Positions 1 to 64,000 of a stretch of DNA of 64,000 nucleotides are shown piece by piece (position 1 is the stretch's first letter; the number at the start of each line of letters is the position of its first letter). A program made the translations under genes and the position numbers. Below the pieces are notes generated by a model. That model was given only the letters and a program-made list of their open reading frames with translations, did not search any database and was not told the DNA's origin. Origin of the DNA: Oligoflexales bacterium (lineage in GTDB: Bacteria > Bdellovibrionota_B > Oligoflexia > Oligoflexales > JALZUQ01); the NCBI GenBank assembly GCA_023301565.1, contig JALZUO010000034.1, forward strand, positions 67,621-131,620. Reading direction: 5' to 3'.

Positions 1-227
1 AAGGTAGAGTGTCTCTTGCTCCAAACTGTTTGATTGACGGAGACGTATATTCTAAGTCGCTTGTTATGGCGGAAGGTGCTGCACTAAACGGCGCTGTACA
101 CATGAACAACTCAGAAGGTACCACGCAAGAGCTTGCTGCAGATAAGACTTTGGAGCGAAAAGTTAAATTGAGCGTACCTGTTAAAAAGCCAGGCTCTATT
201 CCGCCACCAGTTGCAAAGCCTGCATAA
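1..227 (+). CDS. Bactofilin family protein, C-terminal fragment (5' end outside window)
   Basis: Frame is open to the window edge (GRVSLAPNCLIDGDVYSKSLVMAEGAALNGAVHM), which resembles the bactofilin beta-helix end; Pro-rich C-terminus. Confidence 0.75.
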   Translation, partial: GRVSLAPNCLIDGDVYSKSLVMAEGAALNGAVHMNNSEGTTQELAADKTLERKVKLSVPVKKPGSIPPPVAKPA

Positions 228-263
228 TTTAAATTTTCTCACCCCCCCCTGTTTGAGGACATT

Positions 264-295
264 AAAAAACCCACCATTAGGTGGGTTTTGTTTTA
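264..295. terminator. Rho-independent terminator after the bactofilin gene, possibly bidirectional
   Basis: AAAACCCACC-ATTA-GGTGGGTTTT stem followed by T-rich tract. Confidence 0.8.
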
Positions 296-323
296 CTTTT
301 TTAACTAAGCCTACCGATTTAGG

Positions 324-1823
324 TTAAGACGCTGCTTGAGCTGCAAAGGTATCTCGAATCATATTAGAGATCATTTTTACCTCTTCGCTGGTAATTCGAA
401 AGTGCGGCGTAAACCTTAGAGCGTTTTGACCTCCATGAATTACTCCCATTCCTTTGCGCCGAAGGTAGTCTTCAAGGTTTTTTTCTCCGGTTACCTGAAA
501 CTTGTCTGGGTTTAACTCCATTGCACATAGCAGCCCAGTTCCCTGGACGCCAAGGACAATTTCAGGGAACTCAGCTTTTAGCTTTTCAAACTCAGCAATG
601 AACTCTTCACCACGCTCTACGATGTTTTTTCTGAGTTCAGGGGTCACTTTATTTAGTACTGAAACAGCCACATCTAGGCAGCGTGGGTTGGCAGTCATTG
701 TATTTCCGTAAAAGCCACGCTTATAAAGATTTGCAGCTCGCTCGCTCATGGCAAGAATCGAAAGTGGGAACTGCCCTGCGTTGACAGCTTTTGAAAACGT
801 TTCCAGGTCCGGAGGGGTGCAGTCTTCAAACCCTGGATAGCTGCAGATACTTAGGCAGCCTTGTGTCCGCAGTCCGGCTTGTATGGAGTCCATCAAAAGT
901 AGCGCTCCATGCTCAAGGGTAAGCTTTCTGGCAAGGTCGTAAAAATCGCGGCTAATAGCTTGCCCTGGGTTGCCCTCGCCCATAACTGGCTCCATGAGCA
1001 TCATTTCAAAAAAAACGTCATTTTTATCTGCCCATTCAAATGCAGCTTTCAACTCGTCAAGGTTATTTGGCTCAACCGAGTATGTGTATTCTTTTTCGTG
1101 TGAGGTTGCCAGCGGCATATACTTTTTTCGGCAAGAGTCTGAGGCTTTTGCCGGACGGTCTGTTCTGCCGTGAAAGCTTCCTTTTAGGTTAAGAAATCGT
1201 ACCTGCCTGCCTTCATATTTCCCGCCAGGGCCAATATGAAGCATCGCATTGTGGTCTGAGATTCTTGTCCCGACCGTTACAGACTCAGAGCCGCTATTCA
1301 TAAAAATGAATCTAAAATAAGGATCGCTTTTCCGTCTGTAGATCAGCTCTTTGCGCAAAGCTCTGACAACTTTTTGCTGGCTCGGGCTGCTTGTCATAAC
1401 ATTTGCCATGATTTGCTTTCCTGCCATAGCCTCCACGACAAACTCTGGGTTATGTCCAAAACCGAGCATGCCGTAGCCGCCTGAATCATGAACAACCCGG
1501 CCGTGCATGGTAATGATCCATGGCCCTTTGGCAGCCAGTGGTACGTAGGGGTTTGTTTGGGTAGAAGGGTAGAAGTTTAATATACCTTCTTGCAAGCCTG
1601 AAACCATTTCGCTCTCAGGTTTTTTTCTTAGCTCTAGAATTTCAACATCCATACTTTTTAGCGCAACTATCGCATCAGATATGGCTTCTTGGAGGCTGGT
1701 AGATTGGGTTAAAAACTCTTTTACCACCTCATCTTTTAGGCCTTCTGTTTGTACGGTGCCACATCCGTTTCTTATGTTTTCGAGCAGATTCCACATATCG
1801 GTATTCAGCTTTGGAATTCCCAA
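324..1823 (-). CDS. Class III (PLP-dependent) aminotransferase
   Basis: MNSGSESV, LLMDSIQAGLRTQG and FSKAVNAGQFPLS (PLP-lysine context) motifs of class III aminotransferases. Confidence 0.8.
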   Translation of the reverse strand: MGIPKLNTDMWNLLENIRNGCGTVQTEGLKDEVVKEFLTQSTSLQEAISDAIVALKSMDVEILELRKKPESEMVSGLQEGILNFYPSTQTNPYVPLAAKGPWIITMHGRVVHDSGGYGMLGFGHNPEFVVEAMAGKQIMANVMTSSPSQQKVVRALRKELIYRRKSDPYFRFIFMNSGSESVTVGTRISDHNAMLHIGPGGKYEGRQVRFLNLKGSFHGRTDRPAKASDSCRKKYMPLATSHEKEYTYSVEPNNLDELKAAFEWADKNDVFFEMMLMEPVMGEGNPGQAISRDFYDLARKLTLEHGALLLMDSIQAGLRTQGCLSICSYPGFEDCTPPDLETFSKAVNAGQFPLSILAMSERAANLYKRGFYGNTMTANPRCLDVAVSVLNKVTPELRKNIVERGEEFIAEFEKLKAEFPEIVLGVQGTGLLCAMELNPDKFQVTGEKNLEDYLRRKGMGVIHGGQNALRFTPHFRITSEEVKMISNMIRDTFAAQAAS

Positions 1824-1912
1824 CTTTAACTCCTTTGTAAACGATCAAATCTTCGGATATTTGTTCCGGAGATAACTCTTACCTTTATACTACAATAGAC
1901 CTCAGAATGCGC

Positions 1913-2422
1913 CTATGCGTGACACAACTCAGCGATAAGTGGCTCTAGATACATTTCTTCCAAACAGACTCTAAACTCTAGATAGGAGACCTGCCCGCTT
2001 CGGCAATAATACTTTGTATAATCAGTCGTAAACCCTTTGCGAGTTTTCCCGCGGGTCAAAGAGATAGCTCTTGCTACGCTGCCCAGGTAGGGCGTCACAA
2101 ACCGAATTTGAAACTGCGACAGGTCAACGTCATAGCGGTTTTGTAGAGCTCCGTTTTGGATTCGAAAAGTATTTGCTATTCCGATAAATTCTGACACGTA
2201 TGCAACTTCTCGACTCCATTCGCCACTTTGGTTGACGATCACACCTGTGGTTTCTCTTTGAGGAGCGAGTTGAAAGTCTTCTCGGCCCAAAACTTTAAGG
2301 TTACATTCTGCAATCCGATCTTTGAATTCTATTTTGATTTCGTCTACGAGCCACTGAAAACTTGCGGCTTGTAGAGAAGTGCAAAAAAACAAAGTAATAA
2401 ATAAACCGTTCAACCTGAACAT
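1913..2422 (-). CDS. Hypothetical secreted protein
   Basis: N-terminal signal peptide (MFRLNGLFITLFFCTSLQAAS); no recognised domain. Confidence 0.6.
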   Translation of the reverse strand: MFRLNGLFITLFFCTSLQAASFQWLVDEIKIEFKDRIAECNLKVLGREDFQLAPQRETTGVIVNQSGEWSREVAYVSEFIGIANTFRIQNGALQNRYDVDLSQFQIRFVTPYLGSVARAISLTRGKTRKGFTTDYTKYYCRSGQVSYLEFRVCLEEMYLEPLIAELCHA

Positions 2423-2570
2423 ATTCGCCTCCTTGGCTTTTATTTAATTGTATAGCTAGCGCTTCCCATTTTTAGCCGACTGGCCAATAGATTGCAAAGC
2501 ATAATGTTGGCTAAAAACAAGGCAACTTCTGCCGAGAGGGTAGTTAACGATAGAAGCCGATAGGAGGGAT

Positions 2571-3482
2571 ATGGACGTGAATTCTCTGTGGAAAGTAATG
2601 ATTGTTTTAACACCGATTCCGGTGATGCTGCTTATTGGCTGGACGCTGCGGGTGACCGGAACGATTGGTCATTCATTTATCCGTGAGGGCAATAAAGTAG
2701 TTTACTACGTGTGTTTGCCAGCACTTATTGTTTTAAAGTTTATTTCGTTAGAACGCAGCTTTGACTTTGATCCTATATTTTTAAATCTCTTCTTAGCATT
2801 TACTCTTTTCAATTTTTTCGTTGCAGTAGCAATGTTCCGGCTTTTTGACTTTTCTCAAGATAAGAAGATTCCTTTTTTGGTGGGTTCCTTCCGTGGGAAT
2901 TTGGTGATTTTTGGCCTAGCCGTTTTAGAGACGCTGGTTAGCGGGGCAGCGCTTACAAATGTTCTTTTTTCTATTGGAGCTTCAATGGTTTTGTACAACC
3001 TGCTTACCGCATTAGTATATCCAAGACACGAAAGTGCTTTTGCAGGCCTTGTAGCTTTTCTACTAAATCCCCTCATCGTTTCCATGCTGATCGGTGCGAC
3101 TTTTGTCGTAGCCGGTATCGACCTACCAAAAGTTGCTGTCTCTTGTTTGACCTACTGCGCAGAGATAACTTTTCCGCTGGCCTTTATTATTTTGGGCGCG
3201 ACCTTAAAGGTCTCGCGTAAGTTCAAGCTAGATCTCTGGTGTTTGGTTATTTTGAAGACGTTTTTAGCGCCTTTACTTTTTACAATTCTTGCTAAGCACG
3301 TGTTTGATTTTGATCATAGCCATTTGGTTGCATTTTTTGTTCTTTGCGCTTCGCCTGTGGCGGTGATCACGGTTGCTATCTCAAGCGTTACAAAAAGCGA
3401 TGAGCTATTTGCTACCGAGGCCGTGACTTTATCTACCGCTCTTGCCTTTTTGATTGTGTCTGTAGGTATTAGCTTTTTATAG
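2571..3482 (+). CDS. AEC (auxin efflux carrier) family transporter
   Basis: About 10 hydrophobic segments; AEC-like pattern (VVYYVCLPALI..., CLTYCAEITFPLAFIILGATL); GGAGG-like SD upstream. Confidence 0.75.
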   Translation: MDVNSLWKVMIVLTPIPVMLLIGWTLRVTGTIGHSFIREGNKVVYYVCLPALIVLKFISLERSFDFDPIFLNLFLAFTLFNFFVAVAMFRLFDFSQDKKIPFLVGSFRGNLVIFGLAVLETLVSGAALTNVLFSIGASMVLYNLLTALVYPRHESAFAGLVAFLLNPLIVSMLIGATFVVAGIDLPKVAVSCLTYCAEITFPLAFIILGATLKVSRKFKLDLWCLVILKTFLAPLLFTILAKHVFDFDHSHLVAFFVLCASPVAVITVAISSVTKSDELFATEAVTLSTALAFLIVSVGISFL

Positions 3483-4098
3483 GCAAAATCCCTGAAGAGA
3501 TTAAAAACGTGAAGGCTAGATAGAGCAAGAATATCCCCATAACACGCGGAACATAAACCTGTATGTTTTTGACGATCGATCCACCGCGTATAGAAAACAA
3601 AAATGCGATAAAAGAGAACCAAAAAAAAGTTCCAACGGTAATTAGGGCGGTGATCAAAAGCACGTGATCGAAAGTCTGTATGTACTCTGAATGCTGTGAA
3701 AGTACGCCCGAGATAAACAAGACTGCTTTTACGTTGGTTATGTTTGTCAGAAAACCAGTCAACCAGCTGCTCTTGACCCTGTCGGATTTATGTAATGGGT
3801 GTATCGAATCTGGTTTCTGAAGTGGCGCAGATAGTGATTTTATGCCTAAATACGCAAGGAACACAGCGCCAATTAGTTGAAAATACATCGTTGATTGCGG
3901 GTAAACACTAAATAGGTTTTGCAAACCATAGCAAGAAGCAAACACCAGTATCCAAACCGCAGAGGATATGCCAAGCGCAGCATATACACCTGATCTTCTT
4001 CCGTATTGGCTGGCGTGGCCCGAGACAATAGCAAAGTCTGGCCCAGGGCTGATTAGTCCCAAGAAAAAAGCGAGCATCATCTGAATCAATTCTTGCAA
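3469..4098 (-). CDS. LysE family translocator
   Basis: N-terminal LGLISPGPDFAIVSGHASQYGRRSGVYAALGISSAVW is characteristic of LysE/RhtB. Confidence 0.85.
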   Translation of the reverse strand: MQELIQMMLAFFLGLISPGPDFAIVSGHASQYGRRSGVYAALGISSAVWILVFASCYGLQNLFSVYPQSTMYFQLIGAVFLAYLGIKSLSAPLQKPDSIHPLHKSDRVKSSWLTGFLTNITNVKAVLFISGVLSQHSEYIQTFDHVLLITALITVGTFFWFSFIAFLFSIRGGSIVKNIQVYVPRVMGIFLLYLAFTFLISSGILPIKS

Positions 4099-5312
4099 GT
4101 CAAACTCTCCAGCTCTGTCTTCCAGCTACTTTGTATAAAAGACGTAACTGTTTCTTTTTCAAAATAATGAATGAAACACTCAGGGTTTTCTTGGGTAGCA
4201 GAAAACCCAATTTTTTGATTTTTATTTTTTTTATCGTTGATCAGCGGGCCCAGGCTTAAGAAGGTTTCAGGCATCTTTTTTACGCGCTCAAGGTCACCCG
4301 CAAAACGAGTGTCTGCTTTTATTCGGTCTTTTAAAAAAGCTTCTAGAAAATTCGTAGGCCTACCTAAAAATTTTAATTCTAGGTACATACCAAAAAGAAC
4401 AGAAGCTCCGTGCCCAATAGGTTCAGGCTGATTCTTGCGTATGCTGGTAGTTTCGATAAGGTGACCAAGGGTGTGGCCAAAGTTTAAAAGCGAGCGTTTT
4501 GCTTGGTCATGAGTATCGGTTTGTATAAACCTGGCTTTGTTTTTTGCCAGCGAAACAACGGTTTCGTTGCTTGTTCTCCTTGCAAGGCAACAGGCCCAGA
4601 ACCTCGAGGCTTCGTCATGCTCCCTCTGCAGGAGCAGTAGTTTTAGCCCCTCTGTTGCTCCGTTGAAGTAGTCGTAGTCTGAAAGGGTCTCGAACAACTT
4701 CGGAAAAATATGTACCTGGTCTGCGGGGTAAAACGATCCGGCGATGTTTTTTATACCTAAAAGATTTACTCCTGTTTTTCCGCCAACACATGCGTCTACA
4801 GCTGCTAAAAATGTTGTGGGCACAAAAGAAATGTTTACTTGCAAAAGAGAGGCTGCAAATGCAGCAAGATCACATGTCAAGCCGCCGCCAAGTGCTACCC
4901 ATTCTGTGGAGTCTGCGGCTGCTTGGGCGATTTCTGCTGCCACCTCAAAAGACTTTTTTGACTCCCGGGCATCCACTAGAAAAACTCTTTGCTCTGCTAG
5001 TCCTATTTTTTTAGACCACAGTTTATAGAACTTCTGATCTGCAACTATGAATTTATTTTCAATATTTTTTTTGATCTCTCGCAGGGAGCTTAGTTTTAGT
5101 ATGTTGCTACTTCCAGTAGGCCAGACGCCAGCAGGACCGCGTTTATAGATGCGGCGTGCATTATCAAAAGCTCTATGGGATCGCTCTTTTGCCTGCGCTT
5201 GCAGTGGGTCAAACCCTCTAGCCAGCCCTAGCTGCGCAAATTTAGATAGCAGCTCTATGGTGCCAGCTGGCAAACGAAGGCCTGCCTCACAAGATGAGTT
5301 GGGTGTGATCAA
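4086..5312 (-). CDS. aroB: 3-dehydroquinate synthase-family protein with N-terminal extension
   Basis: LGGGLTCDLAAFAAS, PTTFLAAVDACVGGKTGVN, LLNFGHTLGHLIE and GHGASVLFGM motifs; about 70 extra residues at the N-terminus. Confidence 0.82.
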   Translation of the reverse strand: MITPNSSCEAGLRLPAGTIELLSKFAQLGLARGFDPLQAQAKERSHRAFDNARRIYKRGPAGVWPTGSSNILKLSSLREIKKNIENKFIVADQKFYKLWSKKIGLAEQRVFLVDARESKKSFEVAAEIAQAAADSTEWVALGGGLTCDLAAFAASLLQVNISFVPTTFLAAVDACVGGKTGVNLLGIKNIAGSFYPADQVHIFPKLFETLSDYDYFNGATEGLKLLLLQREHDEASRFWACCLARRTSNETVVSLAKNKARFIQTDTHDQAKRSLLNFGHTLGHLIETTSIRKNQPEPIGHGASVLFGMYLELKFLGRPTNFLEAFLKDRIKADTRFAGDLERVKKMPETFLSLGPLINDKKNKNQKIGFSATQENPECFIHYFEKETVTSFIQSSWKTELESLTCKN

Positions 5313-5375
5313 TAGACGGGTCCGGCTCTAGTTAAGTAGCATTAGTTAAAGCCTTGGGTGTTCTCGCCCAGGCCA

Positions 5376-6200
5376 CTAGGCTTTGATAGCAAGTTCGTTC
5401 CAAACTTGCAAAAGAAGATCGAGAGCTTTTTGAAGTTTTAGAGCTTTGTTTTTATTGGTTTTTTTAAAGCCTTTAGTACTTGTTTGAGCTTGCTTGGTCG
5501 GTCCCGTGAAATCGCCGTCAAGGTAGAGGTCGTTGCACATCTCAATTTGGATAGCCCGTAGCCCGCTTACCCGCTCTGGGTAGCTTCGGGTAATCCAGCC
5601 GCCACGAAAAGGGGTGTTGATTGATACCGAAAAGCCTTCTTTTTCGAGAGTCGCAGCGCCTTGTTCTAGCCAAGATAAAGGCGCAGTCTCAAGTTCAGCC
5701 CCATTTCCTAAGATGATGTCAGGCAGGTTTCCTTTGAATAGGCTTGGAACGTTTCTTGCGATCGAGTGGGCGTCGACAAGGAGCTTTGTTTCTTCTTTTT
5801 TGAGTATGCCTTCAAGAGCCCGGTGGTGTGGCCAAAAAAAATCCTCTACCCTTTTCGCAGTGTTAGATTCACGTGCAGAGTTTAGGTAAATGTTTTCGCC
5901 TGAAAAAGTTTTCTTTGGGACAATCTGACTTATATAACGGTTGTCACTATAAAGAGATTCACCGGTTGGGTTTCTGTTTAAATCGACCACGTACCGGTGC
6001 ATAAGAGCTTCTACGCTTGAAAACCTTGCTTTGATAAATGGCTTATAGACTTCCGGTAGGTTCCAGTCTGTATCTGGCCTGCTAGCAACCACGGCTGGAT
6101 CCATGGTAGCTAAAATCTCTTGAGGGATGTTGGTTCCAGAGTGCGGGAAATGCACGAGAACCTTAGACTCTTCTGTTTTTATTTTCGTAGTTGTAAGCAT
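5376..6200 (-). CDS. N-formylglutamate amidohydrolase family protein
   Basis: VHFPHSGTNIPQEI, DTDWNLPEVYKPF, VVDLNRNP and VDAHSIA motifs of the FGase family. Confidence 0.8.
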   Translation of the reverse strand: MLTTTKIKTEESKVLVHFPHSGTNIPQEILATMDPAVVASRPDTDWNLPEVYKPFIKARFSSVEALMHRYVVDLNRNPTGESLYSDNRYISQIVPKKTFSGENIYLNSARESNTAKRVEDFFWPHHRALEGILKKEETKLLVDAHSIARNVPSLFKGNLPDIILGNGAELETAPLSWLEQGAATLEKEGFSVSINTPFRGGWITRSYPERVSGLRAIQIEMCNDLYLDGDFTGPTKQAQTSTKGFKKTNKNKALKLQKALDLLLQVWNELAIKA

Positions 6201-6874
6201 GCAATGTTTCTTCCGGTAGGGCTTTCGCAGCGGTAAGAAAACCAGTTATGGTTCTGTGATACCGTGTCTACCTGGTGAACCTCGATGTTTTCTGCTTTGA
6301 TTCCAAGTTTAAAAAGCTCGTAGACAGCGAACATCTGAAGATCTATATGCCAACGATCGTTTTTGCCTTTTGAAACTGCTAGCCAAAAAGCTTCTTGCAT
6401 TTCAACTTGAAACTTAGCCGTGAACTGCGCCAAAACCTCAGGCCCTACCTCAAAACTTTCTGGGCGTATGCAAGGGCCTAGCGCGACCAGCGTAGTTTTA
6501 TCCACAAACTTAGCATCAACAGGCGCAGATTCAAGGATCCCAGCGCATAACCCGCGCCAACCCATATGCACAGCTCCTGCGACATTCTTTTCTGGGTTTA
6601 CATAAAGTAGAGGAAGGCAGTCAGCAGTGAAGACCCCTATAAGCTCTGTGTTTTGTCCGTAGACAGCATCCGCTCTGAAGTCTGGAACGCAGTTTTCTTG
6701 CTGGACCCAGTCTTTGCCGTGAACCTGCTTAGGGCCTTTTATCTTTATATGCTTCCCAAACTTGCCTTCGAAACAGGCAGTTTTTATGCAAGAAACATCC
6801 GTGAAAACATCTATTCGCTGCTCTAGGGACGCGCCCCATGTGACGTCGTTTATATATTTAAAAAAAGCAGACAT
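6179..6874 (-). CDS. pgeF: Multicopper polyphenol oxidase/laccase-domain protein (YfiH/PgeF family)
   Basis: GPKQVHGKDWV, FTADCLPLLYVNPEKNVAGAVHMGWRGLCAGI and ALGPCIRPESFEVG motifs. Confidence 0.88.
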   Translation of the reverse strand: MSAFFKYINDVTWGASLEQRIDVFTDVSCIKTACFEGKFGKHIKIKGPKQVHGKDWVQQENCVPDFRADAVYGQNTELIGVFTADCLPLLYVNPEKNVAGAVHMGWRGLCAGILESAPVDAKFVDKTTLVALGPCIRPESFEVGPEVLAQFTAKFQVEMQEAFWLAVSKGKNDRWHIDLQMFAVYELFKLGIKAENIEVHQVDTVSQNHNWFSYRCESPTGRNIACLQLRK

Positions 6875-7010
6875 AACCTACCCACAAAATTTGTTAACAT
6901 ACCCGAAAGATCATACCCTCCTTGACAAGAAAGCTCGAGTTTTAAAAACCGGAGCGTATTGGCAGGGTATAAAAGACAAGTTTAATACAAAAACTGTGAC
7001 GAGGTGAAAA

Positions 7011-7790
7011 ATGCCAGCTCTACTGCAAGAAGTAAAAGTAGATGCTCTTGGGATGCAAGGCTTGCACCTGACGATAAACCGCGAAGATAAGGCTAATGCC
7101 CTAACCTCGGAACTGCTAGATGAAATCAAGTCTGGTTTCGAAAGTGCTACGGAGCTAGAAGACATAAGGTACGTAGTCTTTACGGGGGTAGGAAAGCATT
7201 TTTGTGCTGGAGCAGACCTAAACTGGATGCGTGAATCGGCTAAGTTAGACCAGGCCGGAAACCTAAAAGAAGCCCAAAGACTATCTTCGATGTTTCAAGC
7301 AATTGCAGAGTGCCCTCTGCCGACCATCGTATTTGCTAAGGGTAGAGTTTATGGCGGAGCTGTCGGGTTAGTCGCTGCCTGTGATGTGGTAGTAGCTGAC
7401 GAGAGGACCTTGTTTTGTTTAAGTGAAGCAAGGCTTGGCATCATCCCTGCTGTGATCACTCCATACCTTCTGCAAAGACTATCTGTTGGCAAAGTTAGGC
7501 AGCTTTCAGTCACAACCAAAGAGCTTGGCGCAAGCGAAGCGGCGAGTCTAGGGCTTGTCGATACTGTTGTGGACGCTAACGCTGATGCTCAAGGTTGGCT
7601 AGGTGAATACCTTCCATACATTAAAAAATCTGGACCAGGCGCCGTAGCAAGAATGAAGGCTTTGTTAAGAACAGACTTAAGCTTTGATACCTGTCAGAAA
7701 GCAATTGCTGATGCGAGATCATCTGCAGAAGGCAAGGCAGGTTTAGATGCTTTTTTTGCTAAGTCTGCTCCAACGTGGGCTAATAAGTAA
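7011..7790 (+). CDS. Enoyl-CoA hydratase/isomerase family protein (possibly methylglutaconyl-CoA hydratase-like)
   Basis: Crotonase motifs KHFCAGADLNWMRE and GRVYGGAVGLVAACDVVVAD. Confidence 0.85.
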   Translation: MPALLQEVKVDALGMQGLHLTINREDKANALTSELLDEIKSGFESATELEDIRYVVFTGVGKHFCAGADLNWMRESAKLDQAGNLKEAQRLSSMFQAIAECPLPTIVFAKGRVYGGAVGLVAACDVVVADERTLFCLSEARLGIIPAVITPYLLQRLSVGKVRQLSVTTKELGASEAASLGLVDTVVDANADAQGWLGEYLPYIKKSGPGAVARMKALLRTDLSFDTCQKAIADARSSAEGKAGLDAFFAKSAPTWANK

Positions 7791-7957
7791 CATTTTCTCA
7801 GTATTTTTTTTGACTCAACTTTCTTTTTGAGTGGTAAAAATCAAGTGATTATAGGGCTTTGTAGAGCTAAACTTTTCCATATGTCTACATTCTTCAATTT
7901 TTCAGACATATAACAAAGATATATCTACGCCATAGACATATAGGCTTTGGCTAAAAC

Positions 7958-9079
7958 CTAAGGCCCAACAAAGCCAGGCTCTGGATGTAGCTCCACGCCC
8001 CATCTCTCTTTGACTGTCTCGTGGATAGTTTCTGCCAGAGCTTTCACATCAGTTGAAGAAGCGCTGCCGTAGTTGCAGATGGCAAGGCAGTGGTTTTTAG
8101 ATAGCCGTGCTGATTTGTGTGTGTATCCCTTGCTGAAGCCGCTTTGTTCTATGAGCCAGGCAGCAGATAATTTATATAGGCCAGATACTTTGTGGGTACG
8201 GAAAGATTTTTTTTGCTCTTTGCTCATCTTTGATTTCAGTCCTTTTAAAGTAGCTGCCCCAACAATTGGATTGATAAAAAAAGACCCGAGTGAATGAGAG
8301 TTTTTATCCTTTGGACTTACTACCATTGATTTTTTTGAACGGATTTTGAGTACGGCTTGCCGGATAGCATTTAGCTTATTTGGAATGCTCGTTAGAGTCT
8401 TGTAGCGCATGTTTTGTTTCACGTAGTGAAAAAGCTCTTGGTACAGTATTTTTGGCTCTTCATTTTTTACAAACTCAAAGTTTACGGCCGAAACAAAATA
8501 CTTAGCTTTATCTGCCGTTTTAAACCTACTAGTTCTGTAAGCGAACTCGCACTCTTCTTGAAAGAAAGTTTTTGATTGGCCGGATTCTAACTCCATCGTT
8601 TCTACCGACTCGATTCGCATGCTTACCTCTTGTCCGTAGGCACCGACGTTTTGAATGGGGGTTGAGCCGACCTGTCCCGGGATGCCAGACATAGCTTCAA
8701 CGCCGCTTAGGCCTTTGTCTGCGCAGGCTTGCACAAACAAGTCCCAGTTTTCGCCGCTAGCAACCTTTGCAGTTACTTTTTCGCTGTTTTCCGACCACTC
8801 TACACCCTTTAGCTGGTTGTGTAGTACGAGACCATCGAAGCCAACATCGGAAAACAAGGTGTTACTTCCATCACCCAAAATAAAAACAGGCAAATTTTTG
8901 GACTTGGCCCATGCGTAAGCTTCTTTGATGTCAGGCCCTGTTTCAGCAGAAAAAAAGAATGCCGCAGGCCCACCGATCTTAATCGTTGAATAATCTTTTA
9001 GAGACACATTTTTTTCGATGCGGTTTTCAATGTTTGATTTGAAGCTAGATTCAGAGGTCACTTTAACATCCTCGAGCAA
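7958..9079 (-). CDS. murB: UDP-N-acetylmuramate dehydrogenase
   Basis: YSTIKIGGPAAFF, LGDGSNTLFSD, GLSGVEAMSGIPGQVGSTPIQNVGAYGQE, SLGSFFINP and SAAWLIEQSGF motifs. Confidence 0.95.
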   Translation of the reverse strand: MLEDVKVTSESSFKSNIENRIEKNVSLKDYSTIKIGGPAAFFFSAETGPDIKEAYAWAKSKNLPVFILGDGSNTLFSDVGFDGLVLHNQLKGVEWSENSEKVTAKVASGENWDLFVQACADKGLSGVEAMSGIPGQVGSTPIQNVGAYGQEVSMRIESVETMELESGQSKTFFQEECEFAYRTSRFKTADKAKYFVSAVNFEFVKNEEPKILYQELFHYVKQNMRYKTLTSIPNKLNAIRQAVLKIRSKKSMVVSPKDKNSHSLGSFFINPIVGAATLKGLKSKMSKEQKKSFRTHKVSGLYKLSAAWLIEQSGFSKGYTHKSARLSKNHCLAICNYGSASSTDVKALAETIHETVKERWGVELHPEPGFVGP

Positions 9080-9819
9080 TAGTAGCCCAGTGCTGCAGCT
9101 ACGCTGTTTGCTACGTTCATAGAGTTTTTTCTACCCTGCATAGGTATCCGAACGATCTTGTCGCACTTTTGTAGGGTTTCTGTGCTTAGCCCAAAGCGTT
9201 CGTTGCCAAATAAAAAAACTGGGTTTGCAGGAAGAGCGACATTGTAAAAGTTCTCTGCGCCCTCCACCGTTTCAAAAGCAACCACAGGGTGCTTTGTAGA
9301 CTCTAGAAGATGATCAATGCTGCGGTGCATGGCTGTTTGCACGTACTCTTCAGCGCCCAAAGCTGTTTTGCGCACAGCTTTAGAGGCCGGTTCTGGTGTG
9401 TAGCCAATTAGGTGTACCGATTCTGCACCAAAGTTTTCGCAGGTTCTTAGGATGCTGCCGACGTTAAAAGCTGAACGAAGATTTTCGAGCGCGACAGAAA
9501 AAGGAAGCGTCGTAATAGCCAGAGGCGCATCGTGATCGCTATGACGCACGACGATGTTTTCATCTTTTAAACTTAGGCCAAGCAGGTGCTCTAGGCCCAC
9601 AGAAATTTCGATGACGCGCTGGATATCTGTAGGCTCAATGCGCCCAAGCCTTGAAAAAAGCGATTCCATCCCGCGCGGTGGCTCCAGCTTTGATAAATCC
9701 TCTAGCGAGCCGCGTAGCTTTGCGGCCTGCGAGCTATCAAACTCTGTTTCTAAACCTCGGCTGAGCTTTAATAGTCTTCGTGCGAGCTTGTCGGCTCTAT
9801 CTGACAGTTGAACTTCCAT
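9058..9819 (-). CDS. SPOUT (SpoU/TrmH) family RNA 2'-O-methyltransferase
   Basis: NLRSAFNVGSILRTCENFGA, LFGNERFGLS and IPMQGRKNSMNVANSVAAALGYY motifs; about 90-residue N-terminal extension. Confidence 0.9.
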   Translation of the reverse strand: MEVQLSDRADKLARRLLKLSRGLETEFDSSQAAKLRGSLEDLSKLEPPRGMESLFSRLGRIEPTDIQRVIEISVGLEHLLGLSLKDENIVVRHSDHDAPLAITTLPFSVALENLRSAFNVGSILRTCENFGAESVHLIGYTPEPASKAVRKTALGAEEYVQTAMHRSIDHLLESTKHPVVAFETVEGAENFYNVALPANPVFLFGNERFGLSTETLQKCDKIVRIPMQGRKNSMNVANSVAAALGYYCSRMLK

Positions 9820-9839
9820 CTACCAAATTACCCTTCAAA

Positions 9840-11888
9840 CTACCCGATGGAATCACCTGGTTTGGCGCCAGCGTCTGGCGACATCAAGAAAGCATCCGAA
9901 CCCTCTCCGGCTGCTATAAGCATTCCTTCGGAGACGCCAAACTTCATTTTTCTTGGTTTTAAGTTTGCGACAACAGCAATGAGTTTACCCTCGAGCTGTT
10001 CTGGAGTGTATGACGCTTTGATCCCGGCGAAGATCGTTCTTTGGTCTTCACCACCTAGATCAACACGCAATTTCAGTAACTTTCTGGCCTCAGGAATCTC
10101 TTCTGCTTTGATCACTCTGGCTACCTTTAGCTCCACCTTGAAAAAGTCATCTATTGTGATGTACTTTGGCTCTTCTGCTGCCGGGGCTTCTGTCTTTTTT
10201 ACTTCAGCGTTTGCTTCGCTATTTTCCATTTGGGCTCCAAACTGTTTTCTGGTTTCTTCAAATATTTGTTCGACTTGATCTTCTTTAACCCGCGTAGCGA
10301 GGTGTGTGTAGGCTGTAATCTGCTCTGAAGGCCACTCCGCGCTTAAATCACTCCATTTAAACTCATCTTTAAACCCAAGCAGAGTTTTTGCTTTACTCGC
10401 ATACTCGGGCATTACTGGTGTTAGGCATATAGCTAAAACCTTAAAGTAGCCAAGCATACAGGTTAAAACCTCGTGGGTCTTTTCCTTGTCTTCTTTGATC
10501 ATTTTCCAAGGCGCGTTTTTGTCAAAAAACTTATTTGCGTCTTCAGCTATTTCTCTAATTTCTTGCATGGCTCTCGAGAATTCACGCTTTTCAAAAAGTT
10601 CAGGCACGGCAGAAGCTTTTTTAGTAGCTAGAGCTAGTTTTTCGTTTAAATCGGAGCTGATATTTTTTGCTAGGTTTCGATCAAAGTGCTTGGCAAGCAT
10701 CTGTGCGCCGCGAGATCCGACGTTTGTGATTTTGCCAACTAACTCACTGTTTACCTTAGCAACCAGGTCCTCGCCCGAATAAGCAAAGTCTTGAATTCCA
10801 GGCCCCATTTTACTTGTGAGGTAAAAACGTAGGACCTCCGGGTCCATGAACTTTCTGAATGCTGAAGCTGCGACAAAATCTCCACGCGACTTCGACATCT
10901 TCTTGCCTTTATAGGTAAGCATTCCGTGCGTAAAAATTGCTTTGGGCAGGGAATACCCAGTTTCTTTGAGCATTGCAGGCCAAAAAAGAGCATGAAACTG
11001 GATAATGTCTTTTCCTATGACGTGGTAGATCTCTGTATCTTCGTCGCGCCAATAGTGATCTGCATTTAAATTTTTCTGGGCTGCAAATTCTTCTGTAGCA
11101 GATATATAGCCAACCGGAGCGTCGAGCCAAACATAAAAGTATTTTCCTGGCTCGTCAGGAAGCTCAAAACCGAAGTAGGGCTTATCTCTGCTGATGCACC
11201 AGTCTTGTAGGCCGCCTTGGATCCACTCTTGCAGTTTAGCGTTTACGGCCGAATCTGTGGCTTTGGGGACCCACTTTTCTAGAAAGGCAGTATATTCAGA
11301 CAACTTAAAATAATAGTGCGAGGTCTGCCGCATCGTGGGCTTTGCCTTGCAGTTTGCGCAAAACGGCTCTTTTAACTCCGAGGTTTCATAAGTTGCACTG
11401 CACGACTCACACTGGTCGCCATACTGGTCTTTGGTGCCGCATTTAGGGCATGTTCCTTTGATGAACCGATCAGGTAAAAACATATTGCAGCTTTCACTTT
11501 CGCAGTAGTGCTGGTCGCTATCTTTTTTTACAAGCTTTCCAGATTTTTTTAGAGTTTCGTAAAAAGCATTCGCAAACTTTTGATTGGTGTCAGAGTCTGT
11601 CGAGCCATAGTAAGCGTGTTCAATTCCAAATGCCTTAAAATCTTCGACTTGGCTATTTAGGTTCTCTGCTACAAATACTTTTGGGTCCACCTTGTTTTTT
11701 CTGGCCTGGACCATGATCGGCGTACCGTGCGTGTCGCCCGCACATATAAACTGACAGTCGTGTCCCATCATGCGCATGTTGCGTGCCCAAACATCCGTAT
11801 AGATCTGCTCTACAAGGTGGCCTAAATGCGCTGGCCCGTTTGCGTAAGGTAGCGCTGCGGTAACAAGAATTTTTCGTTTAGTTGTCAT
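9840..11888 (-). CDS. metG: Methionine--tRNA ligase with C-terminal tRNA-binding domain
   Basis: TAALPYANGPAHLGHL (HIGH), KMSKSRGDF (KMSKS), zinc-binding Cys clusters, C-terminal FFKVELKVARVIKAEEIPEARKLLKLRVDLG domain; start taken at internal Met (11888). Confidence 0.96.
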   Translation of the reverse strand: MTTKRKILVTAALPYANGPAHLGHLVEQIYTDVWARNMRMMGHDCQFICAGDTHGTPIMVQARKNKVDPKVFVAENLNSQVEDFKAFGIEHAYYGSTDSDTNQKFANAFYETLKKSGKLVKKDSDQHYCESESCNMFLPDRFIKGTCPKCGTKDQYGDQCESCSATYETSELKEPFCANCKAKPTMRQTSHYYFKLSEYTAFLEKWVPKATDSAVNAKLQEWIQGGLQDWCISRDKPYFGFELPDEPGKYFYVWLDAPVGYISATEEFAAQKNLNADHYWRDEDTEIYHVIGKDIIQFHALFWPAMLKETGYSLPKAIFTHGMLTYKGKKMSKSRGDFVAASAFRKFMDPEVLRFYLTSKMGPGIQDFAYSGEDLVAKVNSELVGKITNVGSRGAQMLAKHFDRNLAKNISSDLNEKLALATKKASAVPELFEKREFSRAMQEIREIAEDANKFFDKNAPWKMIKEDKEKTHEVLTCMLGYFKVLAICLTPVMPEYASKAKTLLGFKDEFKWSDLSAEWPSEQITAYTHLATRVKEDQVEQIFEETRKQFGAQMENSEANAEVKKTEAPAAEEPKYITIDDFFKVELKVARVIKAEEIPEARKLLKLRVDLGGEDQRTIFAGIKASYTPEQLEGKLIAVVANLKPRKMKFGVSEGMLIAAGEGSDAFLMSPDAGAKPGDSIG

Positions 11889-12149
11889 GTCCAAATGCCC
11901 CTTGGTGCGAGGGGCCAAGTCTAGCAAATTAGCTGCCGTGTTCCTATAAAACCTAACTAGATGGCGCAGCGAGTATTATTTTTAGTTATTTCAGTAGGGT
12001 AGGTGGTCTGGGTTTCTTCGCCAGTGCTCGCCAAGGCCCATTTTTGCAATAATGCAATAAGAAGCCACTGAACCTGTTTGGATCTAAATGGCCGTTTGTT
12101 CTGATACCACTGCGAAGATTGAGGCCTAACGGCCAGGCTTGGTGTATAC

Positions 12150-12179
12150 AAAAAACCCCGGGCCAACCCAGGGTTTTTC
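12150..12179. terminator. Rho-independent terminator-like hairpin
   Basis: AAAAACCCCGGG-CCAA-CCCAGGGTTTTT inverted repeat with one internal mismatch. Confidence 0.7.
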
Positions 12180-12202
12180 TTTATGAAATAAACCCAAAGG
12201 GC

Positions 12203-13042
12203 TTAGTCTTCGTCACCATTCAAGTCGTCGTCAAGTGCTGGCTCGTCGTCAAGTGCTGGCTCGTCGTCAAGTGCTGGCTCGTCGTCAAGTGCTGGCTCGT
12301 CGAGCAACTTTGGAGCTAGTGTCCAAGCGCGTACACCTACAAACAATTCAGGAGTCTCGCTTGTTGCATCTCTGTAGCCGTGCAGAGTAAAGCGTCCAGC
12401 GCCTAGCTTAAGAAGTTTTGCAGACTCTTCTGTGATTTTGAAAGTTTCTTCTTCCTCTTCTGCGGCGAAAGAAAGTAGGCATTCTGTTTCTTCATCGCAT
12501 GTTGGTGCGGTGATTTCACCTGTGTGCTTTTCTAACGTCGGAACTGCAAACTTAGGAGCTAGGATACTTAGGCTGCATCGCTGACGGTAGCGTCCATTGT
12601 GGTGCGCTGAAAACCGTACTTTGCTGTAAGTCAAAGCTTCTTTGTTTTGGTGTAGGTTCCAGCCCTTGTATGGAATGATGTCGGCAAGCTTAACCCATGT
12701 TTCTTCTTGGGCTTTTTCTTCGCCGTCATCTGCTGGTTCTTCATCGCTATCATCTGTAGTTGGCTCTTCTGCTTCAAGAACTTCTACGTTGCTGATAAAA
12801 AGTTGTTTACTACATGTGTTAGAAAAACCTTGGCTAAAGCCTAAATCAGTCACTGCAGCTGGTTCGCTAAGCTTTACTTCAAAATGAGTGATGCCTCTGT
12901 TAAGTAGGACAACGCCATTGAAAATATTTTCAGTTTCCCCTACGTCACTGCTGCTAGTGAAGTTTGCTGACACACTTGCCTGAGCAAAAGTACCAAAAGC
13001 ACATAGCATCGCAATCGTCATGATTTGAATTGTTTTCATCAA
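12203..13042 (-). CDS. Hypothetical secreted protein with C-terminal (DEPALD)4 acidic repeat
   Basis: Signal peptide MMKTIQIMTIAMLCAFGTFAQAS; acidic linker; four tandem DEPALD units. Confidence 0.65.
   Translation of the reverse strand: MMKTIQIMTIAMLCAFGTFAQASVSANFTSSSDVGETENIFNGVVLLNRGITHFEVKLSEPAAVTDLGFSQGFSNTCSKQLFISNVEVLEAEEPTTDDSDEEPADDGEEKAQEETWVKLADIIPYKGWNLHQNKEALTYSKVRFSAHHNGRYRQRCSLSILAPKFAVPTLEKHTGEITAPTCDEETECLLSFAAEEEEETFKITEESAKLLKLGAGRFTLHGYRDATSETPELFVGVRAWTLAPKLLDEPALDDEPALDDEPALDDEPALDDDLNGDED
12227..12298. repeat. Tandem repeat, four identical 18-bp units (gtcgtcaagtgctggctc)
   Basis: Four back-to-back identical units read directly from the sequence; in frame with the minus-strand CDS. 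Confidence 0.97.
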
Positions 13043-13240
13043 TTACCTCCCTGAAAATTTTTATGTGAAATGAATCTACATAATTGCCTTAATGGCAACA
13101 GATGTCCAATTTAAGCATTTACAAAAGCAGCACAACTAGAAGATAAAAAGTACCTGAGCCGGAACTTTTTGGGGGTCTTTGGTTCGGTAAAAAACTGTAT
13201 CAATATTTGCTTTCACAAAGATTAGATTAGATGAGGAACT

Positions 13241-13993
13241 ATGAGCAGCTCTCAACACCTTGACACCGAATATCTTGGAATTGTCACCACACTTAAAAGC
13301 ATGCTTAAAAAACGCAAACTTCGATATAAAGATATTGCTGAAAAGACAGGCTTCCCCGAGTCTACTTTAAAGAAAATTTTTTCCGGACGTGATTGTTCTA
13401 TTCGCACCCTGATGCAAATTTGTGAGTGTTTAGACACCACTTTAGAAGATGTCTTAAAAGTAGATTCGTCACAGTTAAACAAGGGTTTTACTTTAACTGC
13501 AGAACAAGAGCAGCTGTTCGTGCGAGAGCCAAATGTCTATGATGCCTTTATTCGCTTGCTACAAAAAAATGAACCAGCTCAGATTCGTGATGTTCTTAAG
13601 CTTTCGGACGCAAGTTGGGACAGATACCTGCGCGAAATGGAAGAGGTTGGCCTGTTAGAGAGGCATGCAGGTGACAGGGCAAAGCTAAAGGTCGAGGGTT
13701 CATTTAAGCTTGCCAGTGGTCCGCTACATGATTTTTTGGTTGCTAGGGTCAATGCAAAGTTTTTAAAGGCATTGCCAGCTCTGCAAGAAAGTGACAAGGA
13801 AACGGTCTTTGAAGTCGGCAGTATAAGAATTACGCGGCGGCTGTTTGAGGAGTTTTCGTTTAACCTCAGAAATCTGTATAGAGACTTTGACCGCAGAAGC
13901 AACCTTGAGTCGACCTTGCTAGAGGACAAGGATTTGCGGAAGGTGACTTATCTTATAGCAGCGGCGGAGTTTGATTCCATTAAGGGTGCCTAA
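13241..13993 (+). CDS. XRE-family HTH transcriptional regulator with unrecognised C-terminal region
   Basis: N-terminal HTH (RYKDIAEKTGFPESTLKKIFSGRDCSIRTLMQICECLDTTLEDVL). Confidence 0.8.
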   Translation: MSSSQHLDTEYLGIVTTLKSMLKKRKLRYKDIAEKTGFPESTLKKIFSGRDCSIRTLMQICECLDTTLEDVLKVDSSQLNKGFTLTAEQEQLFVREPNVYDAFIRLLQKNEPAQIRDVLKLSDASWDRYLREMEEVGLLERHAGDRAKLKVEGSFKLASGPLHDFLVARVNAKFLKALPALQESDKETVFEVGSIRITRRLFEEFSFNLRNLYRDFDRRSNLESTLLEDKDLRKVTYLIAAAEFDSIKGA

Positions 13994-14030
13994 AGACTAT
14001 GATATCCCCCCAATGTTTTAAAAGTTATGA

Positions 14031-15572
14031 ATGTTTTTGCGGAGGCTTCTTCAAGTGTTTTTAGCGACGATCATCTTAGTGGTTTTTTTTCTTGCTGATC
14101 TAGCGGTTGCCGGTGGTGGCGTAAGCTCAGCTGCCTCCGTAGACTTTCCGATGGCGCTCACTAGCTACCACGATGAGGGGGCGAGTCTTCTGCAACGCCT
14201 ATTGGGCCGTATTGAGACAGAACCTATGAACCTTATTGCTGCGATTATTTTCCTTTGCGCAATTATCCATACGTTTTTTGCTGGCTATTTTCATCAGCTA
14301 GGTGTGAAGATACAAAAAAACCATGTCCAAAAACTGATCGATTCTGGTGACATCGGAAAAGAAAACCGTGACGTCTCTTTTATGGGGCGGTTGTTTCATT
14401 ACCTAGGCGAAGTCGAAGCGATTTTCGGTATCTGGGTTTTAGGGCTTTTAGTCGCTCTGTCTGTGGTCAAAGGCTGGGGAGTTGCTAAGGATTATATTGG
14501 GCATCAGGTTAATTTTACCGAACCTATGTTTATTGTCATTGTTATGGCTATTGCCTCTTCGCGGCCGATTCTTAACTTCAGCGAAAATATCTTGCGATTT
14601 TTTGCATCTTTTGGCGGAAAGTCTCCGGCCGCTTGGTGGATGACTATTTTAACAGTAGCCCCTATCCTAGGCTCTTTTATCACTGAGCCTGCAGCTATGA
14701 CAATTGCGGCGCTGCTTCTTGGGAAACAGTTTTACGCATTAAAGCCTTCTCTTAAGTTTCGGTACGGAACGCTTGGCTTGTTGTTTGTGAACATCTCTGT
14801 TGGTGGCACGCTTACAAACTTTGCTGCGCCTCCAGTGCTGATGGTGGCGGGCAAGTGGGGGTGGTCTTCACAACACATGCTTTTTAACTACGGCTTAAAA
14901 GCTGTAGTTGGAATTGTAATAGCCAACATAGTTTACTTTCTCTTTTTTCAGAAGGAGATGAAAGAGCTAGGGATCAAAAAGATCGAAGCGAATAAAAGTA
15001 GCGAGGTAGAGGTTACCTCGGATGACCAGTCAAACCTTGTTCCTACCTGGGTGACTTTTTCTCATCTGTTGTTTTTAGGCTGGGCTGTTTATATGGCTCA
15101 TTACCCAGTGTTTTTTATCGGTGGCTTTCTTTTCTTTTTAGGCTTCATGCACATGACAGAGCAGCACCAAAACAGGTTAGAGTTAAAAAGCCCCATGCTG
15201 GTCGGATTTTTTCTTGCAGGGCTTGTCATTCATGGAGGTCTACAGGGGTGGTGGATTGAGCCGGTCCTCAAAGAAATGTCGGAGTTTCCGCTCATGCTAA
15301 CGGCAGTAGTGCTAACCTCTTTTAACGATAATGCTGCCATTACTTATTTAAGTAGCTTGGTACCGGGATTTTCGGACTCTTTAAAGTATTCTGTGGTGGC
15401 CGGTGCGGTAGTCGGTGGAGGTCTCACAGTTATTGCAAACGCTCCAAATCCAGCTGGGCAGTCGATTCTTTCAAAGTTCTTCCCACAAAAAATGATCAAC
15501 CCACTTTACCTTTTCATAAGTGCGTTGTTTCCGACCTTTGTCATGGCCTGCGTTTTTTGGCTTTGGAAGTAG
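14031..15572 (+). CDS. Putative Na+/H+ antiporter (multi-pass membrane protein)
   Basis: About 12 hydrophobic segments; ILGSFITEPAAMTIAALLLG, GGTLTNFAAPPVLMVA and VIANAPNPAGQSIL resemble the putative Na+/H+ antiporter family Pfam Na_H_antiport_2. Confidence 0.7.
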   Translation: MFLRRLLQVFLATIILVVFFLADLAVAGGGVSSAASVDFPMALTSYHDEGASLLQRLLGRIETEPMNLIAAIIFLCAIIHTFFAGYFHQLGVKIQKNHVQKLIDSGDIGKENRDVSFMGRLFHYLGEVEAIFGIWVLGLLVALSVVKGWGVAKDYIGHQVNFTEPMFIVIVMAIASSRPILNFSENILRFFASFGGKSPAAWWMTILTVAPILGSFITEPAAMTIAALLLGKQFYALKPSLKFRYGTLGLLFVNISVGGTLTNFAAPPVLMVAGKWGWSSQHMLFNYGLKAVVGIVIANIVYFLFFQKEMKELGIKKIEANKSSEVEVTSDDQSNLVPTWVTFSHLLFLGWAVYMAHYPVFFIGGFLFFLGFMHMTEQHQNRLELKSPMLVGFFLAGLVIHGGLQGWWIEPVLKEMSEFPLMLTAVVLTSFNDNAAITYLSSLVPGFSDSLKYSVVAGAVVGGGLTVIANAPNPAGQSILSKFFPQKMINPLYLFISALFPTFVMACVFWLWK

Positions 15573-15810
15573 AGGCTAAAAAGCAAGGTAGATTAAGTCT
15601 AACGATTTATTTATTTTTTGGCCTCTGTGCTGAAAATACTCATATTTTTGTATTTTGAAAAAAGTCTCTTTTGTTTAGAAGTGCATGCAGACATAGCTTT
15701 GCTCTTAAAAAAACAAAAAGCTTTAATTCTTACTTTTCAAATGCGTCGATAAAAGAAAAAATAGTACTAGGCCTATTTTATGTAGGCCATTTTTCTATGA
15801 GGAAAAAAGC

Positions 15811-16494
15811 ATGAAACGTTATTTGGCAGAAGCAATCGGTACTGGTTGGCTAGTGTTAGGTGGTTGTGGCGCAGCAGTTTTTGCAGCAACCGTAGATTAC
15901 GGAATTGAGTATGTGGGCGTGTCGTTTGCCTTTGGTTTGACTGTCTTGACGATGGCTTATGCAATCGGTCATATCTCAGGGTGTCATTTAAACCCTGCAG
16001 TAACTCTTGGTCTAGTCGCTGGCGGTAGGTTCAACGCCAAAGATGCTCCTGGTTACATCATTTCGCAGTGTGTTGGCGGCATCGTAGCGGCTGGCATTCT
16101 TTGCTTTATATTCTCAAATCATGCTGGCTTTGAGTCTTTAGGCGGGTTTGCTACGAACGGTTTTGGTGAACACTCCCCCGAGGGTTACAGTATGGCTGCA
16201 GTTCTTGTAGCTGAATTTGTGTTAACGGCATTCTTTCTTTTTGTCATCATGGGCTCAACCGATAGCAGGGCGCCTGCTGGAATGGCCCCTATTGCCATCG
16301 GTCTTTGCCTTACCTTGATTCACCTTATTAGTATTCCAATTAGTAATACTTCTGTGAACCCAGCGCGCAGTACAGCTGTGGCGGTTTATGTCATGGGCCC
16401 CGCAGTAGCTCAGCTCTGGGCTTTTTGGGTTGCCCCGATTCTTGGCGGGATTGCAGGAGCAGTTATGTACAACGCAGTAGCTAGCAACGACTAG
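15811..16494 (+). CDS. aqpZ: Aquaporin Z-type MIP channel
   Basis: Two NPA boxes ([24 protein letters not shown]); six TM segments. Confidence 0.95.
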
Positions 16495-16517
16495 GTTTTA
16501 GCTACACGGTTGCAACG

Positions 16518-16543
16518 AGGCGGGGCTTGCTCCGCCTTTTTTT
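16518..16543. terminator. Rho-independent terminator after aqpZ
   Basis: AGGCGGGGCTTGCTCCGCCT hairpin followed by seven Ts in all. Confidence 0.85.
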
Positions 16544-17864
16544 ATGGGGCTGGCTTTTTTGCAAACTGAACTTTGCCGCGAACCCAGGTTTTTTTAAGCC
16601 AATCGTTGGACTGAGACCTAAAGCATAGTCTTGGAATAGTATTCTCTAAGCTGCTGCCAGCGAGGGTAGGGCAGGATCCATCTACGAGTATTCCGTCAAA
16701 CAAAGCGCCTTTTTGTAGGTAGTTGTTTTGTGAGAAGTTTTTCATTCCAGTCTTCCATGCGCTTGCAAACAAAAAATCGGCTACAGATTTATGCTCCGCT
16801 GGAGCTGCAATATTTCGGTTGCGCTTTAAAAGCCGCTGCGAGTATTCGAACGTTCGGAGCTCTTCCCACATGCTAACGCTTAGGTTTGCATCGGTGCCAA
16901 ACCCTAAGTTGCTGCCGTCAGCTAGGCTGGAAAAGTCATCCCACGGAAAAACCCCATCGCCCAGGTTTGCCTCAGTTGTGGGGCAAACAATGATGTTAGC
17001 CCCTTTGTCCTTGAGCAGTTTTAGCTCGTTTGCATCGGCATGGGTTGCGTGTATTAAAAACAAATTTTGCTTATTATTTGCACTAGATAGAAACAGTTCA
17101 ATGGGTTTTTTTCCGTGTATACGAAGACATTCATACACTTCTTTTTGCTGCTCACTTACGTGAATGTGCACTGGAATAGCCGGGTCAAGGCCGCCTAAAA
17201 TTTGGGGTATCTCTTTTTGATCGACAGCCCTTAGTGAGTGCAGGGCTATACCGAAATCTTGCCCGTAGTTTTTGCACAGACGCTCTGTTTTTTTTGCAAG
17301 TTTCAGAAAAGATGCAAGGTTTGCAGAATAAAAGCGTTTTTGATCGGGAAAAATGTTTTGTTTAAATCCACCCTTGTTGTAGTAGGTAGGTAAAAGGCAA
17401 AGACGAATCCCAGCGTTTTTTGCAGAGCGAAGCAAAGCTTCTGATAGCTCAGTAACAGGCGCGTAGGGCGAGCCATCTTTTTTGTGGTGCACGTAGTGGA
17501 ATTCCACCAGGTGTGTCACTCCAAAAGAAAGGAGTTCTTTAAAAAAAACTTCTGCTTTCTTGCAGTACGTATCTGGGTCAAGCAGGGCAGCTTCTTTGTA
17601 CATAGCGGTGCGCCAAGACCAGAAGTTATCGCTTTCGCCTAATTGACGACCGGATCCTTTCTGTTCGCCATCTCCAGCAAAAAACCTGTGGAAAGCATGT
17701 GAGTGAGAGCTTACAAAACCTGGGAGCAAAAAGTCACAGCCAGTTTCACCGGCTTTTAACTCTTCTAAGGCTTCAAACTGACCATGTTCATCTACCAAAA
17801 GAGAGACGTTTTCTTTCCAGACTCCGTCGATCCAAGCAGCGCGCAAAGGCGTGCGTTTTGACAT
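16542..17864 (-). CDS. hutF: Formimidoylglutamate deiminase (HutF-like, amidohydrolase superfamily)
   Basis: LLPGFVSSHSHAFHRFFAG, NFWSWRTAMYKEA, VTHLVEFHYVHH, HIHVSEQ and GFGTDANLSVSMWEELRTFEY motifs; start at 17864 avoids overlap with the upstream gene. Confidence 0.85.
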   Translation of the reverse strand: MSKRTPLRAAWIDGVWKENVSLLVDEHGQFEALEELKAGETGCDFLLPGFVSSHSHAFHRFFAGDGEQKGSGRQLGESDNFWSWRTAMYKEAALLDPDTYCKKAEVFFKELLSFGVTHLVEFHYVHHKKDGSPYAPVTELSEALLRSAKNAGIRLCLLPTYYNKGGFKQNIFPDQKRFYSANLASFLKLAKKTERLCKNYGQDFGIALHSLRAVDQKEIPQILGGLDPAIPVHIHVSEQQKEVYECLRIHGKKPIELFLSSANNKQNLFLIHATHADANELKLLKDKGANIIVCPTTEANLGDGVFPWDDFSSLADGSNLGFGTDANLSVSMWEELRTFEYSQRLLKRNRNIAAPAEHKSVADFLFASAWKTGMKNFSQNNYLQKGALFDGILVDGSCPTLAGSSLENTIPRLCFRSQSNDWLKKTWVRGKVQFAKKPAP

Positions 17865-17883
17865 GGCTTTTTTAATAGTCAGG

Positions 17884-18600
17884 CTAGGAGGCTCCGCTGG
17901 TTTCTGCAATGGTAAAGCCCACACCGTAAATTGTTTTGATTTCAAACTTACTGGATAGCTCAGTTACTACACCACGGATTTCATGCAGCTTTCTATTGAG
18001 AGCATTATCTGTGACCGAAATACTTCCCCAGCACTCAGATTTGAGATCCTCTCTTTTTACCTGTTTGCCAAGGTTGTTTTTTAAAACCGTTAGAATATTA
18101 ATATCCATAGGTGTTACATATCGAATGCCTCTGTCCGACTTAACCACTCTTCTTAGGCGATCTACGGTCAAGTCATGAAGCTGAAAAATATCTGCTGAAT
18201 TCTTTTTGGCAAAGTCTTTAAGTCGCAGCTGCAGCCTAGACTCAAGCTCTTTTGGCCGAATAGGTTTAGGAATAAAATCATCGGCGCCGCAGCTCAGTGC
18301 GGTGGCAATGTGGTCTTCTGTATTGTCTGCTGTAATGACTACAAGTGGACAGTGACCCCATTGACCACGCAACTCTTGGAGCATGTCTAGGCCGTTTTCT
18401 TCTGGTGACAGGTGGATATCAATAAAGGCGGCAAACGGTTGAAGATCGCCGAAAGATTTACGGAGGTCTTGAGTGCTAAAAAACGCACGAACAGGCATGT
18501 CTAAGATTCGCTCGATCACCTGGGCAACCATCGGATCGTCATCGAGTACTACGGCATAATTGTGCTCTTCGGCAAACTTTCCTGATGGACTTTGGCTCAT
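17884..18600 (-). CDS. Response regulator with receiver and winged-helix (OmpR-type) output domains
   Basis: VVLDDDPMV, FIDIHLS phospho-Asp context, ITADN, PKPI; C-terminal wHTH (VTDNALNRKLHEIR...KTIYGVGFTI). Confidence 0.88.
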   Translation of the reverse strand: MSQSPSGKFAEEHNYAVVLDDDPMVAQVIERILDMPVRAFFSTQDLRKSFGDLQPFAAFIDIHLSPEENGLDMLQELRGQWGHCPLVVITADNTEDHIATALSCGADDFIPKPIRPKELESRLQLRLKDFAKKNSADIFQLHDLTVDRLRRVVKSDRGIRYVTPMDINILTVLKNNLGKQVKREDLKSECWGSISVTDNALNRKLHEIRGVVTELSSKFEIKTIYGVGFTIAETSGAS

Positions 18601-18707
18601 GGCTTCTATTTCTCCCCTGAGGCTTGTTTTAAGAGCTCGAGACTAACAAGTGCTTGAAGCACCAGCAAGTGGAGGGAGGGGGCAGAAGAGTATTACGTAA
18701 ATATGAC

Positions 18708-19319
18708 TTAAATGTCAGCAGGGCTATCTGCTCTGAATGCCTTGGCAAGGTCGTCTCTATAGGATGGCCAGGTTAGGTTATTCACAAGGTTGGTAATCGT
18801 AGGGTTCATGATTCGCGTTGGATCATTGATGTGCTCTCGTCCGGCTCCGTGAGATATCTCATGTGCACAAGTTCTTAAGTTGTAGGCACTGATACCTTGG
18901 CCAGGCTGGGCGCTATTTTTCGTAAAGCTATTCCAATCGAACTGAACCTTCATGGTCGTGCTGCCTTTAGAGCCGTGAATTAGGTACTGTGCTTGAGCAA
19001 TACGCATTTTTCCGTCTGAGTCTGCATACTGGACACCTGGAATGATATGGGCCTGAGATTGCTTATCCGAAAGGCCTGCAGTGGTGTTGTGCTCAGAGGT
19101 TACGTGAACCATCTCTATTCCTGTGATCTGATTTATCTGCTGGAAGCACTCTTTGATTTCAGCTCTAACCGCCTGGCTAGGGGAAACAAGTGCAAATTCA
19201 TAGTCCCTGTCTAAAGGACCTAGTGCACCACAGCTGTTTAAAATAAATGCAGACATCCAAAGAAAAGTGCGTAGCGAGTAAGAACTGAAATATTTGGAGG
19301 AAAAATGTCTTCTTTTCAT
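18708..19319 (-). CDS. Lipoprotein with metzincin/matrixin-type zinc-protease motif
   Basis: Lipobox (LNSCG); CAHEISHGAGREHINDPTRIM matches HExxHxxGxxH plus a nearby Met. Confidence 0.75.
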   Translation of the reverse strand: MKRRHFSSKYFSSYSLRTFLWMSAFILNSCGALGPLDRDYEFALVSPSQAVRAEIKECFQQINQITGIEMVHVTSEHNTTAGLSDKQSQAHIIPGVQYADSDGKMRIAQAQYLIHGSKGSTTMKVQFDWNSFTKNSAQPGQGISAYNLRTCAHEISHGAGREHINDPTRIMNPTITNLVNNLTWPSYRDDLAKAFRADSPADI

Positions 19320-19671
19320 AAAATAATGCTCTCTAAGGGATCTTGGTCAAAATTGAAGGTCTTGAATTTGGTCAGGAAAACCGCGCCTTCTATAAAAACT
19401 ATAACATAGATTTTATAAATATCAAAAAAACATAGAATTCGCAAAACATTACAGGCACTTAACCGGCTTAGAAAAATCAGTATTTTCAGGCTGTTGCAGG
19501 CACGCTAGCAATGCATCAGACTTTTATTTATCCAAGTCAGAAATGACAAACCAAACCATTGCAAGCCGTCGATGTGAGTGCTCTGAGCCTTAAGTTTAGC
19601 CAGTGCAGCGTTTACTCCAGGTGATTGCTGGTTGGCTGGTGATCATGGGTTTAACAGAAGGAGGGGCTGCT

Positions 19672-20829
19672 ATGGACAGGCATTTAACAGGCGAAAAGAG
19701 TTCACAGAACTTAAGCGATTCGCAACTGGGCAACCAAAGATCTACGCGCCTTCCTACTAACTGGAGAGAAAGCTTTCCTGAGATCCTAGGTAACTCAACA
19801 GCAGTTCGTAAGACCCTTGAGTCTGTGGCAAAGATAGCAACCTCTTCAGGAACTGTATTGATCACAGGTGAAAGTGGAACTGGAAAAGAGCTTGTCGCTT
19901 CGGCAATCCACAGGTTATCTCCACGCTCTAGAACCAGAATGCTTACGATTAATTGCAGTGCTATTCCTGAAAGCTTGCTAGAAGCCGAGTTGTTTGGGCA
20001 CACTCGAGGTGCATTTACAGGGGCAGACCGTGCTCGTGAAGGGCTGTTGAAAGCCGCAGATGGTGGGACGCTTTTTCTCGATGAAGTCGGCGAGATGCCG
20101 CTTAGCGTTCAAGCAAAGCTTCTAAGAGTGCTTCAGCAAAAAGAGTTTACACCTTTAGGAAGCAATACAACGATCAAAACAAATGTCAGAATTCTTGCAG
20201 CAACGAATGTCGATCTTAAAGATGCTGTTCTAGGAAAGCGGTTTCGTGCTGATTTATACTACCGCTTGAACGTGCTACCAGTTCATATCCCACCCCTGAG
20301 AGAGCGCTTTGATGACTTAGAAGCACTGGTTACAAACTTTTTAAAAGAAGCAAACCGTATTCACTCCCGTTCAAATCCTTGCGTCATTGCAACCAGGGTC
20401 TTTGGTCTTATGCGTGGATATAACTGGCCAGGCAACATTAGAGAGTTACAAAATGTAGTAGAACGCATGGTCGTGATGAAAGCTGGCGGGGTTATACAAG
20501 CAGAGCATCTTCCACCAGAGATTCTAGGCGGACGTCTTCGGCAAGCACCTAAGGACGAGCTAGGCGTAGACACTATGGGATCAAATACTAACGGAGAGTC
20601 GTTTAGTATTGGCGGAGATTCTGTTCAGTCTATCCTTAACCAAACAAGCTTTTCTATGCCCGACTACATCACTAGGCTGGAAAATGCATTGATTCTAGCA
20701 GCCCTCGATAAAACAGATGGTAATAAGAATCAGGCTGCTAAGCTTTTGGGGATGAATAGAACTACTTTAGTAGAAAAGATAAAGAAGCGAAAAATCGCTC
20801 CGTTAAATCCGCCATCGCGCGAACTGTAG
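19672..20829 (+). CDS. Sigma-54-dependent transcriptional activator without receiver domain
   Basis: GESGTGKELVASAIH Walker A, GAFTGA loop, GTLFLDEVGEMPL Walker B, C-terminal Fis HTH; strong SD (AGGAGG) before ATG 19672. Confidence 0.9.
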   Translation: MDRHLTGEKSSQNLSDSQLGNQRSTRLPTNWRESFPEILGNSTAVRKTLESVAKIATSSGTVLITGESGTGKELVASAIHRLSPRSRTRMLTINCSAIPESLLEAELFGHTRGAFTGADRAREGLLKAADGGTLFLDEVGEMPLSVQAKLLRVLQQKEFTPLGSNTTIKTNVRILAATNVDLKDAVLGKRFRADLYYRLNVLPVHIPPLRERFDDLEALVTNFLKEANRIHSRSNPCVIATRVFGLMRGYNWPGNIRELQNVVERMVVMKAGGVIQAEHLPPEILGGRLRQAPKDELGVDTMGSNTNGESFSIGGDSVQSILNQTSFSMPDYITRLENALILAALDKTDGNKNQAAKLLGMNRTTLVEKIKKRKIAPLNPPSREL

Positions 20830-20841
20830 TTTACTCAAGTG

Positions 20842-21306
20842 TTAGTCAGCTAACTTCGTCTCACCTAAACTGTCGATTAAGCTCTGAAGCTCTGAAAACA
20901 GGATTGGCAGACTGGTTTTCGTCAGTCTGTCGGTAATAGAGCGGGGCACAAAGCCTTTAAACTCTAAATCAAGGCCATAAACAGCCTTGGTCTTTCCTTT
21001 ACCTCCAGAGCTCAGCTTCCAAAAACCATCATTTTTTTTCATGATGTTGGATTTTTGTAGCTTCCAAGAGAGTTCTTTGTCGGGTTTTTCATATAGATCG
21101 ATGTCGTAGAAAAACTTTTTGATGAGCTTGATTTCAAAGTGATAGGCACCGTCAGCATCTTGACGCTGTTTTTCAATCTCTTCGGAGGCATGAATTGTAC
21201 TTAAGTATTCCGGATACAGCTCATAGGACCTCAGCGCCAGGAACACCTTTTTTTTATCACCGCTAAATATATGTTCTACCTCTAGACTAGGCATTTTCAC
21301 CCCCAC
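20842..21306 (-). CDS. SRPBCC/START-like (polyketide cyclase/CoQ10-binding type) family protein
   Basis: VEHIFSGDKKKVFLALRSYELYPEYL opening and overall length/pattern of COQ10-like SRPBCC proteins. Confidence 0.65.
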   Translation of the reverse strand: MGVKMPSLEVEHIFSGDKKKVFLALRSYELYPEYLSTIHASEEIEKQRQDADGAYHFEIKLIKKFFYDIDLYEKPDKELSWKLQKSNIMKKNDGFWKLSSGGKGKTKAVYGLDLEFKGFVPRSITDRLTKTSLPILFSELQSLIDSLGETKLAD

Positions 21307-21465
21307 GAAAATCTAAAAACATTGCTAACCCTAATATTATCGAAAAGGAAGTATTTTGTATGCCTTTGCATCTATTGAATGCTGGGAAGGCGCTAGTGTT
21401 GATTATTTTTATTGCTTTTCGCACGTACACAAGTTGAAAGAAGAAGTAGCTAAGGGAACCGGAAA

Positions 21466-21705
21466 ATGGAAATGAAAGAACTCGTAGAGTATATTGCTAA
21501 GTCGCTAGTTGATCTTGATGAAAAAGTCGAGGTAAGTGAAATTTCAGGCAATCAAACAAACGTGATTGAACTGAAGGTGGCCAAAGAAGACATTGGCAAA
21601 GTCATTGGTAGGCAAGGCCGAACGGCTGATGCAATTCGTACAATTCTAAATTGTGCCGCCGCTAAGGTTTCAAAAAGATACATTCTTCAAATCATAGATG
21701 AATAA
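21466..21705 (+). CDS. khpA: KH-domain RNA-binding protein (KhpA-like)
   Basis: 79 aa; [16 protein letters not shown] GxxG KH signature. Confidence 0.92.
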
Positions 21706-21733
21706 AATTGCCTGAACAGATAGACTTGGATGT

Positions 21734-22696
21734 ATGCGTAGGACTGTTGCATCCAAGCTTGTTTTGGGCGGGATTGAGGGAACATCTCTTTCCAGCCAAG
21801 AAAGCCAATTGTTAGAAAAATTTCCACTTAGAGGGCTGACTCTCTTTAAGAGGAATATTTCTTGTGAGGCACAGGTTAAATCTCTTAACTTCAAACTAAA
21901 ACAAATAGATGCAAGCTTTGAAATCGCAGTCGATCAAGAGGGTGGACGCGTCTCAAGGCTCAGAAACTTTGCTTTGGAAGAAGATCTTTTCCCAGACGAG
22001 GGTGCTGCCGGCAATCTAGATCTTTCTGAGCAAGGCTGGGCTGACTATGGCCAGCGTGTTGGCAATGCTTTAGAGGCGTTAGGGTTTACAATTAACTTTG
22101 CGCCGGTCGTAGATGTTTTAACGAACCCACAAAATGCGTGTATTGGGGACCGGGCATTTGCTTCTACTGCAGAGGCAGTTGTGCAAAAGGCAGGTTCGTT
22201 TTTGCAGGGACAGAATCTCAGCAGTGTAAAAGGCGTGCTAAAGCACTTTCCTGGGCAAGGTGACGCAGAAGTCGATACGCATTTGGGTGCGGCAACTGTG
22301 GGACTTTCACCAGAAGAGCTGCTGACCGTCCACGTGAAGCCCTTTATAGACCTAAGCTTGCATGCGCACGGTATCATGACAGCGCACAGCAGTTACCCCC
22401 TGGTTGACGATCTACCTGCGTCTATTTCAAGAAAATGGATTACAGAAACACTGCGCGAAAAAATTGGGTTTAAAGGGCTTGTTTATTCCGATGATTTTTT
22501 GATGCATGCTATTCCTCAAGACACCCCTTCTTGGAATGAAGCAATTATTGAGGGCTTATCTGCCGGATTAAATGTGATTTTGATTTGCCGCCACTTAGAG
22601 AAGTCGCGGCAGGCAGTAGAGGCTATTGAGACAAAAATGAAATCATCTAAAGCCTTTGAAGCAATTGTGGAGAACCGGGTATGGAACAACAGCTAA
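21734..22696 (+). CDS. nagZ: Glycoside hydrolase family 3, beta-N-acetylhexosaminidase (NagZ-like)
   Basis: VDQEGGRVSRL, KHFPGQGDAEVDTH and YSDDFLM motifs. Confidence 0.88.
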   Translation: MRRTVASKLVLGGIEGTSLSSQESQLLEKFPLRGLTLFKRNISCEAQVKSLNFKLKQIDASFEIAVDQEGGRVSRLRNFALEEDLFPDEGAAGNLDLSEQGWADYGQRVGNALEALGFTINFAPVVDVLTNPQNACIGDRAFASTAEAVVQKAGSFLQGQNLSSVKGVLKHFPGQGDAEVDTHLGAATVGLSPEELLTVHVKPFIDLSLHAHGIMTAHSSYPLVDDLPASISRKWITETLREKIGFKGLVYSDDFLMHAIPQDTPSWNEAIIEGLSAGLNVILICRHLEKSRQAVEAIETKMKSSKAFEAIVENRVWNNS

Positions 22697-22703
22697 AAGT
22701 TAT

Positions 22704-24002
22704 CTAAACAATTTTAGTTTCTGGCTCAATCTCAACTGTGCGTACAACCCTAATTTTTTCAATTCGGCGCGATTGAACTTTGATTACTTTTAAGCGGTAG
22801 TTTTGATAAACAATTTTTTGTCCAACCCTAGGGAGCTCAGATAACAGCTCCGTTACAAACCCACCGATGGTGTCGACATCAGAATCGTTTAGTGTTTGTT
22901 TGGCTGCTGCGCTGTCTAGCTTGAAATGCTCAAAAAAGTCCTGAAGATTCATAGACCCTTGGACGACGTAGGTGTCTAACCCTGTTTGGGTTATGTCACC
23001 TTCTTCGTTGTCGTGCTCATCTTGAATTTCGCCAACAATTTCTTCTAAAATATCTTCCATGGTGACAATACCGGCGGTTCCGCCATATTCATCTACAACC
23101 ACTGCTATATGGTTTTTCGTACGTTTCAGCTCTTTAAACACCTCGATGATTGGTTTTGACTCAGGGACAAAGTAGATGTCTCGGGCCAGGTCTTCGAGTT
23201 TTTCAGGCCGTTCGCCTGCAAGGGATTTGAGGATATCCTTGGCCAAAATGATGCCGACCATCTCATCCATTTTATCTTTGTAAATAGGAATTCTTGAGTG
23301 GCCAGACTGATTGATCTCTTTGACTGCAGCTTCAAAGTCAGCCTCTTCAATATCCAAAGCAACCAAATCAGTGCGAGGCGTCATGACTTCTCGTACTTTG
23401 GTTTCATCAATGTCAAAGATACCTGCGATCATATCGCGCTTTGTATCTTCAATGACTCTCGAGCCTTCGCCTTTTTCAATGAGAAATTCAATTTCATCTT
23501 CTGTGATTACTGGCGGTGGATCGTCTTCCCCTCTAAACTGTTGAATCAGGTAGTCTGCTAACCAGGATAGAATCCAAACAAGTGGGTAGGTGACGGCATA
23601 GCACCAGCGGATGATTCTTAATGAGAACCGAGCTACAGGCTGCGCATTTGCGCTCGCCAAAGACTTGGGGATGACTTCGCCAAAAACAAGTATAGCGAAG
23701 GTGATCGCCCCCATGGCAACACCAATGGCGTTGTTAGAAAAGTATTTGCTAGTCAAAAAAGTGGTTAGAACTGAGACCATGATATTGACAACATTATTAA
23801 AGATCAAAATAGTGGTGATCACTCTACGTGGCTCTTCTAGCCACATTCTCAAATGCCCATCAAACCCGGTCTCTTTTTCAATCAAATGCCTTGTTTTCAA
23901 TGCCCCGAGCGAGGTGATTGCCGTCTCAGAAGCACTAAAGAAAGCAGATAACACAAGTGAGATCACAATCAAAAGAAAGTAAATTAAATCGCCGTCAAAC
24001 AT
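22704..24002 (-). CDS. CNNM/HlyC/CorC-type hemolysin family protein (DUF21, CBS pair, CorC domain)
   Basis: FSASETAITSLG, REVMTPRTDLVALD, FVPESKPIIEVFKELKRTKNHIAVVVDEYGGTAGIVTMEDILEEIVGEIQDE. Confidence 0.93.
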   Translation of the reverse strand: MFDGDLIYFLLIVISLVLSAFFSASETAITSLGALKTRHLIEKETGFDGHLRMWLEEPRRVITTILIFNNVVNIMVSVLTTFLTSKYFSNNAIGVAMGAITFAILVFGEVIPKSLASANAQPVARFSLRIIRWCYAVTYPLVWILSWLADYLIQQFRGEDDPPPVITEDEIEFLIEKGEGSRVIEDTKRDMIAGIFDIDETKVREVMTPRTDLVALDIEEADFEAAVKEINQSGHSRIPIYKDKMDEMVGIILAKDILKSLAGERPEKLEDLARDIYFVPESKPIIEVFKELKRTKNHIAVVVDEYGGTAGIVTMEDILEEIVGEIQDEHDNEEGDITQTGLDTYVVQGSMNLQDFFEHFKLDSAAAKQTLNDSDVDTIGGFVTELLSELPRVGQKIVYQNYRLKVIKVQSRRIEKIRVVRTVEIEPETKIV

Positions 24003-24555
24003 CGCTAGATTTTGCCTTTATAAAGTCTTGGGGATAAACACCTGACTCTTTTAAATGAGAGATAAGTTTTTTTTGTTGAGAAATCATTTCACGCTCTTCT
24101 TCCGGGTTTTGGTGGTCGTAGCCACACAGGTGCAGTAGTCCGTGAATGCATAAAAATATAAATTCGTCCGAAATAGATTGACCTATGTCTTTTGCTTGGG
24201 AAGCGGTTTTTTCCATGCAGACAAAAATATCACCCAGTTCTTGTTCGGCTCCGCTTACTGTTTGATCTGTAGCAGCACTAGCCGAAGGCTTAGAGCTCAG
24301 CTGCGCATAGGTAAAAGAGATCACATCTGTGATCTGATCTTTGTCTCGGTAGTCTTTGTTAATTTGCTGGATTTCAGTTTCATTCGTAGCAATGATCTGG
24401 ATAGAGTGATCAGGAATACCCAAAGAGCGTTTACAACTATCTAGCGCAAGGCTCAAAGGTTCTGCTTCAATCTCATAGGAATTATTTTTATTAGCAACAC
24501 CAACGGTAGTGGTAGCCGGTATAGGTGATGGGTTTGATTGTAAGGGTTCTTCCAA
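23995..24555 (-). CDS. ybeY: Endoribonuclease YbeY
   Basis: DVISFTY and CIHGLLHLCGYDHQNPEEEREM zinc motif. Confidence 0.92.
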   Translation of the reverse strand: MEEPLQSNPSPIPATTTVGVANKNNSYEIEAEPLSLALDSCKRSLGIPDHSIQIIATNETEIQQINKDYRDKDQITDVISFTYAQLSSKPSASAATDQTVSGAEQELGDIFVCMEKTASQAKDIGQSISDEFIFLCIHGLLHLCGYDHQNPEEEREMISQQKKLISHLKESGVYPQDFIKAKSSDV

Positions 24556-24662
24556 AAACGAAGAGATCCTATAAAGTTAACGTGCCTAAGCATACACTAA
24601 GTTATCGGTGGCTGTCGCTAGGTTCTCAAACTAGCCTGTTTGCTAGATTTGACAAGGAACAT

Positions 24663-25481
24663 CTAAGTGACTGTTTTTACACATAAAAATTGATATGTGG
24701 TCTGCTTTTGGTCCCAGAACTTATTTTCAAACAAGGTGGCGTGAGCGTCTCGGTCCCCGCAAATCAGGCTCAGCGGTGAAAACTCGCGCTCCTCTGAAAG
24801 TAGAGAGCCCCTTTTAGCGAAAGCAAAACCGCTGGCCTTAGCAGCTTCAAAAGCTTCTTTGTAATAAGAAAGGTCATCGGATTTAAACCAAAAAAAACCG
24901 CCGACTTTTAGGGCTTCGCGAACTTGGCCTAAAAACTGGTTGTTTACATAACGGTGTTTGCGCTGCCGTTTTTTGGGCCATGGGTCTGGAAAAAAAAGAC
25001 ACACTCCAGCCAACTGGTTTTTGTGAAAACACTCAGATATATCCTGCGCATTGTGCAAAATACTTCGCAGGTTTTTGATGGGATCTGAACCGCTTCTTCC
25101 TAAGGCTGTTCGAACCACGCGTTTGTAAGTCACGTCCATGCCAAGAAAGTTGGTTTGAGGGTAGATATGGGCCCACTTTCTTATAATGGCTCCATGGTGA
25201 CAACCTATTTCCAAAATAAGCGGCTTGCTGCCGCTTGCATTAGTTAGGGCTTCTTTTAGGTTTTTTCCATCTAGCATGATTTTTTGTTCTACCGTCTTGG
25301 CAGAGGTATGTTCGCTATAGAAAACTTTTGCAAAAGGGTTTTTTGCAAAAAACTCATCTGTTTTTATAGGGTTATTTAATATGGCTTGGACTCTAGAGCG
25401 AGATTTACTTTGAGCCGCTTCGCTGCTTTTATGCTTAAACACTTGGAGGTAGTCTCTCTCTTTTTTTGCCTTAATATACAT
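24663..25481 (-). CDS. trmB: tRNA (guanine-N7-)-methyltransferase
   Basis: LILEIGCHHGAIIRKWA, NFLGMDVTYKRVVR and VCLFFPDPWPKKRQRKHRYVN motifs; start moved to Met 25481 because the longer ORF runs into RNase P RNA. Confidence 0.9.
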   Translation of the reverse strand: MYIKAKKERDYLQVFKHKSSEAAQSKSRSRVQAILNNPIKTDEFFAKNPFAKVFYSEHTSAKTVEQKIMLDGKNLKEALTNASGSKPLILEIGCHHGAIIRKWAHIYPQTNFLGMDVTYKRVVRTALGRSGSDPIKNLRSILHNAQDISECFHKNQLAGVCLFFPDPWPKKRQRKHRYVNNQFLGQVREALKVGGFFWFKSDDLSYYKEAFEAAKASGFAFAKRGSLLSEEREFSPLSLICGDRDAHATLFENKFWDQKQTTYQFLCVKTVT

Positions 25482-25494
25482 CTTAAGATGGTGT

Positions 25495-25882
25495 GTGAGA
25501 AAGGCCGTCGTAAGCCGGATTCTGTTCACCACGCAAGCGCAGTGGACCGTCATTCATCTTGGCCAGAAGTTACCCGCTGGCTCATGCGACCTACCCAAAA
25601 GAACACCGGGACAGTGGTGTATGCTCACCGTAAAACGATTTACATACCTCTTTTTGTTTGGTCTTGCTTCCGGTGGGGTTTACCATGCCGCCTTTGTCAC
25701 CAAAGACGCGGTGAGCTCTTACCTCACCCTTTCACCTTTTCCTGTTATTGCTAACAGGTAGTCTTCTCTCTGCTGCACTTTCCGTCGAGTTTCCCCGCCT
25801 GGCCGTTAGCCAGCACCGTTCCCTAAAAAGTCCGGACTTTCCTCACCGTTGCCAGTGCGACGATCTGCCCGACCTTTCTCAC
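25495..25882 (-). ncRNA. rnpB: RNase P RNA, bacterial type A
   Basis: Minus strand carries GAGGAAAGTCCGGACTT, GGCATGGTAAACCCCACC and ACAGAATCCGGCTTA; ends pair as P1 (GTGAGAAAGGTCG with CGGCCTTTCTCAC, one G-U). Confidence 0.95.
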
Positions 25883-25966
25883 GATGCTAATAAAAAGCTA
25901 TATGCGATAAAAAGCAAGCTTGTACTTATGCTTCTATGTACCTGTCTGTAATTACTTGGATAATTT

Positions 25967-26000
25967 AAAAAGCGGGGCTTCCTAAGAAGCTCCGCTTTTT
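25967..26000. terminator. Rho-independent terminator-like hairpin
   Basis: AAAAAGCGGGGCTT-CCTAAG-AAGCTCCGCTTTTT. Confidence 0.85.
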
Positions 26001-26033
26001 GTAAACAATCTCAAAGTGAGTTTTTTGCTAAGC

Positions 26034-27683
26034 CTAGAGGCTCCAAACTGCTTTTTTAATGATTGTGTGAAAGACCTGGATTAAGGCCTTGCCTTCTTCA
26101 TCGGCAAAAGCAGGTAGCCCTGAAATCGGCTGATCAAGGTATACAGCTTTGTTTGCTTGCGGAGCCGCAGAGCCGAAACCACCTGCAAACTCAGCACGCG
26201 GGTACCCCTGAACAAGATAGGCAACACTCAACTCTTTTTCACCTTTGAAGGCTTTTGCCTGAGCGTCAGCATCAACTTTAGCCGCCTTGGTGTTTTCAAG
26301 GTCTAGAATACGCTGCGCATCTAAGCGGAGTCTAGGGCTTACTCTTACGTTCTGTACGAGGTTACCTAATGCAAGAGACTTTGAACTTGATTTTCCCTCT
26401 GCGTAGCTTTCCAGTTTCTGGATCTCGCTCAGCCGAAGTACATGCTGAACACTAGCTGAATAGTACTGTGTTTCTTCGGTAAGTGGCGCATTTAAAATTT
26501 TCTCTGGTTCGCAAGCACTGTAATAGTTGTTAACCGTGTTATCGCTGCCTTCAACATAGCGTTTGATTGTTCTTACCAAGTTGTTCCGAACAACAGAAAG
26601 CTTTCCTTTTTCTAAATTGTCAGATTCTGGGTCTTCAGCGTTTCCTTTGAGGCCTCTGATTTCGCTAGGGTCTGCCAAGCCGGTAAAAGCTTTTTGCGCT
26701 TCTTCTTTGCTGGCAAAACAATCTTGTGAATAATTCACCATGAGCTCACCAAATATTCCTTCAGTGCCCGTAGCTGATACCTGGACTGGGAAGCTGACGG
26801 TTCCAGTAACAAGTTTTTCGGTAGCACTTTTTTCGTCTTCTGCGTAGTAGCGAACGTTGTAATCTACGCGTTTTGTTCTTGTGACTTGGTAGCGGCCGTT
26901 GTCAAGTTTTTTAAATCCAGTTGGTAGAGCGTCTTCAAGCTTGTCATCTTCTGTGCTGCGAAGTGGGAGTGAAAATAGAGATTCGTAGTTGACCTCTTCT
27001 GCGTCAGCTTGTGCTTGTGCAAGTTCAACTGCTTTTTCACGTAATGCATCTGAAACTTCTTTACGCTTTGCGTCGCTAAGCTGAGGTGTATACGCTGGAG
27101 AAGTGTTGATGTTGCATTTGATCTCAAGGTTTGGTGTTTTGTCGGCATAGGCTTCGATTGCATCAACTGCTTTATCAAGTTTGATGGTGTCCTCAGCCGT
27201 TAGGTCCGCAGTTATTTCTACTTTAAGGGAAACGCTTGCTACTTTTTCTAGGTTCTCGTGAAACTTTACTTCTTTTTCTTCACATTTGTTCCAAAAGACA
27301 TACTGAACTTTTTCATCAGAAACCTCTACCCTATAGTTGTCTTGGATCGGGTCTTCAAACGAAAGCTCACCAAGAGTTACCTTTAGGTTTGCTAGCTGAC
27401 CGCTTGGGCCGACTTCAGCAAAGATTTTCTCAATCGTAGCTTTGGCTGAATCAGCTAGTGCCGTTGCTTTTTCTTCATTCAAGCAAGAAATGCCTCCATT
27501 TAAGCTGGTGGCAGCTTGCTCATAGTTTACGTACTCGTAGGCATAATCCTCATAGCGTACTTCAGTTAGAATTTGCGGATCAACGGTTTCGTGATCAGCA
27601 AGAAAAGAAAACATAGGACTCGCGTTTAATACGCCTGCTCCCAGTAACCCTGTTAGTAAAACCTTACTTACTTTCATAAACAA
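26034..27683 (-). CDS. Hypothetical secreted protein, 549 aa, no recognised domain
   Basis: Signal peptide MFMKVSKVLLTGLLGAGVLNASP; SD AGGAGAA upstream on the minus strand. Confidence 0.65.
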   Translation of the reverse strand: MFMKVSKVLLTGLLGAGVLNASPMFSFLADHETVDPQILTEVRYEDYAYEYVNYEQAATSLNGGISCLNEEKATALADSAKATIEKIFAEVGPSGQLANLKVTLGELSFEDPIQDNYRVEVSDEKVQYVFWNKCEEKEVKFHENLEKVASVSLKVEITADLTAEDTIKLDKAVDAIEAYADKTPNLEIKCNINTSPAYTPQLSDAKRKEVSDALREKAVELAQAQADAEEVNYESLFSLPLRSTEDDKLEDALPTGFKKLDNGRYQVTRTKRVDYNVRYYAEDEKSATEKLVTGTVSFPVQVSATGTEGIFGELMVNYSQDCFASKEEAQKAFTGLADPSEIRGLKGNAEDPESDNLEKGKLSVVRNNLVRTIKRYVEGSDNTVNNYYSACEPEKILNAPLTEETQYYSASVQHVLRLSEIQKLESYAEGKSSSKSLALGNLVQNVRVSPRLRLDAQRILDLENTKAAKVDADAQAKAFKGEKELSVAYLVQGYPRAEFAGGFGSAAPQANKAVYLDQPISGLPAFADEEGKALIQVFHTIIKKAVWSL

Positions 27684-27817
27684 TTCTCCTAAATTGGTTT
27701 AATGGCAATGTGCTAAATTATTTGAGACGGTTTTACCTCGGCCCGAGATTGAGCTGCAAATTAAATTTAGTGACAGTGTCGTATAAGATACAGTTATGTT
27801 TAGATAGGCCGCAAGGG

Positions 27818-28147
27818 CTAGTTGGTGTTGGTGCCTAGGTATAATATTTTGTCCAAAGAATCAGGCGCTGTAACCTCGTCAAAATGGCACTTGTTCCAGT
27901 GCCGGTTTTTACATTCGGTGCACTCAAACAAAATTTGCATCATTTCTGGACTGACCCCTCGGTAGGCAATCGGGCGCATCAGCCCTCCACATTCTGCTTG
28001 GCGGTCACCAGGAAGGTTGTCTACATGCCGCGAATACAGGCAGAAGGGGCAGTGATTGCGGCAAGTAGATTGAGATTTTGGAACTTTTTTACCACAATGC
28101 AGGCAGTTAAAGGACTCGTTGATAACGGTAAAGTTTTTTTGACTCAA
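27818..28147 (-). CDS. RNHCP-domain zinc-ribbon protein
   Basis: FNCLHCGKKVP...CRNHCPFCLYSRHVDNLPGDRQAECGGLMRPI...FECTECKNRH. Confidence 0.88.
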   Translation of the reverse strand: MSQKNFTVINESFNCLHCGKKVPKSQSTCRNHCPFCLYSRHVDNLPGDRQAECGGLMRPIAYRGVSPEMMQILFECTECKNRHWNKCHFDEVTAPDSLDKILYLGTNTN

Positions 28148-28240
28148 AACGAAAAGCCCTTCATTCTAGGAAAGTGCTTTTATAGCAAAATTTAGAAAAA
28201 AATTAGAACGAAAATAAACACAAAAAGATTGAGGAATACC

Positions 28241-28399
28241 ATGTTTGGAAAAGAGGACTTTAAACTGCCGTCGGACCCAGTAGAGCTTTTAGAGATCCTA
28301 CCTATCTTGATTTTTATTGGTTTAGTACTTCCATTCGTCCTTGGCGCTTACAAACTTGGGTTTGTGATGGACAAGCTTGGTTGGTTAGATAGAGCCTAA
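28241..28399 (+). CDS. Small single-TM membrane protein, 52 aa (absent from supplied ORF track)
   Basis: ATG..TAA translates to MFGKEDFKLPSDPVELLEILPILIFIGLVLPFVLGAYKLGFVMDKLGWLDRA; GAGG SD upstream. Confidence 0.6.
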   Translation: MFGKEDFKLPSDPVELLEILPILIFIGLVLPFVLGAYKLGFVMDKLGWLDRA

Positions 28400-28411
28400 G
28401 GCAGCTTTGCT

Positions 28412-28939
28412 CTAGTTTTGTTTTAAATACCCAAGAATTTCTTGTTCTGTAATCGGCCCGATATGCTTATGGGTGATGATTCCCTCGCGGTTGATGATAA
28501 AGGTTTCTGGGACACCTGTAATGCCGTATTGCGTGTTTGCGTCCCCAGACTCATCTAGAGCTAATTTGTAGGTTTTGCCATACCTGTTAGCAAAGGCTTT
28601 TGCGTCTTCTATCCGATCTTGAATAGCTACTCCAAAAACCAAACCTTTATCCATGTGTTTTTGATGAAACGCTTCTAGCTGAGCGGCTTCCGACTTACAG
28701 GCAAAGCACCAGCTGGCCCAAAAGTTTAAGACAACAGGTTTACCGCGCAGCTGGTGTAGGGTGATTTTTTCCCCAGAAGCTAGGTCGGTGACCTCAAAGT
28801 CTGGAGCTTGTTTTCCTACAAGGGGGCTAGGCACAGAGTTTGGGTCAAACTGCAGCCCAATATACAGAACAGTTAAAAGCGAGAGCCCAAACAAAAAGAT
28901 GGTGATCTTTCCTAGCAAAGCTCCTTTGGTTGCTACCAT
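28412..28939 (-). CDS. ccmG: Thiol:disulfide interchange protein (CcmG/DsbE/TlpA-like)
   Basis: N-terminal TM; VVLNFWASWCFACKSEA (CxxC), GITGVPETFIINREG. Confidence 0.88.
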   Translation of the reverse strand: MVATKGALLGKITIFLFGLSLLTVLYIGLQFDPNSVPSPLVGKQAPDFEVTDLASGEKITLHQLRGKPVVLNFWASWCFACKSEAAQLEAFHQKHMDKGLVFGVAIQDRIEDAKAFANRYGKTYKLALDESGDANTQYGITGVPETFIINREGIITHKHIGPITEQEILGYLKQN

Positions 28940-28975
28940 TCTTGTATCTCCCTAACTCGCTAAAAAAGCTTGAAC

Positions 28976-29431
28976 CTAGTTTTTGAAAATTGATTTTTTT
29001 AAAAGCTCTTTATCTACAGAATGCTTGGCATCTGGTTTTTGGTATTCTTCTGAGTGTTTGACCATAAGCTTTCTTGCCACAAAAGAAGACTCATCCGGAT
29101 TAAAGTTTCCTTCGATCACAACCCCTTGTCCTTCTTTAAACAGGTCAGGTGGCGTACCACTGTAGGATGTCTTGATTTCATGGCCTTCGTAGTCGGTTAC
29201 CGTAAAGCGAAGGTCTAGCTTTTCAGGGCTCCATGTTTTAGAGCCTGTTTTGATCATGCCACCGATGCGGATGGTTCTATTGGTAATCTCTGCTCCTTTG
29301 GCGAAGGCCTCAGAAGGGGTGTAAAAGTAAACCAGGTTTCCTTTGAGCTGTAAAAAGGAAATACCAAGAAGGATTAGAGCAGATAGCCCTAGCCCAATCC
29401 ATATGCCTTTATTTTTTTTGTATCTACTCAT
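28976..29431 (-). CDS. ccmE: Cytochrome c maturation protein CcmE (heme chaperone)
   Basis: N-terminal TM; IRIGGMIKTGS; KHSEEY retains the H....Y pair of CcmE; start at Met 29431. Confidence 0.88.
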   Translation of the reverse strand: MSRYKKNKGIWIGLGLSALILLGISFLQLKGNLVYFYTPSEAFAKGAEITNRTIRIGGMIKTGSKTWSPEKLDLRFTVTDYEGHEIKTSYSGTPPDLFKEGQGVVIEGNFNPDESSFVARKLMVKHSEEYQKPDAKHSVDKELLKKSIFKN

Positions 29432-29450
29432 CGTGCTCTTTCCCTGGGAT

Positions 29451-29588
29451 TCAATACTTTTCTGTAGTTGTATCTTCGCGCAAAACCTTTTCTGCGGCAG
29501 ACAACTGTTTGAATGCATAGAGCTGGCTGCAACAAAAAGCCGCCAACGTAATGCCTGAAATACTATAGGCTAGTACAATATACGTCAT
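29451..29588 (-). CDS. ccmD: CcmD-like small membrane protein (45 aa, absent from ORF track)
   Basis: MTYIVLAYSISGITLAAFCCSQLYAFKQLSAAEKVLREDTTTEKY; ATGA overlap with ccmC stop; sits between ccmC and ccmE. Confidence 0.7.
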   Translation of the reverse strand: MTYIVLAYSISGITLAAFCCSQLYAFKQLSAAEKVLREDTTTEKY

Positions 29589-30241
29589 CTATGCATTCCT
29601 TTCATCTGTAGGCCGTAAACCACAGATTTTTTTGTACGAACCATATACCGCAAAAGAACCATGCTAGTACTTACCACAAGAATGATAAGCAGGTTTGCGA
29701 TCAGAACCCTAAGCATCACAGGGTCCATGGTGCTTCCGCCTTCGCGCAGAAGGCTTTGAGGTTGATGAAGGGTTCTCCACCAGTTCACGCTTTGGTAAAT
29801 AATAGGAAGGTTAAGAGTGATCAATATCCCGAGCACGCTGCAGGCACGTAGCCTTCGGTTTAAGCTTGGCAAAGATCCGTGCAAGACTAGAAACCCGGCT
29901 AACATCAAGACTAGAAGCAAAGAAGTTGTGAGCCTAGCATCCCAGGTCCACCAAACGTTCCAAGTGGGCTTGCCCCAGATCGAGCCAGTTGCAAGAAGCA
30001 GTATGCCAAACACCAGGGCGACTTCTACGCAAGAAACCATCCAGTTGTCTTGTTTTATACTTGTAGAGCTAAAAAGAAGGTTTCGCACACTCGAAAAAAA
30101 CAAAAGAATAGTTACATAAAAAGTTGCTAGAGCTATAGGGACATGAACATAAATGATTCTATATACTTCACCTTGGATTGCATCTGAAGGCGCAAAGACC
30201 AAAGCTAAAATCCAACCTGCTGCTAAAAGAGCGGCATTCAC
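29585..30241 (-). CDS. ccmC: Heme exporter/cytochrome c biogenesis protein CcmC
   Basis: YIHVP-like YVHVP and WGKPTWNVWWTWDARLTTSLLL Trp-rich (WWD) motif. Confidence 0.92.
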   Translation of the reverse strand: MNAALLAAGWILALVFAPSDAIQGEVYRIIYVHVPIALATFYVTILLFFSSVRNLLFSSTSIKQDNWMVSCVEVALVFGILLLATGSIWGKPTWNVWWTWDARLTTSLLLVLMLAGFLVLHGSLPSLNRRLRACSVLGILITLNLPIIYQSVNWWRTLHQPQSLLREGGSTMDPVMLRVLIANLLIILVVSTSMVLLRYMVRTKKSVVYGLQMKGMHR

Positions 30242-30306
30242 AAGTGTTATAGTTAATAGTTTAGAGATAAATCACCACACAAAATTTGAATCAAACTTAA
30301 ACGAGG

Positions 30307-30993
30307 CTAGCTGTTTGAGCTTTCGCTAGGTCTATTCAATTCACCAAACAAAAAGCAGCCCGCAGCAATGTACAATAAAGTTACACCAGAGAGCAATGAC
30401 AACCAGGAATTGAGCTCAGAAAAAGCCGATAGCCGATAAAGTTCCGTAATGTTTGAATATGCCAGCAGTGCTGGGCTGGCGATAGGGTAGTACAAAAGGC
30501 TAAAAACAATGCGGCTTAGCCTCGACTCGAACGCTATAGATCTTAACAGTAGGCCAAGGCTGCCTAAACCACAGCATAGCAACAAGGTAGCCAGTAAAAA
30601 CTGCCAGCGAAAGATGGTTGGCGTAGCGTTCGAGAAAAAACCGATCGCAAGGTTTGCCAAAAAGCAGATGCAAAGAACCTGGGCAAACGTAAACAACCAT
30701 TTTGCTAAGAACCAGCCGTAGACGCTTTGCGTGTGTGTACGCAAGTAGGTAAACGCCTGATCTTCGCTTTCAGCAGAAAAGGCGTTTGCTAGGCAAAGCT
30801 CTAAACTAAGAAAGATGACAAGGACTTGGATAAGCTCTAACACGTACGCCTTGTTCTCACCCTCTAATGAACCGAGGTTGAAGTTTAGCAAGGTAGCAAG
30901 GATGATGCTGAAAAGTGCTGGTGCAAGAATATCCAAGGGGCGTTTAAAAAAAAGCTTAAAGTGCGAGCGTAAATGTTGCTGAAAAGAAATCAT
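30307..30993 (-). CDS. ccmB: Heme exporter protein CcmB-like
   Basis: Six hydrophobic segments; operon position between ccmA and ccmC; LLYYPIASPALL; start taken at internal Met. Confidence 0.75.
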   Translation of the reverse strand: MISFQQHLRSHFKLFFKRPLDILAPALFSIILATLLNFNLGSLEGENKAYVLELIQVLVIFLSLELCLANAFSAESEDQAFTYLRTHTQSVYGWFLAKWLFTFAQVLCICFLANLAIGFFSNATPTIFRWQFLLATLLLCCGLGSLGLLLRSIAFESRLSRIVFSLLYYPIASPALLAYSNITELYRLSAFSELNSWLSLLSGVTLLYIAAGCFLFGELNRPSESSNS

Positions 30994-31559
30994 GGTCTTT
31001 CCAAATCCACAGAGCTCGTAGCAAGGCCGTCTAACCATTGAGTTTGGTGAGAAACAACAAGAAAACTCTGACCATTTTCTATGCCAGACTTTATTTTTTT
31101 GACCAATGTTTGTATTCCACTCTGGTCCAGGCCCATAAGGGGTTCATCGAGCAAAACACAGCTAGCGTCAGAAGAGAGAGTTCGCAAAAGACCAAGACGC
31201 CTACGCATGCCAGTACTGAAGTTCCTTACCGGGAAGTTCTTCCAAACCATGTGACGCGGACCAAGCCAGTCGGATAAGTCCGAACTAGAGCAATCACTTG
31301 AAAGGTTGTTTATATAATCTAGGTCCAGAAAAAGTCCGTTGGTCTCGCTTTGTAGGTATGCTTTTTTAAGCCCACTTTTCCATTCAACCTGACCATGAAA
31401 GCCCGGAAGCAGACCTGACAAAACCTTTAGGCACGTAGACTTGCCTGCTCCGTTTGGCCCGCGAAGGTGAATAAGCTCGCCGGGTTTGCATTGAAAGCTA
31501 ATTGGTCGCCAAAGTGGCGAGTCAAAAAAACTAAATGTGAGGTTTTTTACCTCAAGCAT
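30990..31559 (-). CDS. ccmA: Heme ABC exporter ATP-binding protein CcmA
   Basis: RGPNGAGKST, FSTGMRRRLGLLR and CVLLDEPLMGLD motifs. Confidence 0.88.
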   Translation of the reverse strand: MLEVKNLTFSFFDSPLWRPISFQCKPGELIHLRGPNGAGKSTCLKVLSGLLPGFHGQVEWKSGLKKAYLQSETNGLFLDLDYINNLSSDCSSSDLSDWLGPRHMVWKNFPVRNFSTGMRRRLGLLRTLSSDASCVLLDEPLMGLDQSGIQTLVKKIKSGIENGQSFLVVSHQTQWLDGLATSSVDLERP

Positions 31560-31568
31560 AGATAAGCC

Positions 31569-32477
31569 TTACATCTTAAAGTCAAGTAGCTCTAACTTTG
31601 TAGAGCCAGACTTGGCGTACAATACTTTGGTTCCGTCCGGATGCCAAGTGGCCCAGTTCTCTGCTTGACCCTGTGTGTTCGTGATGTACGCACTTTTTCC
31701 ATTTAGTTCAAACAAAGCAAGGTCGTTGTCTCTGACCTGGTTCCCGTGCATCCTGGCTTTGCTCACCAAGATAAGATCTAAAAAAGGGTGAAAGCTCGGA
31801 AACTTACCTTGTCCTAAAATAGTTGGTTGTTTTTCTTTTTGACTGATTTTGTAAACCAGACCTTTTTCTGTTCCCCAAACAATAGAGTTTTGCTCCCGAT
31901 TAAAGTCAAAAGATACAATCTCATCGCCTTGGAAAACAGGCTCGTATTTTCCGTAAGGATCTTTTCGCAAGATCATTTTTTCTGTAACGATCCAAGGGCC
32001 TTTTTCTGCATAGCTTTTCTTGCCGCTTGTTAGGATAGAAAGAGGACCTGTCCTTGTTAAAAAGCTCAAAGTCTGGCTTTTTTGATGAAAAACAACTTTT
32101 GAAATTGGTCCCGGTATTTTGTCGATCAAGACTTTTGATCCGCTACGTACATGCAATGCATATATAAAGGATATTCGCTGCTTGTCTTTCTTCTTTGTTT
32201 GAGCGAAGAACAGGTTTTCCGAGTCCCATGACCAGACATAATTTCCAAAAACCGGGTCAGCGATAATTTTTTTATAAGTATTTTTTTTCAGGTCAAAAAG
32301 AAACAAACCATTTTCATACTTAGTCTCAAAGGCAAAGTGTGTCGCCCCTATGTTGAGCCGTAATGTTTTAAAGTTGTCTGGGATTTCCAAAAAATTTCTG
32401 ACCCTTGGTTTGAGCGGTCCTTGCTTGGAAAAGCCAAGTGTAGACATGCAGATTACAAGTAGGAATATTTTTGCCAT
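31569..32477 (-). CDS. Secreted TolB-like beta-propeller protein
   Basis: Signal peptide MAKIFLLVICMSTLGFS; repeated W-S/T-x-D and DG-type blades (ENWATWHPDGTKVLYA). Confidence 0.6.
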   Translation of the reverse strand: MAKIFLLVICMSTLGFSKQGPLKPRVRNFLEIPDNFKTLRLNIGATHFAFETKYENGLFLFDLKKNTYKKIIADPVFGNYVWSWDSENLFFAQTKKKDKQRISFIYALHVRSGSKVLIDKIPGPISKVVFHQKSQTLSFLTRTGPLSILTSGKKSYAEKGPWIVTEKMILRKDPYGKYEPVFQGDEIVSFDFNREQNSIVWGTEKGLVYKISQKEKQPTILGQGKFPSFHPFLDLILVSKARMHGNQVRDNDLALFELNGKSAYITNTQGQAENWATWHPDGTKVLYAKSGSTKLELLDFKM

Positions 32478-32670
32478 GTGAACCACCATTTTTTTCTTAT
32501 CTCCGTTAGCCTCTATATAAGTCATTATCTCAGAAGGTGCTGCCCAAGGCGGGTAGCCGACACTGCAAATTACGGCGCTAAACACTAAATAAGGCAGACG
32601 TTTCCAGAAAAGCTAATGAAAACAACCTGTTTTGTCGAAAAGAAATAGAATAAGGAAGAGGTTCCAGCTT

Positions 32671-33030
32671 ATGAATAAATTCAGAATTTTGACGCTACTA
32701 CTTACTGGGGCATTGTGTTTTGGCTTTGCCGGCGAGATTCAGGCGCAGACAAAGAAAAAACGTAAAACCGTGAAGAAGCTTAAGAAAAAAACGGAGCGTA
32801 GGCGAAACCTTGTCGTTGAAAAAACCTATAAGATAAAAAAAGGCAATCAAAAAACAAATTTTGACTTTGATGCCGCAGATATTTCCGGTGCCAGAAAGAC
32901 TCCTTTTGGTGAATTGGTTGATACGGTCGAATCAGATAGGACTTACAACTTTATCAAGCTTCGAACAAATTGGAGACCAGAGATGGAACGCTCTGCAGCG
33001 ACTCTTGAAACTGGCTCTGGTCGAAAATAA
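32671..33030 (+). CDS. Hypothetical secreted Lys/Arg-rich protein
   Basis: Signal peptide MNKFRILTLLLTGALCFGFAGEIQAQ then KKKRKTVKKLKKKTERRR; ATG at 32671. Confidence 0.6.
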   Translation: MNKFRILTLLLTGALCFGFAGEIQAQTKKKRKTVKKLKKKTERRRNLVVEKTYKIKKGNQKTNFDFDAADISGARKTPFGELVDTVESDRTYNFIKLRTNWRPEMERSAATLETGSGRK

Positions 33031-33085
33031 TCTGAACCGATCATATGCTTTTTTATCAATGTCCGTATTTATCACGGGAATTTAG

Positions 33086-34354
33086 ATGATGCCAAAAGAC
33101 AAAAGAAATCTGGGTCACCGAACGCACTCTTTCCGGCGAAAATGGCATTTTGATTGGCCTATTTTGCAGGTATTGTTCGGTGGTTTGTCTCCCATAGATC
33201 TTCCTGAACTACCTTTTTCAAAGATGACCTCTACCCATGACTTTATCAAAGGGTATGGCTTTGACATGGGGATTCAATCAGACCAAAAATCAGCACATGC
33301 TTTGTTGGCGGAGTCTTTGTACTTTATTGAGCACCATCTTGCCCCGCGCGAGTGGAAAAGAGGTATGCGACCCCCTGAGGCTGTTCTATTTTGCGAGGAT
33401 CCGCGTGAGTTGGTCTGGCGTGCTTCGCAAAGAGGCTCGTTTGATGCGCTAGAGGGCGCTTGGTCGTGCGCCCTTCTTCGGATTATGCACACTGCAGCAC
33501 ATTTAGATGCAATTTGGCGGCGCATCGATCTTCATGCTGCTACAGAACAGCTTAAAAAGAGATTTGAAAAACACATTAAATATAACCGTGATGGAACGGT
33601 TGTTTTGAAGAAAGATCATCAGTCTGTCTTGCTAAGAAGGCTGGACTGGAAGCCACCAAAAAAAAGAAGTTCTGTTTTTCTTAAGCTTTTACATAAACCT
33701 GCTAACGTAGCTGAAACAGTTTATGATCTGATAGGGTTGCGGATTGTTACAGACAATTTTAGTGACGCTATTCGAGCGGTTCAGTATTTAACAGAGCTTC
33801 ACGTCCTTTCTTTTGCAAACATTATCCCTGCCAGGTCCCGCAACTCTTTGGTTGATTTGGATCAGTTTAGGATATTTCTGGATCACAGCGGCTTAGAGCT
33901 TAATGGGAATAGGGTTTCCCTGGAAAAGTTAGAAGAAAAAATGTCTCAGGTATCCTCTTTGAAGCCGGAGGTGGTTTTAAGTGAAAACAAGCACTCTTCA
34001 CAAGAGTACCGGTCTATTCAGCTTACCTGTAGGCAGCTATTATTGGACTCAAATTCTTGTATGGAAGACGATTTGTTTCAGGGAGCTGGAAAGCATTTAA
34101 GGCCAGGATCACAGGCAGCTAATTTTCTTGAAGAGCTTATAAAGGTTAAAAATTTGCCTAAAACACTTCAAAATGAAGAAAAAAATACTAACTTTTTCCC
34201 TTTCGAGGTACAGGTTTTAGATCGGGAAAGTTACCAGAACTCTCGGCATGGAGAGGCTTCTCACTCAAGCTATAAGCTGGCTCAGGTCAGAACTGCAAGA
34301 AAGCGTATCCTGGGCGAGGTCTTAACGCTTTGGAAGCGTCAAAAGGTGTCTTGA
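33086..34354 (+). CDS. Divergent RelA/SpoT nucleotidyltransferase-fold protein (possible TIGR04552-type family)
   Basis: YDLIGLRIVTDNFSDAIRAVQYL, YRSIQLTCR and FEVQVLDRESYQNSRHGEASHSSYK align in order with RelA/SpoT synthetase motifs. Confidence 0.6.
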   Translation: MMPKDKRNLGHRTHSFRRKWHFDWPILQVLFGGLSPIDLPELPFSKMTSTHDFIKGYGFDMGIQSDQKSAHALLAESLYFIEHHLAPREWKRGMRPPEAVLFCEDPRELVWRASQRGSFDALEGAWSCALLRIMHTAAHLDAIWRRIDLHAATEQLKKRFEKHIKYNRDGTVVLKKDHQSVLLRRLDWKPPKKRSSVFLKLLHKPANVAETVYDLIGLRIVTDNFSDAIRAVQYLTELHVLSFANIIPARSRNSLVDLDQFRIFLDHSGLELNGNRVSLEKLEEKMSQVSSLKPEVVLSENKHSSQEYRSIQLTCRQLLLDSNSCMEDDLFQGAGKHLRPGSQAANFLEELIKVKNLPKTLQNEEKNTNFFPFEVQVLDRESYQNSRHGEASHSSYKLAQVRTARKRILGEVLTLWKRQKVS

Positions 34355-34705
34355 TTTCAAAAAACAACTTAAAGTGCGGAGACCAGAGTCAATGAGACTC
34401 TGGTCTTACAAAAGTGGCCGTAGCGGCTTTGCTAGGCAGGTGTGGGGCTAGTTCAGGAAAAGAACTTCTTGAGCGTGCACCTATTGCCTTCCTCTAATTT
34501 AGGCTTCGATGCGATAAACTGGTTGGACCTTTGTTTTCTACAAAAAATTAGTCTTAAAAGCGGTGAAAACAAAGACTTCTACCTTCTTCGACCAATTCCA
34601 AAAATACTTTAGCTCCTTTTTAAAAACCCCTCTTTTACTCCAAAATTGTAGTGGCTTACAGATTAAGCTAGAATCTCCTTATTACCTTCAAAGGAAGATC
34701 TTCAT

Positions 34706-35986
34706 ATGAAAAACACCTCCATTGTCTGGATCGCTTGGCGAGAGTTTTTGGCAGCAAAAGGGCATGGGATTCGCTTTATGGTGGTTATGTCAGTTGCCGG
34801 TATTGCCTTAGGGGTGGCGGCAATGATCGTCGTGATGTCGGTGATGGCAGGGTTTGCCGAACAACACCGGCAAAGTATGATTGAAACAGCACCTCACTTA
34901 GAGGTCCTTTCTACAGTTCAGGGTTCAGGGTTTGCCTTAGCAGAACACTCTTTAGACAAGATTCAGGCTAGCATCTCAAATGCTTCATCTTATACGGAGT
35001 TTGTGCAAAGCGACTTAGTAATTCGTTCAGCAAAAAAAAGTTTTAGCGCAAAGCTATATGGACTACCTCTGGATAAGCATAAAGCTTGGCCTTGGCCTTT
35101 TTATGAAGACTTATTTGGAGGACAAGAACCCATAAGTGCTCCGCTCCAAGAAAGAATGTCTGCAAGAAAAACTCCAGGGATTCTTTTAAGCTCTCGGTTG
35201 GCTCAAACAATTGTGGTTAAACCCGGCGATAGGGTATCTCTTTTAAATCCGGATTTTGGCGCAAACCAACTGCTCGGTAGCGGTGAGCTTCTAAAAGATT
35301 TTGTTGTAGAAGGAGTTTTTTTTGAACCCGATGGCGCTTCGGGTATAGACCCGTATTTAGCTGTGGTGTCCATCGAAGAAGGAAGAAAGTTTCTTCCTGG
35401 CTATGACCCACAACTAGACCCTTTTCAGATTGTTTCTGGGGTGGCATTTAAAACATCCAACCCTTTTAAAATGAGTTGGGACTCTAGTTTTTTTTCAGAA
35501 TCCAATGGCTTTAGGGTTGAAACGTGGAAGGAAAAAAACAGTTCCATTCTTTTTGCTCTCACGCTTGAAAAGTACGTAATGGCATTTTTGTTGTTCCTGG
35601 TGGTTATTGTTGCAGCATTTTCCATTTGCGGCTCTCTTATTATGAGTAGTTTCAAAAAGAGGAGGCAGGTTGCTATCTACCGCGCTATGGGGATGACTCA
35701 GTCCGGGGTGTTAGGTCTTTTCTTGTGGAAAGGCGGTATTTTGGGGGCTGTAGGTGTTTTTTTGGGTGCGAGCATTGGCTGGACTATCTGCTTAATTTAT
35801 TGGCAGAATGGCGGAACTACAGCTTCTAGTGGGCTGGACGTATTCAACCTGCCCGTAAAGTTTTTGCCCCTTGAATATCTAGTGATATGTTGCGGAGCTT
35901 GGGCAATGTCCTTTATTGCCGCGGTGTTGCCCGCCGCGCAGTCATCTAGGCTCGATCCTGTAGATGGTTTGCGTGTAATGAACTGA
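34706..35986 (+). CDS. lolC: FtsX-like ABC permease, LolC/LolE type
   Basis: N-terminal TM, large periplasmic region, 3 C-terminal TMs (SSFKKRRQVAIYRAMGMT); next to LolD-type ATPase. Confidence 0.85.
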   Translation: MKNTSIVWIAWREFLAAKGHGIRFMVVMSVAGIALGVAAMIVVMSVMAGFAEQHRQSMIETAPHLEVLSTVQGSGFALAEHSLDKIQASISNASSYTEFVQSDLVIRSAKKSFSAKLYGLPLDKHKAWPWPFYEDLFGGQEPISAPLQERMSARKTPGILLSSRLAQTIVVKPGDRVSLLNPDFGANQLLGSGELLKDFVVEGVFFEPDGASGIDPYLAVVSIEEGRKFLPGYDPQLDPFQIVSGVAFKTSNPFKMSWDSSFFSESNGFRVETWKEKNSSILFALTLEKYVMAFLLFLVVIVAAFSICGSLIMSSFKKRRQVAIYRAMGMTQSGVLGLFLWKGGILGAVGVFLGASIGWTICLIYWQNGGTTASSGLDVFNLPVKFLPLEYLVICCGAWAMSFIAAVLPAAQSSRLDPVDGLRVMN

Positions 35987-36011
35987 TGTTTGAACTCGCG
36001 CGGCTGGAGAT

Positions 36012-36752
36012 GTGATTCTCAAAATGCAGTCAACCCGAGACAACCCTGCTGAAACTAAAGTGGATTCTTTTAAAATATCAATGCAAGAAGCATCGAAGGT
36101 CTACGAGATTCACGGTCATAAAGTTACGGCGGTACGTGGCGTAAGCCTTACGGTCACCAATAGAACTTGCACGGCTATCGTTGGAAAGTCTGGGTCTGGA
36201 AAAAGCACTCTGCTGCATCTGCTTTCTAGCTTAGAAAAGCCTAGTACAGGTAAAGTGTCTTTCAACGGCAAAAACTTAACGGAAATGTCAGACAGTGAGA
36301 TAGCAAAAATACGCGGTCAACGTGTAGGGATCGTTTTTCAAATGAATAATTTGCTCCCGGAGTTTTCTGCTTTGGAAAATGTACAAATGCCAGGGCTGAT
36401 AGCTGGGCTATCCAAAAAAGAAGTGTCTGACCGGGCAGGTTTTTTGCTGGATAAAGTAGGCCTAGGTCATAGAGTGAATCACCGCCCTTCAGAGATGAGT
36501 GGCGGCGAGCAGCAGCGGGTTGCCGTGGCTAGGGCTATGGTAATGCGGCCAAGTATTTTGTTTGCAGATGAGCCTACAGGTAATTTGGATGAGCGTACTA
36601 GCCTAGAAGTACAGAACTTATTTTTTTCTATAGTAGAAGCGTTTAAAATTGGCCTGGTCATGGTGACCCATGATTCGGACTTAGCTGCACGTTTGCCAAG
36701 CCAGATCCGAATGGAAGATGGCCGCATAGTGAATTCAGATGGGATGGTTTAA
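36012..36752 (+). CDS. lolD: ABC transporter ATP-binding protein, LolD type
   Basis: VGKSGSGKSTLLHLLSSLEKPSTG, MSGGEQQRVAVARA, ILFADEPTGNLDERT. Confidence 0.9.
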   Translation: MILKMQSTRDNPAETKVDSFKISMQEASKVYEIHGHKVTAVRGVSLTVTNRTCTAIVGKSGSGKSTLLHLLSSLEKPSTGKVSFNGKNLTEMSDSEIAKIRGQRVGIVFQMNNLLPEFSALENVQMPGLIAGLSKKEVSDRAGFLLDKVGLGHRVNHRPSEMSGGEQQRVAVARAMVMRPSILFADEPTGNLDERTSLEVQNLFFSIVEAFKIGLVMVTHDSDLAARLPSQIRMEDGRIVNSDGMV

Positions 36753-36757
36753 CTAGT

Positions 36758-39079
36758 ATGAAGCTAACAATAAAACTGATAGCTCTTTCCTTTATTATAG
36801 CAACACAAGCGTTTGCCTTTAAGATCTCCAGGGTAAAGGTTGAGGGCAACCGCAAGGTTGAATCACGTGCAATTTTAAAGCTTATGCAGTCTCAGCCAGG
36901 CACGCCGATGAGCAAAGAAGTCGTGGCGCAAGACATCCGGACATTGTTTGATCTAGGCGTTTTTACAAATATAAATGTTTACTCGAGCGGCACAACTCTA
37001 ATTGTGGCTGTTTCCGAAAAGCCTTCTGTAGTTGAAATTGCTTTTTCTGGTTTTAACGAAGTCAGCGAAGCAGATGTCGAGAAAAAAATAAGCACAGAGC
37101 GCTACAGAGTTGTGGATACAGCTGTTCTCGCCTCTGATGTTCGGTTGATCGAAGAAGAGTACGCCAAAAAAGGCTTTTTCTTAGCGAAGGTCAAGTATGA
37201 GCTTGAGGAGATAGAAAAAGGCAAGGTTCGCCTAAAGTTTTTTGTTCGTGAGGGTAAAAAAGTCCAAGTCGGTTCTATTGAGATTCATGGGAATCAGTCT
37301 TTTTCAGATGGCCAGATAATGGAAGGGTTTTTGTCGCGTCCAGTTACCAGGATGTCGAAGTTAAGCCCAAGGGCTATTTTCCAAGATGCGATTGTTCAGC
37401 GTGACAATGAGTTCATTTCTTTGTTTTATAAAAACAAGGGCTATGCAAAAGTTCAAACAGGCAAACCATCTGTAACCTTGGATGCTAGTAAGGACTTTGT
37501 TCATGTTACCTACAACGTGGAAGAAGGTAAGCAGTATCGAATAGGGAAAATTGGTTATTCAGGCGCTTCCTTACTCTCTTCTGAGGAGCTTGAAGATGCT
37601 AGAGAGCTTAATACCGGAGACGTCTTTAATTACTCGAAGTTTTCAAAAGACATTGAAAAGATTGTAGATGAGTATGGAAACCTAGGTTTTGCGTTTGCAG
37701 ATGTTGCTCCGATCCCAGATTTTAACGATGAAGAGCAAACCGTAGACTTAGATATAAGGATATCTAAAGGTCGAAAAGTATACATCGGCGAGATTTCAAT
37801 TACGGGCAACACTAAAACACGCGACAACGTCATAAGGCGCGAACTTCAGTTTAGTGAAGGCGAGCTTTACCAGGGTACTAGGCTAACAAAGGCTAAAGCC
37901 GATATCGAAAGGCTTGGTTTTTTTGAGCAAGTCCAGGTTATTCGTGAAAAAAGTGAAAAACGAAACGATAGTTTGGACCTAAAGATACGTGTCAAAGAAA
38001 AACCTACCGGGCAACTGCAGGCCGCTCTTGGGTTTACCCCTAGCAACAACACGAGCGAAAGTCGGTTCTTCGGACAGGGCCGATACGAAGAAAAAAACCA
38101 ATCAGGTAAGGGTTGGAAGACTGCCATTGCCGGACGTTGGAATCGTGGCGATAATTTTTCTATTAGCGGTGAGCTTTACGAGCCGAGGTTTAAAGACTCA
38201 GATTGGTCGCTTGGAGGAAAAGTTTTTCTTGATAGTGAAGTTAAGCCTTTGTTGGGGACGCCTTTTGTAGGCGTGCAAGCAGCGGTTAGCACTGAAGTGG
38301 ACGTCACAGAGAAGCGAGTCGGCGGAAGCATCACAGTTGGCAGGAAAGTCGTAGAAAAGGTTCGATCTGCGTTGACCTATAGAATTGAAGATGTAGAAAC
38401 AGACTCTCCCTTCAATTTGGGCGAGCAGTTTTTAAAACAAGGGCTAAGCTCTAGCTTGACTCTGTCTTTTAGCAGGAACGCAACAAACAACTTCATCGAT
38501 CCAAGCTCAGGGTCAAACATAACTTTATCTCAAAAAGTCAGTGGGTCGATCCTAGGGGGGATCGATGATTTTGGTGAAACAGCTCTAGATATTGACTACT
38601 ACTTTCCAATTGATTTTGCAGAAAACTACAGGACTTACTTTAGGTTTCACTCAAATTTTTCATTTGTTTATAAAACCAGTAGTTCTCAGGTTCCGTTTTA
38701 TGAGCGCTACAGGCTTGGTGGGTTCAATGATTTACGTGGATTCCCCTTTCAAAGTTTAGGCCCTACAGAACAGTTGGTGCTTGAGTCGGGCGAAGATGCT
38801 GTTCCCTATAACCGCGGTGGGAATAAGAAGATGGTCTACACTCTTGAGTATTATTTTCCACTCATCCCCGAAGCTGGGCTTAAAGCTGTTTTGTTTGGCG
38901 ACGTTGGCCAGGCTTTTGATGATGGTAGTGGGCTTTCATTTGATAATTTGGAAAAGGATATTGGGTTTGGCTTCCGGTGGATCACGCCTATTGCCCCTTT
39001 TCGGTTTGAGTGGGCATACCCGTGGGTAGACGGGAAGCTGAGTAGTAAGCCAGAGTTTATTTTCTTCTTGGGCTACTAG
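36758..39079 (+). CDS. bamA: Outer membrane protein assembly factor BamA
   Basis: Five POTRA-like repeats then Omp85 barrel (RYRLGGFNDLRGFPFQSLGP, PFRFEWAYP). Confidence 0.95.
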   Translation: MKLTIKLIALSFIIATQAFAFKISRVKVEGNRKVESRAILKLMQSQPGTPMSKEVVAQDIRTLFDLGVFTNINVYSSGTTLIVAVSEKPSVVEIAFSGFNEVSEADVEKKISTERYRVVDTAVLASDVRLIEEEYAKKGFFLAKVKYELEEIEKGKVRLKFFVREGKKVQVGSIEIHGNQSFSDGQIMEGFLSRPVTRMSKLSPRAIFQDAIVQRDNEFISLFYKNKGYAKVQTGKPSVTLDASKDFVHVTYNVEEGKQYRIGKIGYSGASLLSSEELEDARELNTGDVFNYSKFSKDIEKIVDEYGNLGFAFADVAPIPDFNDEEQTVDLDIRISKGRKVYIGEISITGNTKTRDNVIRRELQFSEGELYQGTRLTKAKADIERLGFFEQVQVIREKSEKRNDSLDLKIRVKEKPTGQLQAALGFTPSNNTSESRFFGQGRYEEKNQSGKGWKTAIAGRWNRGDNFSISGELYEPRFKDSDWSLGGKVFLDSEVKPLLGTPFVGVQAAVSTEVDVTEKRVGGSITVGRKVVEKVRSALTYRIEDVETDSPFNLGEQFLKQGLSSSLTLSFSRNATNNFIDPSSGSNITLSQKVSGSILGGIDDFGETALDIDYYFPIDFAENYRTYFRFHSNFSFVYKTSSSQVPFYERYRLGGFNDLRGFPFQSLGPTEQLVLESGEDAVPYNRGGNKKMVYTLEYYFPLIPEAGLKAVLFGDVGQAFDDGSGLSFDNLEKDIGFGFRWITPIAPFRFEWAYPWVDGKLSSKPEFIFFLGY

Positions 39080-39202
39080 GTTAGCAGCCAGTCTTGGGCA
39101 ATAAAAAGCCTTTTATTGCAGCAGGTTATGGTTACTCATAGAAGCTAAATAGCCAGCATGGTAGTGTTGGCCACTCGTTTGAATGTGGAGGAAAACGAAC
39201 CT

Positions 39203-39742
39203 ATGTCTAATATAATCAAAGCAATCGTTGCGACCTTATTACTATCTCTATCCAGTGTTAGTTTTGCTGCGAAAATTGGAATCATTGATATGCAAAAAGT
39301 GATTCTTAACGTTGGCGAAGGTAAGGCGGAGCGTTCTAAACTTGAAAGACAAGCGAAGCAAAAAGGTAAGAAGCTTGAGAAGCTAAAAGCTCAGGTAGAA
39401 ACATTAGGAAAAGAGCTGCAGAATAAAGAAAAGATCGCCCTTATGAGTGAGTCTGTTCTAAAAAAGAAGGCTCAAGCCTTTCAAACTAAACTTCGGGAGC
39501 TTCAGCAAGGCGAGAGAAAAATGCTTGTTGAGATCAAAAAGCAAGAAGCTAAGGCGACAGATAAAATTGCGCAAAAAGTCACAATCCTAGTAGAGCAAAT
39601 GGCTGCCAAGGAAAGTTTAGATGCTGTTTTTGAAACAAGCAATGCTGGCTTGATGTATGCAAAAGATTATGTGGATCTAACCTCAAAGGTTATAAAGATT
39701 TACGACAAGACTAAAGTTAAGCTAGCGAAAAATAAAAAATAA
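39203..39742 (+). CDS. skp: OmpH/Skp family periplasmic chaperone
   Basis: Signal peptide; KIGIIDMQKVILNVGEGKAERSKLE; coiled-coil; directly after bamA. Confidence 0.88.
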   Translation: MSNIIKAIVATLLLSLSSVSFAAKIGIIDMQKVILNVGEGKAERSKLERQAKQKGKKLEKLKAQVETLGKELQNKEKIALMSESVLKKKAQAFQTKLRELQQGERKMLVEIKKQEAKATDKIAQKVTILVEQMAAKESLDAVFETSNAGLMYAKDYVDLTSKVIKIYDKTKVKLAKNKK

Positions 39743-39744
39743 AT

Positions 39745-40161
39745 ATGAATACACAAGAAATTGAAAACCTCATACCGCATCGTTCTCCGATGCGGTTTGT
39801 TGATAGAGTGACAGAATGCATTCCCATGAAGAAGGTAGTTGCAGAACGCGACATACTCGAAGATGACCCAGTATTTCTTGGTCACTTTCCTGGCTCGCCC
39901 GTACTCCCTGGTGTGCACCAGATAGAAGGTTTGGCGCAAGTAGCAGCCATCATGATTTATTCTGCCAAAGAAACAGGTGTTCCCTGCCGCTTGGTTGGGG
40001 TTAGTAAGGCTAGGTTTCGCTCGCCTGTGTTCCCGGGGAAAGTGTTAAAATACGAAGTAGATTACTTGCGTGATAAAGGCGGGTTTTACTGGTTTTCCGG
40101 GGTTGCCACAGTCGATGGCGAGGTGGCTTGTACGGCAGAGTTTTCTGCCAAGTTGGGTTAG
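39745..40161 (+). CDS. fabZ: 3-hydroxyacyl-ACP dehydratase FabZ
   Basis: IPHRSPMRFVDRV, GHFPGSPVLPGVHQIEGLAQVAA. Confidence 0.92.
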   Translation: MNTQEIENLIPHRSPMRFVDRVTECIPMKKVVAERDILEDDPVFLGHFPGSPVLPGVHQIEGLAQVAAIMIYSAKETGVPCRLVGVSKARFRSPVFPGKVLKYEVDYLRDKGGFYWFSGVATVDGEVACTAEFSAKLG

Positions 40162-40167
40162 GTTTTT

Positions 40168-40962
40168 ATGGGTAGTAAGATATCACCATTGGCACAAGTA
40201 CATGAAGACGCGACTATAGAAGATGGTGTCGAGGTTGGTGCGTTTTCAGTTATTGGTCCAAAAGTTCATATAAAACGTGGCGCTAGGATTGACAGCCACG
40301 TTTACATTGAAGGCTGCACTACGATCGGCGAAGAGACTAGAGTTTACCCTTTTGCCACCCTGGGAACGGAGCCGCAAGATCTTAAATATGCGGGCGAGTC
40401 TACCGAGCTTGTCATAGGAAAAAGAAATTCTATCCGAGAATATTGCAATATTAACGTCGGTACAGTGCAAGATGATTCAAAGACAATCATAGGTGACGAT
40501 AACCTTTTAATGGTTCGAACCCATGTAGCGCACGACTGCGTTATTGGTAACAAATGCATTATAGCCAACGGGGTTAACCTGGCTGGGCACGTAAAAATAG
40601 ACGACGGAGCCGTTCTGGGTGGTATGGTCGGTGTGCATCAGCATGTCCGTATTGGGAAGCTTGTTATGGCTGGAGGCGGGGCTATGGTCGCTCAAGACGT
40701 ACCTCCCTATTGCATGGTTCATGGTGATAGGGCGAAGATCAAAGGTTTGAACGTAATAGGGCTTAAGAGAAGTTCTTTGGGGCGTGAAGAAATAGCGCAC
40801 TTAAAGCTGATATTTAGAACTATATTTGATTCAGGGCTGAGAAAAGATAAAGCTGTAGAAAAAATTCAAGAGATGGCTGAGTTTCCAGATATTGGAAAAC
40901 AGTTTGTAACTTTTCTAGAAAAATCTACACGAGGTATTTGTAGACCACCTTTGGAAAGCTAA
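40168..40962 (+). CDS. lpxA: UDP-N-acetylglucosamine O-acyltransferase LpxA
   Basis: Hexapeptide repeats; NLLMVRTHVAHDCVIGN; GLNVIGLKR. Confidence 0.95.
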   Translation: MGSKISPLAQVHEDATIEDGVEVGAFSVIGPKVHIKRGARIDSHVYIEGCTTIGEETRVYPFATLGTEPQDLKYAGESTELVIGKRNSIREYCNINVGTVQDDSKTIIGDDNLLMVRTHVAHDCVIGNKCIIANGVNLAGHVKIDDGAVLGGMVGVHQHVRIGKLVMAGGGAMVAQDVPPYCMVHGDRAKIKGLNVIGLKRSSLGREEIAHLKLIFRTIFDSGLRKDKAVEKIQEMAEFPDIGKQFVTFLEKSTRGICRPPLES

Positions 40963-42134
40963 TGAAGCGTCCTAAGGTTTTTTTCTCTGTGGGCGAAAAA
41001 TCGGGCGATCTTATCGCTGCCGGAGTGATTCGTGCTTTAGGCTCGGAAGCGATCTGTTTCGGAGTATGCGGTCCTAAAATGATCGAGCAAGGCTGCACAG
41101 CTGTAGAGAGCATGGAGTCATTTCAAGCTTTTGGTGTGTCTGATGTGGTTCAAAAAATCCCCAAGATAGTTGGTCGGTACTCTCAGCTTATTGCCGAGAT
41201 TGAGCGTATTGATCCTGACGTTGTCGTACTTGTCGATGCTCCTGGGCTACATTTTCAGCTGGCCGAACGATTGCGCGGCCTAAACATCCCAATCGTACAG
41301 CTGGTAGCTCCAAAGCTATGGGCTTGGGGCGCTTCGAGGGTTAAGCGTCTCAGGCGAGACTTTGCAAAAGTGCTCGGTATTCTGCCTTTTGAACGCAAGT
41401 TCTTTGAAGATCACGGAGTTAAGTATAAATACGTAGGTTGCCCCGTGGTTGACCGGGTAGGTGAAGTCCTGCAAGAAATTGCTCTGCAAGAAAAAGGGCG
41501 AGAAGAAAAAAATAACGCTAAATGGTACGCCGCGCTTCCTGGCAGCAGGCTTAGCGAGTGGAGTTTCTTCCTGCCTTTTTTTGCGAAGTTCTTGCGAGAG
41601 AACGCAGCGCGAAAAACAAAATGGGTCATCCCTGTCTCGGACAACTTGGAATGGGGTTATCTTCAAAAAAAATTCTCAGAATCTTTAAGCGCGCTTAAAG
41701 GTATTTCTGACGATCAGTGCAAGCTTGGTTTAGACAAGCACAAGTTTTCCGTGATTGCTTCGTATGGACCGGTTAGCTTTGTAAAGGGAGACTCTTTGAA
41801 GGTTATGGCGCTGGCTGAAGCCTGCTTGGTTTCTTCAGGGACGGTCGCTTTGGAGTCTGCTCTTCTTCAGAAAAAAACAGTGGTTATCTACAAACTCGAT
41901 GACCTTACTTATAGGGTTGCAAAAGCACTTGTTCAAATTCCTTATGTGAGTTTACCTAACTTGGCTTTATCTAGGCCGCTGTTGGATGAGCACCTGCAAC
42001 AGCTTGACGTGCACAGCGTATCAGCTTCATTGTTTTCTAGTCCAATGGATCAGAAGGGTTACGAGAGTTTGGTTGAATGCTTTACACCTATGGACTACGC
42101 TAAATGTCGAAACGAAGTTTTAGAGCTAGTATAG
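40962..42134 (+). CDS. lpxB: Lipid-A-disaccharide synthase LpxB
   Basis: FFSVGEKSGDLIAAGVIRAL, VVLVDAPGLHFQLAERL, LPGSRLSEW; ends next to the exporter gene. Confidence 0.93.
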   Translation: MKRPKVFFSVGEKSGDLIAAGVIRALGSEAICFGVCGPKMIEQGCTAVESMESFQAFGVSDVVQKIPKIVGRYSQLIAEIERIDPDVVVLVDAPGLHFQLAERLRGLNIPIVQLVAPKLWAWGASRVKRLRRDFAKVLGILPFERKFFEDHGVKYKYVGCPVVDRVGEVLQEIALQEKGREEKNNAKWYAALPGSRLSEWSFFLPFFAKFLRENAARKTKWVIPVSDNLEWGYLQKKFSESLSALKGISDDQCKLGLDKHKFSVIASYGPVSFVKGDSLKVMALAEACLVSSGTVALESALLQKKTVVIYKLDDLTYRVAKALVQIPYVSLPNLALSRPLLDEHLQQLDVHSVSASLFSSPMDQKGYESLVECFTPMDYAKCRNEVLELV

Positions 42135-43844
42135 ATGTCTCTGCAGAAGTTGATTTTATCTTATTTAAAAAAGAACTATAGGTTAGTCGGGCTATCCTTT
42201 GGCTGTATGCTAGTGGTTTCTTTTTTTCACGCTTTTCTTCTTTTTCTCTTGGGTCCTTTTTTAACTTTGTTTTTTGGCGCTAAATCCACCTTGTCTGGAG
42301 TTAGTTTTATGGACCGATTCACGCAGTTTGTTTTAGACCTAAATCCACTGCATTTAGCGGTTGGCTTGCCACTTTTGTTAGTGACCGCTAAGCTTTTTTC
42401 TGCATTTTGTCAGTACTACTATAAATACACCCAGAGCAGGTTGTTTATCGGGTTTGTTCAGGAGATTCGATTGTGGTTGTTTGAGCGAGTCGTGTCATTG
42501 CCTACAGAGGAGATCCAGGCAAAGGTGCCGTCAGAGTGGACAAGTTTAATGATGCACGAAGTGGACTACCTAAAGGGACGGATTTTAGCCTTGGTTCAAG
42601 GCTTGTCAAAAGATGCTGCTGCCTTGCTCGGCTGTGCATTTGTTGTAGTTTTTTCTTTGTTTTCTGTGATTCACATCATTTCTATTTATGTTTTTCTGCT
42701 TGCACTAATATTTTTTGGGTCTGGGTGGATGCTTTCAACCCATGCTCATAGGTATCAAAAGTACATAGCTAGGATGGTTCATTTAGCTCAAAATTTTAGT
42801 GAGAGATATGTTTACGTGCGGGCAGAAAAAGTGGATAAGTCTGAATCCAAAGCTCTTTTAAGTGAAAGTGAAGGATTTTATCTGGAGAGGCGCAGAATCT
42901 TATGGGTTACCACCTTAATGGGGCCTGCCTTAGAGTTTTCAGTGGTTTTGATGATCTCATTGCTTTGTTATTTTTTCTGGAATGAGGCTGTTACTCTTAG
43001 CTCTGCTTCATTTTTGTCGGGTGTCGGAGCATTTGCGGCTGCATTGAAACCTATCCGAAGTTTAGGTCAAAACGGTGCCAGTCTGTTTGAAATCTACGGA
43101 GTAATGCAAGAAAAGTGGGGCGTCCTGCTAGCAGGCCACCATAACAAAGCAGACAATGTTGTTAAAAAAGAATTAAACAAAGAACTTTCCTGCAGAGTGG
43201 AAGCTTTTGATTTTCCTGTGGGAGGGCGAACGGTTTCTAGCCCACAGTGGGATTTCATGGCTTCAAAAATGTTTGTTTTGGTCGGGCAGTCTGGGTCAGG
43301 TAAAACCTCTTTTCTTACCCAACTTGTAGGGTTGGGCTCGTGTTCTTTTGCGGCAGGGCATGAATCTAGGTTTGCTTACGTCGCGCAAAGGCCTTTTTTG
43401 TTTGATGGCACTATAGGTGAAAATTTGGAGTATGGTTTAGTCGCTGGTATAGAAGGTGACCTAGAAAACGGACTAGGAAATGAACAACAAAGTTTTTGCC
43501 GCAAACGTTTCAATGCTTTGCCCTTCAGGCCCACCTGGTTAAAGTGGGAACGCTCTGTAGAGGGCCTTTCCGGCGGGCAGCGTTACATTGTCTCTTTTCT
43601 TAGGGGAATGTTTTTCCAAAGGCCCGTGTTGGTTTTAGATGAGCCGTTTGCTTCATTAGATCCTGATTTAGAGAAGTGGGTTTTCTCTTTGCTTGAATCA
43701 GAGATTGCTAGTGGAAGAGCTATTGTCCTTTCAACGCACCGGTTTGAAGTTTTGCGGGAGGATCACGCGATCTGGGAAGTTACAACAAAAAATATACGTC
43801 CTATCTCCTTGGCGCAGCTGCATGAACGGTATCACCCATGCTAG
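42135..43844 (+). CDS. ABC transporter, fused permease/ATPase (MsbA-like, divergent)
   Basis: N-terminal TM domain; GQSGSGKTSFLTQL, LSGGQRYIVSFLRG, VLVLDEPFASLD, STHR; located between lpxB and lpxK. Confidence 0.82.
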   Translation: MSLQKLILSYLKKNYRLVGLSFGCMLVVSFFHAFLLFLLGPFLTLFFGAKSTLSGVSFMDRFTQFVLDLNPLHLAVGLPLLLVTAKLFSAFCQYYYKYTQSRLFIGFVQEIRLWLFERVVSLPTEEIQAKVPSEWTSLMMHEVDYLKGRILALVQGLSKDAAALLGCAFVVVFSLFSVIHIISIYVFLLALIFFGSGWMLSTHAHRYQKYIARMVHLAQNFSERYVYVRAEKVDKSESKALLSESEGFYLERRRILWVTTLMGPALEFSVVLMISLLCYFFWNEAVTLSSASFLSGVGAFAAALKPIRSLGQNGASLFEIYGVMQEKWGVLLAGHHNKADNVVKKELNKELSCRVEAFDFPVGGRTVSSPQWDFMASKMFVLVGQSGSGKTSFLTQLVGLGSCSFAAGHESRFAYVAQRPFLFDGTIGENLEYGLVAGIEGDLENGLGNEQQSFCRKRFNALPFRPTWLKWERSVEGLSGGQRYIVSFLRGMFFQRPVLVLDEPFASLDPDLEKWVFSLLESEIASGRAIVLSTHRFEVLREDHAIWEVTTKNIRPISLAQLHERYHPC

Positions 43845-44881
43845 TACATATCTTGCTGCTTCCTTTTTCTCTTTGCTTTCGGTTTGTGGTTGCGGTTCGT
43901 AATTACTTGTTTGATACCGCTTTTTTAAAAGCTCGAAAACTAAAGGTTCCTGTCTTCTCTATTGGGAATATAGCTATGGGCGGCGTAGGCAAGACGCCTA
44001 TTGTGCGTAGTTTGGCCCAAAAGCTTTTAGTAGAAGGTAGAAGGCCCGCGGTCTCACTCAGAGGGTATAAAGGGGATGTTCCTAAGGCAGGGGTTCATGT
44101 TACAGAACGCGAAACTTTTGCTTCGGGCGCGCCAGCTGGTGCCGTAAAGGAGCTTTTTTTGGGGGATGAGGCAGCTTTGTATAGGCGCCTTTTGCCATCA
44201 ACACCTCTTTTGGTAGGGGCTAGTAGGTTTCGGGTAGCCTCGGATTATCTGCAGAGCTCATTGCCAAGTATAGACTGCCTGTTGGTAGACGATGGCTTCC
44301 AGCACAGGTGGCTGCATCGAGATTTTGATGTTGTGGTTTTACCAGTTTCCCAAAAAAACTTTTCGTTGTTTCCTCTCGGCTTGAACCGTGAATCGCAGAC
44401 GGCCCTCAAGAGAGCATCAGCGATTTTTTGGATGCATGATTCCAGTGATACTTTTAATGGCCGGAAGGTGAATCCAGAGGTTTCTGTTGAGGCATTGGGT
44501 GATCTAAAGCAAATTCATTGCCTTAAAAAAGTAAGCAGAGTTTCTACCCCTTTGGACGGTCTAAGTGGGGGGCAGGATTTGCCTAAGCAGTCTAGCTATA
44601 CTTTGGCGTGCGCTCTTGGAAACAACGCGCAAGTGGCTGAGACGCTACATACTGCCGGTTATAGCTGGCCAGCTCAAAAGCTATTTTTGCAAGATCACGC
44701 AAAGATGAACTCCAGTCATCGGGCTAAGATTGATTCATGGGGGCTCCCTGTAGTAACGACTTGGAAAGATTATCTTCGTCAGCCGGCGTTTTTTGGAGGC
44801 CTCCAGGCAGTTGTTTTTATTATTGAAATTGAGATTCTTTGGTCCGAGGACCCGCTTTTACTGCTGCCACTAGGTAAGTAG
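43838..44881 (+). CDS. lpxK: Tetraacyldisaccharide 4'-kinase LpxK
   Basis: VFSIGNIAMGGVGKTPIVRSLA, LLVDDGFQHRWLHRDFDVVVLP. Confidence 0.93.
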   Translation: MLVHILLLPFSLCFRFVVAVRNYLFDTAFLKARKLKVPVFSIGNIAMGGVGKTPIVRSLAQKLLVEGRRPAVSLRGYKGDVPKAGVHVTERETFASGAPAGAVKELFLGDEAALYRRLLPSTPLLVGASRFRVASDYLQSSLPSIDCLLVDDGFQHRWLHRDFDVVVLPVSQKNFSLFPLGLNRESQTALKRASAIFWMHDSSDTFNGRKVNPEVSVEALGDLKQIHCLKKVSRVSTPLDGLSGGQDLPKQSSYTLACALGNNAQVAETLHTAGYSWPAQKLFLQDHAKMNSSHRAKIDSWGLPVVTTWKDYLRQPAFFGGLQAVVFIIEIEILWSEDPLLLLPLGK

Positions 44882-45030
44882 TTCCCTGAGCCAGACTCGT
44901 TTTTAAACCATATAAGCTTAGAATCTAAGTCAGGTCGTGTTTTTTTCTTTACCATATTTGAAAACGGCCCGAGCAGTATTCCACGAGAATGATTTCTCAC
45001 TTGGATAGATTTCCTTATTTGGGGTTTGAT

Positions 45031-46086
45031 ATGTCACAGACGCAAAACAACCAGTCACCTAACATGAACGACAATAGTACGTTCCCGTCGCACGCTGCGC
45101 CGCACTCTAATCCGTTTACTGCGGACCTTAGAGGTGAGTTCACAAGTAACTTCGGAACGACTAATACGGATGCAGCAGCTTCTCAGATTTTTCGGGAAGG
45201 TGGTTTCGGTCGTGAAAAAAAAGTAAGCTACTTTTTGGTCTTCGGCTTGATTCTTGTTGCACTTGCCATTGGTGGTTACTATGTATGGCAGCAGTTTGGA
45301 GGTACAACCTCGTACCCAATTCCGCGTCAGCCAGTTACGGAACGACCAATGCCAAAAGCTTACGAGCCACCAGTTGTAGCAACTCAAGAGCCCGTAGCAA
45401 TGCCAGAACCGGTTGGCCTAGATACAACCTCTCCAGCTTTAGATCAGCCAATTGCTAACGACCCGTTCGCCCAGCAAGCGCCTATAGCCCAGCAGCCAAT
45501 TGCACAGCCGGTTGTCCAGCAACCAGTTTATCAGCAGCTTCCTGCTCCTGCAGACCCTAGTACTTTGGGTCCAGGCCAGGTTGATGGTCCTCCAAACGGA
45601 CATACAATGGGTTACAACGAAGCAACTCCGGTTTACTTTACTTGGGGCGGCAGCGGAGCGGTTAAGTTTTCACGTAATGCAAATATGAGTCCTTTGGATA
45701 GGTCTGCAAAAGGCGGAAGCTATGCATTTCACGGTCCAATGCCTGGAACTTGGTATTGGCAAGCTGGCAACGGCGAAGTTAGAAGCTTCAACGTGGATGC
45801 GCCAATTCGCAAACAAGTATCTGTGGTCAGCCCTGGAGCTGGACAAACTGTTGCTGGTAACGGTGGCGCTGTCCAAATCCAAGGAACTACAGGTGTAGCC
45901 TACTACAGAGTCGAATTTAGCTCTTCGCAAAACTGGGGAATTCCCGATTACCGTATTCATAGCCAGTCAACTCAAGTGGCTCTAAACGGTATTCAGCCAG
46001 GTAGCTATCAGATGCGCGTCGGCGCTTTTTCTGAGCAGTCTGGACGAATGGAATACACAAACCCAATGCCAGTAACCGTTCAATAA
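45031..46086 (+). CDS. Single-TM protein with Pro/Gln-rich linker and Ig/FN3-like C-terminal domains
   Basis: TM VSYFLVFGLILVALAIGGYYVW; linker QQAPIAQQPIAQPVVQQPVYQQ; two beta-sandwich-like segments. Confidence 0.6.
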   Translation: MSQTQNNQSPNMNDNSTFPSHAAPHSNPFTADLRGEFTSNFGTTNTDAAASQIFREGGFGREKKVSYFLVFGLILVALAIGGYYVWQQFGGTTSYPIPRQPVTERPMPKAYEPPVVATQEPVAMPEPVGLDTTSPALDQPIANDPFAQQAPIAQQPIAQPVVQQPVYQQLPAPADPSTLGPGQVDGPPNGHTMGYNEATPVYFTWGGSGAVKFSRNANMSPLDRSAKGGSYAFHGPMPGTWYWQAGNGEVRSFNVDAPIRKQVSVVSPGAGQTVAGNGGAVQIQGTTGVAYYRVEFSSSQNWGIPDYRIHSQSTQVALNGIQPGSYQMRVGAFSEQSGRMEYTNPMPVTVQ

Positions 46087-46128
46087 AAAAGCTATTAGAT
46101 AGTTAAACTCAAACAAACTGAGTATACT

Positions 46129-46155
46129 AGCCCAGAATAACCTTCTGGGCTTTTT
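46129..46155 (+). terminator. Rho-independent terminator directly abutting the next ATG
   Basis: AGCCCAGAA-TAACC-TTCTGGGCT then TTTT, then ATG at 46156. Confidence 0.85.
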
Positions 46156-46746
46156 ATGTCTTATGTGAAAAAAACAGTAAGAAAGAATCTTCTACAAAAA
46201 AGAGATGGGCTATCTAGTCAAACTCGAAAAAATATAGCTCTTTCAGCACTCGAGCATTCCGTAGATCTTTGGGCCTCGGCAGGTCAGATTCTCTGTTATG
46301 CTCCCTATGGCTCTGAGCTACCCCTTTTAGAGTCCTTGTTTCATCTTCTTGCTACAAAAAAAAACCAAAAAATATCTGTTTTCTTGCCGAGGGTAGAGAA
46401 GGATCATAAAATGTCTTTCTGGTCCTTTAGGCAAGGAGACCGTACTGTAGTAAACAAATGGGGCATTGCAGAGCCTGAACCTGCCAAGGCGACACAGTGG
46501 ACTCCAAATCTAAGCACTGTTGCCCTAGTACCCGCTCTAGCCGTGGATCGAGCAGGCAACCGCCTAGGTTACGGCGGTGGGTTTTACGACAGGTTTTTCG
46601 GTGCTAACCCCCAAGTTTTAAAGTTTGCACTGTTGCCAGACGATTCCTTTTTGGATGTAGCAACGTGGCCCGTAGACGAAACCGATATCTTTATGGAATG
46701 GGTTGCGACAGAAAAGCAGCTTGTGAGGTGTAGTGGTGCAAGTTAA
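46156..46746 (+). CDS. 5-formyltetrahydrofolate cyclo-ligase
   Basis: VALVPALAVDRAGNRLGYGGGFYDRF, PVDETDIFMEWVATE. Confidence 0.9.
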   Translation: MSYVKKTVRKNLLQKRDGLSSQTRKNIALSALEHSVDLWASAGQILCYAPYGSELPLLESLFHLLATKKNQKISVFLPRVEKDHKMSFWSFRQGDRTVVNKWGIAEPEPAKATQWTPNLSTVALVPALAVDRAGNRLGYGGGFYDRFFGANPQVLKFALLPDDSFLDVATWPVDETDIFMEWVATEKQLVRCSGAS

Positions 46747-47143
46747 GTGCGTATTCTGTCAAATCTCTTCCGAGTCATTGATCATGGAAAACAAGACGAT
46801 GCTTGCTTTTTACGATAGATACCCAGTTACAAAGACTCACTGCTTGGTTGTTCCCAGGAGGCATTGCCTCGACTATTTTTCATTAAGCAAAGAAGAGCAG
46901 ATAGACCTACAGGAGCTGCTGCACTCGCTGAAAGATTTGCTTTTGGCCCAAGACAAGACAATCACAGGTTTTAATATTGGTGCAAACTGCGGTGAAGATG
47001 CCGGCCAGACCATTTTTCATTGCCATGTGCACCTTATTCCACGGCGAGCAGGTGATATGCAAAACCCCGCGGGTGGTGTTCGCGGGGTTATTCCTGAGAA
47101 ACAATCGTACAAATGTTTATTTAACGCTTCAAAAAGGCCTTGA
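46733..47143 (+). CDS. HIT family hydrolase
   Basis: VVPRRH, NIGANCGEDAGQTIFHCHVHLIPRRAGD (HxHxH triad), NPAGGVRGVIPEKQ. Confidence 0.93.
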   Translation: MVQVKCVFCQISSESLIMENKTMLAFYDRYPVTKTHCLVVPRRHCLDYFSLSKEEQIDLQELLHSLKDLLLAQDKTITGFNIGANCGEDAGQTIFHCHVHLIPRRAGDMQNPAGGVRGVIPEKQSYKCLFNASKRP

Positions 47144-48593
47144 ATATCTGCGTCATTAGCCGGCTAGAAAAACCGCGGATGATAGCTTTGACAGTGTATT
47201 CCATTAAACCTTGGCGTTTTCTTCCGCCTCGCGGTCCTCTTGTACCAAATATATTTGAGAGGCCGCCAGAGCTTTTCTTTTCTTCTTTTTCTTCTTCTTT
47301 GCTGCGCTCTTCCCGGCGTTTTAGAATCATTTCATGTGCGGACTCTCTATCGACTGTTTTTCCATAAATTGTTCCGAACAGCGAGCTTTCGATCATCGCA
47401 GTTTTCGCTTCAGCTGATAGAGGGCCAATCTGAGACATGGGCGGTGCGTTCAGAACCTCTTTTGTTTCTGTTGGGGTTCCCTTTTCGTCAAGTACCGATA
47501 CTAGTGACTCCCCGACGCCAAGAGTTGTCAGTGTCTTTGCAATGTCAAGGTTTGGGTTTATTCGAAAGCTTTTTGCAGCTGCACGGATCGCTTTTTGATC
47601 TTTTTCTGTAAAAGCTCTTAATGCGTGTTGAATCTTGTTTCCAAGCTGGCTGAGTACCCCGTCAGGTATATCTGCTGGGTTTTGAGTAACAAAATAGATC
47701 CCTACGCCTTTAGAGCGAACCAGCTTTACAACCATTTCAATTTTTTCTAGCAGCAACTTTGGCGTGTCTTTGAATAAAAGGTGTGCTTCGTCAAAGAAGA
47801 ATACGAGTTTGGGTTTATCCATGTCGCCGACCTCTGGAAGCTCTTCAAAAAGCTCACTCATGAGCCAAAGCAAAAAGATAGAGTAGAGGCGTGAGTCTTG
47901 AATGAGCTTGCGTCCATCCAACACGTGAACCAACCCACTTCCATCAGGAGATTTTTTTAGCCAGTCTTTTACGTTGAGCGCGGGTTCGCCAAAAAAGTTT
48001 TTGGCACCGGCTTCTTCAAGAGTCAAGACGTCTCTTAGCAAAGCCCCTACAGATCCTTTGTTAATCGTTCCGTATTCAGCTTGAAGCTCGTCTTTGGATT
48101 CAGTTAAAAATTGCAGCATGGACCTGAGGTCTGAAATATCCAAAAGCGGCATCTGTTTTTCTTTGGCTATTTTAAAGGCTAGAGTTAAAATTCCTTCTTG
48201 TGCGTCTGAGCAGTCAAAAAGACGGGCTAGAAGCTGTGAGCCCATATCTTCGATGGTGGTCCTAATAGGATGTCCATTTTCTGCAAACAGATCCCAAAAA
48301 ACGACAGAGGCAGCTTTAAACTGAAAATCATCTAGGCCCATTTTGTTGGTGCGCTCTTTTACTTTTGGATGGTCTTTGCCGGCTGCGGCCAGTCCAGAGA
48401 GATCTCCTTTTACGTCTGCCGTAAACACGGGTACTCCGGCCGCTGCAAACTGCTCTGCCAGTACCTGTAAAGTGACTGTCTTGCCGGTTCCTGTTGCCCC
48501 AGCTATGAGCCCATGACGGTTGGCCATTTTTAAATTGAGGTAGACCTTTTCATTGTCTGTTGCTTGGCCAATTAAAATTCCTTGATCTTTCAT
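47121..48593 (-). CDS. HerA-like helicase domain protein (DUF853/YjgR family)
   Basis: NRHGLIAGATGTGKTVTLQVLAEQF, FTADVKGDLSGLA, LVFFFDEAHLLF, IYFVTQNPADIPD. Confidence 0.92.
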   Translation of the reverse strand: MKDQGILIGQATDNEKVYLNLKMANRHGLIAGATGTGKTVTLQVLAEQFAAAGVPVFTADVKGDLSGLAAAGKDHPKVKERTNKMGLDDFQFKAASVVFWDLFAENGHPIRTTIEDMGSQLLARLFDCSDAQEGILTLAFKIAKEKQMPLLDISDLRSMLQFLTESKDELQAEYGTINKGSVGALLRDVLTLEEAGAKNFFGEPALNVKDWLKKSPDGSGLVHVLDGRKLIQDSRLYSIFLLWLMSELFEELPEVGDMDKPKLVFFFDEAHLLFKDTPKLLLEKIEMVVKLVRSKGVGIYFVTQNPADIPDGVLSQLGNKIQHALRAFTEKDQKAIRAAAKSFRINPNLDIAKTLTTLGVGESLVSVLDEKGTPTETKEVLNAPPMSQIGPLSAEAKTAMIESSLFGTIYGKTVDRESAHEMILKRREERSKEEEKEEKKSSGGLSNIFGTRGPRGGRKRQGLMEYTVKAIIRGFSSRLMTQIFKAFLKR

Positions 48594-48678
48594 GGTTTAC
48601 TCTCTCCCAAAGCCGTTTCATCCTAATTTTGGATATTCGGGGTATGTTAACATTGGTCTTAAGCAGGAGGTAGTAAAA

Positions 48679-49179
48679 ATGAACGAAGCTGAAAATAAGG
48701 TCGCACGCGTTTTGTTCGTATGTTTGGGTAATATTTGCCGGAGCCCTGCTGCTGAAGCGATTTTTCTTGCAGCTATAAAAGCTAAGAACTTGCACAAGGC
48801 GTGGGTTGTAGATTCTGCTGGCACCAGCTCTTTTCATGGAGGCAAGCCTGCTGATGAGCGTATGATTGAAGCGTGTACAGCGCGTGGCTACGCCGTTAAA
48901 TCCATCAGCCGAGGCTTTGATCCTACCTGTGATTTTGACGAGTTTGATTGGATTCTCGGAATGGATGTCTCCAACGTTGAGAACCTAAAGCAAATGGCCA
49001 GGGATGGTATAGACGCAGCTAAAGTGATGCTTTATACAGAGTTTCACCCTAAGAAAACGCCTCGAGGCGTACCCGACCCTTATTATGGCTCTGGTGATGG
49101 TTTTGCGGGTGTGGTTAGGTTGGCCGAAGAGATTACGCCAAACCTGATTTCCGCTATAGAACAAGGTTTATCAAGTTAA
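48679..49179 (+). CDS. Low-molecular-weight protein-tyrosine phosphatase
   Basis: VLFVCLGNICRSPAAEAIF P-loop; VPDPYYGSGDGF; ATG 48679 with AGGAGG SD. Confidence 0.93.
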   Translation: MNEAENKVARVLFVCLGNICRSPAAEAIFLAAIKAKNLHKAWVVDSAGTSSFHGGKPADERMIEACTARGYAVKSISRGFDPTCDFDEFDWILGMDVSNVENLKQMARDGIDAAKVMLYTEFHPKKTPRGVPDPYYGSGDGFAGVVRLAEEITPNLISAIEQGLSS

Positions 49180-50774
49180 GCTGCAAATTCTTCTTTGAAT
49201 TCAACCTCGTAGCCTAAAGACTGTAGGTGCTCGGCCAACTCTTTTTGTTCTACTGACTTTGAAACTGCTTGTTCGGCAGTAATAAGACCTTGTTCAACTA
49301 GCTTTGTTAAGGAGTCATTCATAAGCCTGTTGCCAGCTTTTTTCTGGGTTTGCATATGGTTTTCAATCATATGAGATTTACCAGATCGAATCATAGCGCT
49401 TACGGCTGAGTCGACTACAAGGATTTCAAAGGCGGCTACTCGGCCACCGCCTATTTTTTTACATAACGTCTGCGTGACTACACCCTTGAGGGACTCAGCA
49501 AGCATCATACGAATCTGCGATTGCTGCTCTGCTGAAAACTGGTCAATAATACGGTCGACTGTAGATATAGCGGTGTTTGTATGCAGGGTTCCAAAAACCA
49601 AGTGACCTGTTTCGGCCGTTTCAAGTGCAATGCCGACGGTTTCAAGGTCACGCATCTCACCTACTAGGACAATATCTGGATCTTCACGAAGCGCCGCTCT
49701 AAGGGCTCTACTAAAACTTTCTGTGTGTGTGCCGACTTCTCGTTGGTTTATCAGGCATTTTTTTTGCGGGTGCACAAATTCGACAGGATCTTCGATCGTA
49801 ATAATGTGATCTAGCTTGTTTGCATTAATCCAATCGATCATAGCTGCAAGTGTGGTTGATTTACCCGAGCCAGTAGGCCCTGTAACCAATACAATCCCCT
49901 TTGAAAGCTTTAAAAACTGAAGAATCGTCTTCGGAAGACCTAGTTGCTCTGCCGATGGAATGACTTCAGGGATAATACGCATAACTGAGCTTGGGCCAAG
50001 CCTGTCCATAAAAAGGTTTACCCTAAACCTTGCGAGGCCTGGAATAGCATATGCAAAGTCAGTATCGTTTGTTTCTTCGAACTCTTTTCTGTTGGCTTCT
50101 GGCGCTACAGCATAGAGCATATCTTTGAGTTTTTCGGCCGGTATTTTTGGAAGACCTACGCTATGGATTTCACCATCTACTCTGTAGAGTGGAGCTAACC
50201 CTGCAGTTATATGCAGATCACTTCCGCCGCCATTGACCAAAAGGTATAAAAGCCCGTCCAGGGTTCCATTCCACCTGGCTTCTTCTCTTATGTTTAGTTC
50301 TTCTTTTTTATGAACATAGCTTGAGTCAATTCCAGTCCCAGTAGCCGCTGCTGCATTGATAGGAACGATTTTTTTATGCTGTGTCTGTTCGGCTGGGGAA
50401 GCATTTACTTCTTCTCTTTTTTCTTCTTCTTGGGCGCTAGCTTTAGAAGGGCTTGCCAGAAGTTCTTTCCAAACCTTAAAGGCTTTCATTCCTTCAGGTG
50501 GCATGAAGAAATTAAGAACAGAGCCGTCCCAGGCAAAAATCACATCCCCTAGACCCTTAAATGACTGTTTTTGAGCCTTCCAGTTTCCAAAAACCATGTG
50601 CTTGCTACCAAGTACTTGGCTGATACTTTCCTTAAGGTCCACTGGGTTTTTTAGAGCAAAACCATTCACACTTTGACCATCTATCAGCGACAACCTAGTA
50701 GTCGTTAGATCAAAGCTCGCGGCAGGTATCTTCTTATGCGCGGCAAACTGTAAAAGTTCTTGGATCGTTTTCAT
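49176..50774 (-). CDS. pilT: PilT/PilU-type twitching motility ATPase with long N-terminal extension
   Basis: GGSDLHITAGLAPLYRVDGEI, VTGPTGSGKSTTLAAMIDWIN, DPDIVLVGEMRDLETVGIALETAETGHLVFGTLHTNTA; about 175 aa precede the core. Confidence 0.88.
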   Translation of the reverse strand: MKTIQELLQFAAHKKIPAASFDLTTTRLSLIDGQSVNGFALKNPVDLKESISQVLGSKHMVFGNWKAQKQSFKGLGDVIFAWDGSVLNFFMPPEGMKAFKVWKELLASPSKASAQEEEKREEVNASPAEQTQHKKIVPINAAAATGTGIDSSYVHKKEELNIREEARWNGTLDGLLYLLVNGGGSDLHITAGLAPLYRVDGEIHSVGLPKIPAEKLKDMLYAVAPEANRKEFEETNDTDFAYAIPGLARFRVNLFMDRLGPSSVMRIIPEVIPSAEQLGLPKTILQFLKLSKGIVLVTGPTGSGKSTTLAAMIDWINANKLDHIITIEDPVEFVHPQKKCLINQREVGTHTESFSRALRAALREDPDIVLVGEMRDLETVGIALETAETGHLVFGTLHTNTAISTVDRIIDQFSAEQQSQIRMMLAESLKGVVTQTLCKKIGGGRVAAFEILVVDSAVSAMIRSGKSHMIENHMQTQKKAGNRLMNDSLTKLVEQGLITAEQAVSKSVEQKELAEHLQSLGYEVEFKEEFAA

Positions 50775-50968
50775 AGGGTCGCTCTGTTACCTTCTTGTTT
50801 TTCCTATATAGTCTCCTATCGGATCCTGGCAAGAGATGTCCAATTTCTGATAAGCTGTGGCTTTATTTTGGTAATAATTTTAGTGTTTTATATCATATTT
50901 TCAGTCTTTTTACTTTGTTCGGTAGTATCTCTTCGGCAGTAATTACATAGCTGATCTTACCTAGCTTA

Positions 50969-51880
50969 TTGGTGTTAAAGGGGTTGGTTTCCCAGGGGCA
51001 AAAAGCTTTTGCCTTAAAGCGCATGCAAAGGTGTAAGTATTTGTATAGGTATTTAGAGCTCAAGAAGTTTTTTATAGAGCACAGCTCTACCCGGCTTCTT
51101 GTCGCACGCATTGAATCAACAGAGGGTAGTACCTACAAGAAAAAAGGTAGTTTTAAACTCGTCAACCCTGAAGGATCGCATGTAGGCATGCTATCCGGTG
51201 GTTGCCTGGAACAAGAAATCGTACGCAAGACGTTAGAGACAGATCCAGGTGCATGCTTTGATATTGATACTCGTAGCGAAGAAGACAAGTTTTTTGGCAG
51301 TGGAACTGGTTGCCAAGGGTTGCTACGTATTCGGGTAGAGAGGGTAGCCGAGGGGACTTCCTGGGATGATTTTAAAGATTCATTTCTTCAAGGCACAAAG
51401 TTGCCTTTCGTTAAGATTGTGGGAGCAGGTGCTGATGTTGTGCCGCTAGCAGAGATTTTGGATGCGATGCACTGGGCTTGGATCGCTGTGGACTACAGGC
51501 AGGCGCATGTAGATAACTTTAAAACCCATCCTTCTAAGCGCCTAAAAATACCTGTAGACCAACTGAAAGAGGCGTTGCAGGTAATGCCTGCAGCTAGGCA
51601 GGGGGGGCAGTTTTCTAGCGCCTATGTTCTTATGTCTCATAGTTTTGAATATGATCTGCAGGGCTTAGTTGCAGCTATCAAAGAGACCGCCGACTATATT
51701 GGAGTTCTTGGGCCAGCCCGGCGACGCGATGAGCTGGTGGCATCGGCTAAAAAAGAATTGGGTGATCGCAGCTACGATTGGGGTAGGGTCAAAGGACCTA
51801 TGGGTATTTCTGGTTTGGGCAGAGGAGAAGAAGCTGTCGCGTTAAGTGTTGCTGCGGAGATGATGCGTGTACTCAACTGA
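50969..51880 (+). CDS. XdhC/CoxI family protein (molybdoenzyme maturation)
   Basis: ESTEGSTYKKKGSFKLVNPEGSHVGMLSGGCLEQEI, GTGCQGLLRI, YIGVLGPARRRDEL. Confidence 0.88.
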   Translation: MVLKGLVSQGQKAFALKRMQRCKYLYRYLELKKFFIEHSSTRLLVARIESTEGSTYKKKGSFKLVNPEGSHVGMLSGGCLEQEIVRKTLETDPGACFDIDTRSEEDKFFGSGTGCQGLLRIRVERVAEGTSWDDFKDSFLQGTKLPFVKIVGAGADVVPLAEILDAMHWAWIAVDYRQAHVDNFKTHPSKRLKIPVDQLKEALQVMPAARQGGQFSSAYVLMSHSFEYDLQGLVAAIKETADYIGVLGPARRRDELVASAKKELGDRSYDWGRVKGPMGISGLGRGEEAVALSVAAEMMRVLN

Positions 51881-52886
51881 ATATAAAAGAAAATCAAAGA
51901 CAAGCTCTCCGCTTGAAAATGTTCCACCATCAGAGCGTATTCCTGTGCTTGCAGCTATTATAGCCTCGATAGAGATCTTTGCAGGTAGTTTGCTACACGG
52001 ACTTAAGGTTCCTTTTGGTGGGAATTTTCTTTCGCTGGTCCAAGCTGCTTTTCTTACCCTAGCTTCGAGAAGCGCCAGTTCGCGGCTAGACGCTGTTAAG
52101 TTGCCATTCTACATTTCTTCGATATCTTCTTGTTTAAAAAGTTTGTCACCTGCAGGTAACAAGCTTGGCCCAATGCTTTCTATATGGATGCAAGGTGTTT
52201 TATTTTCCGGAGGAGTTGGACTTTTTGGCAAAAACCCAGTCGGGACAGCAGTTGGTGGCGCCCTACTATCGTTGTGGGCATTTGTGCAGCCTTTTTTGAC
52301 GCTTTACTTGTTTTTTGGGGACACTTTGTTCGAAGCTGGAAGTTTTTACCTCGATAAGATGCAAGCAAAGCTCGGGGTAGGTAGTGAAGAGCTGATATTT
52401 GTACTGACTACTGTTGTGGCTGTGAAAGCCCTGCTTTCTGTTTTGATCTGCGGCGTGTTTGTTCCCTTGTTTGAACAAAGGATATTGCGATACTCTTTTA
52501 AAAGCTTTGCAAAGCACAAAAAAGAGATCTATGAAAAAATAGTAGGTCGTCAAAAATCAAGTGATCATAAGAGTATATTTTTACTTGCAGTAAAAGACAT
52601 GCTTCAGCCCTTCGTACTGTTTTCATTTTTTCTTGGCATTGTTTTTCTTGTATTTTCGACATCGAGCTATGCAAAAATGATTTGGCTTAGCTTAAGACCT
52701 TTAGCTATCGCTTACTTGTTCTTTGTTTTTTGCCGATCTTCTTTTTTGTATGGCTTGCCAAAAAAACTAGGGCGAATCTATTTGTTTCAAAGTTTTGCTA
52801 GTTTGTTTGATCGCACTGTAGGTGTTTTACTAACCGATAAGCTTTTAGATCAAAGGATTGAAGGACAAAAGAAAGTTTTAAAATAA
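51867..52886 (+). CDS. Hypothetical multi-pass membrane protein
   Basis: Several TM segments; 14-bp overlap with xdhC-like gene and directly abutting the next gene. Confidence 0.65.
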   Translation: MYSTEYKRKSKTSSPLENVPPSERIPVLAAIIASIEIFAGSLLHGLKVPFGGNFLSLVQAAFLTLASRSASSRLDAVKLPFYISSISSCLKSLSPAGNKLGPMLSIWMQGVLFSGGVGLFGKNPVGTAVGGALLSLWAFVQPFLTLYLFFGDTLFEAGSFYLDKMQAKLGVGSEELIFVLTTVVAVKALLSVLICGVFVPLFEQRILRYSFKSFAKHKKEIYEKIVGRQKSSDHKSIFLLAVKDMLQPFVLFSFFLGIVFLVFSTSSYAKMIWLSLRPLAIAYLFFVFCRSSFLYGLPKKLGRIYLFQSFASLFDRTVGVLLTDKLLDQRIEGQKKVLK

Positions 52887-53447
52887 GTGAAGAATAGACA
52901 GAAAAACATTGCCGTAATATTGCTCGCAGCAGGCGTGGCTCGGCGGTTTGGAAGCAATAAGCTTTTGGCTGAGCTTAGAGGTAAAGCCCTTGTGCAGCAT
53001 GCTGCACAGCGCCTGGAGGGTCTTGGGGCGATGTTCAAAGTTGCCGCAGTAAGCTCTAGATACCATAGGGAGCTTTTACCGTATTTTGACTCCGGCTGGA
53101 GCATCGCAGTTCAAACAGACGATAAATCAGAGCCCTGGGATTCTTTGCAATTAGCTCTACAGAAATTGGATCTGGACTCCGTGTCTGGTGTTTTAGTGCA
53201 CCTGGCCGACATGCCGTACATTATGGATGGTTATTTTGAGCAGATGCTTTCAAGTGGTGGCTCTGTCGTTAGCCGGATAGATGCGCAAACGACTCCGCCG
53301 TTTTACCTACAAAAAAGTGACTTTTGCTGTCTTTCGAAAACCAACAAACTATTGAAAGACAAGCTTCGATGTTTGCCTTTTTTGCAGGCTTCAAAACAAA
53401 GCCTCAGGGATGTAGATAGAGAGCAGGACCTTCTAAATCTTATTTGA
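52887..53447 (+). CDS. MocA/MobA-like nucleotidyltransferase (molybdenum cofactor type)
   Basis: IAVILLAAGVARRFGSNKLLAELRGKALV and VLVHLADMPYI motifs; GTG start. Confidence 0.82.
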   Translation: MKNRQKNIAVILLAAGVARRFGSNKLLAELRGKALVQHAAQRLEGLGAMFKVAAVSSRYHRELLPYFDSGWSIAVQTDDKSEPWDSLQLALQKLDLDSVSGVLVHLADMPYIMDGYFEQMLSSGGSVVSRIDAQTTPPFYLQKSDFCCLSKTNKLLKDKLRCLPFLQASKQSLRDVDREQDLLNLI

Positions 53448-53786
53448 AGAATCTATTCTCTGGTGCTTGGAAAGGCTTCACGTTTATATCTCTAAGAACA
53501 TTTTTTTTGCCCAAAAGACCCTGTTTTTCTAACCCATAAAAAAGCACTATAGGAATGCTTAAACTTCTTGGGGCACTATAACTGTGGCTAAAAAACGGAG
53601 AGTTGAAATTAAGAGGTTCGAGCAGCATCTGGATCAATAATTATTTTTGCCAGCGGCAAAGGAAAAATCTTAAGGCAATTTCCTAAAACGTTATCCTTGC
53701 ACACTACATGTATTTCATCGGAAAAAAGCCTTCGGGCGATGATCTGGATGTTAAATACTAATTTCCTGCCCGCTGTTGGTTTGAAA

Positions 53787-53831
53787 AACTAAAGAGACCC
53801 GCATGCCTTAATCACGTTAATCTCTTTAGTT
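53787..53831 (-). terminator. Terminator-like hairpin downstream of the fasciclin gene
   Basis: 11-bp perfect inverted repeat AACTAAAGAGA/TCTCTTTAGTT, 23-nt loop, T-run on the minus-strand 3' side. Confidence 0.6.
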
Positions 53832-53845
53832 AAGGTAATTAAAGG

Positions 53846-54370
53846 TTAGTGGCAAAAATCAGGTGCGGCTTCTAATAGCTGACCTTCAAGCTCATTGGTT
53901 AGAAGAATAAACGCAATTCGGTATGAGCGGCCGTTAGCTAGATCAGCCTTTGCGATAATAGACCCGTCATTAACGTATTGCAGTTCGCCATGTGGTCCAA
54001 ACTCTAATTTCACAAGCCCACCATTTAGTTGTTTTTGAAACATAACTCCATTGCCAGTTTTAATAGTTTTTGGGCTAACATGTAATTTAAGAATTTGCTT
54101 TAAAAGATGGGTATCATCTAAAAGCGCTTCAACTGCACCACAAGGTAGCGCGTTAAATACATCGTTGTCTGGAGTGAAAACAGTAAGTTCCGAATCACTA
54201 TTGTCTAATGCTGAAGCAAGCCCAGCCACTTCTAAAGCCGTAGCCAACGTTGAGTAATTAGGGTCGTTTTTGATACCTTCAAAAAGCGTCTCGTGACTAC
54301 TTGCAAATGCGGTTGCGCTTAAGAGAGAAAAAACTAAAGCCAGGCCAATAACATTCCGTGTCATTTTCAT
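53846..54370 (-). CDS. Secreted fasciclin (FAS1) domain protein
   Basis: Signal peptide; FEGIKNDPNYSTLATALEVAGLASALDNSDSELTVFTPDNDVFNALP. Confidence 0.9.
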   Translation of the reverse strand: MKMTRNVIGLALVFSLLSATAFASSHETLFEGIKNDPNYSTLATALEVAGLASALDNSDSELTVFTPDNDVFNALPCGAVEALLDDTHLLKQILKLHVSPKTIKTGNGVMFQKQLNGGLVKLEFGPHGELQYVNDGSIIAKADLANGRSYRIAFILLTNELEGQLLEAAPDFCH

Positions 54371-54548
54371 GATGAATCCCTTCAAAAAATTAATTATTTA
54401 TATATCTGCGGTTTTTTAGCAGTCTATGGTTTTTTAATCAAGCGTAAATAGAAAACTGTGATGATAAAGACGCAAAGGGAGTAGCATGCAATGCCTGGGA
54501 CAAACGGATTAGAGTTAGTAGACAGTGTTTTGAATGTTCTGTTTCCAA

Positions 54549-54635
54549 TGGTACCAGCGGCCGGACTTGAACCGGCACACCCGTGAAGGCGGTGGATTTT
54601 GAATCCACTGCGTCTACCAATTTCGCCACGCTGGC
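54549..54635 (-). tRNA. tRNA-Leu (anticodon CAA), CCA encoded
   Basis: Minus strand GCCAGCGTGGCGAAATTGGTAGACGCAGTGGATTCAAAATCCACCGCCTTCACGGGTGTGCCGGTTCAAGTCCGGCCGCTGGTACCA; long variable arm, acceptor stem pairs. Confidence 0.96.
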
Positions 54636-54880
54636 ACGTACCATCGGTTACCGCCTAAGGCGGTTTAGGCAGATAAGAACAACAAATTTATCAGCAAATT
54701 GCAAAGGAAATACTGGTGCCCCTATGACAGGGAGTCAAGGCAGGCTTGGGCTTTAGCAGAACCGATACCATGCCCTTGTTGTGTATAGTTTAACCACCCA
54801 TCTGCAGGGGTACCCTAAGCGCTCAGAATTATGTGACAATAGTTATTTTAAGGGCTGGTCAGTTTTTTTTCATGGAGTTT

Positions 54881-55675
54881 TTCATGCAGCTGGATTGCAC
54901 GGGATACATTCAAGAGCATAAGGTCGGAAATAAAGTGATAGTGCCTGGCGCGACCTTTATAGAGGCAGCGCTGCGTGCAGAAAACTCTAATGACGCAAGC
55001 AGCGACAGCGTTATTCGTTTGACCAAAGGCTACGTACTGCGGCCGTGCCATGTCTCCGAAGGTCAGAAATCTATAGACCTTGATTTTCTCTACTCCAGCG
55101 AAACTCAAAGCTGTGAAATATCTCTTCAGCGCGAAGCTGGTCAGTCCAAGGTGAAAAAAATATTTAGAGCGGATTTAAGTAGAGCAAAGGCTATCAGACC
55201 TATTCCGTTTGCCTTGGATTCGGTGGAGTTCAAAATATCTGGAAAAGAGATCTACGCCTATACCAAAAAAGTTTCCATTCAATATGGTCCTATGTTTACA
55301 AGGCTACACTCTGTTGAGGTTACAGGAAACAGAGGAGCCGGGCTTCTTAAGATCTTGCCGAAGGATCTGACCGAAGACTTTCTCATTCACCCGACCATGC
55401 TAGATGCGGCCTTTCATATTTGCGGCCCAATCGTTTACACAAAGAACCACCCTGATTTTCGCCCTGGCGTGCCTGCAAAAATTCAAGACTTGCAGATTGA
55501 TAGTCGCATAACCATCAGCTTGGATTCAAAGGTTAGAGTCGAGTGCATCATGCACGAAGGCTTAGAGGTAGGCGATGCCTCGCTGCTCTCGGACCTGCAG
55601 ATTTACTGCGACGACCGGCTTTGGGTGGTGGTTCACGGGTTAAAACTGATTCGAGTAGACCCTCTGGAGTTCTAA
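54881..55675 (+). CDS. Stand-alone polyketide-synthase dehydratase (PS-DH, double hotdog)-like protein
   Basis: EHKVGNKVIVPGATFIEAAL, SIQYGPMFTRLHSVEV and FLIHPTMLDAAFH match PS-DH landmarks in order; exact start uncertain (54833/54869/54881). Confidence 0.72.
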   Translation, partial: FMQLDCTGYIQEHKVGNKVIVPGATFIEAALRAENSNDASSDSVIRLTKGYVLRPCHVSEGQKSIDLDFLYSSETQSCEISLQREAGQSKVKKIFRADLSRAKAIRPIPFALDSVEFKISGKEIYAYTKKVSIQYGPMFTRLHSVEVTGNRGAGLLKILPKDLTEDFLIHPTMLDAAFHICGPIVYTKNHPDFRPGVPAKIQDLQIDSRITISLDSKVRVECIMHEGLEVGDASLLSDLQIYCDDRLWVVVHGLKLIRVDPLEF

Positions 55676-55860
55676 ATTGTAAAACTCTTAGCCTCTTGTC
55701 CAAGTTCTTTTCACAGAGGTATTACTAAGTATTTAATAATACTGCCCTTAATCTGGTTTTGGAGTTGCATCTATGGTGTACGGACGTGATGTCCCTTCCT
55801 AGACCTAACTTTTGTTGACTGCTGTTTCTGTTGTTTTTCCTGTTGTATTGAGGTCCACCT

Positions 55861-57123
55861 GTGCGAAGTACTATTGTAATTCTAATCACCGTTTTAGCCC
55901 CTATTTCCTTTTTGGGCTGCAAGCCCCCTAAAGAAGAAAAAAAGAAAAAGATTCCATCTGTCTTGTCTGTTCCTCAACAGTCAAGCTCTTCTCTAAGCAG
56001 AAGTGAGGAAAGAACAGATGCTAAAAAGTCTAGTATAGAAAAAGTTGCTGGTGAGCTTGTGCAGGTAAAACAAGACATAGATACTGAACTTCTGAGTGCC
56101 TGCACTTTTCCAAGTCAAAATAGTAATCCTAAAATACTTGAATATGAGCTGTTAAAGCAAACAGCTGGCGTAGAGCATTTGCTTCACGGTTTAGCTAAAG
56201 CCAAGGCAGCTAATGACGGAAAACTTTTGTTTATGGATATTTATTGGCTTGGCTGCAGAGGCTGCCGTGAGCTTCTTTCTACCGATAAAGATACGATTAC
56301 TCAGATAGAAGAAGAAACTCACGCGGTCAAAGTCAGCTGGAAAACAAGTAAAGAAAGTTTTGATCCGTTAACTGCCGCTTATATGATGTTTACAAATATT
56401 GTGAGTGAGAAGACCCAATCTTTGGACTATATGGATAATGATGGACTGGTACATACCGGGCGCCAAATTGAAGACTATAGCACTCATGACAGAGTTCATT
56501 TCCCGCAGTTACTTTTTCTAAATCCAACTAATATTTTTCGTAAACCTCTTATGACTCTTTGCGAGCTGCAAAAAGCTAATAAACTGTTCACAGTTAATCC
56601 ACAGACTCTTCAGCCGGAACTAAATGATGCATCTGATATGCTGACTAGAAATTTACTCACACCAGTTGCTGTTTATTCCCAGCTTTTAAACGAAAACATA
56701 TTTACAGAAAATAACCGTGATTTGAACGAGCCCGTTGTTATGAACTCGTTCAGCGCAGCCAAAAAAGCACATTCTAGTAGCCTTGTTGGGACCTTTGAAC
56801 CTATGGTTGGAATCTGGAATGCAAGACTGCCTGACGCCCGTACGGACGAACCAGCAACCCTTCCAATAGCAATTTCCCAAACTCCTGCATCCCAAATACT
56901 GGCACCGGCCGAACAGATATTAAACCAACCTCCAACTGTTGTTTTACCGAGGACGCAGGTAGTTTTTCAGCAACCTGTCCATGTAGTTCCTACAGTTGTT
57001 TCTACGCAGCCTACTGCATCAGGCGTGCAAGTCCTACCTGCAAACACCTTAAAGCATGCTCCTGAGAGGATCTTCCCTAGGAGACCAGTTCTAAGAGATC
57101 GCCTCTTAAGACAGTACAGGTAG
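55861..57123 (+). CDS. Lipoprotein with thioredoxin-like domain
   Basis: GTG start; lipobox SFLGC; KLLFMDIYWLGCRGCREL CxxC context. Confidence 0.65.
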   Translation: MRSTIVILITVLAPISFLGCKPPKEEKKKKIPSVLSVPQQSSSSLSRSEERTDAKKSSIEKVAGELVQVKQDIDTELLSACTFPSQNSNPKILEYELLKQTAGVEHLLHGLAKAKAANDGKLLFMDIYWLGCRGCRELLSTDKDTITQIEEETHAVKVSWKTSKESFDPLTAAYMMFTNIVSEKTQSLDYMDNDGLVHTGRQIEDYSTHDRVHFPQLLFLNPTNIFRKPLMTLCELQKANKLFTVNPQTLQPELNDASDMLTRNLLTPVAVYSQLLNENIFTENNRDLNEPVVMNSFSAAKKAHSSSLVGTFEPMVGIWNARLPDARTDEPATLPIAISQTPASQILAPAEQILNQPPTVVLPRTQVVFQQPVHVVPTVVSTQPTASGVQVLPANTLKHAPERIFPRRPVLRDRLLRQYR

Positions 57124-57183
57124 CGGTTTTGTATATTCTTCGGTTTTGCCATAAGCTTGTAGGTGGCAATCACGGAGGATTGG

Positions 57184-57579
57184 ATGCAAAACTTAAAATA
57201 CCCACTATTTTTTACAAGGCTAACTACTTTTTATTTTTTACTTCCCTGGGTCTTAATGCGTTTCACAGCGCCAGAAAAAGCCGCCGGAATAGCCAAAAAG
57301 TACTACCTCATTGAATCGTTGCCAGGTGTTTTTAGCACTTTGATTGGGATCGCTTGGCTTGCTTTACTGATTGCATTCTTAATTGGTTATAAAAAGAAGT
57401 GGAGCTACGGCCTAGTCCTGTTCTTACATACTTTGGGAACTGCGTTTACACTACCTTATTTGATTGTTGGAACGGCTCAGGCCAAGTTAGTATTTTTTGC
57501 TGCCATCCCCGTCGTCGGAGCTATGTGGCTTTTGCTCTCTCTTCGAAAACAAGACACCTTTTTGTCGCTAGATTCGTAA
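57184..57579 (+). CDS. Small multi-pass membrane protein (DoxX-like)
   Basis: Four TM segments; overall DoxX-like layout, no diagnostic motif. Confidence 0.5.
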   Translation: MQNLKYPLFFTRLTTFYFLLPWVLMRFTAPEKAAGIAKKYYLIESLPGVFSTLIGIAWLALLIAFLIGYKKKWSYGLVLFLHTLGTAFTLPYLIVGTAQAKLVFFAAIPVVGAMWLLLSLRKQDTFLSLDS

Positions 57580-57722
57580 TATAGCCTTTAAAAGGCTGCG
57601 CCTGGTTTTGCTGAATCTATTGATAGGCAGTGTTTTGGCCGGATCTGCGCGCTCATCTCTTTTTTATGCGATTATATTAGGGGTAATTTTAGCCTTGATC
57701 TATGAAATTGGGAGATTTTCTT

Positions 57723-58424
57723 ATGAACCTTAAACTGCTGCTGTATTTTTTTACTTTGAGTTCTGCTCTTTGTTATGCCGGCGAGTCACCAAGATATATG
57801 CGGGTTCTTACAAAAACCCAACAAGATAAGTTAACTCCAGATGAAGTAGTCAAAAGATTAAAAGAAGGCAACAAACGCTTTTCTGCAAACGAGTCGACAG
57901 TTAGAGACCATAAAACCCAGATTCGAAAAGCAGTAAGGGGACAGTTCCCAAAAGCCGTTATACTGTCTTGCGTAGACAGCCGGGTTCCTGTGGAAGACGT
58001 TTTTGATCAGGGCATTGGAGATATTTTTGTAGCTAGGGTAGCTGGAAACTTTGTTAATACGGATATTTTAGCGAGTATGGAATATGCGGCTAAAGTAGCA
58101 GGTGTAAAGCTTGTTTTGGTTTTAGGGCATGAAAGCTGCGGAGCAGTAAAAGCAGCTGTCGATGACGTGAAACTAGGGCTTATTACAAAGCTTCTAAAGA
58201 AAATAAAGCCTGCTGTAAAAGCAGTTCAAAAGGCTATGGGAAAAAAGAAGTTGTCTTCTAAAGACTATGAAGTAGTTAGCAAAGTCTGCCATACCAATGT
58301 CAAGTTTAATATTGCCCGCATTCGAAACGAAAGCAAGGTGCTAGCTGATTTGGAAAAAGCTGGAACAATTAAAATCATTGGTGCTGTCTATGATATGCCA
58401 ACTGGGAAGGTTAAGTTCTTGTAA
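57723..58424 (+). CDS. Exported beta-carbonic anhydrase
   Basis: Signal peptide MNLKLLLYFFTLSSALCYAG; CVDSRVPVE and GHESCGAV zinc ligands. Confidence 0.92.
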   Translation: MNLKLLLYFFTLSSALCYAGESPRYMRVLTKTQQDKLTPDEVVKRLKEGNKRFSANESTVRDHKTQIRKAVRGQFPKAVILSCVDSRVPVEDVFDQGIGDIFVARVAGNFVNTDILASMEYAAKVAGVKLVLVLGHESCGAVKAAVDDVKLGLITKLLKKIKPAVKAVQKAMGKKKLSSKDYEVVSKVCHTNVKFNIARIRNESKVLADLEKAGTIKIIGAVYDMPTGKVKFL

Positions 58425-58456
58425 AGGATTCTTCTTGATGAACTAAATTTCGATAG

Positions 58457-58496
58457 AAAAAGAGCCACTTCGAGGGAAACTTCGGTGGCTCTTTTT
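58457..58496. terminator. Bidirectional terminator between convergent carbonic anhydrase and SulP genes
   Basis: AAAAAGAGCCAC...GTGGCTCTTTTT inverted repeat. Confidence 0.85.
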
Positions 58497-58519
58497 AGTT
58501 TGGTTGTAAAACCTATTTG

Positions 58520-59791
58520 CTATGATCTTGCTCTAGAAGTCACCTGTTTGTTGCCGTAAGGAACCTTTCCAAGCAGGTAGATCGTTGTAGCAACTGCGAT
58601 GCCGATCAAAAGTCCGGTTAAAAGCTTTGTCGTGATGATGCCTATACAGGTTGCTACCCACATGACGCCGTAGGAAGCGTGGACCTGTGATTGCTGAATC
58701 ACCTGAGCTGCATTTAGCAGTTTAAAACCGGTCACGATCAATATTGCTGCTAAAGCTGTCAGTGGAATTGCTTCTAAAACAAAGGGAACAATACCTACAA
58801 AAACCAGTACCCAGACGCCGTGGAGGATCGTCGACATCCGTGTCTTTCCTCCGAACGTTACGTTTGCACCGCTTCGGACAATCACACCTGTCAAGGGCAA
58901 ACCGCCTAATATCCCTGAGGTAGCATTGCCAAGGCCTTGTGCTAGTAGCTCTTGGTTTAGGTCAGCCTCATCCTTATTGTTAGCAATGTCGTCGACAGCT
59001 CGTGCGGTTAATAGTGTTTCGGCACTGGCAATAATTGCCATCACAAGTGCGGGCCCTGCATACAAAACGACATTGTCGAAAGACAAAGAAGAGGTGAACG
59101 TAGTTACAGAGCCAAACATTCCGGAAAAAATCGCCGTGATTTCAACTCGAGGCATATCAAAAAATAAACTGACTAAAGTCGCGATACCAACCGCTGGAAG
59201 AGCAGCCGGCATAGATTTAAATATTCCGAGTTTTTTCCAGCCTAACTGGACCCCAATTGCTATCAGCCCGCAAATCAGAACAGGCGAGACTAGGCTTTCG
59301 CCTCCAAAAGAGGCTAAAAACATTGCTGGAAACTCTACAATTCCTTTAAGAAAGGACTTTGGTACGGGGTTTCCGACCAAAACATGTAGCTGGCTGCTCG
59401 CAATGATGATGCCTATGGCGGCCAACATTCCCGCTAGAACTGCTTTAGGGACGTAAGAGAATACTTTTCCCCACTTAAATACACCAAAAATCACTTGGAA
59501 TATTCCAGCCAGGAAAGTAATAAACGCTAACCCGGCAATTCCATGTTTGCTCACTAGCTCAAAGATGAGAGCTGCGAGGCCAGCAGCTGGACCACTAACA
59601 ACCAAAGGAGCACCTGTAAAGAGCCCGACCACAATACCACCAATGATGGCGGCAATTAGCCCAGAAGACGGCGGTGCTCCAGAAGCAAGAGCTATACCGA
59701 TAGAAAGTGGGATAGCAATTATAAAGACGCCCAGGCTGGCCATAAAGTCACTTTTGAAGCTAGCTCTGTATTTTTGCATTAACTTATCCAT
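58520..59791 (-). CDS. SulP family anion (bicarbonate/sulfate) transporter lacking STAS domain
   Basis: FMASLGVFIIAIPLSIGIALASGAPPSSGLIAAIIGGIV, GPAAGLAAL, NQELLAQGLGNATSGILGGLPLTG; ends right after the TM region. Confidence 0.9.
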   Translation of the reverse strand: MDKLMQKYRASFKSDFMASLGVFIIAIPLSIGIALASGAPPSSGLIAAIIGGIVVGLFTGAPLVVSGPAAGLAALIFELVSKHGIAGLAFITFLAGIFQVIFGVFKWGKVFSYVPKAVLAGMLAAIGIIIASSQLHVLVGNPVPKSFLKGIVEFPAMFLASFGGESLVSPVLICGLIAIGVQLGWKKLGIFKSMPAALPAVGIATLVSLFFDMPRVEITAIFSGMFGSVTTFTSSLSFDNVVLYAGPALVMAIIASAETLLTARAVDDIANNKDEADLNQELLAQGLGNATSGILGGLPLTGVIVRSGANVTFGGKTRMSTILHGVWVLVFVGIVPFVLEAIPLTALAAILIVTGFKLLNAAQVIQQSQVHASYGVMWVATCIGIITTKLLTGLLIGIAVATTIYLLGKVPYGNKQVTSRARS

Positions 59792-59809
59792 GTCGATGAC
59801 CTTTCTTTC

Positions 59810-60460
59810 TTAAACCTGCTGGACTTTGCCAGAGTGTAGGTCGTAAACAGCAGAAATAATTTTTAGCGTTCCCTTATCAACTGCATCTTTGATGATAGTG
59901 CTGTCGGTTTCCAGCTGTCTTGCGCTATGGGTAGTGTTTTTATTGATGCCTTCTTCGACGCTATTGCAGGTGCCGACAACCCCTGCAATGTCACCTAGCA
60001 GGCGGTCTAAGGCAGTTTCTTTTTTAGCGGAGTCTTTGCAATCCATTGCACCTGTGACAGCGCCGCATTTGCTGTGACCTAACACGACAATAGCTTCGGT
60101 CTTTAGTGCCATGACAGCATACTCAAGGCTACCGATAGCCTCGGAGGTAGCGACATTACCAGCAACCCTGATGACAAAAAGCTCGCCAAGATTTTTATTA
60201 AAAATTAACTCGGGAGAAACCCTCGAGTCAGCGCAGGTAAGAACTGCAACGCGCGGCTGTTGGCCCTCGGTCGCAAGCTTTTCTCGCCTAGATACCTCTG
60301 CGTTTGATTCTTGGATAAAGTTTGGCTTGCCTGATGCAAACAAAGCGTTTCCGGAAATAAGGTCTTCCCAAACATTTGTGGTGGCCATAATTTTTTTCCC
60401 CTCATAAAAAATTAATTGATCAATTTTAAATCGATTTTTGTCGCTGTTAGTGCTTTTCAC
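59810..60460 (-). CDS. Cytoplasmic beta-carbonic anhydrase
   Basis: LTCADSRVSPE, GHSKCGAVTGA; no signal peptide. Confidence 0.93.
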   Translation of the reverse strand: MKSTNSDKNRFKIDQLIFYEGKKIMATTNVWEDLISGNALFASGKPNFIQESNAEVSRREKLATEGQQPRVAVLTCADSRVSPELIFNKNLGELFVIRVAGNVATSEAIGSLEYAVMALKTEAIVVLGHSKCGAVTGAMDCKDSAKKETALDRLLGDIAGVVGTCNSVEEGINKNTTHSARQLETDSTIIKDAVDKGTLKIISAVYDLHSGKVQQV

Positions 60461-60595
60461 CTATTTTGCACGTAGGTGATGCTTTGTCACGTAGTCGTTT
60501 TATCCCATAGCTTCGAAGTGAATTGTGAGTATAGGGTAGAGAGCATATATTTATTAAATAGATAATATAATCAGAATACATCTATTTATTAGATG

Positions 60596-61486
60596 CTAAC
60601 TTTGATGCCTAAAATTGGTTAGGAGGTGCTTTGTAATAGGGTTATGAACCAGGCGGTGAGCGGAGATAAGCCAAAGATTTTCGTGGCATATAGGTGTTTC
60701 ACTTAAAAGAACAAGTTTTCCAGATGCTAGCTCTTCTTCGACCGACAGAAGGGGGAGGACAGAGAAGCCGTGACCATCTAAAATCAGCATTTTTTGCAGT
60801 TCTACGTCATCTACCTCTGCAACTATATTGGGTGAAACATGTTTTATTTTAAAATGTTCCAACACCTCGTTGCGCAGCGGACTATGCTCTCCTGGCATGA
60901 TCATAGGAACGCCATTTAACGAACGCGGCAGCTCCTTTTGTAGCTCAAGCATTGAGGGGGTTCCAACAAAAACCACTTTAAGCTCTCCGATAAGCTTTGC
61001 GTGGAACTTTGATTTTTTTCCTTCTGTAGGCGGCTTGTCATTTGCGAGGATCAAATCAATTTCATGTTTTTCTAGGCGGTCGCATAAAGAAGAAAGCGAT
61101 TCTTCAAACACAGTGACCTTGGCGTTGTGTTCTTTCGAGACAACCTTAAACAAATCTCTACTCAATTTTTTGGGTATGGAGTCCATAATTCCAAAGCGAA
61201 TAGACTCGGTCAAAGAATCTTCAAAATTAACTAGAGACTCTCTAAGTTCTTTTCCAAGCGAAAAAATTTCGTGAGCATAGTCAAAAACTCTACGTCCAAT
61301 ATCTGTCAGGTGAAGCTTTCTGTTTTTTCGCTCAAAAAGCTGATAACCAATGGCTTGTTCGAACTGCTTAAGCTGAGAAGACAAAGTGGACTGAGCCAAC
61401 TTCAGCTTTTCTGTGGCAGCTGTCACGCTACCCTCTGAAGCGATGGTATAGAAGTAATAGAGATGATGATAGTTGAGCCAATGCAT
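60596..61486 (-). CDS. LysR-family regulator, NhaR-like
   Basis: MHWLNYHHLYYFYTIASEGSVTAATEKLKLAQSTLSSQLKQFEQAIGYQLFER resembles the NhaR N-terminus. Confidence 0.82.
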   Translation of the reverse strand: MHWLNYHHLYYFYTIASEGSVTAATEKLKLAQSTLSSQLKQFEQAIGYQLFERKNRKLHLTDIGRRVFDYAHEIFSLGKELRESLVNFEDSLTESIRFGIMDSIPKKLSRDLFKVVSKEHNAKVTVFEESLSSLCDRLEKHEIDLILANDKPPTEGKKSKFHAKLIGELKVVFVGTPSMLELQKELPRSLNGVPMIMPGEHSPLRNEVLEHFKIKHVSPNIVAEVDDVELQKMLILDGHGFSVLPLLSVEEELASGKLVLLSETPICHENLWLISAHRLVHNPITKHLLTNFRHQS

Positions 61487-61546
61487 ACTTGTTGTTTATC
61501 CAAAAAATAGAGTCTTTACAAGCCGGCAGCCTGTAAAGGTATAAAG

Positions 61547-62452
61547 CTACCTAGGCTTGCATCCTAGCCTCAGGCCCTTGGCTAGTTTTTTCTGTACAGC
61601 TCCCTCTACATCAGAGTCGCGCGTAACAAGGTACACAAACTGCTTCTTGCTTTTTAGCTTTGCTGGGGTGGGGAAGGCTTCCAGCTTTGCTTTTTGCTGT
61701 ACATTTAAATTGTGCGATTTAACAACAAATTTTGGTAAATAAGCTACGGCACGGTGGTTTCTACAAATTTCCAAAGCCGACTCCATTAAGCTGACACGGT
61801 ATTGAATCCGCCGATGGACCTCACCTTCTGGCCATCCGTCTAGCCCACGAACCTTGTTTGGAATCCCAGAGGCAGGCTCTATTGGAACCACAAACGGAAC
61901 CTCTGCAAAAAAACTCCCCTGATGTCTTCGGCAAAACTCACCTGTCCCGTAGACCTCCATATCTATAGACGTTATTTTTTTGTGAATCACGCCTTTGGTG
62001 GGTATCGGAATGTAGGTAATGCCAAAATCAACGTGGCGCTCTACCAACGCTTTTTCTAGCTTACCTGGTGTTAGCTCATGAAGATCTACGTGATAGTCAT
62101 CTGCTAGGTTTGTAAGTAAGTTTTCTAAAAAATGAGAAGAAAAGACCTCAAAGGTACCTAGCTTCAGTTTCTTGTTTAGAGACTGGAAGGCTTCGTTTTT
62201 TTGCCGAACATCATCAGCAAGACCACTGAGCTCTGCAAGCAGCGGCGCCGCTCGCCGTGCTAAGGCCACCCCGGCATCTGTGACAATAATTCCGCGGCCC
62301 GATGCAGCTATGAGCTGGACATTTAACTGTGCTTCCAGCTGTTTGATCGATTTTGACAGAGCGGCAGGGCTCAGGCGCAAAAGCTCTGCGGCTTTGCGTA
62401 TGCTGCCAGTCTGGCTGACCACTATAAAGTAATGTAGTTTATTGCTATCCAT
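61547..62452 (-). CDS. LysR-family transcriptional regulator
   Basis: LHYFIVVSQTGSIRKAAELLRLSPAALSKSIKQLEAQLNVQLI HTH. Confidence 0.88.
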   Translation of the reverse strand: MDSNKLHYFIVVSQTGSIRKAAELLRLSPAALSKSIKQLEAQLNVQLIAASGRGIIVTDAGVALARRAAPLLAELSGLADDVRQKNEAFQSLNKKLKLGTFEVFSSHFLENLLTNLADDYHVDLHELTPGKLEKALVERHVDFGITYIPIPTKGVIHKKITSIDMEVYGTGEFCRRHQGSFFAEVPFVVPIEPASGIPNKVRGLDGWPEGEVHRRIQYRVSLMESALEICRNHRAVAYLPKFVVKSHNLNVQQKAKLEAFPTPAKLKSKKQFVYLVTRDSDVEGAVQKKLAKGLRLGCKPR

Positions 62453-62560
62453 AAGTTTACAATTATCAATTTTTTATTACTTTTTTTCAACGTTTAAATA
62501 CCCGATATTTATAGGTGAGAAAACAGCTGTCTACACATTTTTTCCAGGGAGGGTTTTAGG

Positions 62561-63637
62561 GTGAAAAAAACAATTATGGTGATCATCGGCACACGGCCAG
62601 ACACTATTAAAATGGCGCCGGTTTATCGGGCTCTGAGCGAAAACACTAGATTCAAAACCCTTTTGGTCTCTACCGGGCAGCACGCTGAGTTGCAATCGCA
62701 GGCTCTAGAAGCTTTTGGGATTCAATGTGACATCAACCTCAACCTGATGAAGCACGGACAGTCTTTGGCGCAGCTTAGCGCCGCCTGCTTGGCTAGACTC
62801 GATGAAACCATAAGAAGGTATCAGCCAAGTGTTGTTCTCGGACATGGCGACACCACTACCTGCTATGCGGCTGCGCAAGCAGCTTTTTTTAACAACACCC
62901 CGTTTATGCACGTAGAAGCTGGCCTGCGTAGTTTTGATTTAGGCTCGCCGTTTCCCGAAGAGTTTAACCGTCAGGCAATCACACAGCTGGCCAGTCACCA
63001 TTTTGCTACAGATCAGCAGACCCTAAAAAATCTCAAACGTGAAGGCGTCGATGGTAGCAGCATTACGGTTGCCGGAAACACTGTTGTAGACGCGATAAAG
63101 CTCATGAATTTAGACGTGGACGAGCATAACCAGAGGGTCGCTCCTCAGGTTTTGATTACTCTGCACCGCAGGCAAACTGATCCTCTTGCGCAAGTGAGAA
63201 TCCTCGCTGCGGTCAGGAGGTCAGCCATGCATAACTCTGGAGTGTTGTTTAAGTTTCCGCTTCATCCATCGCCGAAAACAAAAAGACTTGTAGAGGGTAT
63301 GCTGGGCCAAACCCACAATGTGATGCTGCTAGAGCCACTTTCGTATGGTGAATTTTTAAAACAAATCTTAAAATCACGTTTAGTCATCACAGACTCGGGT
63401 GGTGTGCAAGAAGAGGCTAGTTATTTTAAAAAACCTGTCCTAGTTGTAAGAGATGCGACGGAGAGGCAAAGTGGGATGGCCAGCGGTTTAACAGAGTTAG
63501 TTGGCACTCATCAGAAAAAAATTGAAGCGGCAATTCTCCAGAAGTTAAGGCAGCCACTCGCCAGTAGAGGCTTGTCTAAAGATATCTCAAGCCCTTCCAT
63601 TACTATTGCCGGTGAAGTCAGTAGGTACCTACAATGA
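62561..63637 (+). CDS. wecB: UDP-N-acetylglucosamine 2-epimerase (non-hydrolysing)
   Basis: VIIGTRPDTIKMAPVYRAL, STGQHAEL, VEAGLRSFD, SPFPEEFNRQAI, ITDSGGVQEEA; GTG start. Confidence 0.93.
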   Translation: MKKTIMVIIGTRPDTIKMAPVYRALSENTRFKTLLVSTGQHAELQSQALEAFGIQCDINLNLMKHGQSLAQLSAACLARLDETIRRYQPSVVLGHGDTTTCYAAAQAAFFNNTPFMHVEAGLRSFDLGSPFPEEFNRQAITQLASHHFATDQQTLKNLKREGVDGSSITVAGNTVVDAIKLMNLDVDEHNQRVAPQVLITLHRRQTDPLAQVRILAAVRRSAMHNSGVLFKFPLHPSPKTKRLVEGMLGQTHNVMLLEPLSYGEFLKQILKSRLVITDSGGVQEEASYFKKPVLVVRDATERQSGMASGLTELVGTHQKKIEAAILQKLRQPLASRGLSKDISSPSITIAGEVSRYLQ

Positions 63638-64000
63638 AGGGCTGCTCGGGTGGAGAAAAAAAAAGAGGTAAACGTGTTCTGGCCATCGGCGCCCACCCGG
63701 ATGATATTGAAATTGGCTGTGGCGGCACTTTGGCTAAACTTAAAGATCAAGGCTACGAACTGTTTTTTGTAGTAGCTACCTTTGGTGAAGAGGGCGGCAG
63801 TCCTCCTTCAAAAGAAGATCTCAAGCAGGCCAGGGAACAAGAGGCTAAGAACTCAGCGAAGGTTTTGGGGGCTTTAAATGTATCCTTTTTAGGCCTTGAA
63901 GATGGCCTCCTCTCTTATTGCAAAAAAGACAAAATCAAGCTTATCGCGAAGATTAGATCGATCAAACCAGACATTGTTTTTTTGCACTCTAGTACGGACC
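63634..64000 (+). CDS. PIG-L/LmbE family deacetylase (3' end outside window)
   Basis: ATGA overlap with epimerase stop; VLAIGAHPDDIEIGCGGTLAKL motif; open to window edge. Confidence 0.9.
   Translation, partial: MKGCSGGEKKRGKRVLAIGAHPDDIEIGCGGTLAKLKDQGYELFFVVATFGEEGGSPPSKEDLKQAREQEAKNSAKVLGALNVSFLGLEDGLLSYCKKDKIKLIAKIRSIKPDIVFLHSSTD

Follow-up and report, generated by a model that had tools for sequence, protein, structure and literature searches.

The open reading frame at 33086-34354 of the window (the whole 64,000-nucleotide stretch of Oligoflexales DNA analysed here) raises the question of whether a protein that resembles RelA/SpoT alarmone synthetases, the makers of ppGpp by which bacteria signal starvation, in a few short motifs is itself such an enzyme and, if so, what it acts upon. 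The frame runs from an ATG start at 33086 to a stop at 34354 and encodes 422 amino acids. An earlier note had singled out the motifs VYDLIGLRIV, YRSIQ and FEVQVLD...RHGEASHSSYK, all of which we found in that order in the 422-residue frame, and had proposed a divergent RelA/SpoT synthetase fold without the HD hydrolase.

33086..34354, + strand: TIGR04562/TIGR04552 family gene (open reading frame list; NCBIfam match)

Family membership and kinship with RelA/SpoT synthetases

The earlier note had overlooked that a family already exists for the whole protein, namely TIGR04562/TIGR04552. In an hmmscan search the protein matched positions 1-355 of the 356 of NCBIfam model TIGR04562 (E 1.1e-85; 288 bits, against a curated cut-off of 140 bits) as well as the sister model TIGR04552 (E 1.8e-82); it is a member over its full length, with no difference from the family. 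The label used by NCBI, 'TIGR04552 family protein', gives a number only and leaves the function unnamed. As TIGR04562/TIGR04552 is already catalogued, this is not a newly discovered protein family.

Profile searches connected the protein to the RelA/SpoT synthetases. The Pfam profile RelA_SpoT (PF04607), the comparison proposed in the earlier note, scored 28.7 bits, just above its gathering cut-off of 27 bits, with only profile positions 3-49 of 113 covered. When 61 homologues were scanned separately, 41 of them matched PF04607 at E 0.01 or better (best E 9.5e-9), and whole-genome searches returned near-complete PF04607 alignments for some relatives (for example, positions 3-112 in G048). A phmmer comparison with solved Rel chains weakly aligned residues 191-234 and 371-403, that is, both catalytic blocks (E 0.16). 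This joint alignment of the two blocks suggests, if indirectly, that D214 and E374 share a pocket, as the earlier note had required. A comparison of profiles, with the long Rel from this lineage as the partner, gave a likewise weak match (probability 17%, E 0.0015), which recovered the Glu block alone; insertions that interrupt the alignment would be expected to have this effect.

Structure searches pointed in the same direction. Using the AlphaFold model built from the 61-sequence alignment (pLDDT 89, pTM 0.83) as a Foldseek query against the PDB, we found that the best 50 matches listed were all RelP, RelQ, Rel/RelA or CapRel (best E 5.5e-4, probability 1.00). Global superpositions on RelP and RelQ were poor (TM by target about 0.4-0.6, rmsd 13-18 A), probably on account of insertions in the model, and these modest TM-scores and large rmsd values indicate that the part held in common with RelP and RelQ is the core only. 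The RelA/SpoT likeness of the protein is beyond a chance motif, yet remote, and the family, profile and structure searches alike uphold the proposal of a divergent synthetase fold that lacks an HD hydrolase.

Donor site, acceptor side and N-terminal domain

In RSH enzymes, basic residues bind ATP, an Asp and a Glu hold Mg, and the pyrophosphate goes to a 3' hydroxyl. The corresponding parts of the protein, together with those peculiar to it, are as follows.

33086..33574, + strand: all-helical N-terminal domain, residues 1-163, not HD (model, conservation, Pfam and PDB searches)
33650..33697, + strand: ATP-site stretch K189..K192...S196...K200...K204, residues 189-204 (conservation, PF04607 match)
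33722..33742, + strand: catalytic Asp motif YDLIGLR, residues 213-219, with D214, G217 and R219 (PF04607 match, conservation)
33773..33985, + strand: region containing the first insertion, past the catalytic Asp and ahead of the acceptor loop, about 50 extra residues, with near-invariant R250 and invariant N253 (model, conservation, spacing)
33986..34033, + strand: acceptor loop and strand N301-x-H-S...Y308-R-S-I-Q312-L-T314-C-R316 (conservation)
34055..34186, + strand: second insertion, two helices, of lower model confidence (AlphaFold model, spacing)
34193..34306, + strand: catalytic Glu strand and C-terminal motif FFPFE374-V-Q376-V-L-D379...G389-E-A-S-H393-S-S-Y396-K...Q400...R407 (phmmer, profile-profile comparison, conservation)

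The catalytic residues D214 and E374, the ATP-site lysines K192 and K200, and Q376 are kept in all 61 homologues, which span several phyla at about 30% identity. Also invariant in this set are G217, N253, N301, Q312, T314, F371, P372, Y396, Q400 and R407, and position R219 is either R or K. Where Rel has R-x-K-x-x-x-S-x-x-x-K, the protein has K189, K192, S196, K200 and K204. The spacing from K192 to the Asp is 22 residues in every family member and that from the Glu to Tyr396 is 22-23 residues across the family; the K...D and E...Y spacings of Rel lie within one residue of these, and the order of the motifs is the same.

The acceptor side is another matter. The catalytic Asp and the acceptor Tyr are separated by 94 residues here (family median 96) compared with 44 in Rel, and the Tyr and the Glu by 66 (family median 57) compared with 16, which indicates that two insertions of ~50 residues flank the acceptor loop. 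In place of the RSH acceptor motifs G-Y-x-S-x-H and E-x-Q-I-R-T the protein has Y-R-S-I-Q, without the Gly, and E-x-Q-x-[LMV]-D, and the Rel-type K-x-N-x-Y loop is not kept. The Arg of QIRT, which the earlier note had found missing, is absent family-wide, its column being mostly L, M or V among the 61 homologues, and the next column, the Thr of QIRT in Rel, is D (D379) in 60 of the 61. The acceptor Y308 is Y in 50 homologues and F in 11, and R250, N253, N301, Q312, T314, R316 and R407 are conserved as a set that is particular to the family and differs from that of Rel. The donor site is kept, whereas the acceptor side is rebuilt, which may alter the acceptor used.

With the small synthetases RelP (SAS2) and RelQ (SAS1) (e.g., PDB 6fgj, 6ex0 and 5dec) the protein has in common the SYNTH fold and the lack of an HD domain, and it retains their catalytic Asp, Glu and ATP-site lysines. 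However, RelP and RelQ have about 200 residues, whereas the protein has 422, including an extra helical N-terminal domain of ~120-160 residues and the two insertions, and it lacks a QIRT-type Arg and has a remodelled acceptor loop. Unlike the long RSH protein Rel, it has no HD, TGS or ACT domain; indeed, none of these was found by Pfam in any of the 61 family members.

The ~160-190 residues that precede the first synthetase motif are consistent with the '~200' for which the earlier note saw no resemblance to an HD hydrolase. The sequence of the N-terminal domain gave no consistent Pfam match and no PDB sequence match. Residues 1-163 folded alone yielded a helical model (pLDDT 85), and a search of the PDB with this fold gave no match (best E 0.88). 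We therefore rejected a degenerate HD domain, which neither sequence nor fold supports. Within the domain S35, D38, Y57, G58, C128 and H135 are invariant and H139 nearly so; a sensory or regulatory role is our guess.

Proposed function and its alternatives

The analyses show the family, the fold, the conservation pattern, the absence of HD, the presence of Rel in the same genomes and the absence of a toxin-antitoxin partner; catalysis, acceptor and regulation we infer as follows. The protein, a member of the RelA/SpoT (SYNTH) superfamily, would act as a stand-alone pyrophosphokinase in which ATP-Mg is, very probably, bound via K192, K200 and D214, the beta-gamma pyrophosphate would be moved to a 3' (ribose) hydroxyl of the acceptor, and E374 would act either as the base or as a second ligand of the metal. 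The likeliest acceptor would be a guanosine (or adenosine) nucleotide, giving (p)ppGpp-like alarmones; the unique helical N-terminal domain would control their synthesis, and the full-length Rel of the same cell could remove the guanosine product. To this reading, in which the protein is an alarmone synthetase-like pyrophosphokinase of the housekeeping type that carries a regulatory domain of its own, we give an even chance. What favours a nucleotide as acceptor is that RelP and RelQ are the nearest folds and that the gene is housekeeping-like and lacks a toxin's neutraliser. Since the main donor-half residues are kept, transfer of pyrophosphate is the simplest explanation, and with nucleotide and larger acceptors taken together we hold it to be quite probable.

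The SYNTH fold is also that of the toxSAS tRNA pyrophosphokinases FaRel2, PhRel2 and CapRel (PMC11559606, PMC9712102), and acceptors are diverse among RSH enzymes (PMC11559606, PMC12691689). The loss of the QIRT Arg and of the K-x-N-x-Y loop, together with the two insertions, suggests that the acceptor may not be GDP or GTP. An active SYNTH-fold pyrophosphokinase that modifies a larger acceptor (e.g., the 3' end of tRNA or RNA, as toxSAS enzymes do), in a regulatory rather than toxic capacity, is possible if doubtful: the insertions that flank the acceptor loop, the family-specific residue set and the presence of CapRel, a tRNA pyrophosphokinase, among the fold matches listed speak for it, but among those same matches the nucleotide-using RelP and RelQ are closer in fold, and the gene, with one copy in most genomes, behaves like a housekeeping gene. 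Moreover, unlike toxSAS genes, the TIGR04562 gene is chromosomal and has neither an antitoxin gene or fusion nor a match in the defence library. Across the lineages examined, no recognisable or recurring antitoxin-like partner lay beside the family genes and no fusion was seen; with no PADLOC match, no recurring small partner and no occurrence in plasmids, we rejected a toxin-antitoxin or defence gene. Rather unlikely, in our estimation, is the bolder version in which the family forms a widespread non-toxic RelA/SpoT branch that uses an acceptor other than free GDP or GTP (e.g., an RNA 3' end) in normal physiology and is controlled by a sensory domain of a kind not seen before.

Two further readings give up pyrophosphate transfer to such acceptors. 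Other transferase chemistry on the nucleotidyltransferase fold, be it NMP transfer or transfer of pyrophosphate to a protein or metabolite, would suit an N-terminal domain without a characterised relative and a remodelled acceptor half, but the donor set K..S..K..D..R at RSH spacing points to pyrophosphate transfer from ATP, and we regard this chemistry as distinctly unlikely. A catalytically dead sensor or scaffold, an option that the earlier note had raised, would fit the missing QIRT Arg, the replacement of Y308 by F in some homologues and the apparent loss of a TIGR04552 gene in one evolved Bdellovibrio line, in which a single-base indel rose above 75% (PMC9888234). Under at least one set of laboratory conditions such a loss thus seems to be tolerated, and the indel may have hitch-hiked. 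Non-catalytic homologues would, however, be expected to lose catalytic residues, and neither the Asp and Glu nor the two ATP-site lysines vary across phyla at the low identity given above. This invariance makes the dead sensor highly improbable and an active pyrophosphokinase likely.

The table entry reporting that indel was the only mention of TIGR04562/TIGR04552 in the openly licensed literature searched, where we found no report of an enzymatic activity for the family and nothing on point about a Bdellovibrio alarmone synthetase. The 2011 census of RSH proteins (PMC3153485) describes twelve SAS groups and names neither Bdellovibrio nor Myxococcus in its text. The placement in the RelA/SpoT superfamily, the distinct N-terminal domain and the remodelled acceptor side appear unreported in the openly licensed papers searched, though silence in that literature carries little weight. 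If active, the protein would provide most Bdellovibrionota, and some Myxococcota, Eremiobacterota, Sericytochromatia and Sumerlaeota, with a second conserved alarmone-type enzyme, all these lineages also having a long Rel. Its remodelled acceptor side makes the family a good place to seek new acceptors of the SYNTH fold.

Distribution and genomic neighbourhood

A family match was present in 46 of the 58 genomes of the phylum (44 above the cut-off), nearly always in one copy (the two matches of G030 are contig-edge fragments), and in 0 of 18 genomes sampled from the rest of the domain. When genome contigs were scanned, relatives were found under the labels Bdellovibrionota, Myxococcota, Eremiobacterota, Armatimonadetes, Sericytochromatia, Sumerlaeota, Spirochaetales and UBP6; in a tree these grouped largely by lineage, the submitter names being rough. 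A separate PF04607 protein occurred in 30 of 30 Bdellovibrionota and 25 of 25 distant genomes tested, and in nearly all of these 55 it was a long Rel of about 700-900 residues (in the genome of the window, L001 on G000:C49).

Further PF04607 proteins, neither Rel nor TIGR04562, were seen in G016, G017, G018, G004, G076, G086 and G095; they mostly have about 330-450 residues (one has 921), and the Eremiobacterota-type G076 has several extra. One Eremiobacterota and one Sericytochromatia genome each carry two divergent TIGR04562/04552 paralogues (L062/L105 and L079/L106). A homologue at 31% identity (L139) lies in MW495066.1, 115540-132625, deposited as the complete genome of 'Microcystis phage MaAM05'. 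Its neighbours are glyS, secDF, acpS and a transglycosylase gene, and glyS, secDF and acpS make MW495066.1 look like a bacterial contig rather than a phage. As this was the sole 'phage' match, we rejected a phage gene.

Within the window the gene is preceded at 55 nt by a small co-directional one.

32671..33030, + strand: small Lys-rich protein with a signal-peptide-like start (ATG at 32671, inside the listed open reading frame 32632-33030)

This small gene is syntenic in 7 loci, in this lineage only, and the family at large does not keep it as a partner. With it, as a small exported protein, on one side, the TIGR04562 gene has lolC/E-like, lolD-like and bamA-like genes on the other. Elsewhere the neighbours vary by lineage (GH57/glgC, DJ-1, AlgH-LipB, GPAT), so synteny says little about function, and we rejected a functional link via neighbouring genes. 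A scan for promoters and terminators yielded sites no more numerous than in shuffled sequence.

At 29585-31559 on the - strand the window has ccmC-like, ccmB-like permease and ccmA-like ABC ATPase genes, as for cytochrome c maturation. A TlpA/thioredoxin-like gene from the ccm neighbourhood adjoins, in relatives, the TIGR04562 gene and is oppositely oriented. In Bdellovibrionales-type loci (L083, L084, L086, L089, L094, L097 and L110) the homologue lies near genes for a GYF_2-domain protein and a PlsB-like glycerol-3-phosphate acyltransferase, in most of them directly downstream. In the UBP6-type lineage (L091, L092, L102, L107, L111 and L113) it comes after glgC-like and GH57 glycosidase genes with hardly any spacing, an arrangement that is possibly an operon with glycogen metabolism.
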